Below are positions 1 through 64,000 of a DNA stretch of 64,000 bases, in pieces. The DNA is taken from NCBI RefSeq assembly GCF_001428685.1, contig NZ_LMIK01000001.1, positions 104,550 through 168,549 of the forward strand. Direction: 5' to 3'. How positions within the stretch are numbered: the stretch's first letter is position 1; each line of letters opens with the position of its first letter. The notes beneath the pieces were generated by a model. The model ran no database searches. It was given only the letters and a program-made list of their open reading frames with translations, and was not told where the DNA came from. The position numbers were made by a program, and so were the translations under genes. Origin of the DNA: Lysobacter sp. Root76. Its GTDB lineage: Bacteria; Pseudomonadota; Gammaproteobacteria; Xanthomonadales; Xanthomonadaceae.

Positions 1-3000
1 CCGGCCGAACTCAGGCGATGGCTGCTGCCGGGATAGGTGAACGCGGTGGTGATGCCGCCGTGCAGCAGGCTGGTGCGGTTGCCGGTGGCGTCGTAGGTAT
101 AGGTCTCGATCGGCGTACTACTCGGGCCGTCGCGCAGGATGGTCAGGCGGCCGAGGTTGTCGTAGTCGTAGCGCGACAGAAACGCGCTTTGCAGGCCGTC
201 CTTGAGTTCGGTCAACTGACCGGCGTGGTCGTAGCCGTAATGCAGCGACAGGCCGCCGCTGGCGTTGTCCTGGATCGTCTGGACGCGGTAGTCCAAGTCG
301 TGGCTACGCGACAGGCTGCGGCCGTTACCGTAGGTCCAGCCGACCGCGGGGCCGAACGGGGCGTAGCCGGCCTGGTTGAGCAGCACGGTGCGGCTGCCGC
401 CGTTCGGCGTGACGCCGACCTCGGTGATGCGGCCCAGGGCGTTGCGCACGTAGTCGACCAACGCGCCATCCGGGTAGGTCACGGCCTGCAGATCACCCGC
501 TGCGGTGTAGGCATAGCTCACCGCGAAAAGTTGGCCGCCGATCAACTGCGTCTTACGCGTGACCTGACCGAAGCGGTTGTAGCAGTAGCGCTGTTGCACG
601 CCAAAGCGGCTGGAGCCGGTCAGGCGCCCTTGCGCGAAGCCCTCACCCGCGCCGCAAATGGCGTTGACAGTGTCGTACTGGTAGACGATGTCGTTGCCGC
701 CGCTGGTGGCCAGCATCGACACCGAGGTCAGCCGATTGAGCGCGTCGTAGTCGTAGGTGTGCGCCTGGCTGTCGTTGGCGTCGAGGCGGCTGTCGAGGTT
801 GCCGGCGCTGTCGTAGCCGTACTGGGTCAGGCCGGTGTCGGGGCTGGTAAGCGCGGTGACGTCGCCGAAGCCGTTGTAGGCGTAGCCGGTGTTCAAACCC
901 TTGGGATCGGTGACCTGGGTGACCTGATCCAGGGCGTCGTACTGGTACAGGGTTTCGGCGGCGATGCCGCCCGGGTCCTGGACGGTGCGCGAGACGCGGT
1001 TGAGCGGGTCGAAGTCGTGGTCGACCACACGGCTGAGCGGGTCGGTGACCAAGTTGGGGTTGCCGTCGGCGTCATAGGTGGTGCCGGTGATGTGGTTGCC
1101 GGCATCCTTGTGCTGCGTCTGCTCGCCCAGGCTGTTGAAGGCGCGGCCGAGCTGGCGGCGCAGCACGGCGCCGCTGTCCTTGGTTTCTTCCTGGGTGCGG
1201 TTGCCGGCGGCGTCCAGGGTGTAGTGAATGGTGTTGCCGGCGTTGTCGGCGACGTCGGTCAGGCGCTGGGCGGCGTCGTAGGTGAACACGACATAGCGGC
1301 CGTCGGGCTGGGTCAGGCGCTGGACCAGGCCGGTGGGCTCGTAGATCGCGGAGGTGATCCGGTCATCCGTCTCGCTGCCGGCGTTGGGGCCGCGGACCTT
1401 GGTGGCGGTCAGCCAGCCGCGCGGGTGGTACTCGTAGTCGGTGACGACGTCGGACATGTCCTTGACCGACAGCACACGGCCCTGGGCGTCGTACTGCAGC
1501 ACTTCGGTGACCTGCCCCAGCGCGTTGGTGGTCTTCCACAGGTCGCCCTTGCGGTGCGGGCAAGTGGCGGGGGCGGACGCGCAGCCGGCGTCGTCGCTGG
1601 GGTAATAGGCGTAGGTCGTGACGTCGCTGACATCGGTGCGCGGGCCGTCGATGGACTTGAGCAGGCCCAGCAGCGGGCAGGTGCTGTTGCTGGCGGCGAC
1701 GTCGGCGGCTTCGCAGTAGGCGTAGGCCGTGGTGCGGGTGGCGTTATTGCTGGTGTCGCGCACCGTGACCGAGGTCGGTTGCTGGCGTGCGTTACGGGTG
1801 ATGCGGGTTTCGCGATTGCCGACCAACGTCATCAGCACGCGGTTGGTCGCCAGCTCGGTGCGCTGCTCGGTGGTGCGCGCCTGCGCGGTGCCCTGGGCCT
1901 CGGTGACGGTGTGCTTGCGCACGGTCAGGCCGGACGGCGTGTCGGTGAGTTCGGCGTACTCGTGCTTGGTCACCGTGCCGTTGCGGTCGGTGACGGTGTC
2001 GAGGCGGCGGCGGAAGTCGGTGGACTCGGGGTAGTAGGTGTAGCTGAGGGTAGTGGCGCCGTTGTTGACGGAGGCGACCTTCTTCGGGGCGCCGCTGGGC
2101 GGGGCTGCGGTGAAGGTGTAGGTGTTGGTGCGCTGGAGTGGATTGGTGACGGTGGCCGTGCCCGAGGGGTCGTAGTCCAGCAAGGTCGGGGCGCCCACCA
2201 GATCGCCGCGCACGCTGTAGTCCGCACGCGCCTTGGCGTCGTAGTCGTAGGTGCTCAGACGGCGGTTGTCTTCGGCCGTGATGCCGGTGAGCAGTGCCGG
2301 GAACGACGCCGATGCGTAGTGGTAACGCAGCTGTGCGCCGCCGCTGTAGGTCGCCGTCTCGACCTGCCCGGCCGCGGTATAGGCATAGCTCGCCAGCACG
2401 GTGCCGGCGGAACTGATCGACGCGACCGGCGCATTGCCCTTGTTCGAGGCGTAGGCGAAATCGAGCGTGCGCCCGCTGCTGTGGGTCAGCGTGGTCAACC
2501 GCTGCAGGCTGTCGTAGGCATAGCTCAGCGTGGAGCCGTCGTCGTAGCGCTGCTGCAGCAGGCGGCCGTCGGCATCGAAGCTCAGCACGCGGTCGGCGCG
2601 GTACAGCGTCCACTGCGCGCCGGCGGCGACCAGACGATCGCCGCTGCCATCGCTGGCCTCGTAGGCCGCGCCCACAGGCTTGAACGGCGTGTGCACCCCG
2701 TTCTCGTCGACCAGACCGTAGTGCAAGGTCGAATTGCCGCTGAGCGGATCGGTGCCGATGGTCAGACGGATGTTGTGCGAGTGCGTCCAACCGTTGCCGA
2801 AGCCGCCGCCCGCGGACGAACCGGTGGAGTTGTAGCGGCGCTGGAACGACACCCAGCCCAGGTCGAAGTCGCGCGTGGCCTCGGTCTTGTTACCGCTGCC
2901 CGGCTGGCAGTCCTCTTCGTTCGGGCACATGCGCACCGGCGCGCTGGCATAGGTCATCTCCGACCCAGGCACGCCGGCGCAGGCCTGCTTGGCCGCGCTC

Positions 3001-3617
3001 CAGGCATGCACGGTGATGTTCGGGCACTGGATCGAACGGTTGCGCAAGATCGAGCCGTTCTCGTTCGTACTGGTGCAATTGCCGGGCGAGCCGACCGCAT
3101 AGCTGGCCGTGTAGGCGGTGTTCTCGTTCAGGCTCTGCCCATTGTCCCAACTGCTGTCCACCTGCCAGTTCGGCGACACGGTCACGACGGTGGACGCCGG
3201 GCAGCCCTGCCCCACGCTTTCCGCATCCAGGCGCTGCGTGATCTGGTCCACGACCATCTGCAAGGTCGCGTTCGGCTGCTGCGGGTCGAGCAGGGTGTGA
3301 TGGCTCCACTCGCCTACTACCGGCGGCACGCGTTCGAACTCGTACTGGTAGATCGTGCGGTCGTCCAGCACGGTCTGCTGGGTCACTTCGAAACTGAAGG
3401 GGCCATAGGGCAGCGAGAAATCATGCAGGCTTTCCATGTCCTGCTGCACGGCGCGCTCGGTGGCGTGCGGGCCGTTGAACGCCCAGTCGCTGACCCAGAC
3501 CTGCCCGATTTCCTGCGCCGAGGCGGCGCCAGCCAGCAGCGACAAACACCCGAGTGCGACGGCCGCCCAGCGCGTACGCGCGGCGGTGCGGTGGCGGTTC
3601 AATCCTTCGTAACCCAT
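1..3617 (-). CDS. Secreted RHS/YD-repeat protein, C-terminus outside window
   Basis: The frame is open from the ATG at 3617 to the left edge, giving at least 1205 residues; the C-terminus, where RHS proteins carry their variable effector tip, is not visible. Residues 1-34 form a Sec-type signal peptide (basic start, hydrophobic core, cut near ASA-Q). A segment FDLGWVSFQRRYNST follows, typical of the region before the repeats, then many YD repeats such as YDSLQRLTTL, YDADGNPNLV and YDALNRLTSV, which build the hollow RHS shell in characterised family members. The start is supported by AAAAAGGGGA just upstream. A signal peptide suggests envelope or secreted placement rather than T6SS loading, but this is inference. 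The toxin or other tip domain and any immunity gene would lie left of position 1. Confidence 0.9.
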   Translation of the reverse strand, partial: MGYEGLNRHRTAARTRWAAVALGCLSLLAGAASAQEIGQVWVSDWAFNGPHATERAVQQDMESLHDFSLPYGPFSFEVTQQTVLDDRTIYQYEFERVPPVVGEWSHHTLLDPQQPNATLQMVVDQITQRLDAESVGQGCPASTVVTVSPNWQVDSSWDNGQSLNENTAYTASYAVGSPGNCTSTNENGSILRNRSIQCPNITVHAWSAAKQACAGVPGSEMTYASAPVRMCPNEEDCQPGSGNKTEATRDFDLGWVSFQRRYNSTGSSAGGGFGNGWTHSHNIRLTIGTDPLSGNSTLHYGLVDENGVHTPFKPVGAAYEASDGSGDRLVAAGAQWTLYRADRVLSFDADGRLLQQRYDDGSTLSYAYDSLQRLTTLTHSSGRTLDFAYASNKGNAPVASISSAGTVLASYAYTAAGQVETATYSGGAQLRYHYASASFPALLTGITAEDNRRLSTYDYDAKARADYSVRGDLVGAPTLLDYDPSGTATVTNPLQRTNTYTFTAAPPSGAPKKVASVNNGATTLSYTYYPESTDFRRRLDTVTDRNGTVTKHEYAELTDTPSGLTVRKHTVTEAQGTAQARTTEQRTELATNRVLMTLVGNRETRITRNARQQPTSVTVRDTSNNATRTTAYAYCEAADVAASNSTCPLLGLLKSIDGPRTDVSDVTTYAYYPSDDAGCASAPATCPHRKGDLWKTTNALGQVTEVLQYDAQGRVLSVKDMSDVVTDYEYHPRGWLTATKVRGPNAGSETDDRITSAIYEPTGLVQRLTQPDGRYVVFTYDAAQRLTDVADNAGNTIHYTLDAAGNRTQEETKDSGAVLRRQLGRAFNSLGEQTQHKDAGNHITGTTYDADGNPNLVTDPLSRVVDHDFDPLNRVSRTVQDPGGIAAETLYQYDALDQVTQVTDPKGLNTGYAYNGFGDVTALTSPDTGLTQYGYDSAGNLDSRLDANDSQAHTYDYDALNRLTSVSMLATSGGNDIVYQYDTVNAICGAGEGFAQGRLTGSSRFGVQQRYCYNRFGQVTRKTQLIGGQLFAVSYAYTAAGDLQAVTYPDGALVDYVRNALGRITEVGVTPNGGSRTVLLNQAGYAPFGPAVGWTYGNGRSLSRSHDLDYRVQTIQDNASGGLSLHYGYDHAGQLTELKDGLQSAFLSRYDYDNLGRLTILRDGPSSTPIETYTYDATGNRTSLLHGGITTAFTYPGSSHRLSSA

Positions 3618-3991
3618 ACCATCCCCTTTTTCGAGTTGTCTGCGCCGGCCTAGCGGACGGCGCGGGTGTTGCCTACGTACGGCACCGGGCCGCACGCACG
3701 AATGCATTACACGACGACCCCGTCGCCCGGACTGCGACAGGTTGAGCGCGAAATCGGACAGCGCCGAGACAGGCGCACGACGGACGCGCGACCCGCGGCG
3801 AATCGTTGCGATGGGGCCGACGGCGAACGGCCGGCCGATCCACATTCCATATGCATCACTGCTTTGCTCCCCTGTGGGCTGCAGCGGTTCCTTGCGTCGC
3901 CGCGGACGGAAGAGTCCGGGAGCGACGTGGGGCCAGCTTCAAGGAGCACCGACTGCGCCGTCAAGTGCCGCGCCCAAGCTTCGAACCTGCT
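3618..3991. other. Intergenic region without a supported gene
   Basis: About 370 bases between the RHS start and the last small frame of the accessory segment. The only open frames are short, mutually overlapping and lack ribosome sites. The SD-like AAGGGGA for the RHS gene lies at the left end. No tRNA, attachment-site copy or clear terminator was recognised. The left edge of the accessory segment probably falls somewhere here. Confidence 0.5.
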
Positions 3992-4213
3992 TTAAGTGTG
4001 CCGGCAGGCGTCGGGGCGCCCGGCATCGCAAACGACAGTTGCGCCGATACGTGCGTGGCAAATAACGACGATGCGATGTCCGTTGTCGTCCGGTTCGCGC
4101 CCCACAAAGGTGGCTGCGCCAATTGCCGCATCCAACGCACCAGAGAACGCGACCGTTTGCGGCAACTCCGAACCTCGATCCCCAATGCCTGAGAGCCGTG
4201 TAAGCAGTCGCAT
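3992..4213 (-). CDS. Small hypothetical protein (73 aa) coupled to capsid-like gene
   Basis: The ATG at 4213 overlaps the TAA of the upstream 310-residue gene as TAATG, a usual arrangement for translational coupling. The 73-residue product starts MRLLTRLSGIGDRGSE and has no signal peptide, membrane segment or motif I recognise. Codon use resembles the neighbouring accessory gene more than the host genes. Support is mainly positional; other frames are also open across this stretch, so it could be spurious. Confidence 0.35.
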   Translation of the reverse strand: MRLLTRLSGIGDRGSELPQTVAFSGALDAAIGAATFVGREPDDNGHRIVVICHARIGATVVCDAGRPDACRHT

Positions 4214-5145
4214 TAGGCGACGATCCAGAACTTATTCGGATCATTGACGATTGGCAGCATGCTCGCCCAAGCGATGACTGAGAGGTTGCCGGCATTGCCG
4301 ATGCGCTCGAACATGACAGTCACGTCATCTTTCACAACAACCGAGGCGCGGTTGAATGCACCTGCAATGGTTCCTGCCATATCAGCGGTAAGTTCCGCAG
4401 GAACGCCGGATGCGCGGAGAACACCATCGTGGGCAATCGCGGCGCCCGCGCCGCTTGTCAGAGCGCGAAGGTCGCCAACCATGAGCCCCTCAGCAGCTGC
4501 CTTGCCGAGCGTGAAAGGTGACAGCGACATGCCGCTTAGAGCGGACAACAGGACTTCATCGGCCGCGCGCGCCAGGCCCAGCGTTATCGTCGCCAGCACC
4601 TGCGCGCAAAGCTCGTCGGGGTTCGAATATTTGCGACGGTCGCTGCGCGAAATTTCGAAGCGGACCGCTTTTGCGACCCCTAGATTCCAATCAATAGCCG
4701 ACGACTGGATCGGGAGCGGTGTAGTCGGCACAGTCCCTCCCTCCTCGACGTCTACTGTGGAGAAAACGGCGAGTTCGATGCTCCGAACATGGCCTGGCAC
4801 ATGCTCCAGCGCCACTTGTCCCGTCTTGCCGACTGCGTGCGCCTTTGTGGCTTCCGGATAGATGACGATATGGGCGCCTGCATTCGCGACGCGGGAGTTC
4901 GCAATAACGACCGAATCAAGTCGGATCTCGTCACTTGAAGGCGCGGCGTTCGGCGTGCGACGAAGTCGACCGTCTTTGTCGAAGAGCCCCGTAAGGCTAT
5001 CTGTGCTCAGGCACATGAGAGCAGAGCGAGCAGCCGAAGTCGGGATGTAAACCGTTGGCTCCTGCATTCCTACAGGGGTATGGGCACGGAACGCCTGAGC
5101 GGTCGTGGCCTCGGCCATCAAATTGCGAATCTTTTCCTGCAGCAT
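4213..5145 (-). CDS. Putative phage major-capsid-like protein (HK97-fold style)
   Basis: The 310-residue product has no signal peptide. Its layout resembles HK97-type major capsid proteins: an N-terminal helical stretch, a central part with GVAKAVRFEISRSDRRKY followed by an amphipathic helix (PDELCAQVLATITLGLARAADE), then an Ala/Gly-rich segment and a beta-rich C-terminus (VVVKDDVTVMFERIGNAGN ... ASMLPIVNDPNKFWIV). The length suits a small capsid protein. This is a fold impression from sequence pattern, not a firm family match. No portal, terminase, protease or tail gene is nearby, so if it is a capsid protein it is isolated, as in a satellite or remnant. The start ATG has only a weak GAGACC upstream. 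GC is lower than in flanking host genes. Confidence 0.5.
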   Translation of the reverse strand: MLQEKIRNLMAEATTAQAFRAHTPVGMQEPTVYIPTSAARSALMCLSTDSLTGLFDKDGRLRRTPNAAPSSDEIRLDSVVIANSRVANAGAHIVIYPEATKAHAVGKTGQVALEHVPGHVRSIELAVFSTVDVEEGGTVPTTPLPIQSSAIDWNLGVAKAVRFEISRSDRRKYSNPDELCAQVLATITLGLARAADEVLLSALSGMSLSPFTLGKAAAEGLMVGDLRALTSGAGAAIAHDGVLRASGVPAELTADMAGTIAGAFNRASVVVKDDVTVMFERIGNAGNLSVIAWASMLPIVNDPNKFWIVA

Positions 5146-5157
5146 TGGTATCAGGTC

Positions 5158-5322
5158 TCAAGTGGTGTGGCGGTAACCGCCGTCCGGGTAATGGCTTGCG
5201 AGCCATGCTTCCTTTGCCGCTCGCAACCCTTCCCAGCTCGATCCCGAGTACACAAGGTGCCGACTGCCATCAGGCGCAATCATCGTGTAGTGGATTTCCA
5301 AGGCTGAGGACTCGTCGTGCAT
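5158..5322 (-). CDS. Small hypothetical protein (54 aa)
   Basis: A 54-codon frame, ATG at 5322 and TGA at 5158-5160, sits 12 bases upstream of the capsid-like gene on the same strand. The product begins MHDESSALEIHYTMIAPDGS and ends YPDGGYRHTT; it is polar, with a predicted beta hairpin then a helix (WEGLRAAKEAWLAS). The compact, soluble-looking composition and tight spacing argue for a real gene. There is no good Shine-Dalgarno sequence, and an in-frame TGA lies a short way upstream, so no longer form is possible. Function unknown. Confidence 0.4.
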   Translation of the reverse strand: MHDESSALEIHYTMIAPDGSRHLVYSGSSWEGLRAAKEAWLASHYPDGGYRHTT

Positions 5323-5375
5323 GCGGGGCTCTGGGCGGCTCTGTGGGGCAAATCTTCGGCGTCAATTGCTGCCGC

Positions 5376-5434
5376 TTCCATTGCCGAAATGTCCGCCATG
5401 CAGGGAGCCCATTCCATTGGCGGAATGTCCGCCA
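5376..5434 (+). repeat. Two direct 23-bp repeats, family TTCCATTGssGrAATGTCCG
   Basis: Copies at 5376-5398 and 5412-5434, both ending CGCCA, match at 21 of 23 bases with starts 36 bp apart. Each carries a partial internal palindrome (TTCCattggcGGAA in the second). Related copies occur at 8022-8039 (minus) and 8441-8460 (plus), so this is a family confined to the accessory segment. They lie between the divergent minus-strand capsid-like group and the plus-strand HEPN gene, a fitting place for operators. Confidence 0.7.
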
Positions 5435-5500
5435 GAGCCAGGAGAGGTCCTCTCGATGGGGTTCATGGACTGATGGCTGGCCTCTCGGCTAAGGCGGTAG

Positions 5501-6400
5501 ATGGCCGACAGAAACAACAAACCCATTTTTGACGGGCACGCACAATGCGAACTAGGCGGTGTCGCCGACCCCACAGGCCTACCCCGCCAGGGAAGGACCC
5601 AGGCATCATGGGTACGGGCAATCGGTGATGGATCAGGAATGAATATCGACGACCTAAAGACCCACAAGTTCGTTACTGAGTGCTGGAACGACTCAATGGG
5701 CATGCGGCGCAAGCATAAGGAGCTCGGCATCGACCCGATGTCAGACAGCGTTAATGAACTTGAGTTCTATACATATCGAGTGGGTCACGCCCTGGCGCAC
5801 CTATTAACCTGGATCGAACAGCTCCAAGAGGCACCGACTTACCTCGCAGACTTCAACTACTCTGGGAAAGCCCGGAAGAGCGGCATCACCAGAGCACGGT
5901 ATCTCCTATACACCGTGGAAAACTACCTAATTCGCCTGCAGTCGATATACGACAGATGCTTGCAGCTAACGAATTGCGTATTCCACCTTTGCATTGAAGA
6001 CTCGAACGTCGGGCATTCCCTGGTTGTCAGCAACCTGCAGGTATCCCGGACTGACATTCCGTCGCACCTAAAGCGAGTCAGGAAGGCTGTTGCCGGAAAG
6101 CAGAGCGATAGGAACAAGATCGTTCACCAGGCTTCCTACCAAGAAAAGGAGCTTGACCGCCTGCTTCTCTTCTACATCTACGACGAGTCAACCTGGGACG
6201 AAGCTCAGTCGGGCACCCCATTCAAGAACCTGGCAATCATGCGGAGCCAACTGCTGCGCAAGGTTGTCGCGGAAAAGCGCAGTGAATTCGAGGCAATTAA
6301 TACTGAACTGTTCGAAGCCATTGGGCTCCTGCTCGACAAGTTTCTTCCGCACTATCGAAAGCACGTAAAAAAGGTGTCCACTTATGTTTCCGCCACCTAG
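5501..6400 (+). CDS. HEPN-domain protein (Cthe_2314-like), putative RNase
   Basis: The 299-residue product is strongly helical. Near its C-terminal third it carries RNKIVH (R204, H209), the Rx4H motif of HEPN proteins, followed by QASYQEKELDRLLLF, a layout like the Cthe_2314-type HEPN family. HEPN proteins are often metal-independent RNases in toxin-antitoxin or anti-phage systems; RNase activity here is inference. The ATG at 5501 has AAGGCGG about 6 bases upstream; a second candidate ATG at 5639 begins MNIDDLKTHK. It is the only plus-strand gene in the segment and uses many A/T-ending codons (ATA, TTA, AAT), unlike host genes, which points to horizontal transfer. No obvious MNT-type or other antitoxin partner is adjacent. 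Confidence 0.65.
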   Translation: MADRNNKPIFDGHAQCELGGVADPTGLPRQGRTQASWVRAIGDGSGMNIDDLKTHKFVTECWNDSMGMRRKHKELGIDPMSDSVNELEFYTYRVGHALAHLLTWIEQLQEAPTYLADFNYSGKARKSGITRARYLLYTVENYLIRLQSIYDRCLQLTNCVFHLCIEDSNVGHSLVVSNLQVSRTDIPSHLKRVRKAVAGKQSDRNKIVHQASYQEKELDRLLLFYIYDESTWDEAQSGTPFKNLAIMRSQLLRKVVAEKRSEFEAINTELFEAIGLLLDKFLPHYRKHVKKVSTYVSAT

Positions 6401-6438
6401 ACGCTCAGTCCCTATGTCCCGACCGCTTTAGTCCGTCC

Positions 6439-6519
6439 GTCCGGTTGCCTATAGGCAAACCGGACAAACCGGACACGACAAATCGGGAAAACCGGACGTA
6501 AACCGGACTCAAACCGGAC
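6439..6519. repeat. Iteron-like array: five AAACCGGAC nonamers plus inverted copy
   Basis: Exact AAACCGGAC occurs at 6457-6465, 6466-6474, 6489-6497, 6500-6508 and 6511-6519. The last three start 11 bp apart, about one helical turn. An inverted, nearly complete copy (GTCCGGTT, 6439-6446) and the spacer GCCTATAGGC make a palindrome with the first nonamer. The array abuts and slightly enters the 3' end of the RepA-like helicase gene, whose last codons CGT CCG GTT TGA are part of the final repeat. Directly repeated sites beside a replication gene are the usual form of a plasmid or phage replication origin; a terminator or operator role for the palindrome is also possible. Confidence 0.7.
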
Positions 6520-7726
6520 GCTCGTCGACCAGGCTGACGTAATCACCAAACTCGATGTCGATGCGGCCGGCGTCCTTGAGTGTGTTCCGCAGGTCATAGA
6601 AGCGCTTTCTGTCTACGCCGTTCTCGGCTAGACGATCCCGCCATTCTTCAAGCTTCACGCGGGCCGCATTAGCGTCAAACCCTCCGCGCTCTAGCCTGGC
6701 GCGGCGCTCGTCAAATAGTTCCGCCAGGATTGAAAGCGCGAGAGTTTGATTCCGGCCGCGCCCAGTCTTTCCTGCCTTAGCTGGCGCGACATGGGGCACA
6801 CTCCAAAGAGCCGCGCTTGTGATGGGCTTTCCCTCGTCATCGGTTAGCCCATCAAGGGTCACCGTTTCCAGCTTGAAAGCCAGCGGCGCGGGCTGCTCAG
6901 CGTCCTTCATCTTGGTGGCGTCGATCCGCACGACGCCAGATTCGTCCTTCGTGAGGGCGTATTCCGCGTCCAAAGCGCCTTTAAGTGCCGTGCTACCGCG
7001 CGCCCTCGATTTGTCGGCGTGGCCGGAGTGGTGAACGATCAGAACGGTGGCTCGCCATTTCGCCCTAAGGAACGCATCCAGGTTTGCGATGAACGACCCC
7101 ATGTCTTGCGCGCTGTTCTCGTCGGCGCCGCCGAAGTTGCGGGCTAGAGTGTCAATGACGATTAGCGCTGGCTTGTGACCCGTCACAGCTTCCAGCCCCC
7201 CAACCGCGTTGGCGACCTCTGCCGCCGCTGCTGCACTGCAAAGCTGAGCCGGACGCTGGCTAACGAACAGTGGTGCCCCGGCCAGGGGAATGCTGTTGTG
7301 CTGCGACCAAGCGACAAAACGACGGGCTAGGCCGTTCTGACCCTCGCCAGCGATGTAGAAAACCGCGCCCTGCGTGGTTTTGTTGCCATGCCAGGATGTT
7401 CCGGTCGCAATACAACAGGCCAGGTCGATCGCGGCAAACGACTTGCCGCAACCAGGATCGCCGAACATAAGCGCCAGCGAGTCAGCTTCGACATAGTTGC
7501 GAACTAACCAGGCGACCGGCTTTAGCCCGTCGCCGATCATGTCCCCAATCAGCGTGAACCCGAAGCCAGCCGCCGGCTTGTCTACTACCGGCGGCCGGAC
7601 TTGCGGTAGATGCGGCGCAGCCAATTTCGCAAGCCGCGACGCTCGCTGCTCGTTCAAGTGTCGAAAATATGCTTGCCACTGAGGGACATTCTCCGTGAGC
7701 GTGTACTCACCTGGGGTAGCCGTCAC
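6509..7726 (-). CDS. RepA-like AAA/RecA-fold replicative helicase
   Basis: The GTG at 7726 overlaps the TGA of the upstream gene (GTGA), giving 405 residues; an upstream in-frame ATG at 7825 would overlap that gene by about 100 bases and is less likely. Walker A is GDPGCGKS (89-96), Walker B ALIVIDT (187-193), followed by VHHSGH (231-236) and RARGSTALKGALD (241-253). This set is typical of hexameric RepA-type helicases of the RSF1010 kind and of the AAA ATPases common in small phages and satellites. The C-terminal 100 residues look like a winged-helix region (RKRFYDLRNTLKDAGRI). It likely unwinds the element's DNA at the adjacent iteron array; no primase domain was seen. It closes a three-gene operon starting with the AlpA-like gene. 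Confidence 0.8.
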   Translation of the reverse strand: MTATPGEYTLTENVPQWQAYFRHLNEQRASRLAKLAAPHLPQVRPPVVDKPAAGFGFTLIGDMIGDGLKPVAWLVRNYVEADSLALMFGDPGCGKSFAAIDLACCIATGTSWHGNKTTQGAVFYIAGEGQNGLARRFVAWSQHNSIPLAGAPLFVSQRPAQLCSAAAAAEVANAVGGLEAVTGHKPALIVIDTLARNFGGADENSAQDMGSFIANLDAFLRAKWRATVLIVHHSGHADKSRARGSTALKGALDAEYALTKDESGVVRIDATKMKDAEQPAPLAFKLETVTLDGLTDDEGKPITSAALWSVPHVAPAKAGKTGRGRNQTLALSILAELFDERRARLERGGFDANAARVKLEEWRDRLAENGVDRKRFYDLRNTLKDAGRIDIEFGDYVSLVDERPV

Positions 7727-8130
7727 CGCTGAAGCTCCATTGCATCCAGCACCATGCGAACTGCATCCAGCTCGTTGAACTCGAATGGAGGCGGGCAATT
7801 CGGCAACATGGCGAAGCGTTCCCATTGCCGAGCCATATGCCGCGTGTGGGCGAACACGTCGTCAACGGACATTTCTCGCAGCCCTGCCCGCACCGTTCGC
7901 CAGGCCGCTTCCATCCTGCGCGCCTCCAGAGCGCCGAGTGTCAGCTGCCTATCTCGCCAGCGGGGTGCTATCACCAAGCGACTAAGGAATCGATGCTCGA
8001 TGCGGAATGGTCGAAGCGGAAGCGGACATTTCCGCAATGACGCGCTTGCCAACTGCTCCCTAGCATTGGCGTCGCTCTCGGTGTTTTCCTTGGCCCCGGC
8101 CCCCAAGCCGGGGCTTTTCTTTGTCCTCAC
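7723..8130 (-). CDS. Hypothetical protein (135 aa) in helicase operon
   Basis: The GTG at 8130 overlaps the TGA of the upstream regulator gene by four bases, and its own stop overlaps the helicase GTG the same way, so three genes are chained by GTGA junctions. The C-terminal 75 residues (from about MEAAWRTVRAGLREMSVDD) look helical and soluble, with HMARQWERFAML and a conserved-looking acidic end. The N-terminal 30 codons cover a plus-strand terminator-like hairpin and read as low-complexity, so translation may begin at a downstream start. No family recognised. Confidence 0.55.
   Translation of the reverse strand: MRTKKSPGLGAGAKENTESDANAREQLASASLRKCPLPLRPFRIEHRFLSRLVIAPRWRDRQLTLGALEARRMEAAWRTVRAGLREMSVDDVFAHTRHMARQWERFAMLPNCPPPFEFNELDAVRMVLDAMELQR
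8022..8039 (-). repeat. Third copy of the CATTGssGrAATGTCCG repeat
   Basis: Read on the minus strand, this 18-base stretch is CATTGCGGAAATGTCCGC, one mismatch from the core of the copy at 5376-5398. It lies inside the 135-residue gene of the helicase operon. Confidence 0.55.
8093..8122 (+). terminator. Terminator-like hairpin facing against the helicase operon
   Basis: GCCCCGGC (8093-8100), loop CCCCAA, GCCGGGGC (8107-8114), then TTTTCTTT on the plus strand. The shape is that of a Rho-independent terminator for plus-strand transcription, yet it lies inside the first codons of a minus-strand gene. It might stop antisense transcripts, or be a chance GC-rich hairpin. Confidence 0.45.
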
Positions 8131-8372
8131 GCGGCCACCCCCTCGCGGTCGGCAGTACGTGCGCGGTAGGAAACAGGTTTGCCGGCTTTGCTGCGGGACT
8201 CCAGGAAGTCGACCCATGCCGACACAGCGGCGGGACGCGCGAAGCGCCGGCGGCCCACCAGGAAGGTTTCCAGATGGCCGGCGTTGATAGCGTCATGAAT
8301 AAGCGGAAGGCTTTCGCCAGTAAGGTCGGCGATTGCTCGAAGCGACAGCTTGAATGGTTCCATTCGCTGCAT
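8127..8372 (-). CDS. AlpA/excisionase-like helix-turn-helix protein
   Basis: An 81-residue protein with a MerR/AlpA-type layout: a helix-turn-helix (LRAIADLTGESLPLIHDAIN), then GHLETFLVGRRRFARPA, the wing typical of DNA-reading excisionase and prophage regulators, and a basic tail. Such proteins act as recombination directionality factors or as activators of integrase or replication genes in satellites. It is the first gene of the helicase operon, with a 4-base overlap to the next. A second ATG at 8363 (MEPFKLSL) is an equally good start. The palindrome GCGATATATCGC lies 15 bases upstream and may be its own operator. Confidence 0.7.
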   Translation of the reverse strand: MQRMEPFKLSLRAIADLTGESLPLIHDAINAGHLETFLVGRRRFARPAAVSAWVDFLESRSKAGKPVSYRARTADREGVAA

Positions 8373-8386
8373 ACGGGTAGACCCTT

Positions 8387-8398
8387 GCGATATATCGC
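8387..8398. promoter_or_regulatory. Palindrome GCGATATATCGC upstream of AlpA-like gene
   Basis: A perfect 12-bp AT-centred palindrome, 15 bases before the ATG at 8372, in an otherwise GC-rich setting. It also contains TATAT, close to a -10 element on the minus strand. Likely an operator or promoter core of the helicase operon; not tested. Confidence 0.45.
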
Positions 8399-8440
8399 GA
8401 TAGTTGCGACAGGGTCAGTTTCAGCACTGCCGCAGAAGGG

Positions 8441-8460
8441 TTCCATTGCAGGAATGTCCG
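8441..8460 (+). repeat. Fourth copy of the TTCCATTG..GGAATGTCCG repeat
   Basis: TTCCATTGCAGGAATGTCCG, matching the core of the copies at 5376-5434. It lies about 70 bases upstream of the AlpA-like start and near the right end of the accessory segment, so copies flank the interior genes. Confidence 0.6.
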
Positions 8461-8570
8461 GACGTCGAAGGCGCGCTTTGGCAGGAAGGCTCTTAGCCGC
8501 GCACCTCTCGCAAGCGGATCGATCTGGGTTTCCGTACATGCATCCGTACGCGGCAGATCTCAGGGCGGCA

Positions 8571-8603
8571 GAAAAGAAAAAACCCCTGATAAATCAGGGG
8601 TTT
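8571..8603 (-). terminator. Rho-independent terminator of ssrA
   Basis: An 11-bp perfect stem (8580-8590 with 8593-8603; ATCAGGGGTTT arms) followed on the minus strand by TTTTCTTTTC. It begins 5 bases after the tmRNA CCA end. Confidence 0.9.
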
Positions 8604-8607
8604 GTAT

Positions 8608-8961
8608 TGGTGGAGGTGGGGGGAATTGAACCCCCGTCCGAAGGCACTCCATCCCCGGCACTACATGCTTAGCGCTCCGTTAGATCTCGCCCCCGGACAG
8701 CACGGCGCGCAAAGCGCATCCGGGAACCAGCCTGTTTTGGGTTGACCAGGGATTGACAGGCAACCGTCCCCAGCGATTCCGTGATGATGACCCTACGCTG
8801 CGAGCACGGACACAAGCAGTTTCGGGGCTTACGCCTTAAGCGGCGAGAGCGTAGTTGTCGTCGTTGGCAACTAAAAGTTTGCAGCTGGATTTACGAGGAA
8901 AGCTACCCCCTCGGCATGCGCCAAGCGATTTTGCAACCCCCGTCGAAGCCAGTGCACCCCC
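8608..8961 (-). ncRNA. ssrA: Transfer-messenger RNA (tmRNA)
   Basis: A 354-base one-piece tmRNA. The 5' end GGGGGTGCACTGGCTTCGAC and 3' end CACCTCC-A-CCA pair into the acceptor stem, and the T-arm GGGGGTTCAATTCCCCC is intact. The tag frame at 8868-8836 reads GCC AAC GAC GAC AAC TAC GCT CTC GCC GCT TAA, giving ANDDNYALAA, which ends in the hydrophobic/Ala-Ala degron read by ClpXP. tmRNA with SmpB rescues ribosomes stalled on broken mRNAs. The 3' end is a common target for integrating elements, and the accessory segment lies directly downstream, but no second copy of the 3' end was found. Confidence 0.97.
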
Positions 8962-8986
8962 GGGGACAGCTAACGCTGACCCGATC

Positions 8987-9014
8987 AGTATAGGGACGGC
9001 GGGCGCATTCACAA
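8987..9014 (-). promoter_or_regulatory. Candidate sigma-70 promoter of ssrA
   Basis: On the minus strand, TTGTGA (9014-9009), a 16-base spacer and TATACT (8992-8987). Transcription would begin about 20 bases before the mature 5' end, leaving a short leader for RNase P to remove. Confidence 0.6.
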
Positions 9015-9124
9015 GCGCGGCGACGGCGGCGGTTCATCTGGGCGGCTGCGGCGCGCTCACGGCCGCAGTGCGTCGTCTGTGCCGATAATCCGCAAGACGC
9101 CCCCTGCCTTCGCGGCCCCCAGCC

Positions 9125-10174
9125 ATGACGCTACGCGACCTGCTCGGACTCGATTTCCCGCTGATCCAGGCGCCCATGGCCGGCTCGCAGGGCAGCGCGC
9201 TCGCGCTAGCGGTCTGCAATGCCGGCGGGCTGGGCTCGCTGCCGGCGGCGATGCTGAGTCCGGCGAGTTTGCGCGAGGAGCTGACCGCGATCGCGGCGCA
9301 GACCGACCGTCCGTACAACGTCAACTTCTTCTGCCACACCCCGCCTGCGGCCGATGCCGCTGTCGAGGCGGCTTGGCGCCAGTCGCTGCTGCCCTACTAC
9401 CGCGAGTTCGGGATCGATCCGGACGCCGGCGGCGCGGCGGTGGGTCGGCGCCCTTTCGATGCCGGAGCGGCGGAGCTGCTGGCGCAGTTCCGGCCGCGCG
9501 TGGTCAGTTTCCATTTCGGCCTGCCGGCGCCGGAACTGTTGGAGCGCGTGCGCGCCTGGGGCGCGACGGTGCTGGCCTCGGCGACCACCGTCGAGGAGGC
9601 GCGCTGGCTGGAGGCGCACGGCGCCGATGCGGTGATCGCGCAGGGGCTGGAGGCCGGCGGGCACCGCGGGCACTTTCTCGACATGGACCTGAGCCGGCAG
9701 CTGAGCACCTTCGCGCTGGTGCCGCAGATCGCGCGTGCGGTCCGGGTGCCGGTGATCGCCGCCGGCGGTATCGCCGATGCGGACGGGGTGGCGGCGGCGA
9801 TGCATCTGGGCGCGGCCGCGGTGCAGATCGGCACCGCTTACCTGCTCTGCCCCGAAGCCACCACCAGTGCGGTGCATCGCGCCGCGCTGGGCAGCGAAGC
9901 GGCCGCGCATACCGCGCTCACCAACCTGTTTTCCGGGCGCCCGGCGCGCGGTATCGTCAATCGTTTCATGCTGGAGCGCGGGCCGATCAGCGCGCTGGCG
10001 CCGCCCTTCCCGCTCGCCGGTGGTGCGCTGGCGCCGATCCGCGCGCATGCCGAGGCGCAAGGCAGCGGCGATTTTTCGCCGTTGTGGTCGGGGCAGAATG
10101 CGAGCGGCTGCCGTGAGATTCCGGCGGGCGAATTGACGCGGGAGTTGGCGCGGGGGTTCGAGCGCGTAGTTTGA
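9125..10174 (+). CDS. Nitronate monooxygenase family (2-nitropropane dioxygenase-like)
   Basis: A 349-residue TIM-barrel flavoprotein. FMN-site motifs are visible in order: PLIQAPMAGSQG (12-23), GGLGSLPAAML (34-44), QGLEAGGHRG near residues 175-184 and VIAAGGIAD near 210. Family members oxidise propionate-3-nitronate or other alkyl nitronates; some are enoyl reductases, so the substrate is uncertain. It stands alone, with tmRNA behind and a REP array just after its TGA. The ATG at 9125 is followed directly by conserved sequence. Confidence 0.85.
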   Translation: MTLRDLLGLDFPLIQAPMAGSQGSALALAVCNAGGLGSLPAAMLSPASLREELTAIAAQTDRPYNVNFFCHTPPAADAAVEAAWRQSLLPYYREFGIDPDAGGAAVGRRPFDAGAAELLAQFRPRVVSFHFGLPAPELLERVRAWGATVLASATTVEEARWLEAHGADAVIAQGLEAGGHRGHFLDMDLSRQLSTFALVPQIARAVRVPVIAAGGIADADGVAAAMHLGAAAVQIGTAYLLCPEATTSAVHRAALGSEAAAHTALTNLFSGRPARGIVNRFMLERGPISALAPPFPLAGGALAPIRAHAEAQGSGDFSPLWSGQNASGCREIPAGELTRELARGFERVV

Positions 10175-10184
10175 GTCTGCTTCC

Positions 10185-10208
10185 TGTGGGAGCGGCGTAA
10201 GCCGCGAT
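10185..10208 (+). repeat. REP element, single copy
   Basis: GGGAGCGGCGTAAGCCGCGA, the imperfect palindrome of the REP family found elsewhere in the window, placed 11 bases after the nitronate monooxygenase stop and inverted relative to the tandem array that follows. Confidence 0.8.
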
Positions 10209-10365
10209 TGCGTGGCCGCGGACAGCGCTAGTCTCCGATCGCTGCTGTCGACATTCTTTTGTGCTATCGCTGCAGAGCAGTTCGCGCGCTTTTCATTGTC
10301 GCGGGGGAAAGGCGACGCGTCGATTTTGGCGGGTCTGGCGCGCTTCGAGAGTTGCGATGCAGGTG

Positions 10366-10647
10366 CGGGGTCGCGATCGCGGCTTACGCCGCTCCCACAG
10401 GGTGCTTGGGAAGGTGCGGCGTTGGTGGGGGTCGCGGTCGCGGCTTACGCCGCTCCTACAGGGTGCTTTGGGGAGGTGCGTCGTTGGTGGGGGGCGCGAT
10501 CGCGGCTTACGCCGCTCCTACAGGGTGCTTTGGGGAGGTGCGTCGTTGGTGGGGGTCGCGGTCGCGGCTTACGCCGCTCCTACAGGGTGCTTTGGGAGGT
10601 GCGGCGTTGGTGGGGGTTTGTGGTCGCGGCTTACGCCGCTCCTACCC
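10366..10647. repeat. Tandem array of five 62-bp REP-containing units
   Basis: The core CGCGGCTTACGCCGCTC starts at 10378, 10439, 10501, 10563 and 10625, a period of 61-62 bp. The linker (GGGTGCTTTGGGGAGGTGCG and variants) is conserved as well, so this is a true tandem duplication. Each core folds into a short imperfect hairpin. It fills the space between the nitronate monooxygenase and lhr, which are convergent, where REP arrays often act as transcript stabilisers or terminators. Confidence 0.9.
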
Positions 10648-10672
10648 CGGGGCGCGAAATGGGGGTGAAGGC

Positions 10673-15100
<4,428 letters not shown>

Positions 15101-15307
15101 GGCGCGCGGGCGCGGTCGCTGCTGCGGGAATCCGGTGGGGGCCGGTTCCGGTATGGGGGCGGCCGGGACGTTTCGGAAGGATAGCGCCGTGGCGGCGGCG
15201 GAACGCCGGAGCGGCTGCCGGGGCAGCGTTCAGCGCCGCGCGCCCTGTCCGACGATGTCCCGAGTCTGCCCTGCCCCCGTCTCAGCGACTGCGACTGCGC
15301 CGCCCGC

Positions 15308-15730
15308 TCAGCCGGGCGGCATCGAGACCTCGCGCACCACCTCGGCGGTCGCCCGGCTCTTGCCGGCCAGGGCGATGTCGGCCAGCGAAACGATGCCGGC
15401 CAGACAGCCCTCGGAGTCGACCACCGGCACGCGCCGGATCCGCGCGCGTTCCATCAGGTCGATGCAGTCGCGCAGGTCGGCGTCGACGCCGACGGTGCGC
15501 GCCGGCGCGGTCATGGCGTCGCCGGCGGTGGCGCTGCCGTCGCCGCCGGCCGCGACCACGCGCACGGTGATGTCGCGATCGGTGATCACGCCCATCGGGA
15601 ACCCGCGCGCATCGAGCACGGGGATTTCGCCGCAGTCGTAGTCGGCCATCATCTGCGCGACCTCGCGCAACGGCGTGGTCACGTAGCACGAAGCCGGGTT
15701 GGGGGTCATGTAAGCGCTCACAGTGGCCAT
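15308..15730 (-). CDS. CBS-domain pair protein
   Basis: 140 residues made of two CBS motifs: MTPNPASCYVTTPLREVAQ through GVITDRDITVRVV, then MTAPARTVGVDADLRDCID through GIVSLADIAL. Stand-alone CBS pairs bind adenosine nucleotides and sense cell energy or redox state. The ATG at 15730 has AAGGAGAG at good spacing. In-frame sequence further upstream (to 16123) has no domain content and is not included. No partner enzyme is fused or adjacent. Confidence 0.85.
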   Translation of the reverse strand: MATVSAYMTPNPASCYVTTPLREVAQMMADYDCGEIPVLDARGFPMGVITDRDITVRVVAAGGDGSATAGDAMTAPARTVGVDADLRDCIDLMERARIRRVPVVDSEGCLAGIVSLADIALAGKSRATAEVVREVSMPPG

Positions 15731-15997
15731 GCGGACTCTCCTTCGGTTCTGGTGTGCCGCACTGCCGGCACGGAAATTCAGCAATCGAGATGCTCTGCAA
15801 TCGAACACCGCAGTGGATCCGGGCCGCCGGCCGGCAGCCCGGTGCGGACGCGGTGCGTAACGCAAGCCGGCCCGATCAACGGCCATGCTGCGCCTGGCCG
15901 TGTGTACGGCGCGTCCGCGCCGGCCGTTGTATCCTCGGCCCGGTATGCGTCCTTGACGCGATACGCCCTGCGATGCGACATCAACGGAGAGAACGCC

Positions 15998-16177
15998 ATG
16001 ACGACCAAGCTGGACAAGCCGCTGCGACGCGAACTGGAAATCGGCGACAAGCTCTACACCCTGACGATCGACGGCCACGGCCTCAAGCTCACCGAGAAAG
16101 GACACCGCAAGGGCATCGAACACAGCTGGAACGACATCATCGGCGACGACAAGAACGCTTCGTCTCCGAGCGACTGA
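15998..16177 (+). CDS. Small conserved-type hypothetical protein (59 aa)
   Basis: The ATG at 15998 is preceded by ACGGAGAGAAC. The 59-residue product begins MTTKLDKPLRRELEIGDKLY; it is charged, with a likely beta sheet (YTLTIDGHGLKLTEKG) and a polar tail. It resembles small transcription-regulator-like proteins of unknown function seen in pseudomonads and xanthomonads, but I cannot name a family. It is divergent from the CBS gene. Confidence 0.65.
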   Translation: MTTKLDKPLRRELEIGDKLYTLTIDGHGLKLTEKGHRKGIEHSWNDIIGDDKNASSPSD

Positions 16178-16288
16178 TCGCCCTGGCCGCGACGGCGACG
16201 GTTCCCGCCGTCGCGGCCTTGCGCATCGCGACCGAATCCCGCGATGCCATGCATTACGATGCCGACGCCTGCCGTCGGCGCGTCGACG

Positions 16289-16624
16289 TCATTTCTTGGC
16301 GACCATCAGGCCCTTGGCGTCGACGTTGCGCACGCCCTGCACGTTCTTGGCCACCGCTTTCGCCTTGTTGATCTGGGTCTGGCTGTCGACCTTGCCCGAC
16401 AGCGAGACCACGCCGTTCATGGTATGGACGTCGATCTTGAGGCCCGACACGTCCTTGGCCGCCAGCAGTTCGGTTTTGACCTTGGTGGTTATCCAAGTGT
16501 CGCTTACCGGCTGACTGGATTCGCCGGTCGGCGCGGGTTGCGGGTGTTCCTGGGCAAGTGCCAGCACCGGCGCGATCGCGATCAGCGCGGCGGCCAGAAG
16601 GGAAACATTGAGTTTGCGAATCAT
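16289..16624 (-). CDS. BON-domain periplasmic protein (OsmY-like)
   Basis: 111 residues: a signal peptide (MIRKLNVSLLAAALIAIAP, cut near ALA-Q), a short Pro/Ser linker, then one BON domain (TWITTKVKTELLAAKDVSG ... VQGVRNVDAKGLMV) with the family glycine in VVSLSGKV. BON proteins bind phospholipid surfaces and are often induced by osmotic or envelope stress. The start at 16624 is chosen over an in-frame ATG 42 bases upstream because it has AGGAGC and begins the signal peptide cleanly. Confidence 0.85.
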   Translation of the reverse strand: MIRKLNVSLLAAALIAIAPVLALAQEHPQPAPTGESSQPVSDTWITTKVKTELLAAKDVSGLKIDVHTMNGVVSLSGKVDSQTQINKAKAVAKNVQGVRNVDAKGLMVAKK

Positions 16625-16767
16625 GTGCGTGCTCCTGAGGAAGGGATGCCGGCGCGAACGATGCATTCGGTACGCGGCGGACGATTACGGCGATTGCCAG
16701 GAGGCGGGCGCCGCGGACGGAGGCACGGCATCGAGGCGCGATACCGCGATGACTCGGCGGCGATGAC

Positions 16768-16950
16768 TCAGTGGTGGCTCTTGCGACCGGAGCCGGACTT
16801 CTTGCCGCCGCCGTCCTGCTTGTTGACGGTCGCCCAGGCGCGTTCCTCGGCGGTTTTCTCGGACACGCCTTCTTTGCGATAGCCCTCTTCGATATGTTGG
16901 GCCTGACGCTTTTGTTTGTCGGTGTACGCGGATTTTTCTCCACGGGGCAT
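16768..16950 (-). CDS. Small basic protein of the 'plasmid stabilization protein' type
   Basis: 60 residues beginning MPRGEKSAYTDKQKRQAQHI and ending in a Gly/Lys-rich tail (GGGKKSGSGRKSHH). The pattern RGEKSxYTxKQKRxAxHIEEGY with RAWATVNK belongs to a widespread short protein family usually labelled plasmid stabilization protein; the label is historical and the role unknown. The ATG at 16950 follows GGAGCCCCC; an in-frame ATG 24 bases upstream adds residues outside the family. Confidence 0.75.
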   Translation of the reverse strand: MPRGEKSAYTDKQKRQAQHIEEGYRKEGVSEKTAEERAWATVNKQDGGGKKSGSGRKSHH

Positions 16951-17149
16951 GGGGGCTCCTCCCGCCGGAACCATCCCGGCGTGAGTGCGACCCTAATCCG
17001 CGTGCGGTAAAGGCGACGCCACGATTGTGTTAGCGAGTCCGTTGACACCGCAAAGCGGTCACGATGCGCTCACGAATGCGGCGCTATCACTTCTTTATCG
17101 CAGTCAGGGAGCATGCGCGTGCACCGTGTTTCGCATCATCGCCACGATC

Positions 17150-17668
17150 ATGAATGCGCCGGCGCGGATGAACGCGCGCGCATCGCCGGCCATGGACATC
17201 GCTGAACAGTTCCGCGTCCTGGTCGACACCGCCTACGCGATGGGCCTGGGCGGGCTGATCGGGCTCGAGCGCGAGATGAAGAATCGCCCGGCGGGCTTCC
17301 GCACCCACATGCTGGTCGCCGGTGCGGCGGCGCTGCTGATCGGCATCGGCCAGCTCGGCCTGACCGATCCGCGCCACCTCGCCAACGATCGGATCGCCGT
17401 CGATCCCCTGCGCCTGGTCGAAGCCGTGGTCGCGGGCGTGGCATTCATCGGCGCCGGCACCATCTTCTCGCGCCGCGGCGGCAACACGGTCGCCGGCATT
17501 ACCACCGCCGCCTCGCTGCTGATGGTCGCGGTGATCGGCATCGCCGCGGGCTTCGACTATCGCTTGCTGGCGCTGGCCGCCACCCTGCTGACCCTGGCGG
17601 TGCTGAGCCTGTTGAATGCGTTCGAACGCCGCATGGCCGCGCGCGCGCCGCGCAAGGACGACGCCTGA
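17150..17668 (+). CDS. MgtC/SapB-family inner membrane protein
   Basis: About 172 residues with four to five membrane helices. The family signature GLEREMKNRPAGFRTH follows the first helix (AYAMGLGGLIG), and VVAGVAFIGAGTIFSRRGG and VAGITTAASLLMVAVIGIA follow. MgtC relatives affect magnesium homeostasis, acid tolerance or F-ATPase activity. Starts at 17150, 17168 and 17192 are all possible and none has a clear ribosome site; 17150 is used. No magnesium transporter lies beside it. Confidence 0.85.
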   Translation: MNAPARMNARASPAMDIAEQFRVLVDTAYAMGLGGLIGLEREMKNRPAGFRTHMLVAGAAALLIGIGQLGLTDPRHLANDRIAVDPLRLVEAVVAGVAFIGAGTIFSRRGGNTVAGITTAASLLMVAVIGIAAGFDYRLLALAATLLTLAVLSLLNAFERRMAARAPRKDDA

Positions 17669-17671
17669 GCT

Positions 17672-20122
17672 TCACAGTTTCGGCAGGCGCTGGCGCGCAC
17701 TCGCGAAACCTTCCCAGGGATCGGCGCGCAGGCGCGCGGCGCGGCGCTGGGCCTTGGCCAGATCGAAGGCGTTGGGAGCGCCGACGCGCGCGAGTTCGTC
17801 CCAGCGCAACGGCATCGCCACCGGCGCGCCGGCGCGCGCGCGCAGCGACCAGCTGGCCACGCTGGTGGCTCCGCGCGCGTTGCGCAGCCAGTCGATGAAG
17901 ATCCGGCCCTGGCGCTTGGCCTTGGACGCGGTGGCGACGTAGCGCAGCGGCGTGCGCTCGACCATCGCGTCGGCGAAGGCCTCGCAGAAGTGCTTGACCG
18001 CGGCCCAGTCCGGGCCGCGCTGGATCGGCACCACTACATGCATGCCCTTGCCGCCCGACAGCCGCGGCCAGCTGCGCAGGCCCAGTTCTTCGAGGCGGTC
18101 GCGCACGTCGCGCGCGGCGCGCTTGAGTTCGCTCCAGGGCACGTCCTCGGCCGGATCCAGATCGAACACCAGCCGGTCCGGGCGCTCGACGTCGTCGACC
18201 TTGGCGCCCCAGGGGTGGAACTCCAGGGTGTTCATCTGCACCAGCGCCAGCACGCCGTCCACGTCGTCGACGTAGACGTAGTCGGCCCGGCCCGACGACT
18301 CCTTCAACGCGATCGCATGCACGCCCGCGCCGAGGCTGTCGGCGTGATGCTTCTGGAAGAAGCAGCTGGCGCCGACGCCATCCGGGCAGCGCAGCAGCGA
18401 GATCGGTCGCTGCGCCAGCTCCGGCAGCAGCCAGGGCGCGACGGCTTCGTAATAGGCCGCGACCTGAGCCTTGCTGATGCCGTCCTCGGGAAAGACGATG
18501 CGTTCGGGATGAGTGAGCTTGGTGGCAGGCATGGCGGTGGAGTCCGAAGGCGGTGTTAGATCGTCGCGCACGCGCAGGAAGCTGGCCTGACGCACCAGGC
18601 CCTCCTTGCCGCGGCCGCGCGAGTGGATGTCGACGGTCAGGCGCGGCGCGACCCAGGTCACGCTGGCGGCGGAGAACGGCACGTGCCCGGGCAGCTTCAC
18701 GGTCGGCGACTGGCGGCGCAGGGCCTGCAGGCGTTGGGTCAGCGTGCGCAGTTGTTCGTCGCTGAAACCGCTGCCGACGCGCCCGACGTAGCGCAGCCCG
18801 CCGCGCTCGGAGGTCGCCAGCAGCAGCGAGCCGAAGCCTTTGCGGCTGCTCTTGGGCGGGGTGTAGCCGACCACGACGAAGCTCTCGTCGGCGGCATGCT
18901 TGAGCTTGATCCAGTCGCCGCTGCGGCCGCCGCGGTACGGCGCATCGGCGCGCTTGCTGACGATGCCCTCCAGGCCCGCATCCAGGGCGGCCTGGAATAC
19001 CTGCGCGCCGGCGCCGTCGATATGTTCGCTGAAGGCCAGCAGCGGCGTGGGGTCGGCCGCCAGCAGGTCGCGCAGCAGCGCGCGCCGGTCGCGCAGGGCG
19101 CAGGCGCGCAGGTCGACGCCGTCCAGGTAGAGCAGATCGAACAGGACCAGGCGCAGATCGTCGTTGTCGCCACGTTCGAGCTCGCGCTGCAGGCGGGCGA
19201 AATCGCTGCGACCGTCCGCGTCCAGCGCGACCAGTTCGCCGTCGACGATGAACTGCGCGGCCGGGAGTTCGCCCAGGGCCGCGATCAGGCGCGGCAGGCG
19301 TTCGGTCCAGTCGAGGGCGTTGCGCGATTCCAGCCGGACCGCACCGCGCCGGCCGTATCCGAGCATGCGGTAGCCGTCCCATTTGACCTCGTGCAGCCAG
19401 TCCTCGCCCACGGGCGCGGTCATGCGCAGGGTCGCCAGCTGCAATTCGACCCTGTCCGGCATCGTGGCGACGCGGGCGCCGGCGCAGGCTACGGCGCGGG
19501 TCTTCCAGCGTTTGCCGGCGGTACGCGCAGCGGCCTTGGCGGCAGCCTTTTTCTTAGCCGCGGGCGGCTTCGGCTTGGCTTGGACGCGCGTGCGCACCGG
19601 TTTCGCCGATCCCTCGAGCAATCCGTCGGCATCGATGTCGCGCGCGTAACGGTCGGAGCGCTTGATCAGCAACCACTGCGGCTGCCGGCCGGAGGGCCGC
19701 GTACGCACCAGGGTGTAGCGGCCGTGCAGGCGCTCGCCGTCTAGTTCGAACTCGAGCTTGCCGGCGCCGATCCGTTCCAGGGGATCGCCCTCGGCCGACC
19801 AGGTGCCGCGATCGAACAGATCGACGTGGCCGGCGCCGTAGTGGCCTTGCGGGATGTCGCCCTCGAAGCTGGCGTAGGCCAGCGGATGGTCTTCGACCTC
19901 GACCGCGAGCCGGCGCTCGCCGGCGCGCAGCGAAGGCCCCTTGGGCACGGCCCAGCTCTTGAGCACGCCGTCGACTTCGAGGCGGAAGTCGTAGTGACGG
20001 GCGCGCGCATGATGCAGCTGCACCACGAAGATCGGCGCGCGGCCCCGGCGCGCCTGCGCCTGCGCTTCGGGCTCCGGAGTCTGGCCGAAGCGGCGCTTGC
20101 GCGCGTAGTCGCGCAGGCTCAC
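17672..20122 (-). CDS. ligD: NHEJ multifunctional ATP-dependent DNA ligase LigD
   Basis: An 816-residue three-domain enzyme in the order phosphoesterase-ligase-polymerase. The N-terminal 3'-phosphoesterase shows HHARARHYDFRLE (37-49); a Lys/Ala-rich linker spans 175-210; the ligase active site is EVKWDGYRM with lysine 247; the LigD primase/polymerase starts near residue 530 (KLTHPERIVFPEDG) and includes FQKHH and the catalytic-type FDLDP. The enzyme trims, fills and seals double-strand breaks with Ku. It is 36 bp downstream of ku on the same strand, so the two form an operon. Confidence 0.95.
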   Translation of the reverse strand: MSLRDYARKRRFGQTPEPEAQAQARRGRAPIFVVQLHHARARHYDFRLEVDGVLKSWAVPKGPSLRAGERRLAVEVEDHPLAYASFEGDIPQGHYGAGHVDLFDRGTWSAEGDPLERIGAGKLEFELDGERLHGRYTLVRTRPSGRQPQWLLIKRSDRYARDIDADGLLEGSAKPVRTRVQAKPKPPAAKKKAAAKAAARTAGKRWKTRAVACAGARVATMPDRVELQLATLRMTAPVGEDWLHEVKWDGYRMLGYGRRGAVRLESRNALDWTERLPRLIAALGELPAAQFIVDGELVALDADGRSDFARLQRELERGDNDDLRLVLFDLLYLDGVDLRACALRDRRALLRDLLAADPTPLLAFSEHIDGAGAQVFQAALDAGLEGIVSKRADAPYRGGRSGDWIKLKHAADESFVVVGYTPPKSSRKGFGSLLLATSERGGLRYVGRVGSGFSDEQLRTLTQRLQALRRQSPTVKLPGHVPFSAASVTWVAPRLTVDIHSRGRGKEGLVRQASFLRVRDDLTPPSDSTAMPATKLTHPERIVFPEDGISKAQVAAYYEAVAPWLLPELAQRPISLLRCPDGVGASCFFQKHHADSLGAGVHAIALKESSGRADYVYVDDVDGVLALVQMNTLEFHPWGAKVDDVERPDRLVFDLDPAEDVPWSELKRAARDVRDRLEELGLRSWPRLSGGKGMHVVVPIQRGPDWAAVKHFCEAFADAMVERTPLRYVATASKAKRQGRIFIDWLRNARGATSVASWSLRARAGAPVAMPLRWDELARVGAPNAFDLAKAQRRAARLRADPWEGFASARQRLPKL

Positions 20123-20158
20123 GCGGCCCCCGTGGCGCCGGCGCCCGCCGCGGCCACG

Positions 20159-21067
20159 TCAGGCCGTCTTCTTGCGCACCGGACGCCGGGTCGCGCGCTT
20201 CTTGGCCGCGGCCTTCTTCGCCGGCGCGGCCTTAGTCGCCTTGGCGGTCTTGGCCGGCGCCTTGCCGCCCTTCTTCTCCAGGCTGCGCTTGAGCAGCTCG
20301 GCGAAGTCGATGACGTTGGTGGCGGCGTTCTCGGGCAGCGATTCTTCGGGCTCGCCCTTGCGACGCACGACCTTCTTGGCCTTGACCCGTTGCTCGATGA
20401 CCTTGTGCAGGCGCTGGCGGAAGTCGTCCTTGTAGCTTTCCGGCTTCCAGTCCGAGCTCATCGACTTGATCAGCTCTTCGGCCATGGCGACCTCGCGGCT
20501 GGAGATCTTCCACTTCTCCAGCTTGCCCTGCGGCAGCTTGTAGTCTTCCGGGTCCACCAGCTCCTGCGAGAAGCGCAGGATCATCAGCAGCAGCGCGTCG
20601 CCCTTGGGCATCACCGCTGCCAGGTATTCGCGGGTGCGAATCACCACCCGGCCGATCCCGATCTTGCCGGTGCGGCGCAGCACTTCGCGCAGCAGCACGT
20701 AGCCCTTCTCGGCTTTCTTGCCCGGTTCCAGCACGTAGGGCTTTTCGTAGAACTCCGGCCCGATCGCGCTGGCATCGACGAAGCCGTCGATATCCACGGT
20801 TTCCTTGTGATCCGGCGCGGCCGCGGCGATGTCGGCCTCCTCGATCACCACGTAACTGCCCTTGTCGTACTCGAAGGCCTTGACGATCTCCTTCCACGGC
20901 ACCTCCTCGCCGGTTTCGGCGTTGACGCGCTCGTAACGGATGGGCACCTTGTCGCGACTGTCGAGCATGCGGAAATGCAGGTCGACGCGGCGTTCGCCGG
21001 TCATCAGCTTTACCGGGATATTGAGCAGACCGAACGAGAGCGTGCCGGTCCAGATCGGGCGAGCCAT
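20159..21067 (-). CDS. ku: Non-homologous end-joining protein Ku
   Basis: 302 residues starting MARPIWTGTLSFGLLNIPVK, the classic bacterial Ku opening, with RDKVPIRYERVNAETGEEV and the beta-barrel core that encircles DNA ends. The C-terminus ends in a Lys/Ala/Thr-rich tail (from about residue 268), which in other Ku proteins aids DNA binding and LigD recruitment. Followed after 36 bp by ligD. Together they give a two-component end-joining pathway, useful in stationary phase or after desiccation. Confidence 0.95.
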   Translation of the reverse strand: MARPIWTGTLSFGLLNIPVKLMTGERRVDLHFRMLDSRDKVPIRYERVNAETGEEVPWKEIVKAFEYDKGSYVVIEEADIAAAAPDHKETVDIDGFVDASAIGPEFYEKPYVLEPGKKAEKGYVLLREVLRRTGKIGIGRVVIRTREYLAAVMPKGDALLLMILRFSQELVDPEDYKLPQGKLEKWKISSREVAMAEELIKSMSSDWKPESYKDDFRQRLHKVIEQRVKAKKVVRRKGEPEESLPENAATNVIDFAELLKRSLEKKGGKAPAKTAKATKAAPAKKAAAKKRATRRPVRKKTA

Positions 21068-21273
21068 GAGGCGTCCTCCGCGAAGGGGACCGCCGCGCGC
21101 GTCGAGCGAGCCGGCGGCCGAGGCGGCCTACTGTGCCTCCCTCGCCGTCGAACCCGGGTGAAGCGGATGAACGCCGGCGAACCTGCGCTCACCCTGCCAC
21201 GACGGCCGATCGGGTGTGCTGTGCTCTGCTTTCCGTCGACGGACCCGCGCATGACCCAGTTCCGCGCATCGCC

Positions 21274-22485
21274 ATGGACCTGAAGAGCGGCTACCCCTAT
21301 TGGGCCGTGCGCAACGGCCTGATGCATGCGTTTCCGGCCCTGGACGGCGATGCGCGCTGCGACGTGGCGGTGATCGGCGGCGGCATCAGCGGCGCGCTGA
21401 TCGCCGACGAACTGGCGCGCCACGGTCACGAGGTGATCGTGATCGAGCAGCGCGACGTCGGCTGGGGCAGCACCGCGGCCAGCACGGCGCTGCTGCAGTA
21501 CGAGATCGACACCCACCTGATCGACCTGAGCGAACGCTACTGCGAGGACGCCGCCGCCCTCGCCTACCGCGCCTGCGGCGACGCGGTGGTGGCGCTGCGC
21601 GAACGTGCGCGCGGCCTGGGCGGGGTCGACTTCGCGCGCGTGGACAGCGTCTATTGCGCGAGCAAGCAGCGCCATGTCTACGTGCTCAAGCACGAACTCG
21701 CGCTGCGCCGCCGCCACGGTTTCGACGTGCGCTGGCTCAATGCCGCCGATCTGCACGAGCGTTACGGCCTGCATGCGCCCGGCGCGATCCTCAGCAGCCT
21801 GGGCGCACGCGTCGATCCCTACCGCATGACCTACCGCCTGCTGATGCGCCTGGCCCGGCAAGGCGTACGCGTGTACGACCGCAGCGAGATCGCGGCCATC
21901 GAACCCGGCGCCCGCACGGTGCTGCTGCGCACGCCGCAGGGCCACGTAGTGCGCGCGGCGCAGGTGGTGATGGCGACCGGCTACGCAGGGCAGCGCTGGC
22001 TGCGCCAGCGGCTCGCCCGCAATCACAGCAGCTACGCCTTCGTCACCGATCCGATACCCGCGGCCGAGCTGCGCGGGCTGGACCGGACTATGGTCTGGGA
22101 ATCGGCGCGGCCCTATCTCTACCTGCGCGGCACCGGCGACGACCGCATCATCGTCGGCGGCGAGGACGATGCAATCGACGTGCCGGCCAAGCGCGACGCG
22201 CGTCTGCACAAGAAGACGCAACGCTTGGTGCGGCAAGTCGCGCGGCGCTTTCCGGGCCTGGAGCTGGCGCCCAGCTTCGCCTGGGCCGGCACCTTCGCCG
22301 AAACCGAGGACGGCCTGCCCTTCTTCGGTCCGCACCAGCAGTACGGGCCGCGCGTGCATTTCGCGATGGCCTACGGCGGCAACGGCATCACCTATGCCGA
22401 GATCGGCGCCGGGCTGCTGCGCGCCCTGATCGAACGCCGGCCGCACCCGCTGGCGGAGCTGTTCTCGTTCCGGCGGATAGGCTGA
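21274..22485 (+). CDS. FAD-dependent oxidoreductase (DAO family)
   Basis: 403 residues. The dinucleotide-binding motif VIGGGISGALIADELA is at about 31-46, and the C-terminus has GTFAETEDGLPFFGP and AYGGNGITYAEIGA, the second FAD contact of the D-amino-acid oxidase family (PuuB/glycine-oxidase-like). The amine substrate cannot be read from sequence. The ATG at 21274 is the first Met close to the domain; upstream in-frame sequence (from 21133) overlaps the promoter region shared with divergent ku. Confidence 0.8.
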   Translation: MDLKSGYPYWAVRNGLMHAFPALDGDARCDVAVIGGGISGALIADELARHGHEVIVIEQRDVGWGSTAASTALLQYEIDTHLIDLSERYCEDAAALAYRACGDAVVALRERARGLGGVDFARVDSVYCASKQRHVYVLKHELALRRRHGFDVRWLNAADLHERYGLHAPGAILSSLGARVDPYRMTYRLLMRLARQGVRVYDRSEIAAIEPGARTVLLRTPQGHVVRAAQVVMATGYAGQRWLRQRLARNHSSYAFVTDPIPAAELRGLDRTMVWESARPYLYLRGTGDDRIIVGGEDDAIDVPAKRDARLHKKTQRLVRQVARRFPGLELAPSFAWAGTFAETEDGLPFFGPHQQYGPRVHFAMAYGGNGITYAEIGAGLLRALIERRPHPLAELFSFRRIG

Positions 22486-22509
22486 GACCGACGTTGCGCG
22501 GCAATGCGA

Positions 22510-22531
22510 ACGGGCCGCTTTCGCGGCCCGT
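22510..22531. terminator. Hairpin between convergent genes
   Basis: ACGGGCCGC / GCGGCCCGT stem with a TTTC loop, between the FAD oxidoreductase (+) and the OmpA-like gene (-). No U-run, so termination strength is uncertain. Confidence 0.55.
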
Positions 22532-22563
22532 CCGGTGCAGCTTCGAGGCTAACGACGCGTGGT

Positions 22564-23286
22564 TCAGGAGCGCAACGGCACCAGGGTGATCTCGACGCGG
22601 CGGTTCTGAGCGCGGCCTTGCTCGGTATCGTTGCTGGCGATCGGGCGGGTCTTGCCGGCGCCGGTGAGGATGAAGCGGTCGCGGACCAGGCCGCGCGACA
22701 TCAGGTAGTTGCCGACCGAAGCGGCGCGTTGTTCGGACAGGCGCTGGTTGACCGCGTCGCTGCCGATGCTGTCGGTGTGGCCTGCGACCTCGACGATGGT
22801 CTGGTTGTATTCCTGCAGGGTCGAGGCGACGTTGTCGAGCACCGGATAGAACTGCGAGTCGAGCTGGGCGCTGTTGAAGGCGAAGGTGATGTTGCTGGGC
22901 ATGTTGAGGGTGATGTTGTCGCCCTGGCGGACCACGTCGACGCCGGTGCCGGCCATGCGGTCGCGCAAGGCGCGCTCCTGGCGATCCTGGTAGTTGCCGA
23001 TCGCCGCGCCGGCCAGGCCGCCCACGCCCGCGCCGACCAGGGCGCGCTGGCGGCGTTCGGTGGCGTCGTCGCCGCTGAGCAGACCGGCCGCGACGCCGGC
23101 GAGCGCACCGATGATGGCGCCCTTCTGGGTCTTGTTCATGCCGCCCTGCTGCTGCGGGGGCGGGTACTGGCCCGGCGGGTACTGCTGCGGCTGGCCGCCG
23201 TAGTAGCCACCGCCACCGGTGGCGCAACCGGCGAGCGCTGCGGTCATCGCAGCGGCGGCCAGCACGATCTTGATCTGGGTTTTCAT
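22564..23286 (-). CDS. OmpA-family lipoprotein with glycine zipper
   Basis: 240 residues. The lipobox LAG-C puts lipidated Cys at 21; then a Gln/Pro/Tyr-rich linker, a glycine-zipper segment (GAIIGALAGVAAGLL and VGAGVGGLAGAAIGN) and a C-terminal OmpA/peptidoglycan-binding domain with FAFNSAQLD, GHTDSIGSDAVNQRLSEQRA and QNRRVEITL. It should tether the outer membrane to peptidoglycan. The start at 23286 (GAGGAAAAC upstream) is preferred over an ATG 33 bases earlier because it places the signal peptide at the N-terminus. Confidence 0.9.
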   Translation of the reverse strand: MKTQIKIVLAAAAMTAALAGCATGGGGYYGGQPQQYPPGQYPPPQQQGGMNKTQKGAIIGALAGVAAGLLSGDDATERRQRALVGAGVGGLAGAAIGNYQDRQERALRDRMAGTGVDVVRQGDNITLNMPSNITFAFNSAQLDSQFYPVLDNVASTLQEYNQTIVEVAGHTDSIGSDAVNQRLSEQRAASVGNYLMSRGLVRDRFILTGAGKTRPIASNDTEQGRAQNRRVEITLVPLRS

Positions 23287-23661
23287 GGGGGTTTTCCTCA
23301 GCTGAACTCGGCAGGGCACAAGCTAATCACGCCGGCGTCGCGGACGGGTGACGGGCGCGATCGCCAGTTCAGCTGTCAGTTCGGCTGTCGGCCCAGTACG
23401 TGGCGCGGGTCGCGGGACGTCTGTGGGCCCGGAATGAATTGCGATTGCGCAGGTTCGGTGGCGATTCGCATCGCGACTTACGTCGCTCCCACAGGAAGCG
23501 GTGGTGTCGCGAGTGTGGGGCTGGTCGCGGCTCACGCCGCTCCTACCCCGGGGCGCGGCGAATGCGTGACGAGGGCGTGAGCTGCGGCCGCGCGAATCGA
23601 CCGCGACGGGCGGGTGCGATTCGCATCGCACCCGCCCGTCGGGATACGCCGGCTCAGGCGC
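23287..23661. other. Intergenic region with two REP elements and a strong hairpin
   Basis: No gene is supported. REP cores lie at 23471-23495 and 23524-23549, both in the orientation seen in the 10.4 kb array. A 15-bp perfect stem follows at 23605-23640. The right part is the 3' end of the acyltransferase transcript and the left part the promoter side of the OmpA-like gene. Confidence 0.7.
23605..23640 (-). terminator. Long GC-rich hairpin after acyltransferase gene
   Basis: A 15-bp perfect stem (GACGGGCGGGTGCGA and its complement) with a 6-base loop, 22 bases past the stop. No U-run follows, so it may act as an mRNA 3'-end stabiliser as much as a terminator. Confidence 0.6.
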
Positions 23662-25119
23662 TCAAGCGTCGAGCGGCACCAGCGCATCGGCGCCGGCGGC
23701 GTCGAGGGTGCGGTCCCAATTGCCCATCAGCGCCAGGTACAGCAGCTTGTCGAACTCGGCGCCGAAACGGCTGATCACGGCGTCGGGATCGGGGATCAGC
23801 TTGGCGTCGGCGATCAGGCCGAAGTGGACGCGGCCGTTGTAGCTGAGGATGGAAATGCCGACCCCGATCGAACCGGTCTGCGGCACCCAGAACATCATCT
23901 CGCGCAGGGTGCAGCCGGCCAGGTACAGCGGCTGCTGCGGCCCGGGCACGTTGGTCGCGACCGCGGTCGCCTTGCGGCTGAACAACTCCAGCGCCAGCCC
24001 CTGGACCTGCGACGGCGCCATGCCGAGCGCAGCCAAAAGTCCAAATGCGACAATGGCTTGGCGTGAATTCTTAAGGTTATTCATGCATTCGGCGACGCGC
24101 TCGATCCGGCGGATCGGGTTGCCCTCGCCGACCGGCAGCTCCAGGAACACCAAGCCGAAATGATTGCCGAGTTTCTTGGCGTGTTCGAGCGGGCGCAGGT
24201 TCACCGGCACGGTCGCGCGCAGGGTCACGCCGTCGACGTTGTCGCCGCGTTCGATCATGTAGTTGCGCAGCGCGCCGGCCGCGGTCGCCATCAGCACGTC
24301 GTTGACGGTGCAGTCGCAAGCGCGGCCGACCGCCTTCACTTCTTCCAGGTCCAGCGGTTCGGCCCAGGCCACGCGCTTGCTCACGCCGAGCTTGCCGCGC
24401 AGCAGCGAGGGCGGGTCGTCGGACAGCGCCAGGGCGTTGAGCAGTTCGCGCGCGATCTCGCCGCCCTCCTTGGCCAGCATGCCGGCCAGGGTCGGGTCGC
24501 GGTACATCTCCATGCCCTTCTCGAGCGCGCGCGAGCCCAGCTTCATGTAGCGGTCGACCGCGCCGACCCGGCGCGCGACTTCGGCGCCGTCGGTCTTGAG
24601 CCAGGCATTCGCCAGATCGCTGCCCTTGGCCGGTTCGCGGGTGGTGTCGGTCAGCGACAGCAGCACCTGGACCAGGGCAATGCCGTCGGCATAGCTGTGG
24701 TGGATGCGCGCGACCAGCGCCGAGCCGCCGTCGTAGCGTTCGATCAGGTGGAACTGCCACAGCGGCCGGCTGTGATCGAGCGGGCTGGACGCGAGCTGGC
24801 TGACGAAGCGTTCCAGGCCGCGCTTGCCGGCGCGCCCGGGCAGCGCGGTCAGCTGCACGTGCCAGTCGAGATCGAAATCCTCGTCGGTCTGCCAGGACGC
24901 GCCTGCCGGCGTGTCGACCGCCTTCTGGCGGAAGCGCGTATAGGCCAGGAAGCGCTGTTTGACCACGCGCCGCAAGGCGTCGATCGACATCGGTTCGGCG
25001 AACATCAGCACGCCGGTGATCATCATCGGATTGGTCGGTCGCTCCATGCGCAACCAGGCCGTATCCACTCGCGACATCGGTTCGCGACGCGCTCGCTTGC
25101 GCGGTTCTGCTGTGGCCAT
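23662..25119 (-). CDS. Wax ester synthase/diacylglycerol acyltransferase (WS/DGAT family)
   Basis: 485 residues. The acyltransferase motif HHSYADG (HHxxxDG) is at 140-146, with SPLDHSRPLWQFHLIE before it and a C-terminal DUF1298-type domain (NVPGPQQPLYLAGCTL, GVGISILSYNGRVHFGL). The family esterifies fatty alcohols or diacylglycerol with acyl-CoA to make storage wax esters or triacylglycerol. The start at 25119 follows GGAGGGCGC, a strong ribosome site, so the ATG 33 bases upstream is rejected. No fatty acyl reductase is nearby, so the natural acceptor is open. Confidence 0.88.
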   Translation of the reverse strand: MATAEPRKRARREPMSRVDTAWLRMERPTNPMMITGVLMFAEPMSIDALRRVVKQRFLAYTRFRQKAVDTPAGASWQTDEDFDLDWHVQLTALPGRAGKRGLERFVSQLASSPLDHSRPLWQFHLIERYDGGSALVARIHHSYADGIALVQVLLSLTDTTREPAKGSDLANAWLKTDGAEVARRVGAVDRYMKLGSRALEKGMEMYRDPTLAGMLAKEGGEIARELLNALALSDDPPSLLRGKLGVSKRVAWAEPLDLEEVKAVGRACDCTVNDVLMATAAGALRNYMIERGDNVDGVTLRATVPVNLRPLEHAKKLGNHFGLVFLELPVGEGNPIRRIERVAECMNNLKNSRQAIVAFGLLAALGMAPSQVQGLALELFSRKATAVATNVPGPQQPLYLAGCTLREMMFWVPQTGSIGVGISILSYNGRVHFGLIADAKLIPDPDAVISRFGAEFDKLLYLALMGNWDRTLDAAGADALVPLDA

Positions 25120-25267
25120 GCGCCCTCCAAGCGTCTGCGCCGAGTGAATCACGCAGCCGCGAGCGGCGTCAACGCGGGTGTGCCCGATTCGAGATCGGGA
25201 CGTGGAGATCGCGCGGCGGCGCGGGTCGAATCGCCGGGCCGCTACCGCGCTGCCGAATCGCCGCGCC

Positions 25268-26698
25268 CTACTCTCGCTGCTTTCGGTAGGCGGCCAAGGC
25301 CGCGTCGCGGCCGGCGGCCAGGTCGACCAGCGGCCGGGCCGGATAGTCCGGAGCCAGGCGGCGCAGCGTCGCCGGCTCGCGCCAGGGCGCGAAGCGCAGC
25401 GGCACCGGCAAGGCCGCCAGCTCCGGCAGCCAGCGCGCGATGTAGCGGCCCTCGGGGTCGAACTTCTCAGCCTGGGTCACCGGATTGAACACGCGGAAGT
25501 ACGGCGCGGCATCGGCGCCGGTGCCGGCCACCCACTGCCAGCCCAGGGTGTTGTTGGCCAGGTCGGCGTCGACCAGGGTGTCCCAGAACCAGCGCGCGCC
25601 GTGGCGCCAGTGATAGCGCAGGTGTTTGCTCAGGTAGCTGGCGACGATCATGCGCACGCGGTTGTGCATCCAGCCGGTGTGCCAGAGCTCGCGCATGCCG
25701 GCGTCGACGATGGGCACGCCGGTGCGCCCGTGTTGCCAGTCCTGCAGGCGCGGCTGCGCCAGCCGGGCCCAGTCGAAGTCGTCGAAACGCGGGTTGAAGT
25801 TGCGCTCCGGAGTGTGCGGGAAGTGATGCAGCAGGTGATGGGCGAATTCGCGCCAGCCCAGTTCGCGGATGGCCGCGTCGATATCGCCGGCGCGCGTGGC
25901 GCTGCGTTGCGCCTCCAGCGCCGCGACCACGCGCCAGGGCGCGATTTCGCCGAAGTGCAGATGCGGCGACAGGCGCGAGGTGCCGACCCGATCGGGGCGG
26001 TCGCGCTGTTGGGCGTAGCCTTCCAGCGCACCATCGAGGAAGGTCTCCAGCGCCTCGCGCGCGCCGGCCTCGCCGGGCGTCCAGTGCTCCCAGAACCCGC
26101 GGTCCCAGTCCGGCGACGGCAGCAGCTTCAGCGCCGCCAGCGGCACGCCTTCCGGCCCCTGCGCGCTGGCGGGCAAGGCCGCCGGCGGTTCCCAGGTCGG
26201 CTGCAACCGCCACGCAGCCAGCGCCGCGCGCCAGAACGGAGTGAACACGCGGTAGGGCTCGCCCTGCTTGGTCGCCAGTTGCCAGGGCTCGAACAGCAAT
26301 GCGCCGTTGTGGCTTTCCGCGCGCACGCCCTGGCGGCGCAGGGTCTGCTTGATGCGGGTGTCGCGCTGCTCGATCGCCGGCTCGTAGCGGCGGTTCCAGT
26401 ACACCGCCTCGGCGTCGGTCGCCAGCAGCAACGACTGCAGGGTCGGCAGGCTGGGGCCGACGAAGCGGCGCAGGTGCGAGCCGCGCGCGCGCAGTTCGCG
26501 ATCCAGCGCGGCCAGCGAATGGTGGCGCCAGGCATCCGACGCCGCGCCCGGGCGCCAGTCGCCGTGTTCGTCGGGGGCGTGGATGTAGATCGGGATCGGC
26601 GTGTAGCCGTCGTCCAGCGCGGCCCGCAGCGCCGGGTTGTCGGCCAGCCGCAGGTCGTTGCGGAACCAGACCAGCGCGGTGGCGTCGGCGTCGGGCAT
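25268..26698 (-). CDS. phrB: Deoxyribodipyrimidine photolyase
   Basis: 476 residues with the N-terminal antenna domain (LVWFRNDLRLADNPAL) and the FAD domain: GTSRLSPHLHFGEIAPW, WREFAHHLLHHFP, GWMHNRVRMIVASYLSKHL, and DADLANNTLGWQWVAGTG. These are the class I CPD photolyase signatures, including the tryptophans used for electron transfer. The enzyme repairs UV pyrimidine dimers with blue light. A GC-rich hairpin lies just past its start, between it and the downstream S8 gene on the same strand. Confidence 0.93.
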   Translation of the reverse strand: MPDADATALVWFRNDLRLADNPALRAALDDGYTPIPIYIHAPDEHGDWRPGAASDAWRHHSLAALDRELRARGSHLRRFVGPSLPTLQSLLLATDAEAVYWNRRYEPAIEQRDTRIKQTLRRQGVRAESHNGALLFEPWQLATKQGEPYRVFTPFWRAALAAWRLQPTWEPPAALPASAQGPEGVPLAALKLLPSPDWDRGFWEHWTPGEAGAREALETFLDGALEGYAQQRDRPDRVGTSRLSPHLHFGEIAPWRVVAALEAQRSATRAGDIDAAIRELGWREFAHHLLHHFPHTPERNFNPRFDDFDWARLAQPRLQDWQHGRTGVPIVDAGMRELWHTGWMHNRVRMIVASYLSKHLRYHWRHGARWFWDTLVDADLANNTLGWQWVAGTGADAAPYFRVFNPVTQAEKFDPEGRYIARWLPELAALPVPLRFAPWREPATLRRLAPDYPARPLVDLAAGRDAALAAYRKQRE

Positions 26699-26754
26699 CG
26701 CTGGACCGGGGCAGTCGAGGGACGGCCAGTATGCCGTTCCGCCGTGCCCGCGAC

Positions 26755-26780
26755 GGACGGGGCCCGGCTGGGCCCCGTCC
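26755..26780 (-). terminator. GC-rich hairpin between S8 protease and photolyase genes
   Basis: An 11-bp perfect stem GGACGGGGCCC / GGGCCCCGTCC with loop GGCT, 15 bases after the protease stop. No U-run. Confidence 0.6.
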
Positions 26781-26794
26781 CCATTGCGTGACGC

Positions 26795-28432
26795 TTATTG
26801 CGACTGCAGCTCGGTGATCGCGGCCTGGGTCTGGACCAAGCCCCAGCCGGTGTTGTTGTCGAAGCCGGCGGCGTCGATGTCCTTAGCGGTCGTGTACAGG
26901 GCATCGCGCACCTGCGCCGCGGTCGCGGTCGGCTTGGAGCTCCACACCACCGCGGCCACGCCGGAGACGTGCGGCGTCGCCATCGACGTGCCGCTCATGG
27001 TCTCGTAGGCGGTGTTCGATACCGACGGCGTAGCGTCGACGGTCGCGGTCTGTCCGGCCAGGTTGGCGACGATGGTCTCGCCGTCGGCCTTGCTGATGCC
27101 CACCGCGGGCAGCGTGGTGGTGACCGGGTTGCTGTTGGCGTCGTACATGCCGATGCGCAGATCGCCGGCGACGTTGTTGTAGATCACCACGCCCAGGGCG
27201 CGGCCGGTCTTGGCCTTGGTGATCTTGTCGACGAAGGTGTTGGTGCCGCGCTGGCAGACCACGATCTTGTTGCGCCAGGTGCTGGAAGAGGCCTGGCACA
27301 GGCCGCCGTTGACCCAGCCGGCGCTGGCGGTGGTCTGCTTGGAACCGGCGACCGGAATCGCGGCGAAGCTGGACGCGCCGACCACCAGCGGATCGTTCTT
27401 CATCGGGTAGGTGCTGAGCGTGTCCACGCCCGGCGCGGCCACGTCGACCGCGGCGTTGAACTGCGAGAAGGCGGCCTTGACGTTGGCCGAGTCCACCGCC
27501 GCCACCGACACCACGCTGGGGTAGGACGCCGGGTAGCTGAGGCTGGCATCGCCGGCGTTGCCGGCCGCGGCGATGCTGAGCACGCCGTTGTTGGCCAGGG
27601 TCTGGAACGCGTTCTGCTCGGTGACCGAGCTGCTCGCGCCGCCCAGGCTCATGCTGATGATCTTGGCGCCGGCGGCGTCGCAGCGGTTGGCCGCATCGAC
27701 CAGAGTCGAGGAGTAGGTCCAGCTGCACTGGCCGTGTTGGCCGCCGTTGGTGCCGTTGCTGCCGAAGATCTTGACGATGTGCAGCGAGACCTTGCCCGGG
27801 CTCACGCCGACCACGCCGGTATTGTTGTTGGCCGCGGCGATGGTGCCGGCGACGTGGGTGCCGTGGCCGCAGGTGTCGGTGTCCCAGCCGGCGGGGTAAC
27901 CAGTGATGGTCATGCCTGCGAAATCTTCGTGGTTCTTGTTGAGACCCGAGTCGATCACGCAGACCTTGATGCCGGCGCCGGTGGCCGCGCCCGCGTCGAG
28001 CACGCCGTCCTGGTTGGCGTCCCACACATTGCGCGCCTGCACCTGGTCGATGCCGTAGGGCACGCTCTGCGCCTGCAGATAGCGCGGCTGGTCGATCTCG
28101 ACCGATTCCACATCGGGGTTGCCGCGCAGGGCCTTGATGTCTTCCGGCGAGGACAGGGTCATCACCGCGCTGTTGAGGCGGTCGAACTGGTAGTTCAGCA
28201 CCGCGTCGCCGCCGCGCGCTGCGCTCAGTTTGCCGCGCAGCGCCTGGATGCGCTGGCCCAGGCTCTGGGTCGAGGCACCGGCGCTCTTGCCGGCGGCGGC
28301 GCTGGCGGTGCCGGCCTTGAACTTGACCCAGACGCGGTTCGGGTTGGGTTGCTCCTGCGCCGCGGCGGCGGTGGCAGCGACCATCGTGGCCAGGCCCAGG
28401 CCCAGCGCGTACATCAGCTTGCTCTGCTTCAT
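26795..28432 (-). CDS. Secreted subtilisin-like serine protease (S8) with PA insert
   Basis: 545 residues: signal peptide (1-25, cut near AAA-Q), an inhibitor-I9-like propeptide (to about 120), then the S8 catalytic domain. The triad is D161 (CVIDSG), H190 (HGTHVAG) and S483 (GTSMATPH), with oxyanion N292 (AAAGNAG). A protease-associated domain sits between N292 and S483, about 345-465 (NKIVVCQRGTNTF, GVVIYNN), as in lactocepin- and subtilase-type enzymes. Cysteines (C158, C188, C236, C251, C379, C393) suggest disulphides and an extracellular product. Lysobacter-type bacteria secrete such lytic proteases. It is monocistronic. Confidence 0.93.
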   Translation of the reverse strand: MKQSKLMYALGLGLATMVAATAAAAQEQPNPNRVWVKFKAGTASAAAGKSAGASTQSLGQRIQALRGKLSAARGGDAVLNYQFDRLNSAVMTLSSPEDIKALRGNPDVESVEIDQPRYLQAQSVPYGIDQVQARNVWDANQDGVLDAGAATGAGIKVCVIDSGLNKNHEDFAGMTITGYPAGWDTDTCGHGTHVAGTIAAANNNTGVVGVSPGKVSLHIVKIFGSNGTNGGQHGQCSWTYSSTLVDAANRCDAAGAKIISMSLGGASSSVTEQNAFQTLANNGVLSIAAAGNAGDASLSYPASYPSVVSVAAVDSANVKAAFSQFNAAVDVAAPGVDTLSTYPMKNDPLVVGASSFAAIPVAGSKQTTASAGWVNGGLCQASSSTWRNKIVVCQRGTNTFVDKITKAKTGRALGVVIYNNVAGDLRIGMYDANSNPVTTTLPAVGISKADGETIVANLAGQTATVDATPSVSNTAYETMSGTSMATPHVSGVAAVVWSSKPTATAAQVRDALYTTAKDIDAAGFDNNTGWGLVQTQAAITELQSQ

Positions 28433-28665
28433 CGATACCCCACGTGGAATGCCGGTCGCACTCCGGGCGGAGCGGCTTGCTGCTCGGGCGCGTCGTAGCG
28501 CCCGATCAACCGACCTTTATCCAAACGGGAAAATATCGCGCCCCCCCTACCTGCCGGGGGATATCCCTCAGGATCTATGACCGGATTCTCGTTTTAGAGA
28601 ATGCCTCGGCGGCCGCGGCGCACCAAGAATCCACATGCCGGAGCCGAGGCCGGCGCACGGGCGCC

Positions 28666-29742
28666 TCAGCTCTCGACGAAACGCACCCGGCGCGTGATCG
28701 AGCAGGTCAGCTCGTAGCCGATGGTGCCGGAGACTTCGGCGATGCGTTCCACCGGCAGCTCCGGCCCCCACAGCGTCACCGGATCGCCGACGCGGGCCTC
28801 GGGGATGCCGCGCAGGTCGATGGTCATCAGGTCCATCGAGACGCGGCCGATCACCTGCGCCGCGTGGCCGCCGACCAGCACCGGCGTGCCGGAGGGTGCG
28901 GCACGCGGGTAGCCGTCGCCGTAGCCGATCGCGGCCACGCCGACGTGCATGTCTTCGGGGCATTCCCAGGTCGCGGCGTAGCCGATGCGTTCGCCGCGCC
29001 GCACCCGGTTGACCGCGATCAGGCGCGTCGACAGGGTCATCGCCGGACGCAGGCCGAAGTCGGCGCCGGTGGTGCCCTCGACCACCGACATGCCGTACAG
29101 CGCTCCGCCGGGACGGATCCAGTCGGCGTGGGCATCGGGCCAGCCCAGCACGGCGGCGGAGTTGGCCAGCGAGCGCGCGCCGTCGAGGCCGGCGGTGGCC
29201 TCGGCGAAGGCGCGCAGCTGCGCGCGCGTTTGCGGCTTGTCGAATTCGTCGGAGCTGGCGAAATGGTTCATCAGCACGATGCCCTCGGCCACGCCGGGCA
29301 AGGCCGACAGGCGCGCATGCGCTTGCCGCACGTCCTCGGGCGCGAAGCCGAGCCGGTGCATGCCGGTGTCGATCTTGAGCCAGCAGCGGATCGGCTCGCC
29401 GTCGGCGGCCTGCTCCAGCATTTCGATCTGGCTGGCGTGGTGGACCACGGTCTCGACGCCGAGCCGGCGCAGCTGCGGCAGGTCGTCGGCTTCGTCGAAA
29501 CCCGACAGCAGCACGATCGGTTGCGACAGGCCTGCCGCGCGCAGGCGGTCGGCGTCGGACAGGGCCGCCACGCCGAAGGCGTCGGCGCCTTCGAGCGCGC
29601 GCGCGACCCGTTCCAGGCCGTGGCCGTAGCCGTCGGCCTTGACCACCGCCATCACGCGGCTGTGCGGCGCGCGCGCGCGCGCCTGGGCGAGGTTATGACG
29701 CAGGGCGTCGGTGTGGATGCTTGCGGAGGTGGGTCGTGCCAT
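28666..29742 (-). CDS. alr: Alanine racemase
   Basis: 358 residues, a PLP-dependent fold-type III enzyme. The PLP lysine is K35 in VVKADGYGHG; the C-terminal domain has the catalytic tyrosine in RIGYAATWE and the substrate-site CPEDMHVGVAAIGYGDGYPR. It interconverts L- and D-alanine for peptidoglycan. In many gammaproteobacteria alr follows dnaB; here dnaB is 8 kb away. The gene starts at ATG 29742, with no plausible longer form. Confidence 0.95.
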   Translation of the reverse strand: MARPTSASIHTDALRHNLAQARARAPHSRVMAVVKADGYGHGLERVARALEGADAFGVAALSDADRLRAAGLSQPIVLLSGFDEADDLPQLRRLGVETVVHHASQIEMLEQAADGEPIRCWLKIDTGMHRLGFAPEDVRQAHARLSALPGVAEGIVLMNHFASSDEFDKPQTRAQLRAFAEATAGLDGARSLANSAAVLGWPDAHADWIRPGGALYGMSVVEGTTGADFGLRPAMTLSTRLIAVNRVRRGERIGYAATWECPEDMHVGVAAIGYGDGYPRAAPSGTPVLVGGHAAQVIGRVSMDLMTIDLRGIPEARVGDPVTLWGPELPVERIAEVSGTIGYELTCSITRRVRFVES

Positions 29743-29941
29743 CGCGCTAGTTTATCGGCTGGCGCGTTGCGCGGGCTGTCGGGCTGGGGTGGGCGCGGGT
29801 TCCGGCAGGCAGGCGGGATGCATTGCGGCAGCCTGCCCCATATCGGCGACCGGTCTGGGCAAGGCAGTCGCCGGTTCGGCGCGAGGTCCGGCCTAGATGC
29901 CGTGGGCGCCCCTCTCCCGGCGGAGAGAGGTCTGGGTTCGC

Positions 29942-31084
29942 TTAGTCGTTGAATTCGACGATCGTGTTCGGGGCCGGACGCTCGTGCTCGCGACTGAGGC
30001 GCTGCCCGGCTTGCGGCGGGGTCCAGGGGGCTTTGCCCAGCTTGGACAGGTCCGGGTAGCTGCCCAGCACGCGGAAGCGCTGGAACTCGTACGCGACCCC
30101 TTCCGCACCCAGCGGCGAGGCGCGGTCGGCGACGTGGAAATGCAGGTGCGGGCCGGTCGAATCGCCGGTGAAACCGAGCGCGGCGACGACCTCGCCGCGG
30201 CGCACGCGCTGGCCCGGCGCGACCCGTACGCTGCCGGGCTTGAGGTGTTCGTAGAACGCGTAGCGGCCGTCGCCCAGGTCCAGCGCCAGGTAGTTGCCGG
30301 TGGCGTCGCCCAGCGCCTGCTTGCCATGTTCGGACACGCGCGCGGTTTCGGTCACGTCGTCGCGCACCGCGACGACGGTCGCGTCGGCGACGGCCAGGAC
30401 CTGCGCGCCATAGCCGTAGGCGTTGGCGACCAGGTCGGGGTCGCCGCCGGCGCTGCGGCCCTGCGCGTCGAGCTTGACCCAGTCGATCGCGTAGCGGCCC
30501 GGAATGCGGGCGCGACCGTCGACGGTGTAGATCACCCGACGATGGCCGCGCGGCCAGTCCGGATGGTGGATCGCGATCCAGGGGCCGCCGCTCACCGGCG
30601 GTCCCAGCATCAGCGTCGCGGCCTGGGCCACCGGCGTATCGCCGCCGACGACTTCGGCCGCCGCCCCGCTGCCGGTAGGCGCGTAGCGGATGCGGTGATC
30701 GAGCCGGCGCGGCAGCGGCGCGCCGGCGGGCAGCGCGAGTTCCAGATACAGCACGCCGCGCTGGCCCGGCGCGAGCGTGCGCGCATCGCTGCCCTGCACC
30801 GCCGCCAGACGATCGAAACGGCGCACGAGCGCGTCGCCCGCGTAGTCGGCCAGGGACGCGCCGCGTTCGGCGTCGCGCGCCTCCACGCCCAACAGTTGCA
30901 GGGGTTCGCTGCTGAAATTGCTCAGGTGCAGTTCGTAGACCAGCACCGATGCACCCTCGATCCGCACCGGTGCCGGCACCGTCGGCACCTGCAGGTCGAA
31001 GGATTGGCGCAAAGGCGCCGCGCGATCGGTCGCGGCGGCGCCGCTGGCGAACATCAGCAAGACGGCGAACGCGAGGTTGCGCAT
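29942..31084 (-). CDS. M23-family metallopeptidase, secreted
   Basis: 380 residues with a signal peptide (MRNLAFAVLLMFASGAAA). The N-terminal half is beta-rich with no named domain; the C-terminal LytM domain shows FYEHLKPGS, GQRVRRGEVVAALG, and GDSTGPHLHFHVAD, whose HxH supplies zinc ligands. M23 enzymes cut peptidoglycan cross-links or act as lytic factors on other bacteria. The usual first-ligand motif HxxGxD is not obvious (the region reads YGYGAQVLAVADATVVAVRDDV), so activity should be treated as likely but unproven. Confidence 0.85.
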   Translation of the reverse strand: MRNLAFAVLLMFASGAAATDRAAPLRQSFDLQVPTVPAPVRIEGASVLVYELHLSNFSSEPLQLLGVEARDAERGASLADYAGDALVRRFDRLAAVQGSDARTLAPGQRGVLYLELALPAGAPLPRRLDHRIRYAPTGSGAAAEVVGGDTPVAQAATLMLGPPVSGGPWIAIHHPDWPRGHRRVIYTVDGRARIPGRYAIDWVKLDAQGRSAGGDPDLVANAYGYGAQVLAVADATVVAVRDDVTETARVSEHGKQALGDATGNYLALDLGDGRYAFYEHLKPGSVRVAPGQRVRRGEVVAALGFTGDSTGPHLHFHVADRASPLGAEGVAYEFQRFRVLGSYPDLSKLGKAPWTPPQAGQRLSREHERPAPNTIVEFND

Positions 31085-31123
31085 GGGGCGGGGGTTCCGG
31101 GAATAGGAGGGGCGCAGGCCGCG

Positions 31124-31471
31124 TCAGGCGGCGCTGGGATCGGGCTCGCGCAGTTCTTCGATAGCGGCGTCCGACAGCCACAGCAAGGTATTGAGGTAGT
31201 CCTCGATGCAGGCCACGATCCCGGCACGCGGGCCCTCGCGCCACGCCGGCGAGCCGTAGAAGGCGTCCTGCTGCGCGATCAGATCGGCGTGGTCGCGGTA
31301 GGCGCGGATCAGGAACCAGCTTTCGTGTTCGTGCTCGCTGCGCCCGAACGCGACCACGTCCATGCCGTGCTCGCGCAACATCGGCAGCGCGCGCATGCGC
31401 ATCGCGTCCTGGAACCGCGCCGCCGTGTCCGGCCTGAGCCGGTAGCTGCGGATTTCGATCAGTCGCTTCAT
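31124..31471 (-). CDS. NIPSNAP-family protein
   Basis: 115 residues, MKRLIEIRSYRLRPDTAARF opening and WFLIRAYRDHADLIAQQDAFYGS in the middle, the dimeric alpha/beta-barrel pattern of NIPSNAP proteins. Function in bacteria is unknown. The start at 31471 matches the family N-terminus; an ATG 72 bases upstream adds unrelated residues. It lies 39 bp upstream of the M23 gene on the same strand and may be co-transcribed with it. Confidence 0.8.
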   Translation of the reverse strand: MKRLIEIRSYRLRPDTAARFQDAMRMRALPMLREHGMDVVAFGRSEHEHESWFLIRAYRDHADLIAQQDAFYGSPAWREGPRAGIVACIEDYLNTLLWLSDAAIEELREPDPSAA

Positions 31472-31564
31472 GGCCGCGTTCCCGAGGTGATCGGCTGCGG
31501 ATGCTGATCGAGGGCGCTGCGGTGCGCAAGTCGCCACGGTCATGGTGGACGGGCGGTCCGGCTT

Positions 31565-31639
31565 CCTGTGGGAGCGGCGTGAGCCGCGATTCGGCGTGGG
31601 ATGCAGCTGCGTTATCGCGGCTCACGCCGCTCCTACAGG
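31565..31639. repeat. Inverted pair of REP elements (BIME-like)
   Basis: GGGAGCGGCGTGAGCCGCGA at 31570-31589 and its reverse complement at 31615-31634 face each other across a 24-base linker, so the transcript can form one long stem. It lies between the glycine-zipper gene and the NIPSNAP gene. Confidence 0.85.
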
Positions 31640-31742
31640 GGAAGTCCGACGTTCTGCGATCAGGCGTGGCCTCCCTGCCGCGGCCTGGTTTCAGCTTGCT
31701 GCCACTGCCTCGCTGCCGCAGCCGAACGCCGAACGCCGACGC

Positions 31743-31777
31743 CCCAAAACGAAACGGGCCGGCATGGCCGGCCCGTT
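31743..31777 (-). terminator. Rho-independent terminator of glycine-zipper gene
   Basis: AACGGGCCGGC stem (31753-31763 with 31767-31777), 3-base loop, followed on the minus strand by TTTCGTTTTG; 22 bases after the stop. Confidence 0.85.
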
Positions 31778-31798
31778 CGCTGCAGACGGATCGTGCGC

Positions 31799-32146
31799 TC
31801 AGTCGCAGCGGCGCTCGATCACGGTCTCGGTCTTGTTCTGCTGGTTTTCCTGGATCTTGCGCCCGACCAGGGCACCGCCGACGGCGCCGGCCGCGGTCGC
31901 GACCTTCTTGCCCTTGCCGCCGCCGACCTGGTTGCCGAGCAGGCCGCCCGCGACCGCGCCCAGGGCGGTACCGGCGATCTTGTGCTCGTCCTTGATCTGC
32001 TTCGGACGCTGCACCTCGACGTCGTAGCAATGCGGCTGCCTTGGCGCCGGCTTGGCCTTGGACTTGGTCTGCGCGGTGGCCGCGCCGGTCGCCATGACGC
32101 AGGACATCAGGGCGACGGCGATCGTGGATTTGAGCTTAGCGTTCAT
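31799..32146 (-). CDS. Glycine-zipper 2TM-domain protein
   Basis: 115 residues: signal peptide (cut near TAQ), a basic Pro-rich stretch with a Cys (PHCYDVEV), and a glycine-zipper 2TM domain (IAGTALGAVAGGLLGNQVGG and AAGAVGGALVGRKIQ), like the Rickettsia 17-kDa antigen family. Its last residues are RRCD, so C-C disulphide bonding is possible. Likely envelope-associated. Own terminator, so monocistronic. Confidence 0.85.
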   Translation of the reverse strand: MNAKLKSTIAVALMSCVMATGAATAQTKSKAKPAPRQPHCYDVEVQRPKQIKDEHKIAGTALGAVAGGLLGNQVGGGKGKKVATAAGAVGGALVGRKIQENQQNKTETVIERRCD

Positions 32147-32479
32147 GGGGATTCACCGGAGTGGAGAGAATGGTCACAGCAACATGCGCCGGGGCTTGTC
32201 ACGATCGCGTTAAGCGGCGACGTGCCTGGGCGACAGTCTGGCGCGTGCAGTCTGAACCGTCGCATGCCTGCGCACCGCAATCGCGATCACATTCGCGCAA
32301 ACGGGCAGCGGCGTCCTGACCCGGCAGTGCGCCCTGCTCCGCTCATTCCGCACGCGATCGGCCTGCGCTGGGCATCGTGGCGACAAACCGTTTTCGATCG
32401 CGTCAGGCCAGCGATGACCGAGGCCGGCGCAGACCCCACCAAGCGTCGGACGCTCCCGCGCCCCCAGCAGCACGATGGC
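32147..32479. other. Intergenic region, no gene seen
   Basis: About 330 bases between the NTF2-like stop and the glycine-zipper start. Frames across it are short and lack ribosome sites. It should hold the glycine-zipper promoter; no clear -35/-10 pair or REP element was found. Confidence 0.5.
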
Positions 32480-32965
32480 TCAGGGCTGCGGGCGCGCGAC
32501 CGCTCCCTCGCCCGCCAGCGCTTGCGGCACGCGGGTCACCTGCGTGTACACCATCCGCCAACCGCCGTCCCGTTTCGCCCAGACATGGACGATGCGGATC
32601 AGGCGAGTCTGGTGTTTACCGTCTTGCGTCCAGCTCAAATTCACGACCCCGCCGATCACCGCGGCGTCCGTCCAGACGATTTCGACCGGCTGCTCCATCG
32701 CATAGGGATCGATTTTGAATCCGGGCATACGGAAATCGGCGAGCGCCTGCTGTTTGTTCTCCACGCTGGCGTCCGAATTCACCAGCACGTAGTCGTCGGC
32801 GAACAGACGGGAGAGCGCCGGAATATCGCCGCCTATGGTCGAGCGGTGGTAAGCCGAAACCGCCTTTTCCAGCTCCGGCGGCAGCGGCGCCGCGGATGCC
32901 GATGCGGCGCTCGCGGCGAGCAGCATGACGGCGATCTTCAAGACGACCCCGCGGCCATGTCTCAT
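32480..32965 (-). CDS. NTF2-like (DUF4440-type) exported protein
   Basis: 161 residues from ATG 32965: signal peptide (RGVVLKIAVMLLAASAASA, cut near ASA-A) and one SnoaL/NTF2-like domain (LEKAVSAYHRSTIGGDIPAL, LFADDYVLVNSDASVENKQQ, WAKRDGGWRMVYTQVTRVP). This fold serves as a ligand-binding cone or small enzyme; no catalytic residues can be assigned. An ATG at 33031 has a better ribosome site (GGGAG) and would add 22 residues before the signal sequence; either may be used. It ends the cluster with the GNAT, DUF1579-like and MBL genes. Confidence 0.75.
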   Translation of the reverse strand: MRHGRGVVLKIAVMLLAASAASASAAPLPPELEKAVSAYHRSTIGGDIPALSRLFADDYVLVNSDASVENKQQALADFRMPGFKIDPYAMEQPVEIVWTDAAVIGGVVNLSWTQDGKHQTRLIRIVHVWAKRDGGWRMVYTQVTRVPQALAGEGAVARPQP

Positions 32966-33036
32966 CGCAAGACCCGCCTGCCAAGACTGAGCGAGCTTCT
33001 GGAACATCGGCTTCGCTGAGATGGCAGCCATCGGGT

Positions 33037-33513
33037 TCACTCCCTGTCCGCGTAGTCGTACACGATGAATCCCTCGTTGACGGCCACTTTGTCGTACAGA
33101 CGACGGCCGGCGACGTTGGTCGCGTGGGTTTGCCAATAAACGCCCTTGGCGCCTGCCGCCTCCGATTCCCTGCGCACGCTTCGAATCAGGGCCTTGCCGA
33201 TGCCCCGGCCGCGCTCGGACTCGACCACGTACAGATCGCGCAGATAGCAAACCGGCTCGAGCTGCGTGGTGCTGCGATGGAACAGGTAGTGGCTCAGCCC
33301 CAGCAGGCGCCCCTGCGCCTCGGCGACCAGCGCGAAAACCGGTTCGTCCGGATCGAGGAAACGTCGCCACACGGCCCGGGTAATCGGCATCGGCAGCGCG
33401 CTTTCGCCGGCGCGGCCGTAGAAGGCGTTGTAGGCGGTCCACAGCGGCAGCCAGGCGGCGAAATCGTCGTCGCGGACGCAGCGAACCTGGGCGGCATTCG
33501 TTGGAAGGTTCAT
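33037..33513 (-). CDS. GNAT-family N-acetyltransferase
   Basis: 158 residues. The acetyl-CoA site is VCYLRDLYVVESERGRGIGK followed by LIRSVRRESEAAGAKGVYWQ, the R/Q-x-x-G-x-G/A motif being RGRGIGK. The C-terminal YDYADRE is usual for small GNATs acting on amines. The ATG at 33513 overlaps the stop of the upstream gene (ATGA), showing coupling. Substrate unknown. Confidence 0.85.
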   Translation of the reverse strand: MNLPTNAAQVRCVRDDDFAAWLPLWTAYNAFYGRAGESALPMPITRAVWRRFLDPDEPVFALVAEAQGRLLGLSHYLFHRSTTQLEPVCYLRDLYVVESERGRGIGKALIRSVRRESEAAGAKGVYWQTHATNVAGRRLYDKVAVNEGFIVYDYADRE

Positions 33514-34103
33514 TTCGCGCGCGTATCCGTGGCGATCCAGTTCACTTCCCAGGTCCTGCCGCCGTCGGCGGAAAAGGCTTGTTCGAACTTCGCGGAGTCG
33601 GGGCCGATATCGAAGATCACGAAGCGCACCAGGATGGCGCGCCCGTTCAAGGTCTCCGACGAATAGAACTCGCCGCGTCCGTCGCGGAATTCGCCGACGG
33701 TCGGGATCGTCATCGTCCCCGCCGCCGAGTTGGCGAAGTTGAGGCTCCATTGCCGCGACTGCGGGTTGTAGAGCCGCAGCGACCCGGCGAGGATCTCGCC
33801 CGCGCTGCCCTTGACGTCGAGTTCCACCCAGTTCGCGCGCCCGCCCCAGACTTTGCTGACCGTCGTCGTGCCGGAGTACTCGACCCACTCGTCGGATCCG
33901 GTCAGGGGCCGCAGGCGTCGCCTAAGTTCGGTCTTCCACAGGCCGATTTCCCAGTCGAAGTCCCGTTGCCCATCCCGTGGCGCCGGAACGGCGGCGGCCC
34001 GCTCGGTCGCTGGTGGCGTCTTCGCGACGACGCCAAAAGGCAAAAGGCCGGCCGTCAGCGCGCAAGCGGTCAGCATGGAACGGATCGGGGCATGCATTTT
34101 CAT
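33510..34103 (-). CDS. DUF1579-like exported protein
   Basis: 197 residues: signal peptide (cut near VVA-K), then a beta-barrel-like domain with DFDWEIGLWKTELRRRLRPL, TTTVSKVWGGRANWVELDV, RLYNPQSRQWSLNFANSAAG and RFVIFDIGPDSAKFEQAFS, the pattern of the DUF1579 family (lipocalin-like, role unknown). Start at 34103 with AGGAACC upstream. Translationally coupled to the GNAT gene. Confidence 0.75.
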   Translation of the reverse strand: MKMHAPIRSMLTACALTAGLLPFGVVAKTPPATERAAAVPAPRDGQRDFDWEIGLWKTELRRRLRPLTGSDEWVEYSGTTTVSKVWGGRANWVELDVKGSAGEILAGSLRLYNPQSRQWSLNFANSAAGTMTIPTVGEFRDGRGEFYSSETLNGRAILVRFVIFDIGPDSAKFEQAFSADGGRTWEVNWIATDTRAK

Positions 34104-34255
34104 CGTGAGGTTCCTGTCCGGTTCTGTGTTGCATCGAAGCCTTAGGTTGCGCTTTGGCGCGGCGCTGCGGTCGATGTCGCGCGTACCGCCTGCGCGTGCT
34201 GTCGCACGACGCTGCGAAGAGCGCGCCCTCCGCGCCCGTGCCCGCATGCCGGCCG

Positions 34256-35128
34256 CTACACACCCATCGCGATTTCCAGCAGAACGCGCCAGGCGTTCAT
34301 CGGCAGCCACTCCTTGTATCCGTCCCAAGTCTGGTACTGCGGCAGCGCGACGGCGTTCGGAACCTGCATGAACGGCGTGCCCTTCTTCAACTCGGCAAGA
34401 ATCGCCGCCCTTAGGTCCTGGAGATACTTCAGTTGATCCGCGACGCTGGACCTCGGCCCTACCGGCGCGTTGTGGGCGTACATCACCCGATCGAAATCGA
34501 GCTTGTCGATCTCGGCGAGCGTGCGCTCCCATTCCTTGGGAGAGAAGTCCGGCATATAGGTGAACGCCACCCGCTCCGGCACCACCAGATCGACCGTGTA
34601 GATCGCTTTCTCGCGCGGAAACCGGAACACGGTCATGCCTTCGCCGTGGTTCGGACCGAAGTACAGAAGCTCGACCCGACTTTCCCCCAGCCGCAGTTCC
34701 GAGCTGGATCCGGACCAGGTTCTGTCGGGCATGACCACATCCGGGCTGGGGTGTTCCTCGAGCCAGCGGGCGGTGGCTTCGTGGCTGATGATCGCCGCAC
34801 CCTCCGCCTTGAACACTTCGCCCCCGCTGATGTGATCGTAGTGGTTGTGCGAATAGATCAAATACCGGATGGGCTTCGCCGTGAGCTTGCGGATCGCCTG
34901 GAGCGATGCCGCGGCGAAATCCTTGTCGAAGCTGTCCATGACGATCACGCCGTCGTCGGTGATCATGAAGGCGTTGAAGGCCATGCCGGCGCCGAAACTG
35001 TAGAGCCCCGGCGCGACCTCGGTCGTCGTGTACGGGGGACGCGCCGCGACGGCGCCGCTGAAGGCGCCGAGGCCCAAGGCGAACGCAGCCATGACCAGCA
35101 ATTTTCCGAACAGACGATGGGTGGACAT
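34256..35128 (-). CDS. MBL-fold metallo-hydrolase, exported
   Basis: 290 residues: signal peptide (to about residue 28, AVA-A), then a metallo-beta-lactamase fold with the zinc motif SHNHYDHISGG (HxHxDH), a second histidine in GPNHGEGM and the aspartate in YTVDLVV. Exported MBL proteins include class B lactamases, quorum-quenching lactonases and the quinoprotein relay hydrolases; spacing does not settle which. The ATG at 35128 has GAGGT upstream; 69 bases of extra in-frame sequence are rejected. First gene of the four-gene cluster. Confidence 0.85.
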   Translation of the reverse strand: MSTHRLFGKLLVMAAFALGLGAFSGAVAARPPYTTTEVAPGLYSFGAGMAFNAFMITDDGVIVMDSFDKDFAAASLQAIRKLTAKPIRYLIYSHNHYDHISGGEVFKAEGAAIISHEATARWLEEHPSPDVVMPDRTWSGSSSELRLGESRVELLYFGPNHGEGMTVFRFPREKAIYTVDLVVPERVAFTYMPDFSPKEWERTLAEIDKLDFDRVMYAHNAPVGPRSSVADQLKYLQDLRAAILAELKKGTPFMQVPNAVALPQYQTWDGYKEWLPMNAWRVLLEIAMGV

Positions 35129-35338
35129 GCTTCGCGACCTCGTTTTTCTGGGCTGCATAGCGCATCGGCTCCGACTTCGCGGCCCCGCTGCGCTCACGTC
35201 CTATGAGGCGGCATCGGGCCGTGCCGCGGGAAGCCTCGCCGCACGCGTTCGTCCCTGCCCTCGACGCGTTCGTCCCCGCAGCCTCGCTCCAGGCTGCGCA
35301 AGGCTTCCATCGCCGGCCAACAGTGCGATCATGCGGCC

Positions 35339-36529
35339 ATGGGCGACATCCCGACTCCGGCTATCACGGCCCGCATGCGACCGCTGTCGGACTGGACCAT
35401 CGACGCGGGGAATCGCCCGGGCCTGAAAGCCCGCGACCTCGCCTTGCTCGCGGCGATCTGGGCCTACGTCACTCTCTCGAATCTGCTGTTCGGCCTGAGC
35501 ATGGCCACCAGTCTGGCCACGATCGGCGTCACCCACGTGTTCTCGCCCTGGGATGCGCGCCTGCTGCAGCACCTGCTGTTGTTTCCGGCCCTCGTCGGCT
35601 GCGCCTGGTTGTCGCGGCGGATCGGCTGGCAGCCCGGATGGGGGGCCTGGCCTTTGCAACTGCTGCTCGGCCTGGGGTTCGCCATGCTCGCCGACCCCAG
35701 CCTGCAACTCGGCGACCACCTCGCCGGCGTCCCGCAGTCCTTGATGCCGCCGACGATCGCTCCGATCGAGGGCCCGCTGGACAAGCAGCAGCTCCTGTTC
35801 ATCGCCGCATCGACCAGCCTGCTGCTCAGCTATGCGTTCTGCCTGGCGCTGCTGACCGGCTTCGACCTCTACCGTCGTTACCGCGACTCCCGCCTGCGTA
35901 CCGAGGCGCTCGAACGGGCCTTATCCAGCGCGCACCTCGCCGCGCTGCGCATGCAGCTGTCGCCGCATACGCTGTTCAACCTGCTGCACACCATCCGCGG
36001 CAACATCAGCTGGGATCCGGCCGCCGCGCAGACCATGGTGGTGCAACTCGGCGACCTCCTGCGGCGCCTGCTGCGCCAGGGCGAACAGGAACTCTCGCGC
36101 CTCCAGGATGAACTCGAATGCGCGCGCCTGTATCTGGATTTGCAGCAGCACCGATTCTCGGACCGGCTGCGCTTCGCAATGCCGGAGCGCGCGTCGCTGC
36201 CCAGCGCCTGGGTGCCGAGCCTGATCCTGCACCCGCTGGTCGAAAACGCGGTCGTGCACGGCATGGCGCACCATACCGCGCCGGTGTCGATACGGATCGA
36301 GGTCGAGAGCGAGCGCGATGAACTGGTGCTTCGGGTCTTCAACACGGTCGCCGCCAACGCAGCGCCCGCAGCGGCCGGCACGGACGGTACGAGCGGTATC
36401 GGCCTGAAGAACGTCGCCGAACGCCTCGCGATCCAGTTCGGCGAGCGCGCGAGCCTGCGCACCGGCGTCGGGGCTAGCGGCCAATGGCTGGCGCAGGTCC
36501 GCATGCCGATGCTGCGGGTCGAGAGCTGA
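35339..36529 (+). CDS. LytS-type sensor histidine kinase
   Basis: 396 residues. Five to six membrane helices (about 34-175) make the input part. The His_kinase domain has LRMQLSPHTLFNLLHTIRG with H210 as phospho-acceptor (family form NPHFLFNTLN), and the ATPase N-box is LHPLVENAVVHG. No periplasmic sensor domain is visible, so the membrane segment itself may sense. The gene for a LytTR regulator starts 10 bp after its stop, making a pair like AlgZ/AlgR or BtsS/BtsR. Confidence 0.88.
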   Translation: MGDIPTPAITARMRPLSDWTIDAGNRPGLKARDLALLAAIWAYVTLSNLLFGLSMATSLATIGVTHVFSPWDARLLQHLLLFPALVGCAWLSRRIGWQPGWGAWPLQLLLGLGFAMLADPSLQLGDHLAGVPQSLMPPTIAPIEGPLDKQQLLFIAASTSLLLSYAFCLALLTGFDLYRRYRDSRLRTEALERALSSAHLAALRMQLSPHTLFNLLHTIRGNISWDPAAAQTMVVQLGDLLRRLLRQGEQELSRLQDELECARLYLDLQQHRFSDRLRFAMPERASLPSAWVPSLILHPLVENAVVHGMAHHTAPVSIRIEVESERDELVLRVFNTVAANAAPAAAGTDGTSGIGLKNVAERLAIQFGERASLRTGVGASGQWLAQVRMPMLRVES

Positions 36530-36539
36530 AGCCGCCGCG

Positions 36540-37364
36540 ATGCAAACCGCCGACCCGGATCGCGCGCTCTCGACCATGGACGTGGTGATCGTCGACGACG
36601 AACCGGCGGCGCGGCGGGCCCTGCGCGAATGCTGCGAACGAGAAACCGACCTGCGCGTGGCCGGGGAATACGGCGATAGCCGCAGCGCATTGGAAGCCTT
36701 GCAGGCGCGACCGCCCGACCTGCTGTTCCTGGATGTCGAAATCGACGCCATGAGCGGCATCGACCTGGCGCGCGCGCTCGATCCGGCCACGCTGCCGCAG
36801 ATCGTTTTCGTCACCGCCTACGACCACTATGCGCTGGATGCCTTCGAGGTCAGCGCGGCGGACTACCTGCTCAAGCCGTTCGACGACGACCGGTTCCGGG
36901 CATCGCTGGCGCGCGTGCGACGCAGGCATGCGCAGCAGGACGTCGCGCAGCACCGCCGCGCGCTCGCCGCGCTGCTGGAACGCCTGCAGGCGGTCGAGCA
37001 TGCGCCCGCACCGGACCGGGCCCGAATCATCGTCGAGTTTCGCGGACAGATGCGGGTGATCGACACCTGCGACGTCGAAGTCGTCGAGGCCGACCGCAAT
37101 TACGTCGTGCTGACCGTCGGCCGCGAGGCCTGCACCACGCGCGGCACGCTGCAGCAGGCCGAGTCGTCCTTGCGTTCGCAACCGTTCATGCGGATCAGCC
37201 GCTCGTGCCTGGTCAACATGAATCATGTACGCCAGGTCGACCGGACCCCGCGTGGCGACCTGATCCTGGTGCTCGCGGGCGGGCGGACGGTGACCAGCAG
37301 CGAAAGCTATCGCGAGCCGCTGCGCGAGTATCTGAACCGCATGCGGATCGGCTTGGAGGGCTGA
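36540..37364 (+). CDS. LytTR-family response regulator
   Basis: 274 residues: receiver domain (VVIVDDEPAARRALRE, phospho-acceptor D65 in LLFLDVEID, KPFDDDRF) and a C-terminal LytTR DNA-binding domain (DVEVVEADRNYVVLTVG ... FMRISRSCLVNMNHVRQVDR ... SSESYREPLREYL). Partner of the histidine kinase just upstream. LytTR proteins bind paired direct repeats; none was recognised in the window. Confidence 0.92.
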   Translation: MQTADPDRALSTMDVVIVDDEPAARRALRECCERETDLRVAGEYGDSRSALEALQARPPDLLFLDVEIDAMSGIDLARALDPATLPQIVFVTAYDHYALDAFEVSAADYLLKPFDDDRFRASLARVRRRHAQQDVAQHRRALAALLERLQAVEHAPAPDRARIIVEFRGQMRVIDTCDVEVVEADRNYVVLTVGREACTTRGTLQQAESSLRSQPFMRISRSCLVNMNHVRQVDRTPRGDLILVLAGGRTVTSSESYREPLREYLNRMRIGLEG

Positions 37365-37406
37365 CGCCGCTGCGGGTAGCGCGAGGGCCGGGTCCAGCGG
37401 CGCGGC

Positions 37407-38819
37407 TTACTCGAAAGCGCCCACCGAATCGTGGCTCAGGTTGTCGAAGCGGGTGTATTCGCCGAAGAACTTCAGCTTCAACGAGCCGGTCGGGCCGGAA
37501 CGCTGCTTGCCGATGATGACCTCGGCCAGGCCTTTGTCCGGCGAGGTTTCCTTGTTGTAGTAATCGTCGCGGTAGATGAACACGATCACGTCGGCGTCCT
37601 GCTCGATGGCGCCGGATTCGCGCAAGTCGGCCATCACCGGGCGCTTGTCGGCGCGGGTTTCCAGCGAGCGGTTGAGCTGCGACAGCGCGATCACCGGCAG
37701 GTTGAGTTCCTTGGCCAGGTGCTTGAGCGAGCGCGAAATCTCGGAAATTTCGGTGGCGCGGTTCTCGCTGTTGCCGGGCACCGACATCAGCTGCAGGTAG
37801 TCGATCACGATCAGGCCCAGGTCGTGCTCGCGCTTGAGGCGGCGCGACTTGGCCCGCAGCACGTCCGGCGACAGGCCCGGGGTGTCGTCGATGAAGATCT
37901 TGGCCTCGCGCAGCTGGCGGATCGCGCTGGTGACGCGGCTCCAGTCCTCGTCCTCGAGCTGGCCCGAACGCAGGCGCTGGGCGTTGACGCGGCCGACCGA
38001 GGAAATCAGGCGCAGCGCCAGCTGGCTGGCCGACATTTCCATCGAAAATATCGCCACCGCCTTCTTGCTGCGAAACGCGGCGTACTCGGCCATGTTCAGG
38101 GCCAGCGTGGTCTTGCCCATGGCCGGACGCGCGGCCAGGATCAGCAGGTCGGTGTTCTGCAGGCCCGCGGTCATCTCGTCGAATTCGGTGTAGCCGGTCG
38201 GCAGGCCGGTGACGCTGCCGCCGTTGGCGTAGCGCGTCTGCAGCACGTCGAAGGCTTCCGACAGCGCCTTGTTGACCGGGGTGAAGTCGGTGCGGCCGCG
38301 CGCGCCGGCTTCGGCGATCGCGAACACTTCCTGCTCGGCCTTGGCCAGGATCTCGCCGCTGTCGCGGCCGTCGGGCTGGAAGCCGTCATTGACGATGCCG
38401 GTGCCGACCTCGATCAGCTGCCGCAGCACCGCCTTGTCGCGCACGATCTCGGCATAGGCGGCGATGTTGGCGGCCGAGGGCGTGGTGCTGGCCAGCTCGA
38501 TCAGATAGGCGCCGCCGGCGACCTGCTCGGACAGGCCCATCGAATCGAACCACTCGCCCAGGGTCACGGCGTCGAAGGGACGGTTCTTCTCGGCCAGCTC
38601 GCGGATCGCGCGGTAGATCAGCTGGTGGTCGCGGCGGTAGAAGTCTTCCTCGACCAGCTGATCGGCGACGCGATCGTAGGCGTCGGGCGCCAGCATCAGG
38701 CCACCGAGCACGGCCTGCTCGGCCTCGACCGACTGCGGCGGCACGCGCAACTGGTCGATGCGCTGCTCGGCGCGAGTTTCGAACCGCTTTTCGCCGCGGA
38801 ATCCGCTTCGTGCGCTCAT
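37407..38819 (-). CDS. dnaB: Replicative DNA helicase DnaB
   Basis: 470 residues, the family's usual length. N-terminal domain VPPQSVEAEQAVLGGLML (27-44), linker, then the RecA-like motor with Walker A RPAMGKTT (231-238), GLIVIDYLQLMS and SQLNRSLETRADKRPVMADL, and C-terminal GPTGSLKLKFFGEYTRF. The start at 38819 (GAGGA upstream) is preferred to an ATG 192 bases earlier, whose extra residues read as the promoter region. It follows rplI on the same strand, after a terminator. Confidence 0.97.
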   Translation of the reverse strand: MSARSGFRGEKRFETRAEQRIDQLRVPPQSVEAEQAVLGGLMLAPDAYDRVADQLVEEDFYRRDHQLIYRAIRELAEKNRPFDAVTLGEWFDSMGLSEQVAGGAYLIELASTTPSAANIAAYAEIVRDKAVLRQLIEVGTGIVNDGFQPDGRDSGEILAKAEQEVFAIAEAGARGRTDFTPVNKALSEAFDVLQTRYANGGSVTGLPTGYTEFDEMTAGLQNTDLLILAARPAMGKTTLALNMAEYAAFRSKKAVAIFSMEMSASQLALRLISSVGRVNAQRLRSGQLEDEDWSRVTSAIRQLREAKIFIDDTPGLSPDVLRAKSRRLKREHDLGLIVIDYLQLMSVPGNSENRATEISEISRSLKHLAKELNLPVIALSQLNRSLETRADKRPVMADLRESGAIEQDADVIVFIYRDDYYNKETSPDKGLAEVIIGKQRSGPTGSLKLKFFGEYTRFDNLSHDSVGAFE

Positions 38820-39065
38820 CTGTGTCGCGGTCCTCGCTGAGCGGCCGTCTGGTGCGGCCGTTGGTATCGGGGGCGGTACGTCGGCCCTCATGGGCCCCGG
38901 CCGGTCGCACATCGTAGGGGCGAATGCCCTGCCGGCGTTGCAGACAAGCCTGTGGCGAAGCTGTGGATAAGAGGTGGGCAACTTTCCCTCTATCGCACGC
39001 TTCGGTCTCATCGGCTGCGACGATAGCCGCCGCCGCGACGGCAGGCGCTCAGGCGCGCGACCGCC

Positions 39066-39097
39066 GCAAAAACAAAGGGCGCCTCGCGGGCGCCCTT
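39066..39097 (-). terminator. Rho-independent terminator after rplI
   Basis: AAGGGCGCC / GGCGCCCTT stem followed on the minus strand by TGTTTTTG. It separates rplI from dnaB, so dnaB has its own promoter or depends on read-through. Confidence 0.85.
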
Positions 39098-39121
39098 CGT
39101 CCTACGCCACGTCGGCTCGGA

Positions 39122-39574
39122 TCAGGCGACTTCGCCTTCGATCACGACCTTGACGGTGACTTCGACGTCCGCGTGCAGGTGCAGCAGGATGTCGTATTCG
39201 CCGGTGCGGCGCAGCGGGCCTTCGCCCATGATCACTTCCGACTTCTCGACCGGGTGGCCGTGCTTGGTCAGGGCCTCGGCGATATCGCGCGGGGTGACCG
39301 AACCGTACAGCTTGCCTTCGGTGGAAGCGTTGGCGTGGATCGTGACCGACACGTCCTCGAGCTTGGCCTTGCGGCCTTCGGCGCCGTCGAGCTGCGACTT
39401 GGCCTTGGCCTCGTACTCGGCGCGCTTGGCTTCGAACTCGGCCAGGTTGGCGGCGGTGGCCGGCACGGCCTTGCCCTGCGGGACCAGGAAGTTGCGGCCG
39501 TAGCCCGGCTTCACGTTGACCTTGTCGCCGAGGTTGCCGAGGTTGGTGACTTTCTGCAGGAGGATCAATTGCAT
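39122..39574 (-). CDS. rplI: 50S ribosomal protein bL9
   Basis: 150 residues starting [20 protein letters not shown] and [13 protein letters not shown], the invariant N-terminal domain of bL9; then the long connecting helix and the C-terminal domain ending [10 protein letters not shown]. Third gene of the rpsF-rpsR-rplI order; the gap to rpsR is unusually wide (189 bp) and holds hairpins. Confidence 0.97.
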
Positions 39575-39619
39575 GGGTGTGCTCCGTATTCGTTAGCGGG
39601 CCTGTAGGTCCGCAGCGAG

Positions 39620-39755
39620 GTGCGCTGTCCGAAAAGGCTTTGTGCGGGTGCGGGCCGCTGTCGCGACCCTCACCCCTGCCCTCTCGCCTTCGGACGCCTT
39701 ACGGGCGCCGCCAGCGGGAGAGGGGGACAAAGGGTTCGCCCGCGAGCGGGCGAAC
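39620..39755 (-). repeat. Hairpin-rich spacer between rpsR and rplI
   Basis: Contains a perfect stem GTTCGCCCG-CGAG-CGGGCGAAC at 39734-39755, just after rpsR, and a palindromic stretch of the form CCCTCACCCCTGCCCTCTCG ... GCGGGAGAGGG. Related CCCTCTCCC/GGAGAGAGG tracts occur near 29909 and 54630, so the latter looks like a dispersed repeat. The first hairpin may attenuate read-through into rplI. Confidence 0.6.
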
Positions 39756-39763
39756 ATCCTTAC

Positions 39764-39994
39764 TTAGGCGTTGTGGTTGTCGGTGTACGGGATCAGCGCG
39801 AGGAAACGGGCGCGCTTGACGGCCGTCGACAGCTGGCGCTGGTACTTCGACTTGGTACCGGTCACGCGGCTCGGCACGATCTTGCCGGTCTCGGTGAGGT
39901 ACTGGCGCAGGGTGTTGAGATCCTTGTAGTCGATCTCTTTCACGCCTTCGGCGGTGAACTTGCAGAACTTACGGCGGCGGAAGAACTTGGACAT
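39764..39994 (-). CDS. rpsR: 30S ribosomal protein bS18
   Basis: 76 residues, [18 protein letters not shown] and the family core [40 protein letters not shown]. It binds bS6 on the ribosome platform, and its gene follows rpsF by 26 bp; no priB lies between them. Confidence 0.97.
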
Positions 39995-40020
39995 GGTGCG
40001 TTGCTCCTAAGAGGGTGCGA

Positions 40021-40449
40021 TCAGGCGGCTTCGGCGTTGTCTTCGGCGCTGTCGGCGGTGCCGACTGCGCTGTCGCTGTCGTCGTCACGACGACGGCGCT
40101 CGCCGCGCTCGGGCTTGTCGCCCTTCTCGTCCTTGAACTTCATGATCAGGGACTGTTCGGTATCGGCCTCGTCGCGCTTCATGACCAGGTGACGCAGCAC
40201 CGCGTCGTTGAAACGGAAGCCGTCGACCAGCTCGTTGAGCACGGTCTGGGTGACTTCGATGTTGAGCAGGACGTAGTGGGCCTTGACCAGGTTCTCGATC
40301 GGGTAAGCCAGCTGACGGCGGCCCCAATCTTCGAGACGGTGGATCTTGCCCTCGCCGGCTTCGATCAGCGACTTGTAGCGCTCGATCATGGCCGGGACCT
40401 GCTCGCTCTGGTCCGGGTGGACCAGGAATACGACTTCGTAATGACGCAT
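40021..40449 (-). CDS. rpsF: 30S ribosomal protein bS6
   Basis: 142 residues. [20 protein letters not shown] and [20 protein letters not shown] are the bS6 core; the C-terminus is a long acidic tail (DDDSDSAVG ... EDNAEAA). In E. coli such a tail receives extra glutamates from RimK. First gene of the operon; a good promoter lies at 40577-40606. Confidence 0.96.
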
Positions 40450-40788
40450 CGTTGTTTCCTTGTGGGTGTCGGCCCGTCATCGGGCCGGTTCAGCCCCCCG
40501 CCACCGTGGCGAGTAGGTCGCCGGGCGCGGTAGGGCAAGGGTCCTGCGACGGCACGGGGCCGCGCGGGAGCCGGAAATTATGGCAGGGTCAAGGGCTTAG
40601 GTGCAAATCGGGGCTGGAGGACCGGACCCGGGGGGTGCTTCGGGGCTGGGGCGGTGCGGGCCGCGACCTGCGTGGGTTCCCCGGCTGGCGTGGTCGCGGC
40701 TTACGCCGCTCCTACCCCACGGCCCGGCGATCGGAGCCGGGCACCCTGCCCCGGGACCGCCCGTTCAGGCGGCCCCGGGACACGGGGC
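40450..40788. other. Intergenic region with rpsF promoter and a REP element
   Basis: About 340 bases with no gene. The right-hand part is the 3' end of the RND operon; the REP core is at 40694-40718. The rpsF promoter lies in the middle. Confidence 0.7.
40577..40606 (-). promoter_or_regulatory. Candidate sigma-70 promoter of rpsF operon
   Basis: On the minus strand TTGCAC (40606-40601), an 18-base spacer and CATAAT (40582-40577), leaving a leader of about 120 bases before rpsF, long enough for a ribosomal-protein feedback site binding bS6:bS18. Confidence 0.6.
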
Positions 40789-43700
40789 TCATTCGACGTG
40801 CAGGGCCGCGACGGCTGCGCCCGGCAGCGCCGGCTCGACCGATTTGCCGCGGGCCCGGCGCAGGGTCCGGGCGCTGCCGTTGCGCAGGTCGTCGAGGATC
40901 GCGTAGATCGTCGGCAGGAACAGCAGGCTGACCAGGGTCGAGAACGCCAGGCCGCCGGCGATGGCGCGCGCCATCGGGTAGTAGGCCGGCATGTCGTTGC
41001 CGCCGCTGGTCGACAGCGCGATCGGCACCATCGCCAGGATCGCCGTGCCCATGGTCATCAGGATCGGACGCAGGCGTTCGCGGCTACCCTCGACCAGCGC
41101 TTCGGTGCGCGACAAGCCGCGCCGGCGCAGGTTGTTGATGTGCTCGATCATGACGATGCCGTTGTTCACCACCACGCCCATCAGCACCAGGATGCCGATG
41201 AAGGACATGATCCCGAACGTGGTCCCGGTGATCCAGAACAGCCAGAACACGCCGAACACCGAGAACAGCACGCCGCTCATGATCGCCGCCGGGAACAGCA
41301 GCGACTCGAACACCGCCGCCATCACCACGTAGATCATGATCAGGGCCAGGGCCAGATTGAACAGCATCTGGCCCATCGCGTCGTCCTCGTCCTCGAACGC
41401 GCCGCCTTCGAAGGAGTAGCTGTAGCCGGCCGGGAACGAGACCGCCTTCAGGGTGTCCTCCATCGCCTTGCGCGCTTCCGGCACGGTGGCCTTGTCGGCC
41501 AGGTTGGCCTGGATCGTCAGCGTGGTCTGGCGGTTGGCGCGGCGGATCTCGGTCGCGGCCGGACGCACGCTGACGTCGACCATGCTCAGCAGCGGCACGG
41601 TACGGCCGTCGGGGGCGCGCACGGTGAACGAGGCGATGTCCTCGACGCCGTAGTTCTCGGCGCCGGCGAAACGCACCCACACCGGCACTTCGGTCTCGCC
41701 GCGGCGGAACTCGCGCAGCGGTGCGCCGCGCAGGGCCAGGCCGACGAAGCGCGAGACTTCCTGTGCGCTGAACCCGAACGACGCCGCGCGCTCGCGGTCG
41801 ACCCGCACCGCCAGCTCGCTGTTCTGGTCGCCGGCGTCGACGCGCACGTCGCGCAGTTCCTTGCGCTTGGCCAGGATCGGAACGATGTCCTTGGCGACCT
41901 CGGCCAGCGTCTGGGTCGAGTCGCCGACCAGTTGCACCTGCACGTTCTTGCCCGGCTGGCCGCCACCGCCGCCCGGCCCGCCCTGGTCGCCGATGCCGAT
42001 GTCGGCACGGGCCGATTTCGGCAGCGCCTTGCTGAGCGCGTCGACCAGCGGTTTGGTCTGGCTGATTTCCTTGGTGTCGAAGGTGACGCGGGTGCCGGCG
42101 CCGCCGCTCTCGCTGTAATACGAGTAGACCTGGGTGATGTGGAATTTCTTGCGGTTGGCGTCCAGGAAGTTCTCGATCCGCAGCACTTCGTCCGACATCT
42201 GCTCCTTGGTGTAGCTGCCCTTCCATTGATAGAAGACGTTGACTTCGCCGCCTTCGTCGCCGCCGAACATGTCGAACTTGGTGTGGGTCGCCGGGAACAC
42301 GCTGACCGCGATGATCAGCACGATGCCCAGCACGCTCCAGCCGCGGTGGGCCAGGGTCCAGCGCAGAAAACGGGCGTAGCGCGTCTGCAGGCGCGGGATC
42401 AGGCCGCGCGTGTTATTGACCGTGGGCGGGGTCTTCAGGCGCGCCGAGATCATCGGGATCAGGCTGACCGCGACCAGCCATGAGGCCAGCAGCGAGACCG
42501 AGATCGTGATCGCGATCTGGGCCATGTAGATGCTGAGGAAGTTGCGATCGCCGAACAGGTTGGGCAGGAACACGATGCAGTGGCACAGGGTGCCCGCCGA
42601 CAGCGCGATGGCGACGTGGCGGGTGCCCAGGATCGAGGCCAGGCGCGGCTGCTCGGGCATCTTCTCGCGTTCCTGATAGATGCTCTCCACCACCACCACG
42701 GCGTTGTCGACCAGCATGCCGACCGCCAGCAGCAGCCCCATCATCGACAGGATGTTGAGGGTGACCCCGGCGAAGTACATGAAACCCAGGGTCATCACGA
42801 AGCAGATCGGAATCGCCAGGGTCACCATCAGCGTCGAGGGCCAGTGGCGCAGGAAGAAGAACAGCACCGCGATCGACAGCAGCAGGCCGATGCCGCCGGC
42901 CTCGGCCAGGTCGAGCAGCGAGCTGGTGACGTTCTCGCCCTGGTTCTCGATGATCTTGACCTGCACGCCGCGCAGCGAGGGCTCCTTGCGGATCTCCTCG
43001 ACCTCCTGCAGCGCCAGCCGCGAGACCTCGACCAGGTTGGCGTTGCGCTCCTTGAAGATGTCCAGGCCGACCGCGGGACGGCCGTCGAGGCGGCGGCCGT
43101 AGTCCATGCGCGCCGGCTTCATGCGCACATCGGCGATATCGCCCAGACGGGTGCCGTTGCCGCCGATCACCAGATCGCGCAGCTGCTGCAGGTCGGTCAC
43201 CTCGCCCACCGGCTGCACGCGCAGGCGCTGGCCGCCGTCGTCGATCTGCCCGGCCGAGACCGAGAAGTTCACCGCCTGCAGGCGCGTGGTCAGATCGTTG
43301 AGGCTGAGGTTGTGGGCGGTCAGGCGGTCGGGCTGGATCGCGATCTCGACTTCGTTCGGCGGCGCGCCGGAGACCTCGACCCGGGCCACGCCGGGCAGAC
43401 GCTCGATGCGGCGCTTGAACTCGCGGTCGATCAGGTCGTAGGCGCCGGTGAGGTCGGTTTCGCCGGCCAGGCGCACCTTCAGCACCGGCTGATCGGTGGT
43501 CGAGAACTTGAGCACGAAGTAGCGCTGCAGGTCCTCGGGCAGATCGGCGCGGATCGCGTCGATGCGCTCGCGCGCCTCGGACGCGGCGATCGCCACATCG
43601 CGGTCCCAGTTCGAGAACTGGATGAAGAGGTTGGCGCCGTCCGCGCGCGCACTGGCATCCATGCGCTTGATGCCGGTCATGGTCGACAAGGACTCTTCGA

Positions 43701-43899
43701 CCGGACGCAGCACGGTGCGCTCGACCTCTTCCGGGGTCGAGCCGGTGTACGGCATCTGCACGAAGATGAAGGGCGGCGAGACCTCGGGGAACGCTTCCAA
43801 GGGCAGCCTGATCGCAGCGATCAGGCCGACCACGAACAGCGACACGAACAGCATCACCGCAGTGACGGGTCGCTTGATGCTGAGCTCGGCGATGCTCAT
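40789..43899 (-). CDS. RND efflux permease, second subunit (relay-variant)
   Basis: 1036 residues with the 12-helix HAE1-RND plan (opening MSIAELSIKRPVTAVMLF). In TM4 the AcrB D407-D408 pair reads VDN (LLLAVGMLVDNAVVVVESI), and in TM10 the AcrB K940 position reads VVVNNGIVMIEH, an Asn. The proton-relay set is thus altered, whereas the partner permease upstream keeps D-D and K. Variants with Asn at these places exist in other RND groups, so it may still function. It starts 10 bp after the first permease and shares its adaptor, which suggests a mixed trimer such as MdtBC or TriBC. Confidence 0.9.
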   Translation of the reverse strand: MSIAELSIKRPVTAVMLFVSLFVVGLIAAIRLPLEAFPEVSPPFIFVQMPYTGSTPEEVERTVLRPVEESLSTMTGIKRMDASARADGANLFIQFSNWDRDVAIAASEARERIDAIRADLPEDLQRYFVLKFSTTDQPVLKVRLAGETDLTGAYDLIDREFKRRIERLPGVARVEVSGAPPNEVEIAIQPDRLTAHNLSLNDLTTRLQAVNFSVSAGQIDDGGQRLRVQPVGEVTDLQQLRDLVIGGNGTRLGDIADVRMKPARMDYGRRLDGRPAVGLDIFKERNANLVEVSRLALQEVEEIRKEPSLRGVQVKIIENQGENVTSSLLDLAEAGGIGLLLSIAVLFFFLRHWPSTLMVTLAIPICFVMTLGFMYFAGVTLNILSMMGLLLAVGMLVDNAVVVVESIYQEREKMPEQPRLASILGTRHVAIALSAGTLCHCIVFLPNLFGDRNFLSIYMAQIAITISVSLLASWLVAVSLIPMISARLKTPPTVNNTRGLIPRLQTRYARFLRWTLAHRGWSVLGIVLIIAVSVFPATHTKFDMFGGDEGGEVNVFYQWKGSYTKEQMSDEVLRIENFLDANRKKFHITQVYSYYSESGGAGTRVTFDTKEISQTKPLVDALSKALPKSARADIGIGDQGGPGGGGGQPGKNVQVQLVGDSTQTLAEVAKDIVPILAKRKELRDVRVDAGDQNSELAVRVDRERAASFGFSAQEVSRFVGLALRGAPLREFRRGETEVPVWVRFAGAENYGVEDIASFTVRAPDGRTVPLLSMVDVSVRPAATEIRRANRQTTLTIQANLADKATVPEARKAMEDTLKAVSFPAGYSYSFEGGAFEDEDDAMGQMLFNLALALIMIYVVMAAVFESLLFPAAIMSGVLFSVFGVFWLFWITGTTFGIMSFIGILVLMGVVVNNGIVMIEHINNLRRRGLSRTEALVEGSRERLRPILMTMGTAILAMVPIALSTSGGNDMPAYYPMARAIAGGLAFSTLVSLLFLPTIYAILDDLRNGSARTLRRARGKSVEPALPGAAVAALHVE

Positions 43900-43909
43900 C
43901 GGGCGCTCC

Positions 43910-46900
43910 TCAAGCCTGGCCCGGAGCGGGCGGATCGACCAGCGGGGCCTGCTCGTCCTCGATCAGCTCGGCCGCGGCGCGTTCCTCGCGGCGGGTACGG
44001 CGCGCGCGTTCGCGGTAGTACTCGTCGGAGCGGCGGTCGAGCAGGTCGTACACCACCGGGATCACCACCAGGGTCAGCAGCGTCGACACCAGCAGGCCGC
44101 CGATCACCGTGATCGCCATCGGCGAGCGCACTTCGGCGCCCTGACCCACCGCCACCGCCAGCGGCAGGAAGCCGAACAGGGTGCACAGCGTGGTCATGAT
44201 GATCGGACGCAGGCGCGAACGCGCGCCTTCGATCAGCGCCTCGCGCTTGGACACGCCCTGCTCGCGCAGCTGGTTGACCTTGTCGATCAGGATGATGGCG
44301 TTCTTCACCACCAGGCCGACCAGCAGGATCAATCCGATGAACACCACCACCGACACCGGCGAGTTGGTGAGCAGCAGCGCCAGCACCGCGCCGACCAGGG
44401 CCAGCGGGATGGTGAACAGGATCACGAACGGGTGCAGCAGCGACTCGAACTGCGAGGCCATCACCAGATAGACCAGGAAGATCGCCAGGCCGAACGCGAA
44501 CAGCAGCGAGTTGATCGATTGCTGCAGTTCCTCGCCCTGGCCGCCGATGTGCATGCGCACGTCCGGCAGCGGATTGTCGGCGACCATCTTCTGCACCTCG
44601 GCCACGGCGCCGCCGAGGTCGATGTCGCGCAGGTTGGCCGAGACGATCGCCACCCGCACCTGGTCGGCGCGGTGGATTTCGCTGGGACCGGTGGTGGAGA
44701 TCACGTCGGCGACCGAGTCCAGGGTCACCGGGCGGTTGCTGCCCGGGTTGACGATCAGGCGGCGGATGCTCTCGACCGAGGCGCGATCGGATTCGCGCGC
44801 CCGCACCAGCACGTCGATCTTGCGATCGCGGAAGCTGTAGCGGGTGGCGACGTCGCCGCGCACCTTCTTGACCACCACGTCGGCGATCTGGCGCGTGGTC
44901 AGGCCGAGCGCACCGGCGCGTTCCTGGTCGAAACGGATCTGGATCTCCGGGAAGCCCTGCTCCACCGTCGACTTGACGTCGGCGTAGTGCGAATTGGCGC
45001 GCAGCATCGCCGCCACACGCTGGCCGGCGTGCTGGATGGTCTCCACGTCCTGCCCGCGCAGCTCGATTTCCAGCGGGGTCGAGAACGAGAACAGTTCCGG
45101 ACGGCTGAAGTCGACCTGGGCGCTGGGATGGGCGCGCATGGTCTGGCGCAGGCGCTCGGTCTCGGCGGCTTCGATCTCCTTGCTGCCGCCGTCGGCCATG
45201 ACGATGCTGAGCTTGCCGATGTTCTCGCCGCTCTCGGTCGGATTGGCATCCAGGCGCGTGCCGCTGCCGCTGACGCCGAACAGGGCGCCGACGCCCGGGT
45301 CCTTGGCGTGCTTTTGCTGCAGTTCGCGCACCAGGGCGTCGGTCTCGCGCAGCGGCGTGCCCGGGGGCAGCTTGACCGTCATTTCGAAGCGGTCCTGGGC
45401 CAGTTGCGGGATCAGGTCGGCGCCGAGCATCGGCACCGCCAGCAGGGTCAGCGCGAACGCCGCCGCGGCCGAACCCAGCACCAGCCACGGCCGGCGCATC
45501 GCGCTGGGCAGCAGGCGCAGGTAGCCGGCCTCGGCGCGGCTGTAGGGCCACATCGCGATGTCGCTGGCCTTGCGCATGATCGGGCCGACCACGGCGACCA
45601 GGCCGCGCCACAGCCGCACGAAGAACCAGGCGATGCCGAAGAACGCACCGCGGCCGGCCACGCCGATGCCGTGGCTGGTGGCGGCCAGCGGCTTCTGCAG
45701 CTTGGAGTCCGGCTGCCAGCGCGGATGCGGCGGCTCTTCCGGGAACGCCATCGGCGTACGGTCCTTGAGCGCGCTCAGCATCGGGATCAGGGTCATCGAC
45801 ACGAGCAGCGAGATGCCGATCGCCAAGGCCACGGTCAGGGCCTGATCGCGGAACAGCTGTCCGGCGATGCCTTCGACGAACACCAGCGGCAGGAACACCG
45901 CGATGGTGGTCAGGGTCGAGGCGACCACGGCCATGCTGACTTCGCGGGTGCCGGCGACCGCCGCCTGGAGTATGCCCAGCCCGCGTTCGCGGGCCTTGGC
46001 GATGCTTTCCAGCACCACGATCGAGTCGTCCACCACCAGGCCGGTGGCCAGCGCCAGGCCGCCCAGCGACATCACGTTGAGGCTCAGCCCCAGGCGGTCC
46101 ATGAAGAAGAAGGTGGTGATGATCGAGACCGGCAGCGACAGGCCGACCACGAAGGTGCTCCAGCCGTCGCGCAGGAACAGGAAGATGATCAGGATCGCCA
46201 GGAACGCGCCGATCACGCCGTCCTTCTTCACTTCGGAGATGGAGTGGCGGATGAACTGCGATTGGTCGTCGATGGTGGTCAGTTCGACGTCCGGCGGAAT
46301 CTGCGCCTTGATCTGCTCCAGGCGGGCCTGGATCGCATCGGCGGTGGCGACGGTGTTGGCGTCGCCTTCCTTATAGATGGCCAGTTCGACCGCTTCCTTG
46401 CCGGCCATGCGGATGATCGCCTCGCGCTCTTTGAAGCCCTGGCGCACGTCGGCGATGTCCTTCAGGCGCACCGGCATGCCGCCGGCGACCGTGCTGCCGC
46501 CGCCGGAGTTGGCGCTCTGCACCGAGGCCGCCGCGGCCATCGCCGCCGCGTCGCCGCTGGAGGCCGCGATCGCCGCCATCTGCGCCGCCGCGTTGGCGGC
46601 CGCGTTGTCGCCGCCGCTCTGGGTGGTGACCAGCATTTCGCGGATTTCGGGCACGCTGGCGAACTGGTTGACCGTGCGCACCAGGTAGCGCTGCGAACCT
46701 TCTTCCAGGCGGCCGCCGGAGATGTTGATGTTCTCCTGCTGCAGGCGCTGGATCACGGTGTCGATCGGCAGGTTCAGCTGGGCGAGCTTCTGCTGGTCGA
46801 TGTCGACCTGGATCTCGTCTTCCAGACCGCCGCCGACCTTGACCGCGGCGACGCCTTCGACCGGCTCCAGCTTCTTCTTGAGGTCGTCGTCGGCATAGCG

Positions 46901-47413
46901 GCGCAGCGTGGTGAGCTGGCGCACCGAATCGCCGTCGGTCTTGGCCGACAGGGCCAGGCGCAGAATCGGCTCGGTCGAGGGATTGAAGCGCAGCAGCACC
47001 GGGGCCTTGGCCTCCAGCGGCAGTTGCAGCACTTCCATCTTGTCGCGCACCTCCAGGCTGGCCTGGTCCATGTCGGTGCCCCAGGCGAACTCGAGCACGA
47101 CGTCGCTCTGGCCGGTGCGCGAGACCGACTTCAGCTTGCGCAGGCCCTTGACCACGCCGACGGCCTCTTCGACCGGCTCGGAGATCAGGGTCTCGATTTC
47201 CGACGGCGCCGCACCGGTGTACTCGGTGCGCACGGTCAGGGTGGGATAGCTCAGGTCGGGCAGCAGGTTGACCTTGAGGTCGCGCAGCGCGATGAAGCCG
47301 AACAGGATGAAGGTGATGGTCACCATCGCCACCGTGACCCGGCGGCGCGTGGAGAATTCGACCAGATTGAAAGAACCGCCCTCGTGGGCGTGGGTCTTGG
47401 GAGGCGGGGTCAC
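43910..47413 (-). CDS. RND efflux permease, first subunit (long form)
   Basis: 1167 residues, over 100 longer than usual. The canonical relay residues are present: VVDDSIVVLESI in TM4 and GLVVKNAIILIDKVNQL in TM10. Extra length comes from an Ala/Ser/Gly-rich insert in the porter domain (about residues 268-315, MAAIAASSGDAAAMAAAASV) and an enlarged cytoplasmic loop after TM6 with a Pro/Trp-rich part and an added hydrophobic helix (GIAWFFVRLWRGLVAVVG). It sits 16 bp after the adaptor gene. Drug or solvent substrates cannot be read from sequence; no TolC-type gene is adjacent. Confidence 0.92.
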   Translation of the reverse strand: MTPPPKTHAHEGGSFNLVEFSTRRRVTVAMVTITFILFGFIALRDLKVNLLPDLSYPTLTVRTEYTGAAPSEIETLISEPVEEAVGVVKGLRKLKSVSRTGQSDVVLEFAWGTDMDQASLEVRDKMEVLQLPLEAKAPVLLRFNPSTEPILRLALSAKTDGDSVRQLTTLRRYADDDLKKKLEPVEGVAAVKVGGGLEDEIQVDIDQQKLAQLNLPIDTVIQRLQQENINISGGRLEEGSQRYLVRTVNQFASVPEIREMLVTTQSGGDNAAANAAAQMAAIAASSGDAAAMAAAASVQSANSGGGSTVAGGMPVRLKDIADVRQGFKEREAIIRMAGKEAVELAIYKEGDANTVATADAIQARLEQIKAQIPPDVELTTIDDQSQFIRHSISEVKKDGVIGAFLAILIIFLFLRDGWSTFVVGLSLPVSIITTFFFMDRLGLSLNVMSLGGLALATGLVVDDSIVVLESIAKARERGLGILQAAVAGTREVSMAVVASTLTTIAVFLPLVFVEGIAGQLFRDQALTVALAIGISLLVSMTLIPMLSALKDRTPMAFPEEPPHPRWQPDSKLQKPLAATSHGIGVAGRGAFFGIAWFFVRLWRGLVAVVGPIMRKASDIAMWPYSRAEAGYLRLLPSAMRRPWLVLGSAAAAFALTLLAVPMLGADLIPQLAQDRFEMTVKLPPGTPLRETDALVRELQQKHAKDPGVGALFGVSGSGTRLDANPTESGENIGKLSIVMADGGSKEIEAAETERLRQTMRAHPSAQVDFSRPELFSFSTPLEIELRGQDVETIQHAGQRVAAMLRANSHYADVKSTVEQGFPEIQIRFDQERAGALGLTTRQIADVVVKKVRGDVATRYSFRDRKIDVLVRARESDRASVESIRRLIVNPGSNRPVTLDSVADVISTTGPSEIHRADQVRVAIVSANLRDIDLGGAVAEVQKMVADNPLPDVRMHIGGQGEELQQSINSLLFAFGLAIFLVYLVMASQFESLLHPFVILFTIPLALVGAVLALLLTNSPVSVVVFIGLILLVGLVVKNAIILIDKVNQLREQGVSKREALIEGARSRLRPIIMTTLCTLFGFLPLAVAVGQGAEVRSPMAITVIGGLLVSTLLTLVVIPVVYDLLDRRSDEYYRERARRTRREERAAAELIEDEQAPLVDPPAPGQA

Positions 47414-47429
47414 GATGGGGTCTCCGCCC

Positions 47430-48560
47430 TTACTGCTTCGGCTTGTCGGACTTTTCGGCGGCCGCGACCTGCTTGGGCGCGTTCTTGCCGATCAGCTGCA
47501 CCACGGTGCCGTCGCGCAGCGCGGTCTTGCCCGCGATCACGACCTGGTCGCCCTGCTTGATGCCGGCGCGGACCTCGGCCCATTCGCCGTCGAGGTAACC
47601 CAGCTTGACCGGCACACGGGCGGCCTTGGCGTTGCGGATCACGAACACCGCCGGGTCGCCCTCGCCTTCGAGCAAGGCGATGCGCGGCACCACCAGCGCG
47701 TCGGCGCGGTTGTCGTAGTCGATGCGGATGCGGCCGAACATGCCCGGCTGCAGCGTCTCGCCGCCGGCGAAGGCGCAGACCACGCGGAAGGTGCCGCTGC
47801 CGGAATCCACCACCGGCGCGACGCGATCGACCGTGCCCTGGAACACCTTGCCCGGCAGCGCGTCGACCGCCAGCTGCACCGGCAGGCCGGCCTTGAGCGT
47901 GGCCAGCTCGCGCTCGGGCACGTTGAGCGTGGCTTCCAGGCGCGAGGTGTCGACGATGCGGAAGATCGGGGTGTTGATCTGGACGAAGTTGCCGGTCTTG
48001 ATCGAACGCGAGGCGATCACGCCGGAAATTGGCGCCTGCACGTTGGCGTAGGAGAGTTCCAGGTTGGCCAGGCGGTTGGCGGCGCGCGCGTTCTCGAGGT
48101 CGTAGCGCAGCTGGTCGTTGTCGTTGGCGCTGAGCAGCCGCTGTTCGGCCAGCTGCTTGGAACGGGCGAAGTTGGCCTCGAGCTTGCGCATCTGGGCCGA
48201 GGTCTGAGCCACCTGCAGCTCCGAGCGCGCCGAATCCAGGCGCACCAGGGTCTGGCCGGCGCGCACGACCTGGCCTTCCTCGGCCATCACGTTCAGGGCC
48301 ACGCCCGAGGTTTTGGCGACCACCTGGGACTCGCCCCGGGGTTCCAGGGGCGCGGTGCCGGTGTAGCTGGCGGAAATCGCCCGCCGCGAGGCCTGGGCGA
48401 CCTCGACCGGGACGGCGTCCGGCGCCTTCTCGCCGGCCTTGGCCTGCGCCTCGCCGGCCCCGCCACCGCCCTTGCAGGCCGTCAGGGCCAGGGCGCAGGA
48501 CAGCGCGAGGAGAGCGACACGGGCGACCCCGGCCTTACGGAATGTGGTGTTTTGACGCAT
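47430..48560 (-). CDS. RND periplasmic adaptor (membrane fusion lipoprotein)
   Basis: 376 residues. The lipobox LTA-C gives a lipid anchor; then the usual adaptor order: lipoyl half (PRGESQVVAKTSGVALNVMA), alpha-hairpin (QTSAQMRKLEANFARSKQLA), lipoyl half, beta-barrel (VAPVVDSGSGTFRVVCAF) and membrane-proximal domain. It links the permeases to an outer membrane channel encoded elsewhere. First gene of the operon. Confidence 0.93.
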   Translation of the reverse strand: MRQNTTFRKAGVARVALLALSCALALTACKGGGGAGEAQAKAGEKAPDAVPVEVAQASRRAISASYTGTAPLEPRGESQVVAKTSGVALNVMAEEGQVVRAGQTLVRLDSARSELQVAQTSAQMRKLEANFARSKQLAEQRLLSANDNDQLRYDLENARAANRLANLELSYANVQAPISGVIASRSIKTGNFVQINTPIFRIVDTSRLEATLNVPERELATLKAGLPVQLAVDALPGKVFQGTVDRVAPVVDSGSGTFRVVCAFAGGETLQPGMFGRIRIDYDNRADALVVPRIALLEGEGDPAVFVIRNAKAARVPVKLGYLDGEWAEVRAGIKQGDQVVIAGKTALRDGTVVQLIGKNAPKQVAAAEKSDKPKQ

Positions 48561-48878
48561 TTCAGACGACCCCGATGGCTGAACTTGCTAGCTGGAACCG
48601 GCGCTTGTGCCGGTGTTGTATATAGGTATATCACCCACCTCCGAAAACGCATCCGCCGAAGGTCATGGTGACTGCCGCCATGCTCTCCGCACCGCCGGCC
48701 ACACCTCCGGTCAACGTGCGGCGCGCTAACGATCGGCACACCTCACATATGCGATGCGTCCAGGGACGACTTCGTTGCATCCGCATCGCGGGCTATACTT
48801 GCGGACTTATGCGCGGTCATGACCGTGCACAGCCAGCTACAACTCTTTCGCTAGCCATTCGAGATTGCGGATTACGAC
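48561..48878. other. Divergent promoter region, RND operon and cytochrome genes
   Basis: 318 bases without a gene. At 48617-48640, TATATAGGTATAT forms an inverted ATATA/TATAT around a 2-base centre, placed upstream of the adaptor gene, as for a TetR- or MarR-type operator. Next to it (about 48596-48616) is a GAACCGGCGCTTGTGCCGGT stem. On the plus side, TATACT at 48794-48799 is a good -10 for the cytochrome pair. No regulator gene is adjacent. Confidence 0.6.
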
Positions 48879-49289
48879 ATGATGCGACCGCTGACGATCG
48901 CCGCCTGCTTTGCCCTCACCATCGCCGCCGCACTCGCGGCGAACGCCGAGGACAAGGCCGCCCCGGCCGCCACTCCCGCCGCTCCGGCAGCGGCCACCGC
49001 CGCTCCGGCTCCCGCCGCCAAGGCGCCGACCATCCAGGGCAATGCCGACACGGGTCGCCAGCTGACCTACACCTGCCAGGGTTGCCACGGCGTCACCGGC
49101 TACAAGAACGCCTACCCGAACTATCACGTGCCGAAGATCGTCGGCCAGTCGCCGGAGTATCTGGCGAACGCGCTGAACGAATACAAGAAGGGCGCCCGCA
49201 AGCATCCGACGATGCAGGCCCAGTCCGAGAGCTTCTCGGACCAGGACATCGCCGATATCGCCGCCTTCCTTTCGACCGCGAAGCAGTGA
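48879..49289 (+). CDS. Periplasmic c-type cytochrome (single heme)
   Basis: 136 residues: signal peptide (to about 23), an Ala/Pro linker (25-50), then one class I cytochrome c domain with the heme site CQGCH (66-70), KIVGQSPEYLANALNEY and distal-Met candidate HPTMQ. Resembles half of a c4 cytochrome and so may carry electrons to a terminal oxidase. It is followed 11 bases later by a second cytochrome gene. ATG ATG at the start leaves two equivalent choices. Confidence 0.9.
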   Translation: MMRPLTIAACFALTIAAALAANAEDKAAPAATPAAPAAATAAPAPAAKAPTIQGNADTGRQLTYTCQGCHGVTGYKNAYPNYHVPKIVGQSPEYLANALNEYKKGARKHPTMQAQSESFSDQDIADIAAFLSTAKQ

Positions 49290-49300
49290 GCAGACGCCCC

Positions 49301-49738
49301 ATGACGACCAAGCACCTCGCCATCGCCCTGTTCGCCGCATTCGCCGTGTCCGCCTGCTCGCAGGGCGACACCCCGGCCGAACATTCCTCCGCCGACCGCG
49401 CCGAAGGCCACACCTCTTCCTCGTCCGGCCTGCCCGCCGGCCGCATCGCCGAAGGCGAAAAGCTGGCCGGCACCAAGGGCGCGGCCAGCGGCCAGTCCTG
49501 CGTGGACTGTCACGGCGCCGAGGGCAATGCCCCGATCGACGCGACCTACCCGAAACTCGCCGGCCAGTACCACGACTACATCGCCCACTCGCTGCAGATG
49601 TACCGCGACGGCGACCGCGAGCACGCGCTGATGTCGAACCAGGCCAAGGGCCTGAACGACCAGCAGATCGCCGACCTCGCCGCCTACTTCGGTTCGCGCA
49701 CCAAGAGCGACCTGCACGATCTGCACAACGTGCACTGA
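49301..49738 (+). CDS. Lipoprotein c-type cytochrome
   Basis: 145 residues: lipobox VSA-C (C19), a Ser/His-rich linker, and a class I heme domain with CVDCH (67-71), YPKLAGQYHDYIAHSLQMY and LMSNQAKGLNDQQIADLAAYF. Together with the soluble cytochrome upstream it looks like a c4-type protein split into two genes, one anchored and one free. A terminator follows at 49765-49786. Confidence 0.88.
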   Translation: MTTKHLAIALFAAFAVSACSQGDTPAEHSSADRAEGHTSSSSGLPAGRIAEGEKLAGTKGAASGQSCVDCHGAEGNAPIDATYPKLAGQYHDYIAHSLQMYRDGDREHALMSNQAKGLNDQQIADLAAYFGSRTKSDLHDLHNVH

Positions 49739-49764
49739 GCCCGGCGCTCAGGTGGCATCGAAAA

Positions 49765-49786
49765 GGCCCGCGCATGCGGGCCTTTT
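49765..49786 (+). terminator. Bidirectional Rho-independent terminator
   Basis: GGCCCGC-GCAT-GCGGGCC with TTTTT on the plus side and, read the other way, TTTTC on the minus side; between the cytochrome gene and the convergent Pro/Ala-rich gene. Confidence 0.85.
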
Positions 49787-49944
49787 TGTTGGCGCGGGGT
49801 AGGACCAGCTCGGCCGTCGCCCTCCCTCAAATCGCGACGCCGCTGCGGCGAAGCTGCGCCCGGAGTCCGTCGCCAGCACACGCGGCAACGCAACTTCGCC
49901 CGAAGTTCGCCGCCACCTGCGCGACAGCGATGGGCGCGAAGCCC

Positions 49945-51648
49945 CTACCCGCCCGGCGGCGGCTTCACGCTGCCGTTGTCTTCCTGCAGGCCGGGCTTGA
50001 ACGGGATGTCCGGCGGCGGGCGCGCGATCGCCGGCTGCTCGTTGAGATTGGGGTCGTTGATGCTGCAGGCGCCGCCCAGGGCCAGCAACGACACGCCGCA
50101 GACGATGCTCTTGCTGGTGCCCGGGATCGGGATCGCGACTTCCTTGAAGCCCTTGCGCACCCACTCCTGCAACAGGGTTTCGTTGGGGCGCCAGTACTTG
50201 TCGAACGCGGTCGGCTCGTAGTCGGTGGGCTTGCGCCGCAGCCAGGTGCCGGCGCGGTCGATGTTCTTGATTTCCTGGGTGATCGTGCCCGGCGGGAAAC
50301 CCGGCGACGCCGAACCCGGCTGTTCGGCCAGGCGCACGCTGCCGTCGCTGTTGAACAGGCCCGGCTTCTCGCCGCGCTGGCCGCCCGGCGCGTTGCGGGT
50401 CGACTGGCCCCAGTCGTCGCCGCGCCTGGGCGTCGGGAAGCTGCCCGGCGCCGGCGTGGCCTTGGGACCGGCGCCGCCAGCGGTGGCGTCCGGACGCGTG
50501 CCGCTGGGCCTCGGCGTGCCGGCGCTGCTGGGCGTCGCCGTTGCGGGTGCGGCAGTTGTCGGCGCCGCCGTTGAAGGCGCAGTCGAAGAAGAGGCCGAAG
50601 CGCTGGCCGGCGCGGTGGCAGCCGGCGCGGCGGTCGCGGCCGGCGGCGCGGGAATGTCGCGCGTCCGCACGTTGGGCGTGGCCGTGCGCAATTCGCGCGC
50701 AGTGGTGGCCTGGGCCGGCAATTCGCGCACCGGCGCGCGCTGCAGCGGTGCCGGCACCTCGCGTGCGGCCACCTCGGGCAGGCGCGAGTTCAACGCAGGC
50801 GCAGCGAGTTCGCGTTGCGGCAGTTCGCGCCGGATCGGCTGCACCGGTTCGGACACCTCGGCCTGGCGCAGTTCCTGGGTCGGCGCCGACAGTTGCGGCG
50901 CGGCGATCGCGGCCTCGGTGCGGCGCTTGGTCGGCGGCAGGGTGAACACCGTGGTTTCGGTGTTCGGCACCGGCTCGCTGACCGCGACCGGCTGCTCCAC
51001 TGTCGGCGGCGGCAGCTGCGGTTCGGGTACGTCGCGCTGCGGGATGTCGGGCACGGCCGCGTCCAGGGTCGGGCTCGGCAGGGGCGGCGATTCGGCGCTG
51101 GCGGCCACGGCCGATGCCGCATCGGCGGGTGCCGGCGCGGCCTGGGTGGCGGATTCCTGCGGCTGCTCGCTGGGCTGGTCGGGGCCGCCGCCGGGTTCCT
51201 GCGGCGTGCCCACACCGATGTATTCGACCTGGACCACAGTCTCGCCCTCGGGCGGCGGCGCCGGCCGGCCGAGGAACTGCAGATACATCAGCCACAGCAG
51301 CATGCCGCCGAAGAAGATGTGCCAGAGCACGGTGGCGCAGACCGCGAACCAATGCGTGCCGCGGTTCTCGCGCTCCGGCGGCTGCCATTGCTGGCGCCAC
51401 AGGGTCGCGAAGGCCTGCCAGCGATTGAGGTCGCCGACCCGGCGCGGCGGTTGCGCCAGCGGCCGTTGCAGCAGTTGCTCGACCAGGGAATCGGCGGTCG
51501 CGCCGGTGACCCGGCCGATGCGCTCGCCCATGGCCGCGAACCAGATCGCCCAGCCGGGCGGGAACTCGCCGGGCCGGACCGAATCCCGACGTACGCTCAA
51601 ACGCAGCCTGCGCTGCAGGGCTTCGATGAGTTCGGCGGCGGAGTACAT
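49945..51648 (-). CDS. Pro/Ala-rich single-pass membrane protein, unknown
   Basis: 567 residues: a cytoplasmic N-terminus of about 90 residues (AELIEALQRRLRLSVRRDSV), one membrane helix (WFAVCATVLWHIFFGGMLLW, about 101-125), a long disordered periplasmic stretch rich in Pro, Ala, Thr and Gln (about 140-440), and a compact C-terminal domain (DKYWRPNETLLQEWVRKGF, SIVCGVSLLALGGACSI) with two cysteines. The layout recalls TonB- or energiser-type spanning proteins, but no TonB-C motif is seen and I do not recognise the end domain. It begins 19 bp after nfuA, likely an operon. Confidence 0.75.
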   Translation of the reverse strand: MYSAAELIEALQRRLRLSVRRDSVRPGEFPPGWAIWFAAMGERIGRVTGATADSLVEQLLQRPLAQPPRRVGDLNRWQAFATLWRQQWQPPERENRGTHWFAVCATVLWHIFFGGMLLWLMYLQFLGRPAPPPEGETVVQVEYIGVGTPQEPGGGPDQPSEQPQESATQAAPAPADAASAVAASAESPPLPSPTLDAAVPDIPQRDVPEPQLPPPTVEQPVAVSEPVPNTETTVFTLPPTKRRTEAAIAAPQLSAPTQELRQAEVSEPVQPIRRELPQRELAAPALNSRLPEVAAREVPAPLQRAPVRELPAQATTARELRTATPNVRTRDIPAPPAATAAPAATAPASASASSSTAPSTAAPTTAAPATATPSSAGTPRPSGTRPDATAGGAGPKATPAPGSFPTPRRGDDWGQSTRNAPGGQRGEKPGLFNSDGSVRLAEQPGSASPGFPPGTITQEIKNIDRAGTWLRRKPTDYEPTAFDKYWRPNETLLQEWVRKGFKEVAIPIPGTSKSIVCGVSLLALGGACSINDPNLNEQPAIARPPPDIPFKPGLQEDNGSVKPPPGG

Positions 51649-51667
51649 CTACGGCGCCGAGCCGAGC

Positions 51668-52264
51668 TCAGGCCGCCGAATCGCGGCGGATGTAGGGAGC
51701 GTCGCCGGTTTCGTGGTCGGTGGCGTCGCGTACCGCGGTCACCCCGGGCACCTTGCTCATCAGGGTCTTCTCGATGCCCTGCTTGAGGGTGACGTCGGCC
51801 ATGCCGCAACCGTGGCAGCCGCCGCCGAAACGCAGCATGACCACGCCGTCGGCGGTCACTTCCTGCACCGAGACGTGGCCGCGGTGCTGGGCCAGCTGCG
51901 GATTGATCTCGTGCTCGACCAGCCAATGCACGCGCTCGACCAGCGAGGCCGACTCGGCCGGCGCCTCGCCCTTGATCTTGGGCGCGCGGATCTGCAACTG
52001 GCCGCCGGTGGCCATGGTTTCGTAGTCGATCTGCGCGCCGTCCAGGTACGGGACGCTGGCCGCATCCAGCCACACGGTGAAGCCTTCGCAGTCCACCGCC
52101 CACTCGTCGCCGGACAGATCGCCGGGCTCGGCGAATTCCAGGCGCACGTCCGCGCGCGGCGTGCCGGCGTGGACCGCCGACAGGCGCACGCCCAGGCCCG
52201 GCAGCGCCTCGCGCTCGAGCAGCTTGCGGAAATGGGTCTGCGCGGATTCGGAAATGTTGATCAT
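51668..52264 (-). CDS. nfuA: Fe-S cluster carrier NfuA
   Basis: 198 residues: an A-type-like N-terminal domain lacking its cysteines (as is normal in NfuA) and a C-terminal Nfu domain with [20 protein letters not shown], the CxxC that binds a [4Fe-4S] cluster between two subunits. It delivers clusters to targets such as aconitase under oxidative stress or iron limitation. Confidence 0.93.
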
Positions 52265-52395
52265 GGGGCTATTCTAACGGGGTCCGTGTCGCGTGAAGAC
52301 ACACCCCGACGGCCGCGGCCGCCCGGCTTGCGAGTTCCATTCAGGCAAGCCCGATCGCCCGTGCAGCCCCGGCGCCGCTTAAGGAGCGCAAGCCC

Positions 52396-52737
52396 ATGAA
52401 CGACCTGATTCCCCTAGCCCAGGCGCACTGCCTGGCCCGCCGCGGCAGCGAACACCGCCTCAGCGAAGCGCGCGTGCGCGAACTGCTGCCGGAAGTGCCG
52501 GGCTGGGAACTGGCCGAGGACGGTCACGCCCTGGTGCGCACCTACCGCTTCGACGATTACTACCGCACGATGGCGTTCGTGAACGCGCTCGCGTTCATGG
52601 CCCATCGTGAGGACCACCACCCCGACCTGGGCGTGCACTACGACCGCTGCGTGGTGCGTTACTCCACCCATGATGTCGGTGGCCTCAGCGAGAACGACTT
52701 CATCTGCGCCGCCAAAGCCGACGCGCTCATCGGTTGA
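52396..52737 (+). CDS. phhB: 4a-hydroxytetrahydrobiopterin dehydratase (PCD)
   Basis: 113 residues. The active-site stretch [20 protein letters not shown] and [13 protein letters not shown] are the pterin-4a-carbinolamine dehydratase signature. It recycles the cofactor of phenylalanine hydroxylase, or acts in related pterin chemistry; no phhA is in the window. Clear ribosome site AAGGAG before the ATG. Confidence 0.92.
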
Positions 52738-52745
52738 TCGCCGCC

Positions 52746-53183
52746 ATGCCCAAACTCTATCCGCTTCATTCCCGCCCACTGCTCGCGCTCGCCGCCGCAC
52801 TGGCCCTGACCGCGTCGCTCGCCGCCTGCCAGAAGCAGGCCGGGGAACCGGTCATCCGTTCGACCGAACCGGTCGCGCTGGACACCCCGCCACCCGCGTA
52901 TCCGATGGAACTGGGTTGCGAGGACGTCGGCGGCCAGGTGGTGCTGTCGGTCACCATCGGCGTCGAAGGCAAGCCGACCGTGATCCGCATGGTCCGCAGC
53001 AGCAAGGTCCAGCAGCTCGACGACGCCGCGGTCGCGGCGGTGCGCGGCTGGACCTTCCGCGCCGCCACCCGCGACGGCAAGCCGGTGCCGGTGCCGATCC
53101 AGGTGCCGGTGACCTTCACCCCGCCGCAGGTGCGTCCGGAATCTTGCTTCGCCTACGACGAAGAGAAGAAGAACAAGCTCTGA
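52746..53183 (+). CDS. TonB-C-domain lipoprotein (short energy-transducer-like)
   Basis: 145 residues: a lipobox (SLAA-C) and one TonB C-terminal domain (YPMELGCEDVGGQVVLSVTI ... LDDAAVAAVRGWTFRAATRD) with two extra cysteines. It lacks the membrane anchor and Pro-rich linker needed to reach ExbBD, so it is unlikely to be a working energy transducer. A TTG at 52734 overlapping the phhB stop is an alternative start. Confidence 0.8.
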   Translation: MPKLYPLHSRPLLALAAALALTASLAACQKQAGEPVIRSTEPVALDTPPPAYPMELGCEDVGGQVVLSVTIGVEGKPTVIRMVRSSKVQQLDDAAVAAVRGWTFRAATRDGKPVPVPIQVPVTFTPPQVRPESCFAYDEEKKNKL

Positions 53184-53334
53184 GCCGAACCGTGCGCGAG
53201 CGCCATCGCGTGTCGCGCACGGTCTGTCGCAAAACCGGCGCAGGCGCGCCGCAAGCGGCCGCGTATCAGCGATCATCGGCCGCTCCGCCGCGTCAGCCCG
53301 CAACGCAACGAGACCTGGGGAGGCCTCGATTCAA

Positions 53335-54117
53335 ATGTCCCGCAGCCATGCCCGCGGCGTTACCGCTGTGCTCGCGCTCGCCCTGCTGTCGCCGTTCGCC
53401 GGCCTGCATGCGCAAACCCCGCCGCCGCCCCCTCCGCCGGACTGGGACGGTGTCACGCCTCTGCCGGCCCCGCGCGTGGCCGATCCGCGTTTGCGTCAGC
53501 GCGACCCCGAGATCAAGCGCCCGATGCGGGTGAGCTACCCCGACGCCCAGGCCTGCTTGCGCATCTCCGGCACCGCCATCGTGATCGTCGCCATAGACGA
53601 GAAAGGCCAGGTGCAGGACGTCTACATCGAGCGCAGTACGCGCGACCGCATGCTGGACCGCGCCGCCATGAACGCCGCGCGCGAGACGCGCTGGTCACCG
53701 GATATCTTCAACGGCAAGGCCGCGCCGTCGCGCGTGCGCATCCCGGTCGACTTCGTGCTGCCGCCGGTTTCGTCCGAAAGCTGCCAGCGCGTGAGCGTGG
53801 CCCTGATCGACGCCGAAGGCGCCGCGCAGCTGACCCCGCCGCCGGCCGGCCAGCCGCTGCGCGCCAAGATCGGCCTGTACGTGCCCAAGCCGCTGCAACT
53901 CGAGCTGATGCTGCGCCGCGCCGACCCCAACGCCGGCACCGATCCCAGCCTGTATCCCGTCGTGCACGAAGAGCGTCGCGCCCTGGAACGCCCCTCGCGC
54001 GCCGAGTTCAGCAGTTTCGACTACGCCACCCCACAGCCGCTGAGCGCCGGGCGCTACCTACTGGAGGTCCGCGTCGATGGCGAACTGCGCAGCAGTACGC
54101 TGATCGAGGTACGCTGA
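53335..54117 (+). CDS. TonB-C-domain exported protein
   Basis: 260 residues: signal peptide (cut near LHA-Q), a Pro-rich stretch, a TonB-C domain (VSYPDAQACLRISGTAIVIV ... RAAMNAARETRWSPD) and a C-terminal beta-rich extension (YVPKPLQLELMLRRADPN) of unknown fold. Cys in YPDAQACL and ESCQR match the cysteine pair of the gene upstream, so the two probably arose by duplication. Preceded by a 151-bp gap with a ggggaggcct ribosome site. Confidence 0.78.
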   Translation: MSRSHARGVTAVLALALLSPFAGLHAQTPPPPPPPDWDGVTPLPAPRVADPRLRQRDPEIKRPMRVSYPDAQACLRISGTAIVIVAIDEKGQVQDVYIERSTRDRMLDRAAMNAARETRWSPDIFNGKAAPSRVRIPVDFVLPPVSSESCQRVSVALIDAEGAAQLTPPPAGQPLRAKIGLYVPKPLQLELMLRRADPNAGTDPSLYPVVHEERRALERPSRAEFSSFDYATPQPLSAGRYLLEVRVDGELRSSTLIEVR

Positions 54118-54142
54118 GCCGCGCCCAGCAACGGAGTCGAAC

Positions 54143-54583
54143 ATGCGCGAGCAGCAACATTGGTTCGTCGTGACGATCGCGATCGGCGTCGTGCTGATCG
54201 CATCCTGCAGCGTCACCACCCGGTCCCGCTACGCACCAGACGCCGTCGCACTTCCGCCCGACCCCGAGCCCAGCTTCGAAACCATCGCTCCGGCGCAACT
54301 GCCGCCCGGCGAAAAGATGAAAGTGCGCTGGAACACCACCGATCTTGTCGGGTTGCTGAAGCGGCAATACCCGGCACTGAAGTCCGAGCGCGCCTCGCTG
54401 ACCCAGATGCCGCCGAGCCTGATCCTGGTCGACCGCGTCCCCTATCGTCGGGTCGAGTTCTCTTATCTGGACGAAGCGACGACCAACATGCACGGCGCCT
54501 GCGGCCAGAACATCATCCTGTGGATGGCGGCATCGGGCGACGTCGCCCGCATCTACGTGTCCGACATGAGCTGCCCGATCTAG
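54143..54583 (+). CDS. Hypothetical lipoprotein (146 aa)
   Basis: Signal anchor (HWFVVTIAIGVVLIASC) with lipobox IAS-C; the rest is a mixed alpha/beta domain with YPALKSERASLTQMPPSLIL, RVEFSYLDEATTNMHGACGQ and a final cysteine pair region. No family recognised. Ribosome site AACGGAGT; 25 bp after the TonB-C gene, so probably the same transcript. Confidence 0.65.
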   Translation: MREQQHWFVVTIAIGVVLIASCSVTTRSRYAPDAVALPPDPEPSFETIAPAQLPPGEKMKVRWNTTDLVGLLKRQYPALKSERASLTQMPPSLILVDRVPYRRVEFSYLDEATTNMHGACGQNIILWMAASGDVARIYVSDMSCPI

Positions 54584-54638
54584 GCTGCTGAACACCGGCG
54601 CCGTTCGACGAACCTGCCCCTGGGAGATCTCTCTCCCC

Positions 54639-55598
54639 TCACCCCAAGCGATCCAGCACGTCGATCAGCTCCGGCGCCAACGGCGCATTCAACAAATACG
54701 GCTCGCGCCCGCCGTCGAGGGCGAACTCCAGCGTCGAGGCGTGCAGGAACAAGCGCCGCAGCCCGGCCTGGTCGCGCAGGCGCTTGTTGGCCTCCGGATC
54801 GCCGTACTTGTCGTCGCCGGCCACGGCATGGCCGATGTGCTGGGCGTGGACGCGGATCTGATGGGTGCGTCCGGTCTCGATCCGGACCTCGCAATAGGAC
54901 TGCCCGCCGCGCCGCTCCAGCACCTTGAAGTGACTGAGCGAGGCCTTGCCGTCGCGGTGGACCTGAACGTGGCGCTCGCCGCCCTGGCGCAGGCCGATGT
55001 GCAGCGGCGCGTCCACGCTCATCACCCCGTCGGGCAGGCGCCCGGTCAGCAGGGCCAGGTAGCGTTTGGCGATACCGCCGTCCTCGCGCATCAGGGCCTG
55101 CATCTCGGTCAGCGCCGAACGCTTCTTGGCCACGATCAGCAGCCCCGAGGTGTCGCGGTCCAGGCGGTGGACCAGTTCCAGGGTCTGGCCCGGGCGCAGC
55201 GCGCGCAGGGTTTCGATGGCGCCGAAGCTGATCCCGCTGCCGCCGTGGCTGGCGACGCCGGAGGGCTTGTTCAGGGCCAGCAGGCGCGCGTCCTCATAGA
55301 CGATGGCCGCGTCCAGGGCGTCCATGAAGCCCTTGGGCGGCGCGGCCTTTTCTCCGACTTCACTGAGACGGACCGGCGGAATGCGTACCTCGTCGCCGGC
55401 CTCGAGCTTGCGCTCTGCCTTGGCGCGGCCGCCGTTCACGCGGACCTGGCCGGAACGGACCAACTTATAAATTAATGAACGCGGCGCCCCTTTGAGTTGG
55501 CCGAGCAGGAAGTTGTCGAGCCGCTGACCTTCACGATCATCTGGCACACGAATGGTGCGGGCGCCGGGGCCCGTGGCGGTGTTGGCTGGAGAGGTCAT
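54639..55598 (-). CDS. rluC: 23S rRNA pseudouridine synthase RluC
   Basis: 319 residues: an S4 RNA-binding domain (QRLDNFLLGQLKGAPRSLIY) and the RluA-type catalytic domain with LVHRLDRDTSGLLIVAKK, the aspartate of HRLDRDTSG being the nucleophile. It makes pseudouridine 955, 2504 and 2580 in 23S rRNA in E. coli. The start at 55598 is set by the S4 domain and its neighbour; upstream in-frame codons run into the rne leader. Divergent to rne, as in many proteobacteria. Confidence 0.95.
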   Translation of the reverse strand: MTSPANTATGPGARTIRVPDDREGQRLDNFLLGQLKGAPRSLIYKLVRSGQVRVNGGRAKAERKLEAGDEVRIPPVRLSEVGEKAAPPKGFMDALDAAIVYEDARLLALNKPSGVASHGGSGISFGAIETLRALRPGQTLELVHRLDRDTSGLLIVAKKRSALTEMQALMREDGGIAKRYLALLTGRLPDGVMSVDAPLHIGLRQGGERHVQVHRDGKASLSHFKVLERRGGQSYCEVRIETGRTHQIRVHAQHIGHAVAGDDKYGDPEANKRLRDQAGLRRLFLHASTLEFALDGGREPYLLNAPLAPELIDVLDRLG

Positions 55599-56115
55599 CC
55601 GGAAAGCGTTATCTGTTACACTCGCGACGCGAGATAAGGTTTTGATTTCGCTGGGAGTTGTCCCGCAGGTCGCGCCAGAAGGGCATGACCGCAGGATTGG
55701 GCCGAAAGCCCCTCTTCGCGATTCCGGTCCGCGTCTAACCACTGCCCACGGGGTAGCCATGTTAGCAGCGACGGTCCGGCGGAACCCGCCCTCGCCCGGT
55801 GGTTCTCCCGCAGGGGCGACGCCATCGCGATGAACACGACCCGTGCGGCGCCCCGGTTCAAACCGAAGGCTGCCGCCGGGCCCCCGCCCCGAGCGACGTT
55901 CGCGTCGCCGGTCCGAAAGTCAGGCAACAAAGAAATAAGCGCTCCCGCGGCGTGCCGTGGTGTAGAAGCGCTGGTAGTGGGAGTTTCGCCGGCGCGCGCC
56001 GGGCGCAGAGCGGTTCGCCGCCCTGCTGCGTACAGGCCGCGACGGCGGAGCTTCGGTTCCCAGATAGCGAAACGCCATGGCGTTCCGCGCGGTAGAGCGC
56101 GCGAGGAACGCAACA
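55599..56115. other. Divergent promoter region and long rne leader
   Basis: 517 bases between rluC and rne with no supported gene. The divergent pair and long gap match the conserved rne 5' region, which in E. coli folds into stem-loops that RNase E itself cuts to set its own level. GC-rich inverted segments (for example around 55970-56060) would fold strongly in RNA. Both promoters must lie near 55600-55640, where the sequence turns AT-rich (GTTATCTGTTACACT). Confidence 0.6.
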
Positions 56116-59100
56116 ATGAAGCGCATGCTGATCAATGCGACGCAGGCGGAAGAACTGCGCGTCGCGATCGTCGACGGCCAGAACCTGTACGACATCGACA
56201 TCGAACAACCGGCCAAGGAACAAAAGAAGTCCAACATCTACAAGGGCCGCATCACCCGCCTCGAGCCCTCGCTCGAAGCGGCGTTCGTGGAATACGGCGC
56301 CGAGCGCCACGGCTTCCTGCCGCTGAAGGAAATCTCCCGCGACTACTTCCAGGCCGGCGTCGACCATAACAAGGCCGGCCTGCGCGAACTCCTGCGCGAA
56401 GGCCAGGAAGTGGTGGTCCAGGTCGACAAGGAAGAGCGCGGCAACAAGGGCGCCGCCCTGACCACGTTCATCTCCCTGGCCGGCCGCTACATGGTGCTGA
56501 TGCCGAACTCGCCCACCGCCGGCGGCGTTTCGCGCCGGATCGAGGGCGACGACCGCGCCGCCCTCAAGGAGGCGATGGACAAGCTCGCCATTCCCGACGA
56601 TATGGGCGTGATCATCCGCACCGCCGGCGTCGGCCGCGACGCCGAAGAGCTGCAGTGGGACCTGGATTACCTGCTGCAGGTCTGGAAGTCGATCGCCGAA
56701 GGCGCCCTGAGCAAGCCCTCGCCGTTCCTGATCTACCAGGAATCGCGCCTGATCATCCGCGCCTTGCGCGACTACATGCGCCCGGACATCGGCGAAATCC
56801 TGGTCGACACCGACGAGATGTACGCCGAAGCGCGCGATTTCGTCGAACAGGTCATGCCGCACAACCTGCGCAAGCTGAAGAAGTACGGCGACGACACCCC
56901 GCTGTTCAACCGCTTCCAGATCGAATCGCAGATCGAAAACGCCTACGAGCGCACCGTGCGCCTGCCCTCCGGCGGCGCCCTGGTGATCGACCAGACCGAG
57001 GCCCTGACCGCGGTCGACGTGAACTCGGCGCGCGCCACCAAGGGCGGCGACATCGAGGAAACCGCGTTCAACACCAATCTGGAAGCGGCCGAGGAAGTCG
57101 CGCGCCAGATGCGCCTGCGCGACCTCGGCGGCCTGGTGGTCATCGACTTCATCGACATGTCGTCCAACCGCCACCAGCGCGAAGTCGAGAACAAGCTGCA
57201 GAACGCGCTCAAGCAGGACCGCGCGCGCGTCCAGATCGGCCGCATCTCGCGCTTCGGCCTGCTCGAACTCAGCCGCCAGCGCCTGCGCCCGTCGCTGGGC
57301 GAATCCAGCCAGCTGGTCTGCCCGCGTTGCGACGGCCATGGCCGCATGCGCAGCGTCGAGTCGCTGTCGCTGTCGATCCTGCGCGTGGCCGAAGAGCACG
57401 CCATGAAGGAGAACACCGGCCAGGTGCTGGTGCAGGCCCCGACCGAGATCGCCAACTACCTGCTCAACGAGAAGCGCCGCGCCCTCAGCGAGATCGAGCA
57501 GCGCCACGATTCGCCGATCGTGATCGTCGCCGACGATCAGCTGGAGACCCCGCACTACGAGGTCACCCGGATCCGCGAGAACGAGATCGGCGAAGAGTCG
57601 AGCAAGCCCAGCTACCAGCGCGGCACCCCGCGCAAACTGCCGACCCACGCCCTGACCAAGGCCCATCTGAACATCCCGGATGCGCCGATGGTGACCAACG
57701 TCAAGCCGGCCCAGCCCGCTCCGACGCGCGAGCCGCGCGAGGAGCCGGTCGTGGCGGCCGTCGCCGCGCCGGTGGTCGTGGCAGCGCCGCAGGTCGGCCT
57801 GTTCGGCCGCCTCATGAACCTCTTCCGCGGCGGCCAGGCCGCTGCTCCTGCCGCGCCGGCCCCGGCCGCACGCACGCAGGACGGCCGCGGCCGTAACGAT
57901 CGCAACGACCGTGGCGGCCAGCGCCGCGACGGCCGCAACGAAGGCCGCAACGGCAAGGGCGGCCGCGATGGCGCCCGCCGCGACGAGCAGCGCCGCGACA
58001 AGCCGCAGCAAGCCCAGGCCCAGGGCGGCCAGCCGCAGCCCAACCGCGCCAAGCAGGAGCAGCCGGCCAAGCCGCAGCAGCAGCCGCAACAACCGAAGCA
58101 GCAGCAACAGCAGCAGCCGAAGCAGCCCAAGCCGCAGCAGAACGAAGAGCGCGCCGCCAACGCCCAGCCGCAGCAGCAGGCGCAGGCCAACAACGCCCCG
58201 CGTCCGCCGCGCGAGCCCAAGCCGGCCCAGGCCCAGCCGCCCAAGCCGGCCGAAGTCGATGCCGTGAACGCCTCTGCGATCGCAACCGCCGCCGCCCTGC
58301 CCGCCGTCGCTGTCGCGACCGGCGAAGCCGTGGCCGCCGCGGAGACGATCCAGCGCGAAGCCGCGGTCAACACCAGCAACGAGAACGGCGCCGCAGCCGA
58401 CGACGCTACCGGCGAAGGCAGCGGACGCCGCCGTCGCGGCCGTCGCGGCGGACGCCGCCGCCGCCGCGGTGCGGGCGAAGCCGGCGCCGCCGGTGAAGCG
58501 CAGTTGCACGACGACGTCCTGAGCGACGACGAGGACGACGCCGGCGACGAAGCCGGCGCGACCCCGGCCGCCGCCGCGAACCGCTCGCAACCCGAGTTCG
58601 ACTTCGACGACGACCATTCGGCACCGGCCAAGCCGGCCGCCCCAGCCGCCAGCGCCAGCGCGACTCCGGCCGCGGCGAGCGTCGCCGCAGCCGGCGCCGC
58701 CGTCGCTGCGCCGTCGTTCGCCGCCGAGAGCAAGCCCGCCGTCGAAACCCGCGAACCCGCGCGCTTCGAACCGGCCGCCGCCGAACGCATCGAACCGGCC
58801 CAGCCGAGCTTCGCTGCACCGTCGGCGCAGGCTCCGGCCGCCGCTCCGGTTGCAGCTACTCCGGTCGCAGCCGCTTCGGCCGCAGCCGAGCCCGCGGTTG
58901 CCGAGCCGGTGACCGCCAGCCCGGTCGCCGCCACGCCGGCCGCCGTCGAGCCGGCACCGGCCGTCGTCGCCGCCGAGGCCATCGCACCGGCGCCGGCGAC
59001 CGCTCCGGCCGCCGCCGAAACCGTCGCGCCCAAGGCCTACGAAGCACCGAAGCCCTACGAGGCGCCGAAGGCTTACGAGGCCCCGAAGGTCGAAACCCCG

Positions 59101-59592
59101 AAGGCCTATGAAGCTCCGAAGGCGTACGAGGCACCGAAGCCCTTCGAGGCGCCCAAGCCGGTCGCGGAAGCCCTGGACGACGGCCCGATCGTGCCGAAGT
59201 TCCTGCAGCCCACCGCGCCCAAGGCCGACGCCCCGGTGACGACGCCCGAATCGACCGTCGTGGTCGAAGCCGAGATCGTGGAACCGGCCGTGGTCGAACC
59301 CGAAGTCGTACCGGCTCCGGTCGCGGTCGAGGAGACCGTGGTCGAGAAGGTCGTCCCGGCCGCCACTCAGCCGATCGAAGCCGCCACGCCGACCCCGGCC
59401 CAGGCCGAAGTCGACAAGGTCGCCGAGCCGCGCAGCGAAGCCGCACCGTCGCTGCCGCACACCGCCAGCCTGTTCGACCCGGTCCCGCAGGCGCCGCGTC
59501 CGACGACCCCGGCCCCGGCCGCGCCGGATGCCGCGGTCGAAGGCCAGGCCGCTGCCGAAGACAAGCCGGACGACGACGCGCACCGCGCCTGA
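56116..59592 (+). CDS. rne: Ribonuclease E
   Basis: 1158 residues. The N-terminal catalytic half is close to E. coli in spacing: S1 domain (35-125), catalytic D301 (TAVDVNSA) and D344 (VVIDFIDM), and the zinc link CPRC (402-405). The C-terminal half is disordered: a Gln/Arg/Pro-rich stretch (about 600-700), an arginine patch ([17 protein letters not shown] binding), an acidic segment and, near 975-1020, a run of (Y/F)EAPK(A/P) repeats. It initiates mRNA decay and 9S rRNA and tRNA processing at the inner membrane. Start chosen at [10 protein letters not shown], the family N-terminus. Confidence 0.97.
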
Positions 59593-59615
59593 TCCGCGCG
59601 ACATCGCAGTAACGC

Positions 59616-59648
59616 AAACGGGCCGCGCAATGCGGCCCGTTTCTTTTG
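59616..59648 (+). terminator. Rho-independent terminator of rne
   Basis: AAACGGGCCGC / GCGGCCCGTTT stem with a short loop, then TTTCTTTTG; 24 bases after the rne stop. Confidence 0.85.
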
Positions 59649-59830
59649 CATCGTCCGATTTCTTTTGAATGCCAGGCTTCTTTGCGTCGGACGCATTCTC
59701 TGCATCGTCCGACCCGGTCCGACCGTCGAGGCATCCCCACGCATCGCCCACGCGACACGAAGCCGCGCTGGGCGGATCGCGCCGAATAGCAAAGAAACCT
59801 TGCGCCGCGCGATCGCGGCCGCGTGGCCTG

Positions 59831-60478
59831 CTACAACGCGTGCGCCGGATCCGCCAGCCCGTACTGGCCCGCCAACCGCGCCAACGCGATCGTGTCCTCC
59901 ACCGCCAGCTTGTTGAACAGCCGGGTCTTGTGGGTGTTGACGGTCTTGGCGCTGAGGCTGAGCTTCTTGGCGATCTCTTCCTGGCGCAGGCCCTGCACCA
60001 ACAGCAAGGCGATCTCGATCTCGCGCGGCGACAGTTCGTCGAACGGCGACGCGCCACCGTCGGATTTCGCCAGAGCGATGTTCTGCGCGATCGTGCTCGA
60101 CAGATAGCGCTTGCCGCGCGCGACATCGCGCACCGCGCGCAGCAGTTCGGCCGCGTCGCCGCCCTTGTTGACGTAACCCGACGCGCCGGCGGCGAGCAGG
60201 CGCTGCGGCATCGGCCCGTCTTCGAGCACCGACACGATGATCACGCGCGTGCCGTGGTCGCCCTTGATCACGCGCTCGGTCACTTCCAGCCCGCTGTAGC
60301 CGGGCAGATGCAGATCGCACAGCACCACATCGGGGCACAGCTTGCGGATTTCGGGCAGCGCGATCTCGCCGCTCTCGGCGTCGCCGACGACCTCGATGTC
60401 GGTTTCGGCCGACAGAATCATGCGCAGGCCGGCCCGCACCAGCGCGTGATCGTCGACGAGATAGACGCGTATCGTCAT
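59831..60478 (-). CDS. NarL/FixJ response regulator of the GacA/UvrY type
   Basis: 215 residues: receiver (YLVDDHALVRAGLRMILSA, phospho-acceptor D55 in VVLCDLHLPG) and LuxR-type HTH (DELSPREIEIALLLVQG, LSAKTVNTHKTRLFNKL). Several stretches (AESGE, SPREIEIALL, KTVNTHKTRLFNKL) match the GacA/UvrY group rather than NarL, which controls CsrA-binding small RNAs and secondary metabolism. The usual uvrC neighbour is missing, so the assignment is probable only. Start at 60478 begins the receiver; the ATG 63 bases upstream is rejected. Confidence 0.8.
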   Translation of the reverse strand: MTIRVYLVDDHALVRAGLRMILSAETDIEVVGDAESGEIALPEIRKLCPDVVLCDLHLPGYSGLEVTERVIKGDHGTRVIIVSVLEDGPMPQRLLAAGASGYVNKGGDAAELLRAVRDVARGKRYLSSTIAQNIALAKSDGGASPFDELSPREIEIALLLVQGLRQEEIAKKLSLSAKTVNTHKTRLFNKLAVEDTIALARLAGQYGLADPAHAL

Positions 60479-60621
60479 GCTGTCCCCGGCCGCAGTCGGC
60501 CCATTGCGAGCGAGGCTACGCGGCACCCGCGGGGCACGCAAGCCGGCGCGAACCTATGGCACATTCGATCAATTCGCACGCTGTGCAAACTGCAGTCAAA
60601 CCGTTGGGCAAAGGAATCCAC

Positions 60622-61527
60622 ATGCCACACAAAACCCGCCTCGTCGCGCTCACCCTCAGCCTCGCGATCGCCGCCTGCGCGCAGACCCGGCAAACGTCGC
60701 AGCTCGCGCCGCCGCCCAGTGTGGACGCTGCCGCCCAACCGGCCGCAGCGAGCTGGCTAGCCGACGTGAGCGCGATCTCGGACGGCAGCGTCGCCGGCGA
60801 CCGCCGCAGCGCGATCCAGCGCCGCCTGCACGGCATGGGCGTGCAATGGCGCGGCGTGCCGTTCGCTGCCGGCGAACATCGCGGCGAAAACCTGCTCGCC
60901 GACGTATCCGGTGCCGCCGATGCGCCGCTGCTCTTGCTGGGCGCGCATTCGGACAAAGTCGACGCCGGCCACGGCGCCACCGACAACGCCTCCGGCAGCG
61001 CGGTCGTGCTGGCCCTGGCCGAACGCTTCAAGCGCGAACCCTTGCAGCACCATCGCGTCGCGGTCGCATTCTGGGATCTGGAGGAGCGCGGCCTGCTCGG
61101 CGCCAAGGCCTACGTCGCCGACGGCGCGGTCAAGCCCGCCCTGTACGTCAATTTCGACGTGTTCGGCTGGGGCGACACCTTGTGGATGATGACGCCCGAT
61201 CCGAACCAGCCGCTGGTCGCGGCCACGCGCGAGGCCAGCGACGCCGCCGCGCTGGGCCTGTCCGCCGGCGACAAGTACCCGCCGTCCGACCACCTCGCCT
61301 TCGTCAAGGCCGGCTGGCCGGCGGTGTCGTATTCCCTGATCGGCGCCGGCGAAATCCAGCTGATCCTGGACGCCTACGCCGGCAAGAAGAACAAGACCCA
61401 GGCCAAGGTCATGCAGGTGATCCACAGCGACGCCGACACCGTCGGTCAGATCGAGCCGGTCGCCGCCGCACGCGGCGTCGCTGCGGTCGAACATGCATTG
61501 CGACGCTGGGACGCGCAGTCGCAATAA
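60622..61527 (+). CDS. M28-family metallopeptidase, lipoprotein
   Basis: 301 residues: lipobox IAA-C, then an M28 aminopeptidase domain with GAHSDKVDAGHGATDNASGS (first zinc ligands), WDLEERGLLGAK (catalytic and bridging Glu), NFDVFGWGD and SDHLAFVKAGWPAV (later ligands). It likely trims peptides in the periplasm. Start at 60622 with AAAGGAATCC; in-frame sequence from 60556 lacks a ribosome site. Confidence 0.88.
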   Translation: MPHKTRLVALTLSLAIAACAQTRQTSQLAPPPSVDAAAQPAAASWLADVSAISDGSVAGDRRSAIQRRLHGMGVQWRGVPFAAGEHRGENLLADVSGAADAPLLLLGAHSDKVDAGHGATDNASGSAVVLALAERFKREPLQHHRVAVAFWDLEERGLLGAKAYVADGAVKPALYVNFDVFGWGDTLWMMTPDPNQPLVAATREASDAAALGLSAGDKYPPSDHLAFVKAGWPAVSYSLIGAGEIQLILDAYAGKKNKTQAKVMQVIHSDADTVGQIEPVAAARGVAAVEHALRRWDAQSQ

Positions 61528-61810
61528 GCGCCGCACACGCTCGCGGCGATGCCCGTCGCGAGCGCGAACCGCCGGCACGGCGAGCACGCGGAATCGCGAT
61601 GCGCGCACACCCGGAGATTGCGGTACGGGCTATCGTTCCTCTCGAAGACGCACGGCCTTCGGCGCGACCGAATCCCGGCATACGGCGCGTACCGCGACAG
61701 CGATCGCGCCGCGCAAGCCTCGCCATGGCGCTGTCCGAATCCGGCGAGTCCGCGACGCAGCGATCTGTCAGCATTGCCCTCTTTCCGCACATCCTTCCCC
61801 GGAGCACGCC

Positions 61811-62614
61811 ATGACCGATCACGCCGAGACCTTCCGCCGACTGCACCAGGACGGCCTGCTCCTGCTCGCCAATGCCTGGGACGCAGGCAGCGCACGCCTG
61901 ATCGAAAGCCTGGGCGCACGCGCGGTCGCCACCACCAGCGCCGGCGTGGCCTGGGCGCAGGGCTATGCCGACGGCGACCAACTGCCGGTCGAACGCCTGT
62001 ACGCGACCGTCGCCAGCATCGCCCGCGCGATCCGCGTGCCGCTGAGCGTGGATGCCGAGGGCGGCTATTCCGACGATCCGGTCGCGGTCGGCGCCACCGT
62101 CGCGCGCCTGGGGGCGCTCGGCGCGGTCGGCATCAACATCGAGGACGGCGCCGGCGAACCCGACGCGCTGTGCGCCAAGATCGAACAGATCAAGCGCGCC
62201 TGCGCCCAGGCCGGCGTCGAGCTGTTCGTCAACGCGCGCACCGACGTCTATCTGCGCGGACTCGCGCCCGAAGGCGAGCGCGTGGCCATGACCCTGGAGC
62301 GCGCGCGCCGCTACCGCGATGCCGGCGCCGACGGTCTGTTCGTGCCCGGGCTCAAGGACCGCGGCCAGATCGGCGACGTCGTCGCCGGCACCCCGCTGCC
62401 CTTGAACCTGCTCGCCCGCGTCGGCCTGCCCGCCGCCGAGGAACTGCAGACCCTGGGCGTGCGCCGCCTCAGCGCCGGCTCCGACCTGGCCGAAACCATG
62501 TTCGGCCGCACCGCCGAACTCGCCGCCGGCTTCTTCCGCGACGGCGATTCTGCTCCGCTGTCCGCCGGCGCGATGCCCTACGGCAAGATCAACGCCCTGT
62601 TCGGCGAGCGCTGA
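61811..62614 (+). CDS. Isocitrate lyase/PEP mutase family enzyme
   Basis: 267 residues, an (alpha/beta)8 barrel: LLLANAWDAGSARLIESLG, the metal site VDAEGGYSDDP, GAVGINIEDGAG and NARTDVYLRG are the family landmarks. The KKCGH loop of true isocitrate lyase is missing, so this belongs to the PEP-mutase/oxaloacetate-hydrolase-like branch; its substrate is unknown. The ATG at 61811 follows CGGAGCACGCC. Confidence 0.85.
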   Translation: MTDHAETFRRLHQDGLLLLANAWDAGSARLIESLGARAVATTSAGVAWAQGYADGDQLPVERLYATVASIARAIRVPLSVDAEGGYSDDPVAVGATVARLGALGAVGINIEDGAGEPDALCAKIEQIKRACAQAGVELFVNARTDVYLRGLAPEGERVAMTLERARRYRDAGADGLFVPGLKDRGQIGDVVAGTPLPLNLLARVGLPAAEELQTLGVRRLSAGSDLAETMFGRTAELAAGFFRDGDSAPLSAGAMPYGKINALFGER

Positions 62615-62705
62615 GACCACGCGCGGCGCTCACGCCGCGCCGGTGTACATTGCCCGCAACGCGCATGCGCCGGCCCACGCCGGCGCGGCGCGCTGAGGCA
62701 GACGC

Positions 62706-64000
62706 ATGTTCCACTTGCTGACGGGCACCTTCGCGCACCTGGCCGCCGCCGCATTGGCGGTGCTGATCTACGTCCTGACCACGCGCGTCGCGCAGGAGCG
62801 GCGCGCGCCCGCGGCGGCGATCGCCTGGGTGATCGGGCTGGTCCTGCTGCCCTATCTGGCGCTGCCGCTGTATCTCGCGTTCGGGCGCCGCAAGCTCACC
62901 CGCGAACGCATCCATATACGCGCGCACCTGCCCTCGCAATCGCACTGGGCGGCGGAACTGCTGGTGTCGTTCGGCCTGCCCGCGCCTGCCCCCGCCACCA
63001 CCCGCTTCGACGCCGACGGCGCGGCCGCGCTCGCCGCCGTGCTCGCCCTGATCGAAAGCGCGCAACGCAGCCTGGACGTCTGCAGCTTCATCCTCGGCCG
63101 CGACGCCGTCGGCGCGCGCGTGCTGCAGGCGATGGCGCAAGCGCAGCAACGCGGCGTGCGGGTGCGGCTGCTGCTGGACGGCGTCGGCTCGCTGCGCGCC
63201 GACCGCTCCGCATTGCATGCCCTGCGCCGCAGCGGCGCCCAGGTCGCGTTCTTCCGCAGCCTGTTCGAACGCCCCGACGGCGCGCCGCGCAACCTGCGCG
63301 ATCACCGCAAACTCGCGATCGCCGACAGCCGGCGCCTGTGGAGCGGCGGCCGCAATCTCGCCGCCGAATACTTCCACGACCGCCCCGGACGACCGGCCTG
63401 GCTGGACCTGTCGTTCACCGTCGAAGGCGCGGTCGCCGCCGATGCCGCCGACCGTTTCGAGCGCGACTGGCGCAAGGCGCTGCACCAACCGCAACCGCCG
63501 CCGGCCCTGCCCGCGCCCGCCGAACCGCCCGGCCCCGCCGCGGCCGCGCAATTCCTGCCCAGCGGCCCGGAACTGCCCGAAGACAGCGCCCAGGCCCTGC
63601 TGATCGCCGGCGGCTTCCGCGTGCGCCGCCGCCTGCTCGCGATCACGCCCTACTTCGTGCCCGACGACGGCCTGCAGCTGGCGCTGAAACTGGCCGCGTT
63701 GCGCGGTATCGAAGTCGACATCGTCCTGCCGGCGCGCTCCAACCACCGCCTCGCCGACCTCGCCCGTCGCCGCTCGATGCGCGAACTCGCCGCCGCCGGC
63801 GCGCGCTTCTGGCTGCACCCGCACATGCTCCACGCCAAGGCCGTGGTGTTCGACGACGACCTGGCCATGTGCGGCTCGATCAACCTCGACCTGCGCAGCC
63901 TGTTCCTCAACCACGAGGCCTCGGTGCTGTTCTACGGCCGCGCCGAGATCGACTGGCTCGCGGCCTGGATCGAGGCCCGCCGCGGCGAAGCCCAGCGCCA
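62706..64000 (+). CDS. Cardiolipin-synthase-like phospholipase D protein, C-terminus outside window
   Basis: Open to the right edge, at least 431 residues. Two N-terminal membrane helices (about 5-25 and 37-58, the second IGLVLLPYLALPLYLAFGRR), then two HKD motifs: HRKLAIADSRRLWSGG and HAKAVVFDDDLAMCGS, each HxKx4D. This is the bacterial cardiolipin synthase plan (Cls A-type), which joins two phosphatidylglycerols or a PG with PE. Only the last part after the second HKD is missing. The linker between the two halves is rich in Pro/Ala (about 258-285). Confidence 0.9.
   Translation, partial: MFHLLTGTFAHLAAAALAVLIYVLTTRVAQERRAPAAAIAWVIGLVLLPYLALPLYLAFGRRKLTRERIHIRAHLPSQSHWAAELLVSFGLPAPAPATTRFDADGAAALAAVLALIESAQRSLDVCSFILGRDAVGARVLQAMAQAQQRGVRVRLLLDGVGSLRADRSALHALRRSGAQVAFFRSLFERPDGAPRNLRDHRKLAIADSRRLWSGGRNLAAEYFHDRPGRPAWLDLSFTVEGAVAADAADRFERDWRKALHQPQPPPALPAPAEPPGPAAAAQFLPSGPELPEDSAQALLIAGGFRVRRRLLAITPYFVPDDGLQLALKLAALRGIEVDIVLPARSNHRLADLARRRSMRELAAAGARFWLHPHMLHAKAVVFDDDLAMCGSINLDLRSLFLNHEASVLFYGRAEIDWLAAWIEARRGEAQR

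What the first reader, a model, noticed from the sequence alone, without database searches (positions are those of the whole stretch)
3992..8540. Compact replicon-like element with helicase, HEPN gene and capsid-like gene but no recombinase
A segment with lower GC than its flanks holds an AlpA-like regulator, an unknown protein and a RepA-like helicase chained by GTGA overlaps, iteron-like repeats, a HEPN gene on the other strand, and a capsid-like protein with small coupled frames. This resembles a phage satellite or small integrative replicon, yet no integrase, relaxase, portal or terminase is visible. Its combination of parts matches no element class I can name.
Basis: partly seen in the sequence, partly recalled or inferred. 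Interest (0 to 1): 0.72.

Follow-up and report, generated by a model that had tools for sequence, protein, structure and literature searches.

The report
Truncated phage satellite with own capsid
This stretch looks like the stranded, shortened remains of a small genetic parasite of phages that carries its own shell protein, a phage-type packaging site and copies of what look like a helper phage's late-gene switches, which suggests how helper phages may wake up such parasites.

Summary
Window ~4003/4048-8608 is a truncated phage satellite at the 3' end of ssrA (tmRNA). Relatives (10 other family genomes, E. coli at fis, ~9-kb enterobacterial plasmids) show the fuller plan: integrase, AlpA, replication gene, cos, capsid protein, ~125-aa protein, in some TerS and a tape measure protein; no homologue of two reference phages' large terminase or portal in 15 stretches tested. 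The capsid call is supported indirectly: two relatives fuse it to a prohead protease, and its domain aligns with capsid proteins of ~42-kb contractile phages (Foxunavirus/Jilinvirus type). The window copy keeps AlpA, RepA with iterons, a HEPN gene, a lambda-type cos (held-out profile E=1e-12) and three boxes before alpA and the capsid operon that match putative late boxes of phage FoX2: the three best hits in 64 kb, none in 742,416 background positions. Integrase, TerS, tape measure gene and second att site are missing; a breakpoint joins it to an RHS locus that lies elsewhere in relatives. It works like a Gram-negative PICI, or SaPIbov5, with its own capsid homologue: a new variant of a known kind. 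Box function and particle assembly are inferred.

The parts
8608..8961 (-). ssrA (tmRNA) gene, integration target
   Evidence: ARAGORN; found in 20 of 20 genus genomes
8531..8607 (-). element-side att sequence: terminator-like hairpin CCCCTGATTTATCAGGGG and two GTACGGA repeats
   Evidence: like layout beside ssrA in Stenotrophomonas relative L016 (two GTACGGA) and L056/L057 (one GTACGGA, one TACGGA); hairpin and one GTACGGA in L048; absent in the closest relatives L045-L047
8442..8460 (-). helper-type box upstream of alpA
   Evidence: one of the three equal best hits in 64 kb of a matrix made only from FoX2 boxes
8127..8372 (-). AlpA-like HTH regulator, 81 aa
   Evidence: 80% identity to L017:6527-6808 beside an integrase; HTH_17 E=0.12
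7723..8130 (-). unknown 135-aa protein, GTGA-coupled to alpA; genes of 114-138 aa lie at this place in L017, L020, L021, L022, L023
   Evidence: no family hit
8023..8039 (+). box-like motif in opposite orientation inside the 135-aa gene; L017 has one at the like place; not among the 14 best hits of the FoX2 matrix
6509..7726 (-). RepA-like AAA_25 helicase, 405 aa
   Evidence: PF13481 E=6e-40; 59% to L017, 49% to L019
6439..6519 (.). probable replication origin: 27-bp palindromic site and five AAACCGGAC iterons
   Evidence: 92.6% identity of 6439-6465 to L017; 5 repeats vs 0.41 expected
5639..6400 (+). HEPN (Cthe_2314-like) gene, 253 aa from the likelier start, RNKIVH (Rx4H) motif; cargo slot between origin and cos
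   Evidence: PF18730 E=1.2e-8; L016 holds a HEPN_Swt1/DUF5343 pair in the same slot
5526..5601 (-). lambda-type cos packaging site
   Evidence: profile built without this copy: E=1.1e-12, only hit in 64 kb; 73% over 64 bp to ECO1230-10 just upstream of its TerS gene
5413..5431 (-). helper-type box upstream of the capsid operon
5377..5395 (-). second helper-type box upstream of the capsid operon
5158..5322 (-). small frame (54 aa) before the capsid gene, doubtful
   Evidence: no homologue found
4213..5145 (-). probable HK97-type capsid protein homologue, 310 aa
   Evidence: 36-44% blastp identity to 9 family relatives, 30-31% to plasmid copies; L017/L019 homologues fused to a prohead protease; profile alignment to 26 phage capsid proteins, 0 of 200 shuffles reach the score
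3992..4213 (-). truncated copy of the ~125-aa gene that follows the capsid gene; homology ends near 4048
   Evidence: 39% to L016/L015 homologues
4003..4048 (.). left breakpoint: host RHS-upstream sequence to 4003, satellite sequence from about 4048
   Evidence: G013 homology ends at 4003, G012 at 3989; protein homology end read from the alignment

Best explanation
It is a truncated, immobile copy of a PICI-like phage satellite integrated at the 3' end of ssrA. Shown by sequence: satellite-type genes, a replication module with iterons, a helper-type cos site, a capsid homologue, and boxes before alpA and the capsid operon that match boxes found at five corresponding places in helper-type phages. 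Inferred: when a helper (a ~42-kb contractile, cos-packaging phage of the Foxunavirus/Jilinvirus kind) enters its late phase, its activator acts on these boxes and turns on alpA and the capsid operon; AlpA promotes excision; RepA replicates the circle; helper large terminase packages it from cos; the satellite capsid protein, alone or mixed with helper capsid protein, builds a small head on the helper's portal and tail. Some relatives also bring TerS and a tape measure protein. The window copy has lost integrase, tape measure gene and second att site, so it cannot excise by itself; expressed on infection, its capsid protein could still disturb helper head assembly.
For: Capsid homologue in 11 of 297 family genomes at E<=1e-3, own copy and one weak hit included, and 11 of 395 by profile, own included, near tRNA/tmRNA genes in six mapped loci; in 65 of 5426 E. 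coli genomes, one of them looked at: between yhdJ and fis, annotated int-HTH-VapE-(cap)-TerS-TMP; and in five enterobacterial plasmid records. Of 49 proteins that I chose from FoX2 and ECO1230-10 (137 annotated), 10 hit at least one of 15 satellite stretches (TerS, MCP, tape measure and primase of both phages, gpI and late activator of FoX2); TerL and portal hit none, while they hit 5 of 5 phage-like control contigs. Cos. Tape measure of the E. coli type 53-61% to Jilinvirus-type phages; protease 47-56% to FoX, Arya, Alexa and Mica protease-capsid proteins. Boxes: three best of the 64-kb window, 0 of 742,416 background positions; the ECO1230-10 box occurs without mismatch starting 79 nt before the capsid start in L012, L079 and L084. 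ssrA att side. Capsid domain vs helper capsid: score 34.6, best of 200 shuffles 22.6.
Against: None of the 49 phage proteins tested hits the window stretch itself. hhalign probability for the capsid domain is only 14.5% despite the shuffle test. AlphaFold failed, mean pLDDT 33. No second att copy in the genome, no tape measure homologue in it, so mobility is not shown for this copy. The ssrA T-arm variant of the window also occurs in three genus genomes without this att sequence (L055, L062, L063), so it is no proof of integration by itself. No FoX2-type box was found upstream of capsid or alpA of L015, and L013, L014, L078 and L080 lack the ECO box at up to 2 mismatches. The cos profile misses L021, L022 and L079 and scores L018 only E=0.034. 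No induction or particle was observed.
Confidence: 0.85

Rival explanations
1. Remnant of an ordinary full-length HK97-type prophage that lost most of its genes.
For: Capsid, cos and boxes are phage parts.
Against: The same small gene set recurs as ~9-kb units with integrase, AlpA and replication gene but without a TerL or portal homologue in E. coli and family genomes, and as ~9-kb plasmids. The window and L079 capsid proteins find no match in 50,697 phage records.
Confidence: 0.06
2. A domesticated anti-phage locus: mobility is lost, but the helper-type boxes, capsid protein and HEPN gene are kept because infection by a helper-type phage triggers capsid poisoning and HEPN-mediated defence.
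For: alpA, the 135-aa gene, repA, HEPN and capsid frames are all open. Boxes and cos are well preserved. The cargo slot holds a PADLOC candidate defence pair in L016, and in PICIs immune genes are described in an accessory region downstream of pri (passage of PMC11364771).
Against: Single copy, so selection cannot be measured. The window HEPN protein hits no PADLOC model. Decay may simply be recent.
Confidence: 0.2
3. A small integrative replicon or plasmid remnant unrelated to phages, with the capsid-like protein doing something else.
For: RepA and iterons are plasmid-like; relatives exist as circular plasmid records.
Against: cos in the window, and TerS, tape measure and protease fusion in relatives, all point to phage packaging.
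Confidence: 0.04

Closest known systems
Gram-negative PICIs (EcCICFT073; PmCI172), PMC6092414 (passages read)
   Same: AlpA-type regulator, replication gene, cos-type packaging; PmCI172 encodes a major capsid homologue and small heads on contractile tails were seen; helper phage raises alpA expression
   Different: Window copy lacks integrase; some relatives add a tape measure gene and two a fused prohead protease; helper-type boxes before alpA and capsid were not in the passages read
SaPIbov5 with Ccm, PMC8569155 (passages read)
   Same: cos-type satellite with one HK97-fold capsid homologue that redirects helper capsid assembly
   Different: Different host; sequence relation not tested; Ccm alone cannot form capsids and replaces helper pentamers; tape measure protein in those passages is the helper's
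capsid-forming PICIs (cfPICI), as described in PMC10690885 (passages read)
   Same: Satellite-encoded capsid protein; TerS in some relatives, protease in two
   Different: No portal, head-tail joining or large terminase homologue found in 15 stretches
PICMI, PMC10803314 (passages read)
   Same: Small size, AlpA and replication gene; the E. coli relative also sits at fis with a VapE-type gene
   Different: PICMIs are described as without capsid-remodelling or identifiable packaging genes; the window sits at ssrA

Membership tests
Gram-negative PICI | Integrase at one end | tested here: not met
   None found in the window stretch; present in relatives
Gram-negative PICI | AlpA/MerR-type regulator | tested here: met
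   80% identity to the integrase-adjacent regulator of L017; HTH_17 only E=0.12
Gram-negative PICI | Own replication module with origin | tested here: met
   AAA_25 RepA, iterons, palindromic site conserved with L017; function not tested
Gram-negative PICI | Phage-type packaging site or TerS | tested here: met
   cos at 5526-5601; no TerS homologue in the window
Gram-negative PICI | Defined att sites at both ends | tested here: inconclusive
   ssrA side present; second copy not found in the genome
Gram-negative PICI | Induction and packaging by a helper phage | not testable with these tools
   Only the boxes and cos suggest it
cfPICI | Capsid protein plus portal, connectors, TerS, TerL | tested here: not met
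   No TerL, portal or head-tail joining homologue of FoX2/ECO1230-10 in 15 stretches; 5 of 5 controls positive for each
PICMI | int, alpA, prim next to fis and no capsid genes | tested here: not met
   Window at ssrA with a capsid-like gene and AAA_25 instead of a primase
HK97-fold capsid proteins | HK97 fold | tested here: inconclusive
   Profile alignment beats 200 of 200 shuffles but probability 14.5%; AlphaFold pLDDT 33; protease fusion in L017/L019

The most novel reading that the evidence does not exclude
A lineage of minimal satellites, spread from Xanthomonas-type bacteria to E. coli, is switched on by the helper's own late activator through copied late-promoter boxes before alpA and the capsid operon, and builds chimeric particles from its own capsid protein, TerS and tape measure protein plus the helper's portal, large terminase and tail. 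The window copy has become an infection-triggered trap that poisons helper capsid assembly.
Probability: 0.3. Interest if true: 0.85.

Novelty: new variant of a known kind. Interest (0 to 1): 0.72.

Why it matters
The 2018 PICI paper left the phage inducer of alpA unidentified, and the PICMI paper asks how the helper activates the early regulon (passages of PMC6092414, PMC10803314; later work may have moved on). Copies of helper-type boxes before alpA and capsid give a concrete, testable answer for this lineage. A tape measure gene in satellites suggests that they may also act on the tail, which I did not see described in the titles, abstract starts and passages that my searches gave. Relatives live in E. 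coli, and phages whose tape measure protein is close to theirs are in culture (HeidiAbel/Bas97, 60%), so it can be tested in laboratory strains.

Tried and rejected
Direct searches of the window capsid in IMG/VR, in the genome collection and in phage records found nothing. Further IMG/VR scans with relatives' capsids found three close relatives of the enterobacterial type, nothing, or 30 contigs that match mainly the protease part (one, L112, to residue 308 of 550). I first read the match of 5537-5601 to L017 as a TerS remnant; one search showed it is the cos site, so that reading and the idea that HEPN sits inside TerS were dropped. I first took the ssrA T-arm changes as a mark of integration; three genus genomes without this att sequence share part of them, so I do not lean on it. 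A second ssrA end copy was sought with up to 3 mismatches in the genome and with shorter cores in the 84 kb around; none was convincing. A strict cos pattern with fixed spacing found nothing; the profile did. Removal of the rest of the satellite to another place in the genome was tested with the tape measure protein of L015 only: no match, and the tool warns that an empty answer shows little. The first shuffle control of the capsid alignment was misparsed and was redone. The FoX2 boxes were first noticed by scanning phages with the satellite motif; they are independently the most repeated 12-mers of FoX2, but the matrix test is therefore not fully blind.
Full report
OBSERVATION. The stretch is real and unusual in composition (GC 0.52-0.64 against 0.64-0.76 in the flanks). 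On the minus strand an AlpA-like gene, a 135-aa gene and a RepA-like gene overlap by GTGA; a HEPN gene lies on the plus strand; a 310-aa capsid-like gene follows.

INTEGRATION SITE. ssrA was found in 20 of 20 genus genomes. In the three closest (L045, L046, L047; ssrA 95-97% identical) the sequence after ssrA differs from the window's. The window has AATACAAACCCCTGATTTATCAGGGG and two GTACGGA repeats, a layout also seen beside ssrA in L016 (Stenotrophomonas sp. HITSZ_GD, named through the equal contig length), in L056/L057 (one GTACGGA, one TACGGA) and in part in L048. Three bases near the end of the window's ssrA differ from the closest relatives, two of them compensating; but L055, L062 and L063 share the compensating pair without this att sequence, so the att-side sequence is the evidence, not the ssrA bases. 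In L016 a 13-nt direct repeat of the ssrA end at 3545 and 12027 bounds 8.5 kb. In the window's genome no second copy was found.

LEFT END. The gene left of the element is an RHS gene (PF05593 E=3e-46). Its upstream sequence is shared with G013 up to window 4003 and with G012 up to 3989. Matches to this region occur in 5 of 20 genus genomes, own included: in G010 and G013 far from ssrA on the same contig, in G012 and G018 mainly on other contigs than ssrA. The truncated 73-aa frame is like its relatives only to about 4048. A rearrangement between 4003 and 4048 therefore probably cut the satellite. The L015 tape measure protein has no match in the genome.

RELATIVES. The capsid protein has homologues in 11 of 297 family genomes at E<=1e-3 (own copy and one weak hit with a stop, L011, included), in 11 of 395 by profile (own included), in 1 of 20 genus genomes (own), in 1 of 369 of a class sample (own), in five enterobacterial plasmid records, in three IMG/VR contigs and, for the enterobacterial type, in 65 of 5426 E. 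coli genomes. I mapped nine family relatives (L015-L023; L011 dropped, G669 not mapped). They carry parts of one plan: integrase, AlpA-like gene, replication gene (AAA_25 type in L015, L017, L019, L022; large primase-like in L020, L021, L023), capsid gene, ~125-aa gene, and in some a TerS and a ~770-aa tape measure gene. Open integrase frames pass a Pfam cut-off in L015, L017, L019, L021, L022 and L023; L020 is below cut-off (E=2.5e-5); L016 has a broken one; L018 starts at a contig end. By homology to FoX2 or ECO1230-10, tape measure is seen in 9 and TerS in 7 of 15 satellite stretches, the window in neither. The E. coli copy L084, between yhdJ and fis, is annotated as integrase, HTH, VapE, hypothetical (the capsid homologue), TerS, tape measure. 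ARAGORN finds a tRNA or tmRNA gene near the element in six of the nine, L016 and L019-L023.

CAPSID. No library hit for the window protein. In L017 and L019 the homologue carries an N-terminal prohead protease (Peptidase_S78 E=1e-4 and 0.006, the latter below cut-off; PHROG 'major head and protease' E<1e-43). The L017 protease is 47-56% identical to the protease part of capsid proteins of Xanthomonas FoX phages, Arya, Alexa and Mica. A profile of 18 satellite capsids aligns to a profile of 26 such phage capsids over 172 columns near the C-terminus, score 34.6; 0 of 200 column shuffles reach it (maximum 22.6), reversed 17.1. hhalign's own probability is only 14.5%. I hold the HK97 reading as likely, not proven.

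HELPER. Tape measure proteins of the E. coli type are 53-61% identical to Jilinvirus-type phages among the best 13 listed of 500 records; that of L015 is 43-53% identical over 63-87% of its length to PPpW-3, Alexa, Persinger, MQ-4 and Mano, and 32-33% to FoX phages. Of 49 proteins that I chose from FoX2 and ECO1230-10 (137 annotated CDS), 39 hit none of 15 satellite stretches, including both TerL and both portals. The 10 that hit are TerS, MCP (L017 and L019 only, protease part), tape measure and primase from both phages, and FoX2's gpI (L019) and late activator (L020, L023). Five phage-like IMG/VR contigs as controls hit TerL and portal in 5 of 5. None of the 49 hits the window stretch. More distant TerL or portal proteins would be missed. 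Jilinviruses are described as small-genome myoviruses of uncertain lifestyle (passages of PMC11990801).

COS. The window has at 5601-5526 a lambda-type cos. A profile from eight copies (seven satellites and ECO1230-10, window left out) finds it at E=1.1e-12, the only hit in 64 kb. Of the other targets it finds L080, L084, L012, L020, L019 and the joined FoX2 genome ends (E=0.0025), scores L018 at 0.034, and misses L021, L022, L079 (0.56) and lambda. In ECO1230-10 it lies just before TerS. Resemblance to lambda (GGGTCCTTTCC and following bases) is by alignment of fetched records. The names cosQ/cosN are as used in PMC6092414.

BOXES. The most repeated 12-mers of FoX2 form one box, GGAAATTCCGGACATGG, at five places: end of TerL, inside the capsid gene after the protease, before gpW, before the sheath gene, and in the late activator gene. 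ECO1230-10 has a different repeated box (core GACAAACCCCA) at the five corresponding places; I call its Orf13 sheath by position. I infer that they are late-promoter boxes. A matrix from the five FoX2 sites ranks 8442, 5413 and 5377 as the three best of the window (all 15.9), before alpA and the capsid operon and in the direction of transcription; 0 of 742,416 positions in 20 host stretches reach this. L016 has such boxes before both genes, L020 before capsid, L019 at the alpA start, L023 one just inside the frame called as capsid; L015 has none, and L017, L021 and L022 only weaker ones. L012, L079 and L084 carry the ECO1230-10 box without mismatch, starting 79 nt before the capsid start, while L013, L014, L078 and L080 do not.

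CARGO. The HEPN gene sits between origin and cos. In L016 the same slot holds a HEPN_Swt1 / DUF5343 pair, PADLOC candidates PDC-M34B and M34A. The window HEPN has an Rx4H motif (motif name recalled) but no PADLOC hit. A paper on the Tai systems places immune genes of PICIs in an accessory region downstream of pri (passage of PMC11364771), which fits this slot.

MECHANISM AND NOVELTY. Closest in working are Gram-negative PICIs with a capsid homologue (PmCI172) and SaPIbov5 with Ccm (passages of PMC6092414, PMC8569155). It is not a cfPICI (no portal, connector or TerL homologue found) nor a PICMI. Paper searches (open-access library only; listings, abstract starts and passages seen) showed no satellite with capsid plus tape measure genes; the helper-satellite pair AH14a/AH14b is described as having a satellite without structural genes (passages of PMC4936722). 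A survey of satellites (10.1093/nar/gkad123, recalled) was not held, so some of these elements may already be counted there as PICIs.

Noticed in passing
L084 (NZ_CP083701.1), 4728-14213: Complete-looking ~9.5-kb satellite at fis in E. coli, with capsid-gene relatives in 65 of 5426 complete genomes; the capsid gene is annotated as hypothetical protein.
   Followed up: partly
L012, L013, L014 (enterobacterial plasmid records): The same satellite type is held as circular ~9-kb plasmid records with no integrase annotated; one record (CP077066.1, 17.4 kb) looks like a tandem dimer.
   Followed up: partly
L084:11136, L012:7286: An ACAATSATTGT motif repeated in ECO1230-10 (six places, one just before its tail chaperone and tape measure genes) also occurs before the small genes leading to the satellite tape measure gene.
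   Followed up: partly
L054 and L059, next to ssrA: Integrases related to those of the satellites sit next to ssrA in two further genus genomes; L056/L057 have a like att-side sequence without those integrases in the 18.5 kb looked at.
   Followed up: no
window 10179-10655: Repeated ~62-base units with matches near ssrA in several genus genomes, perhaps a dispersed repeat.
   Followed up: no
window 1-3845, minus strand: RHS-repeat gene; the 1211-aa plus-strand frame over it (18-3653) is probably spurious. Its upstream region lies away from ssrA in the four other genus genomes that match it.
   Followed up: partly
G015:C1:4843194-4843225: A second, 88% identical copy of the last 32 bases of ssrA, a possible att site of an island elsewhere in that genome.
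   Followed up: no
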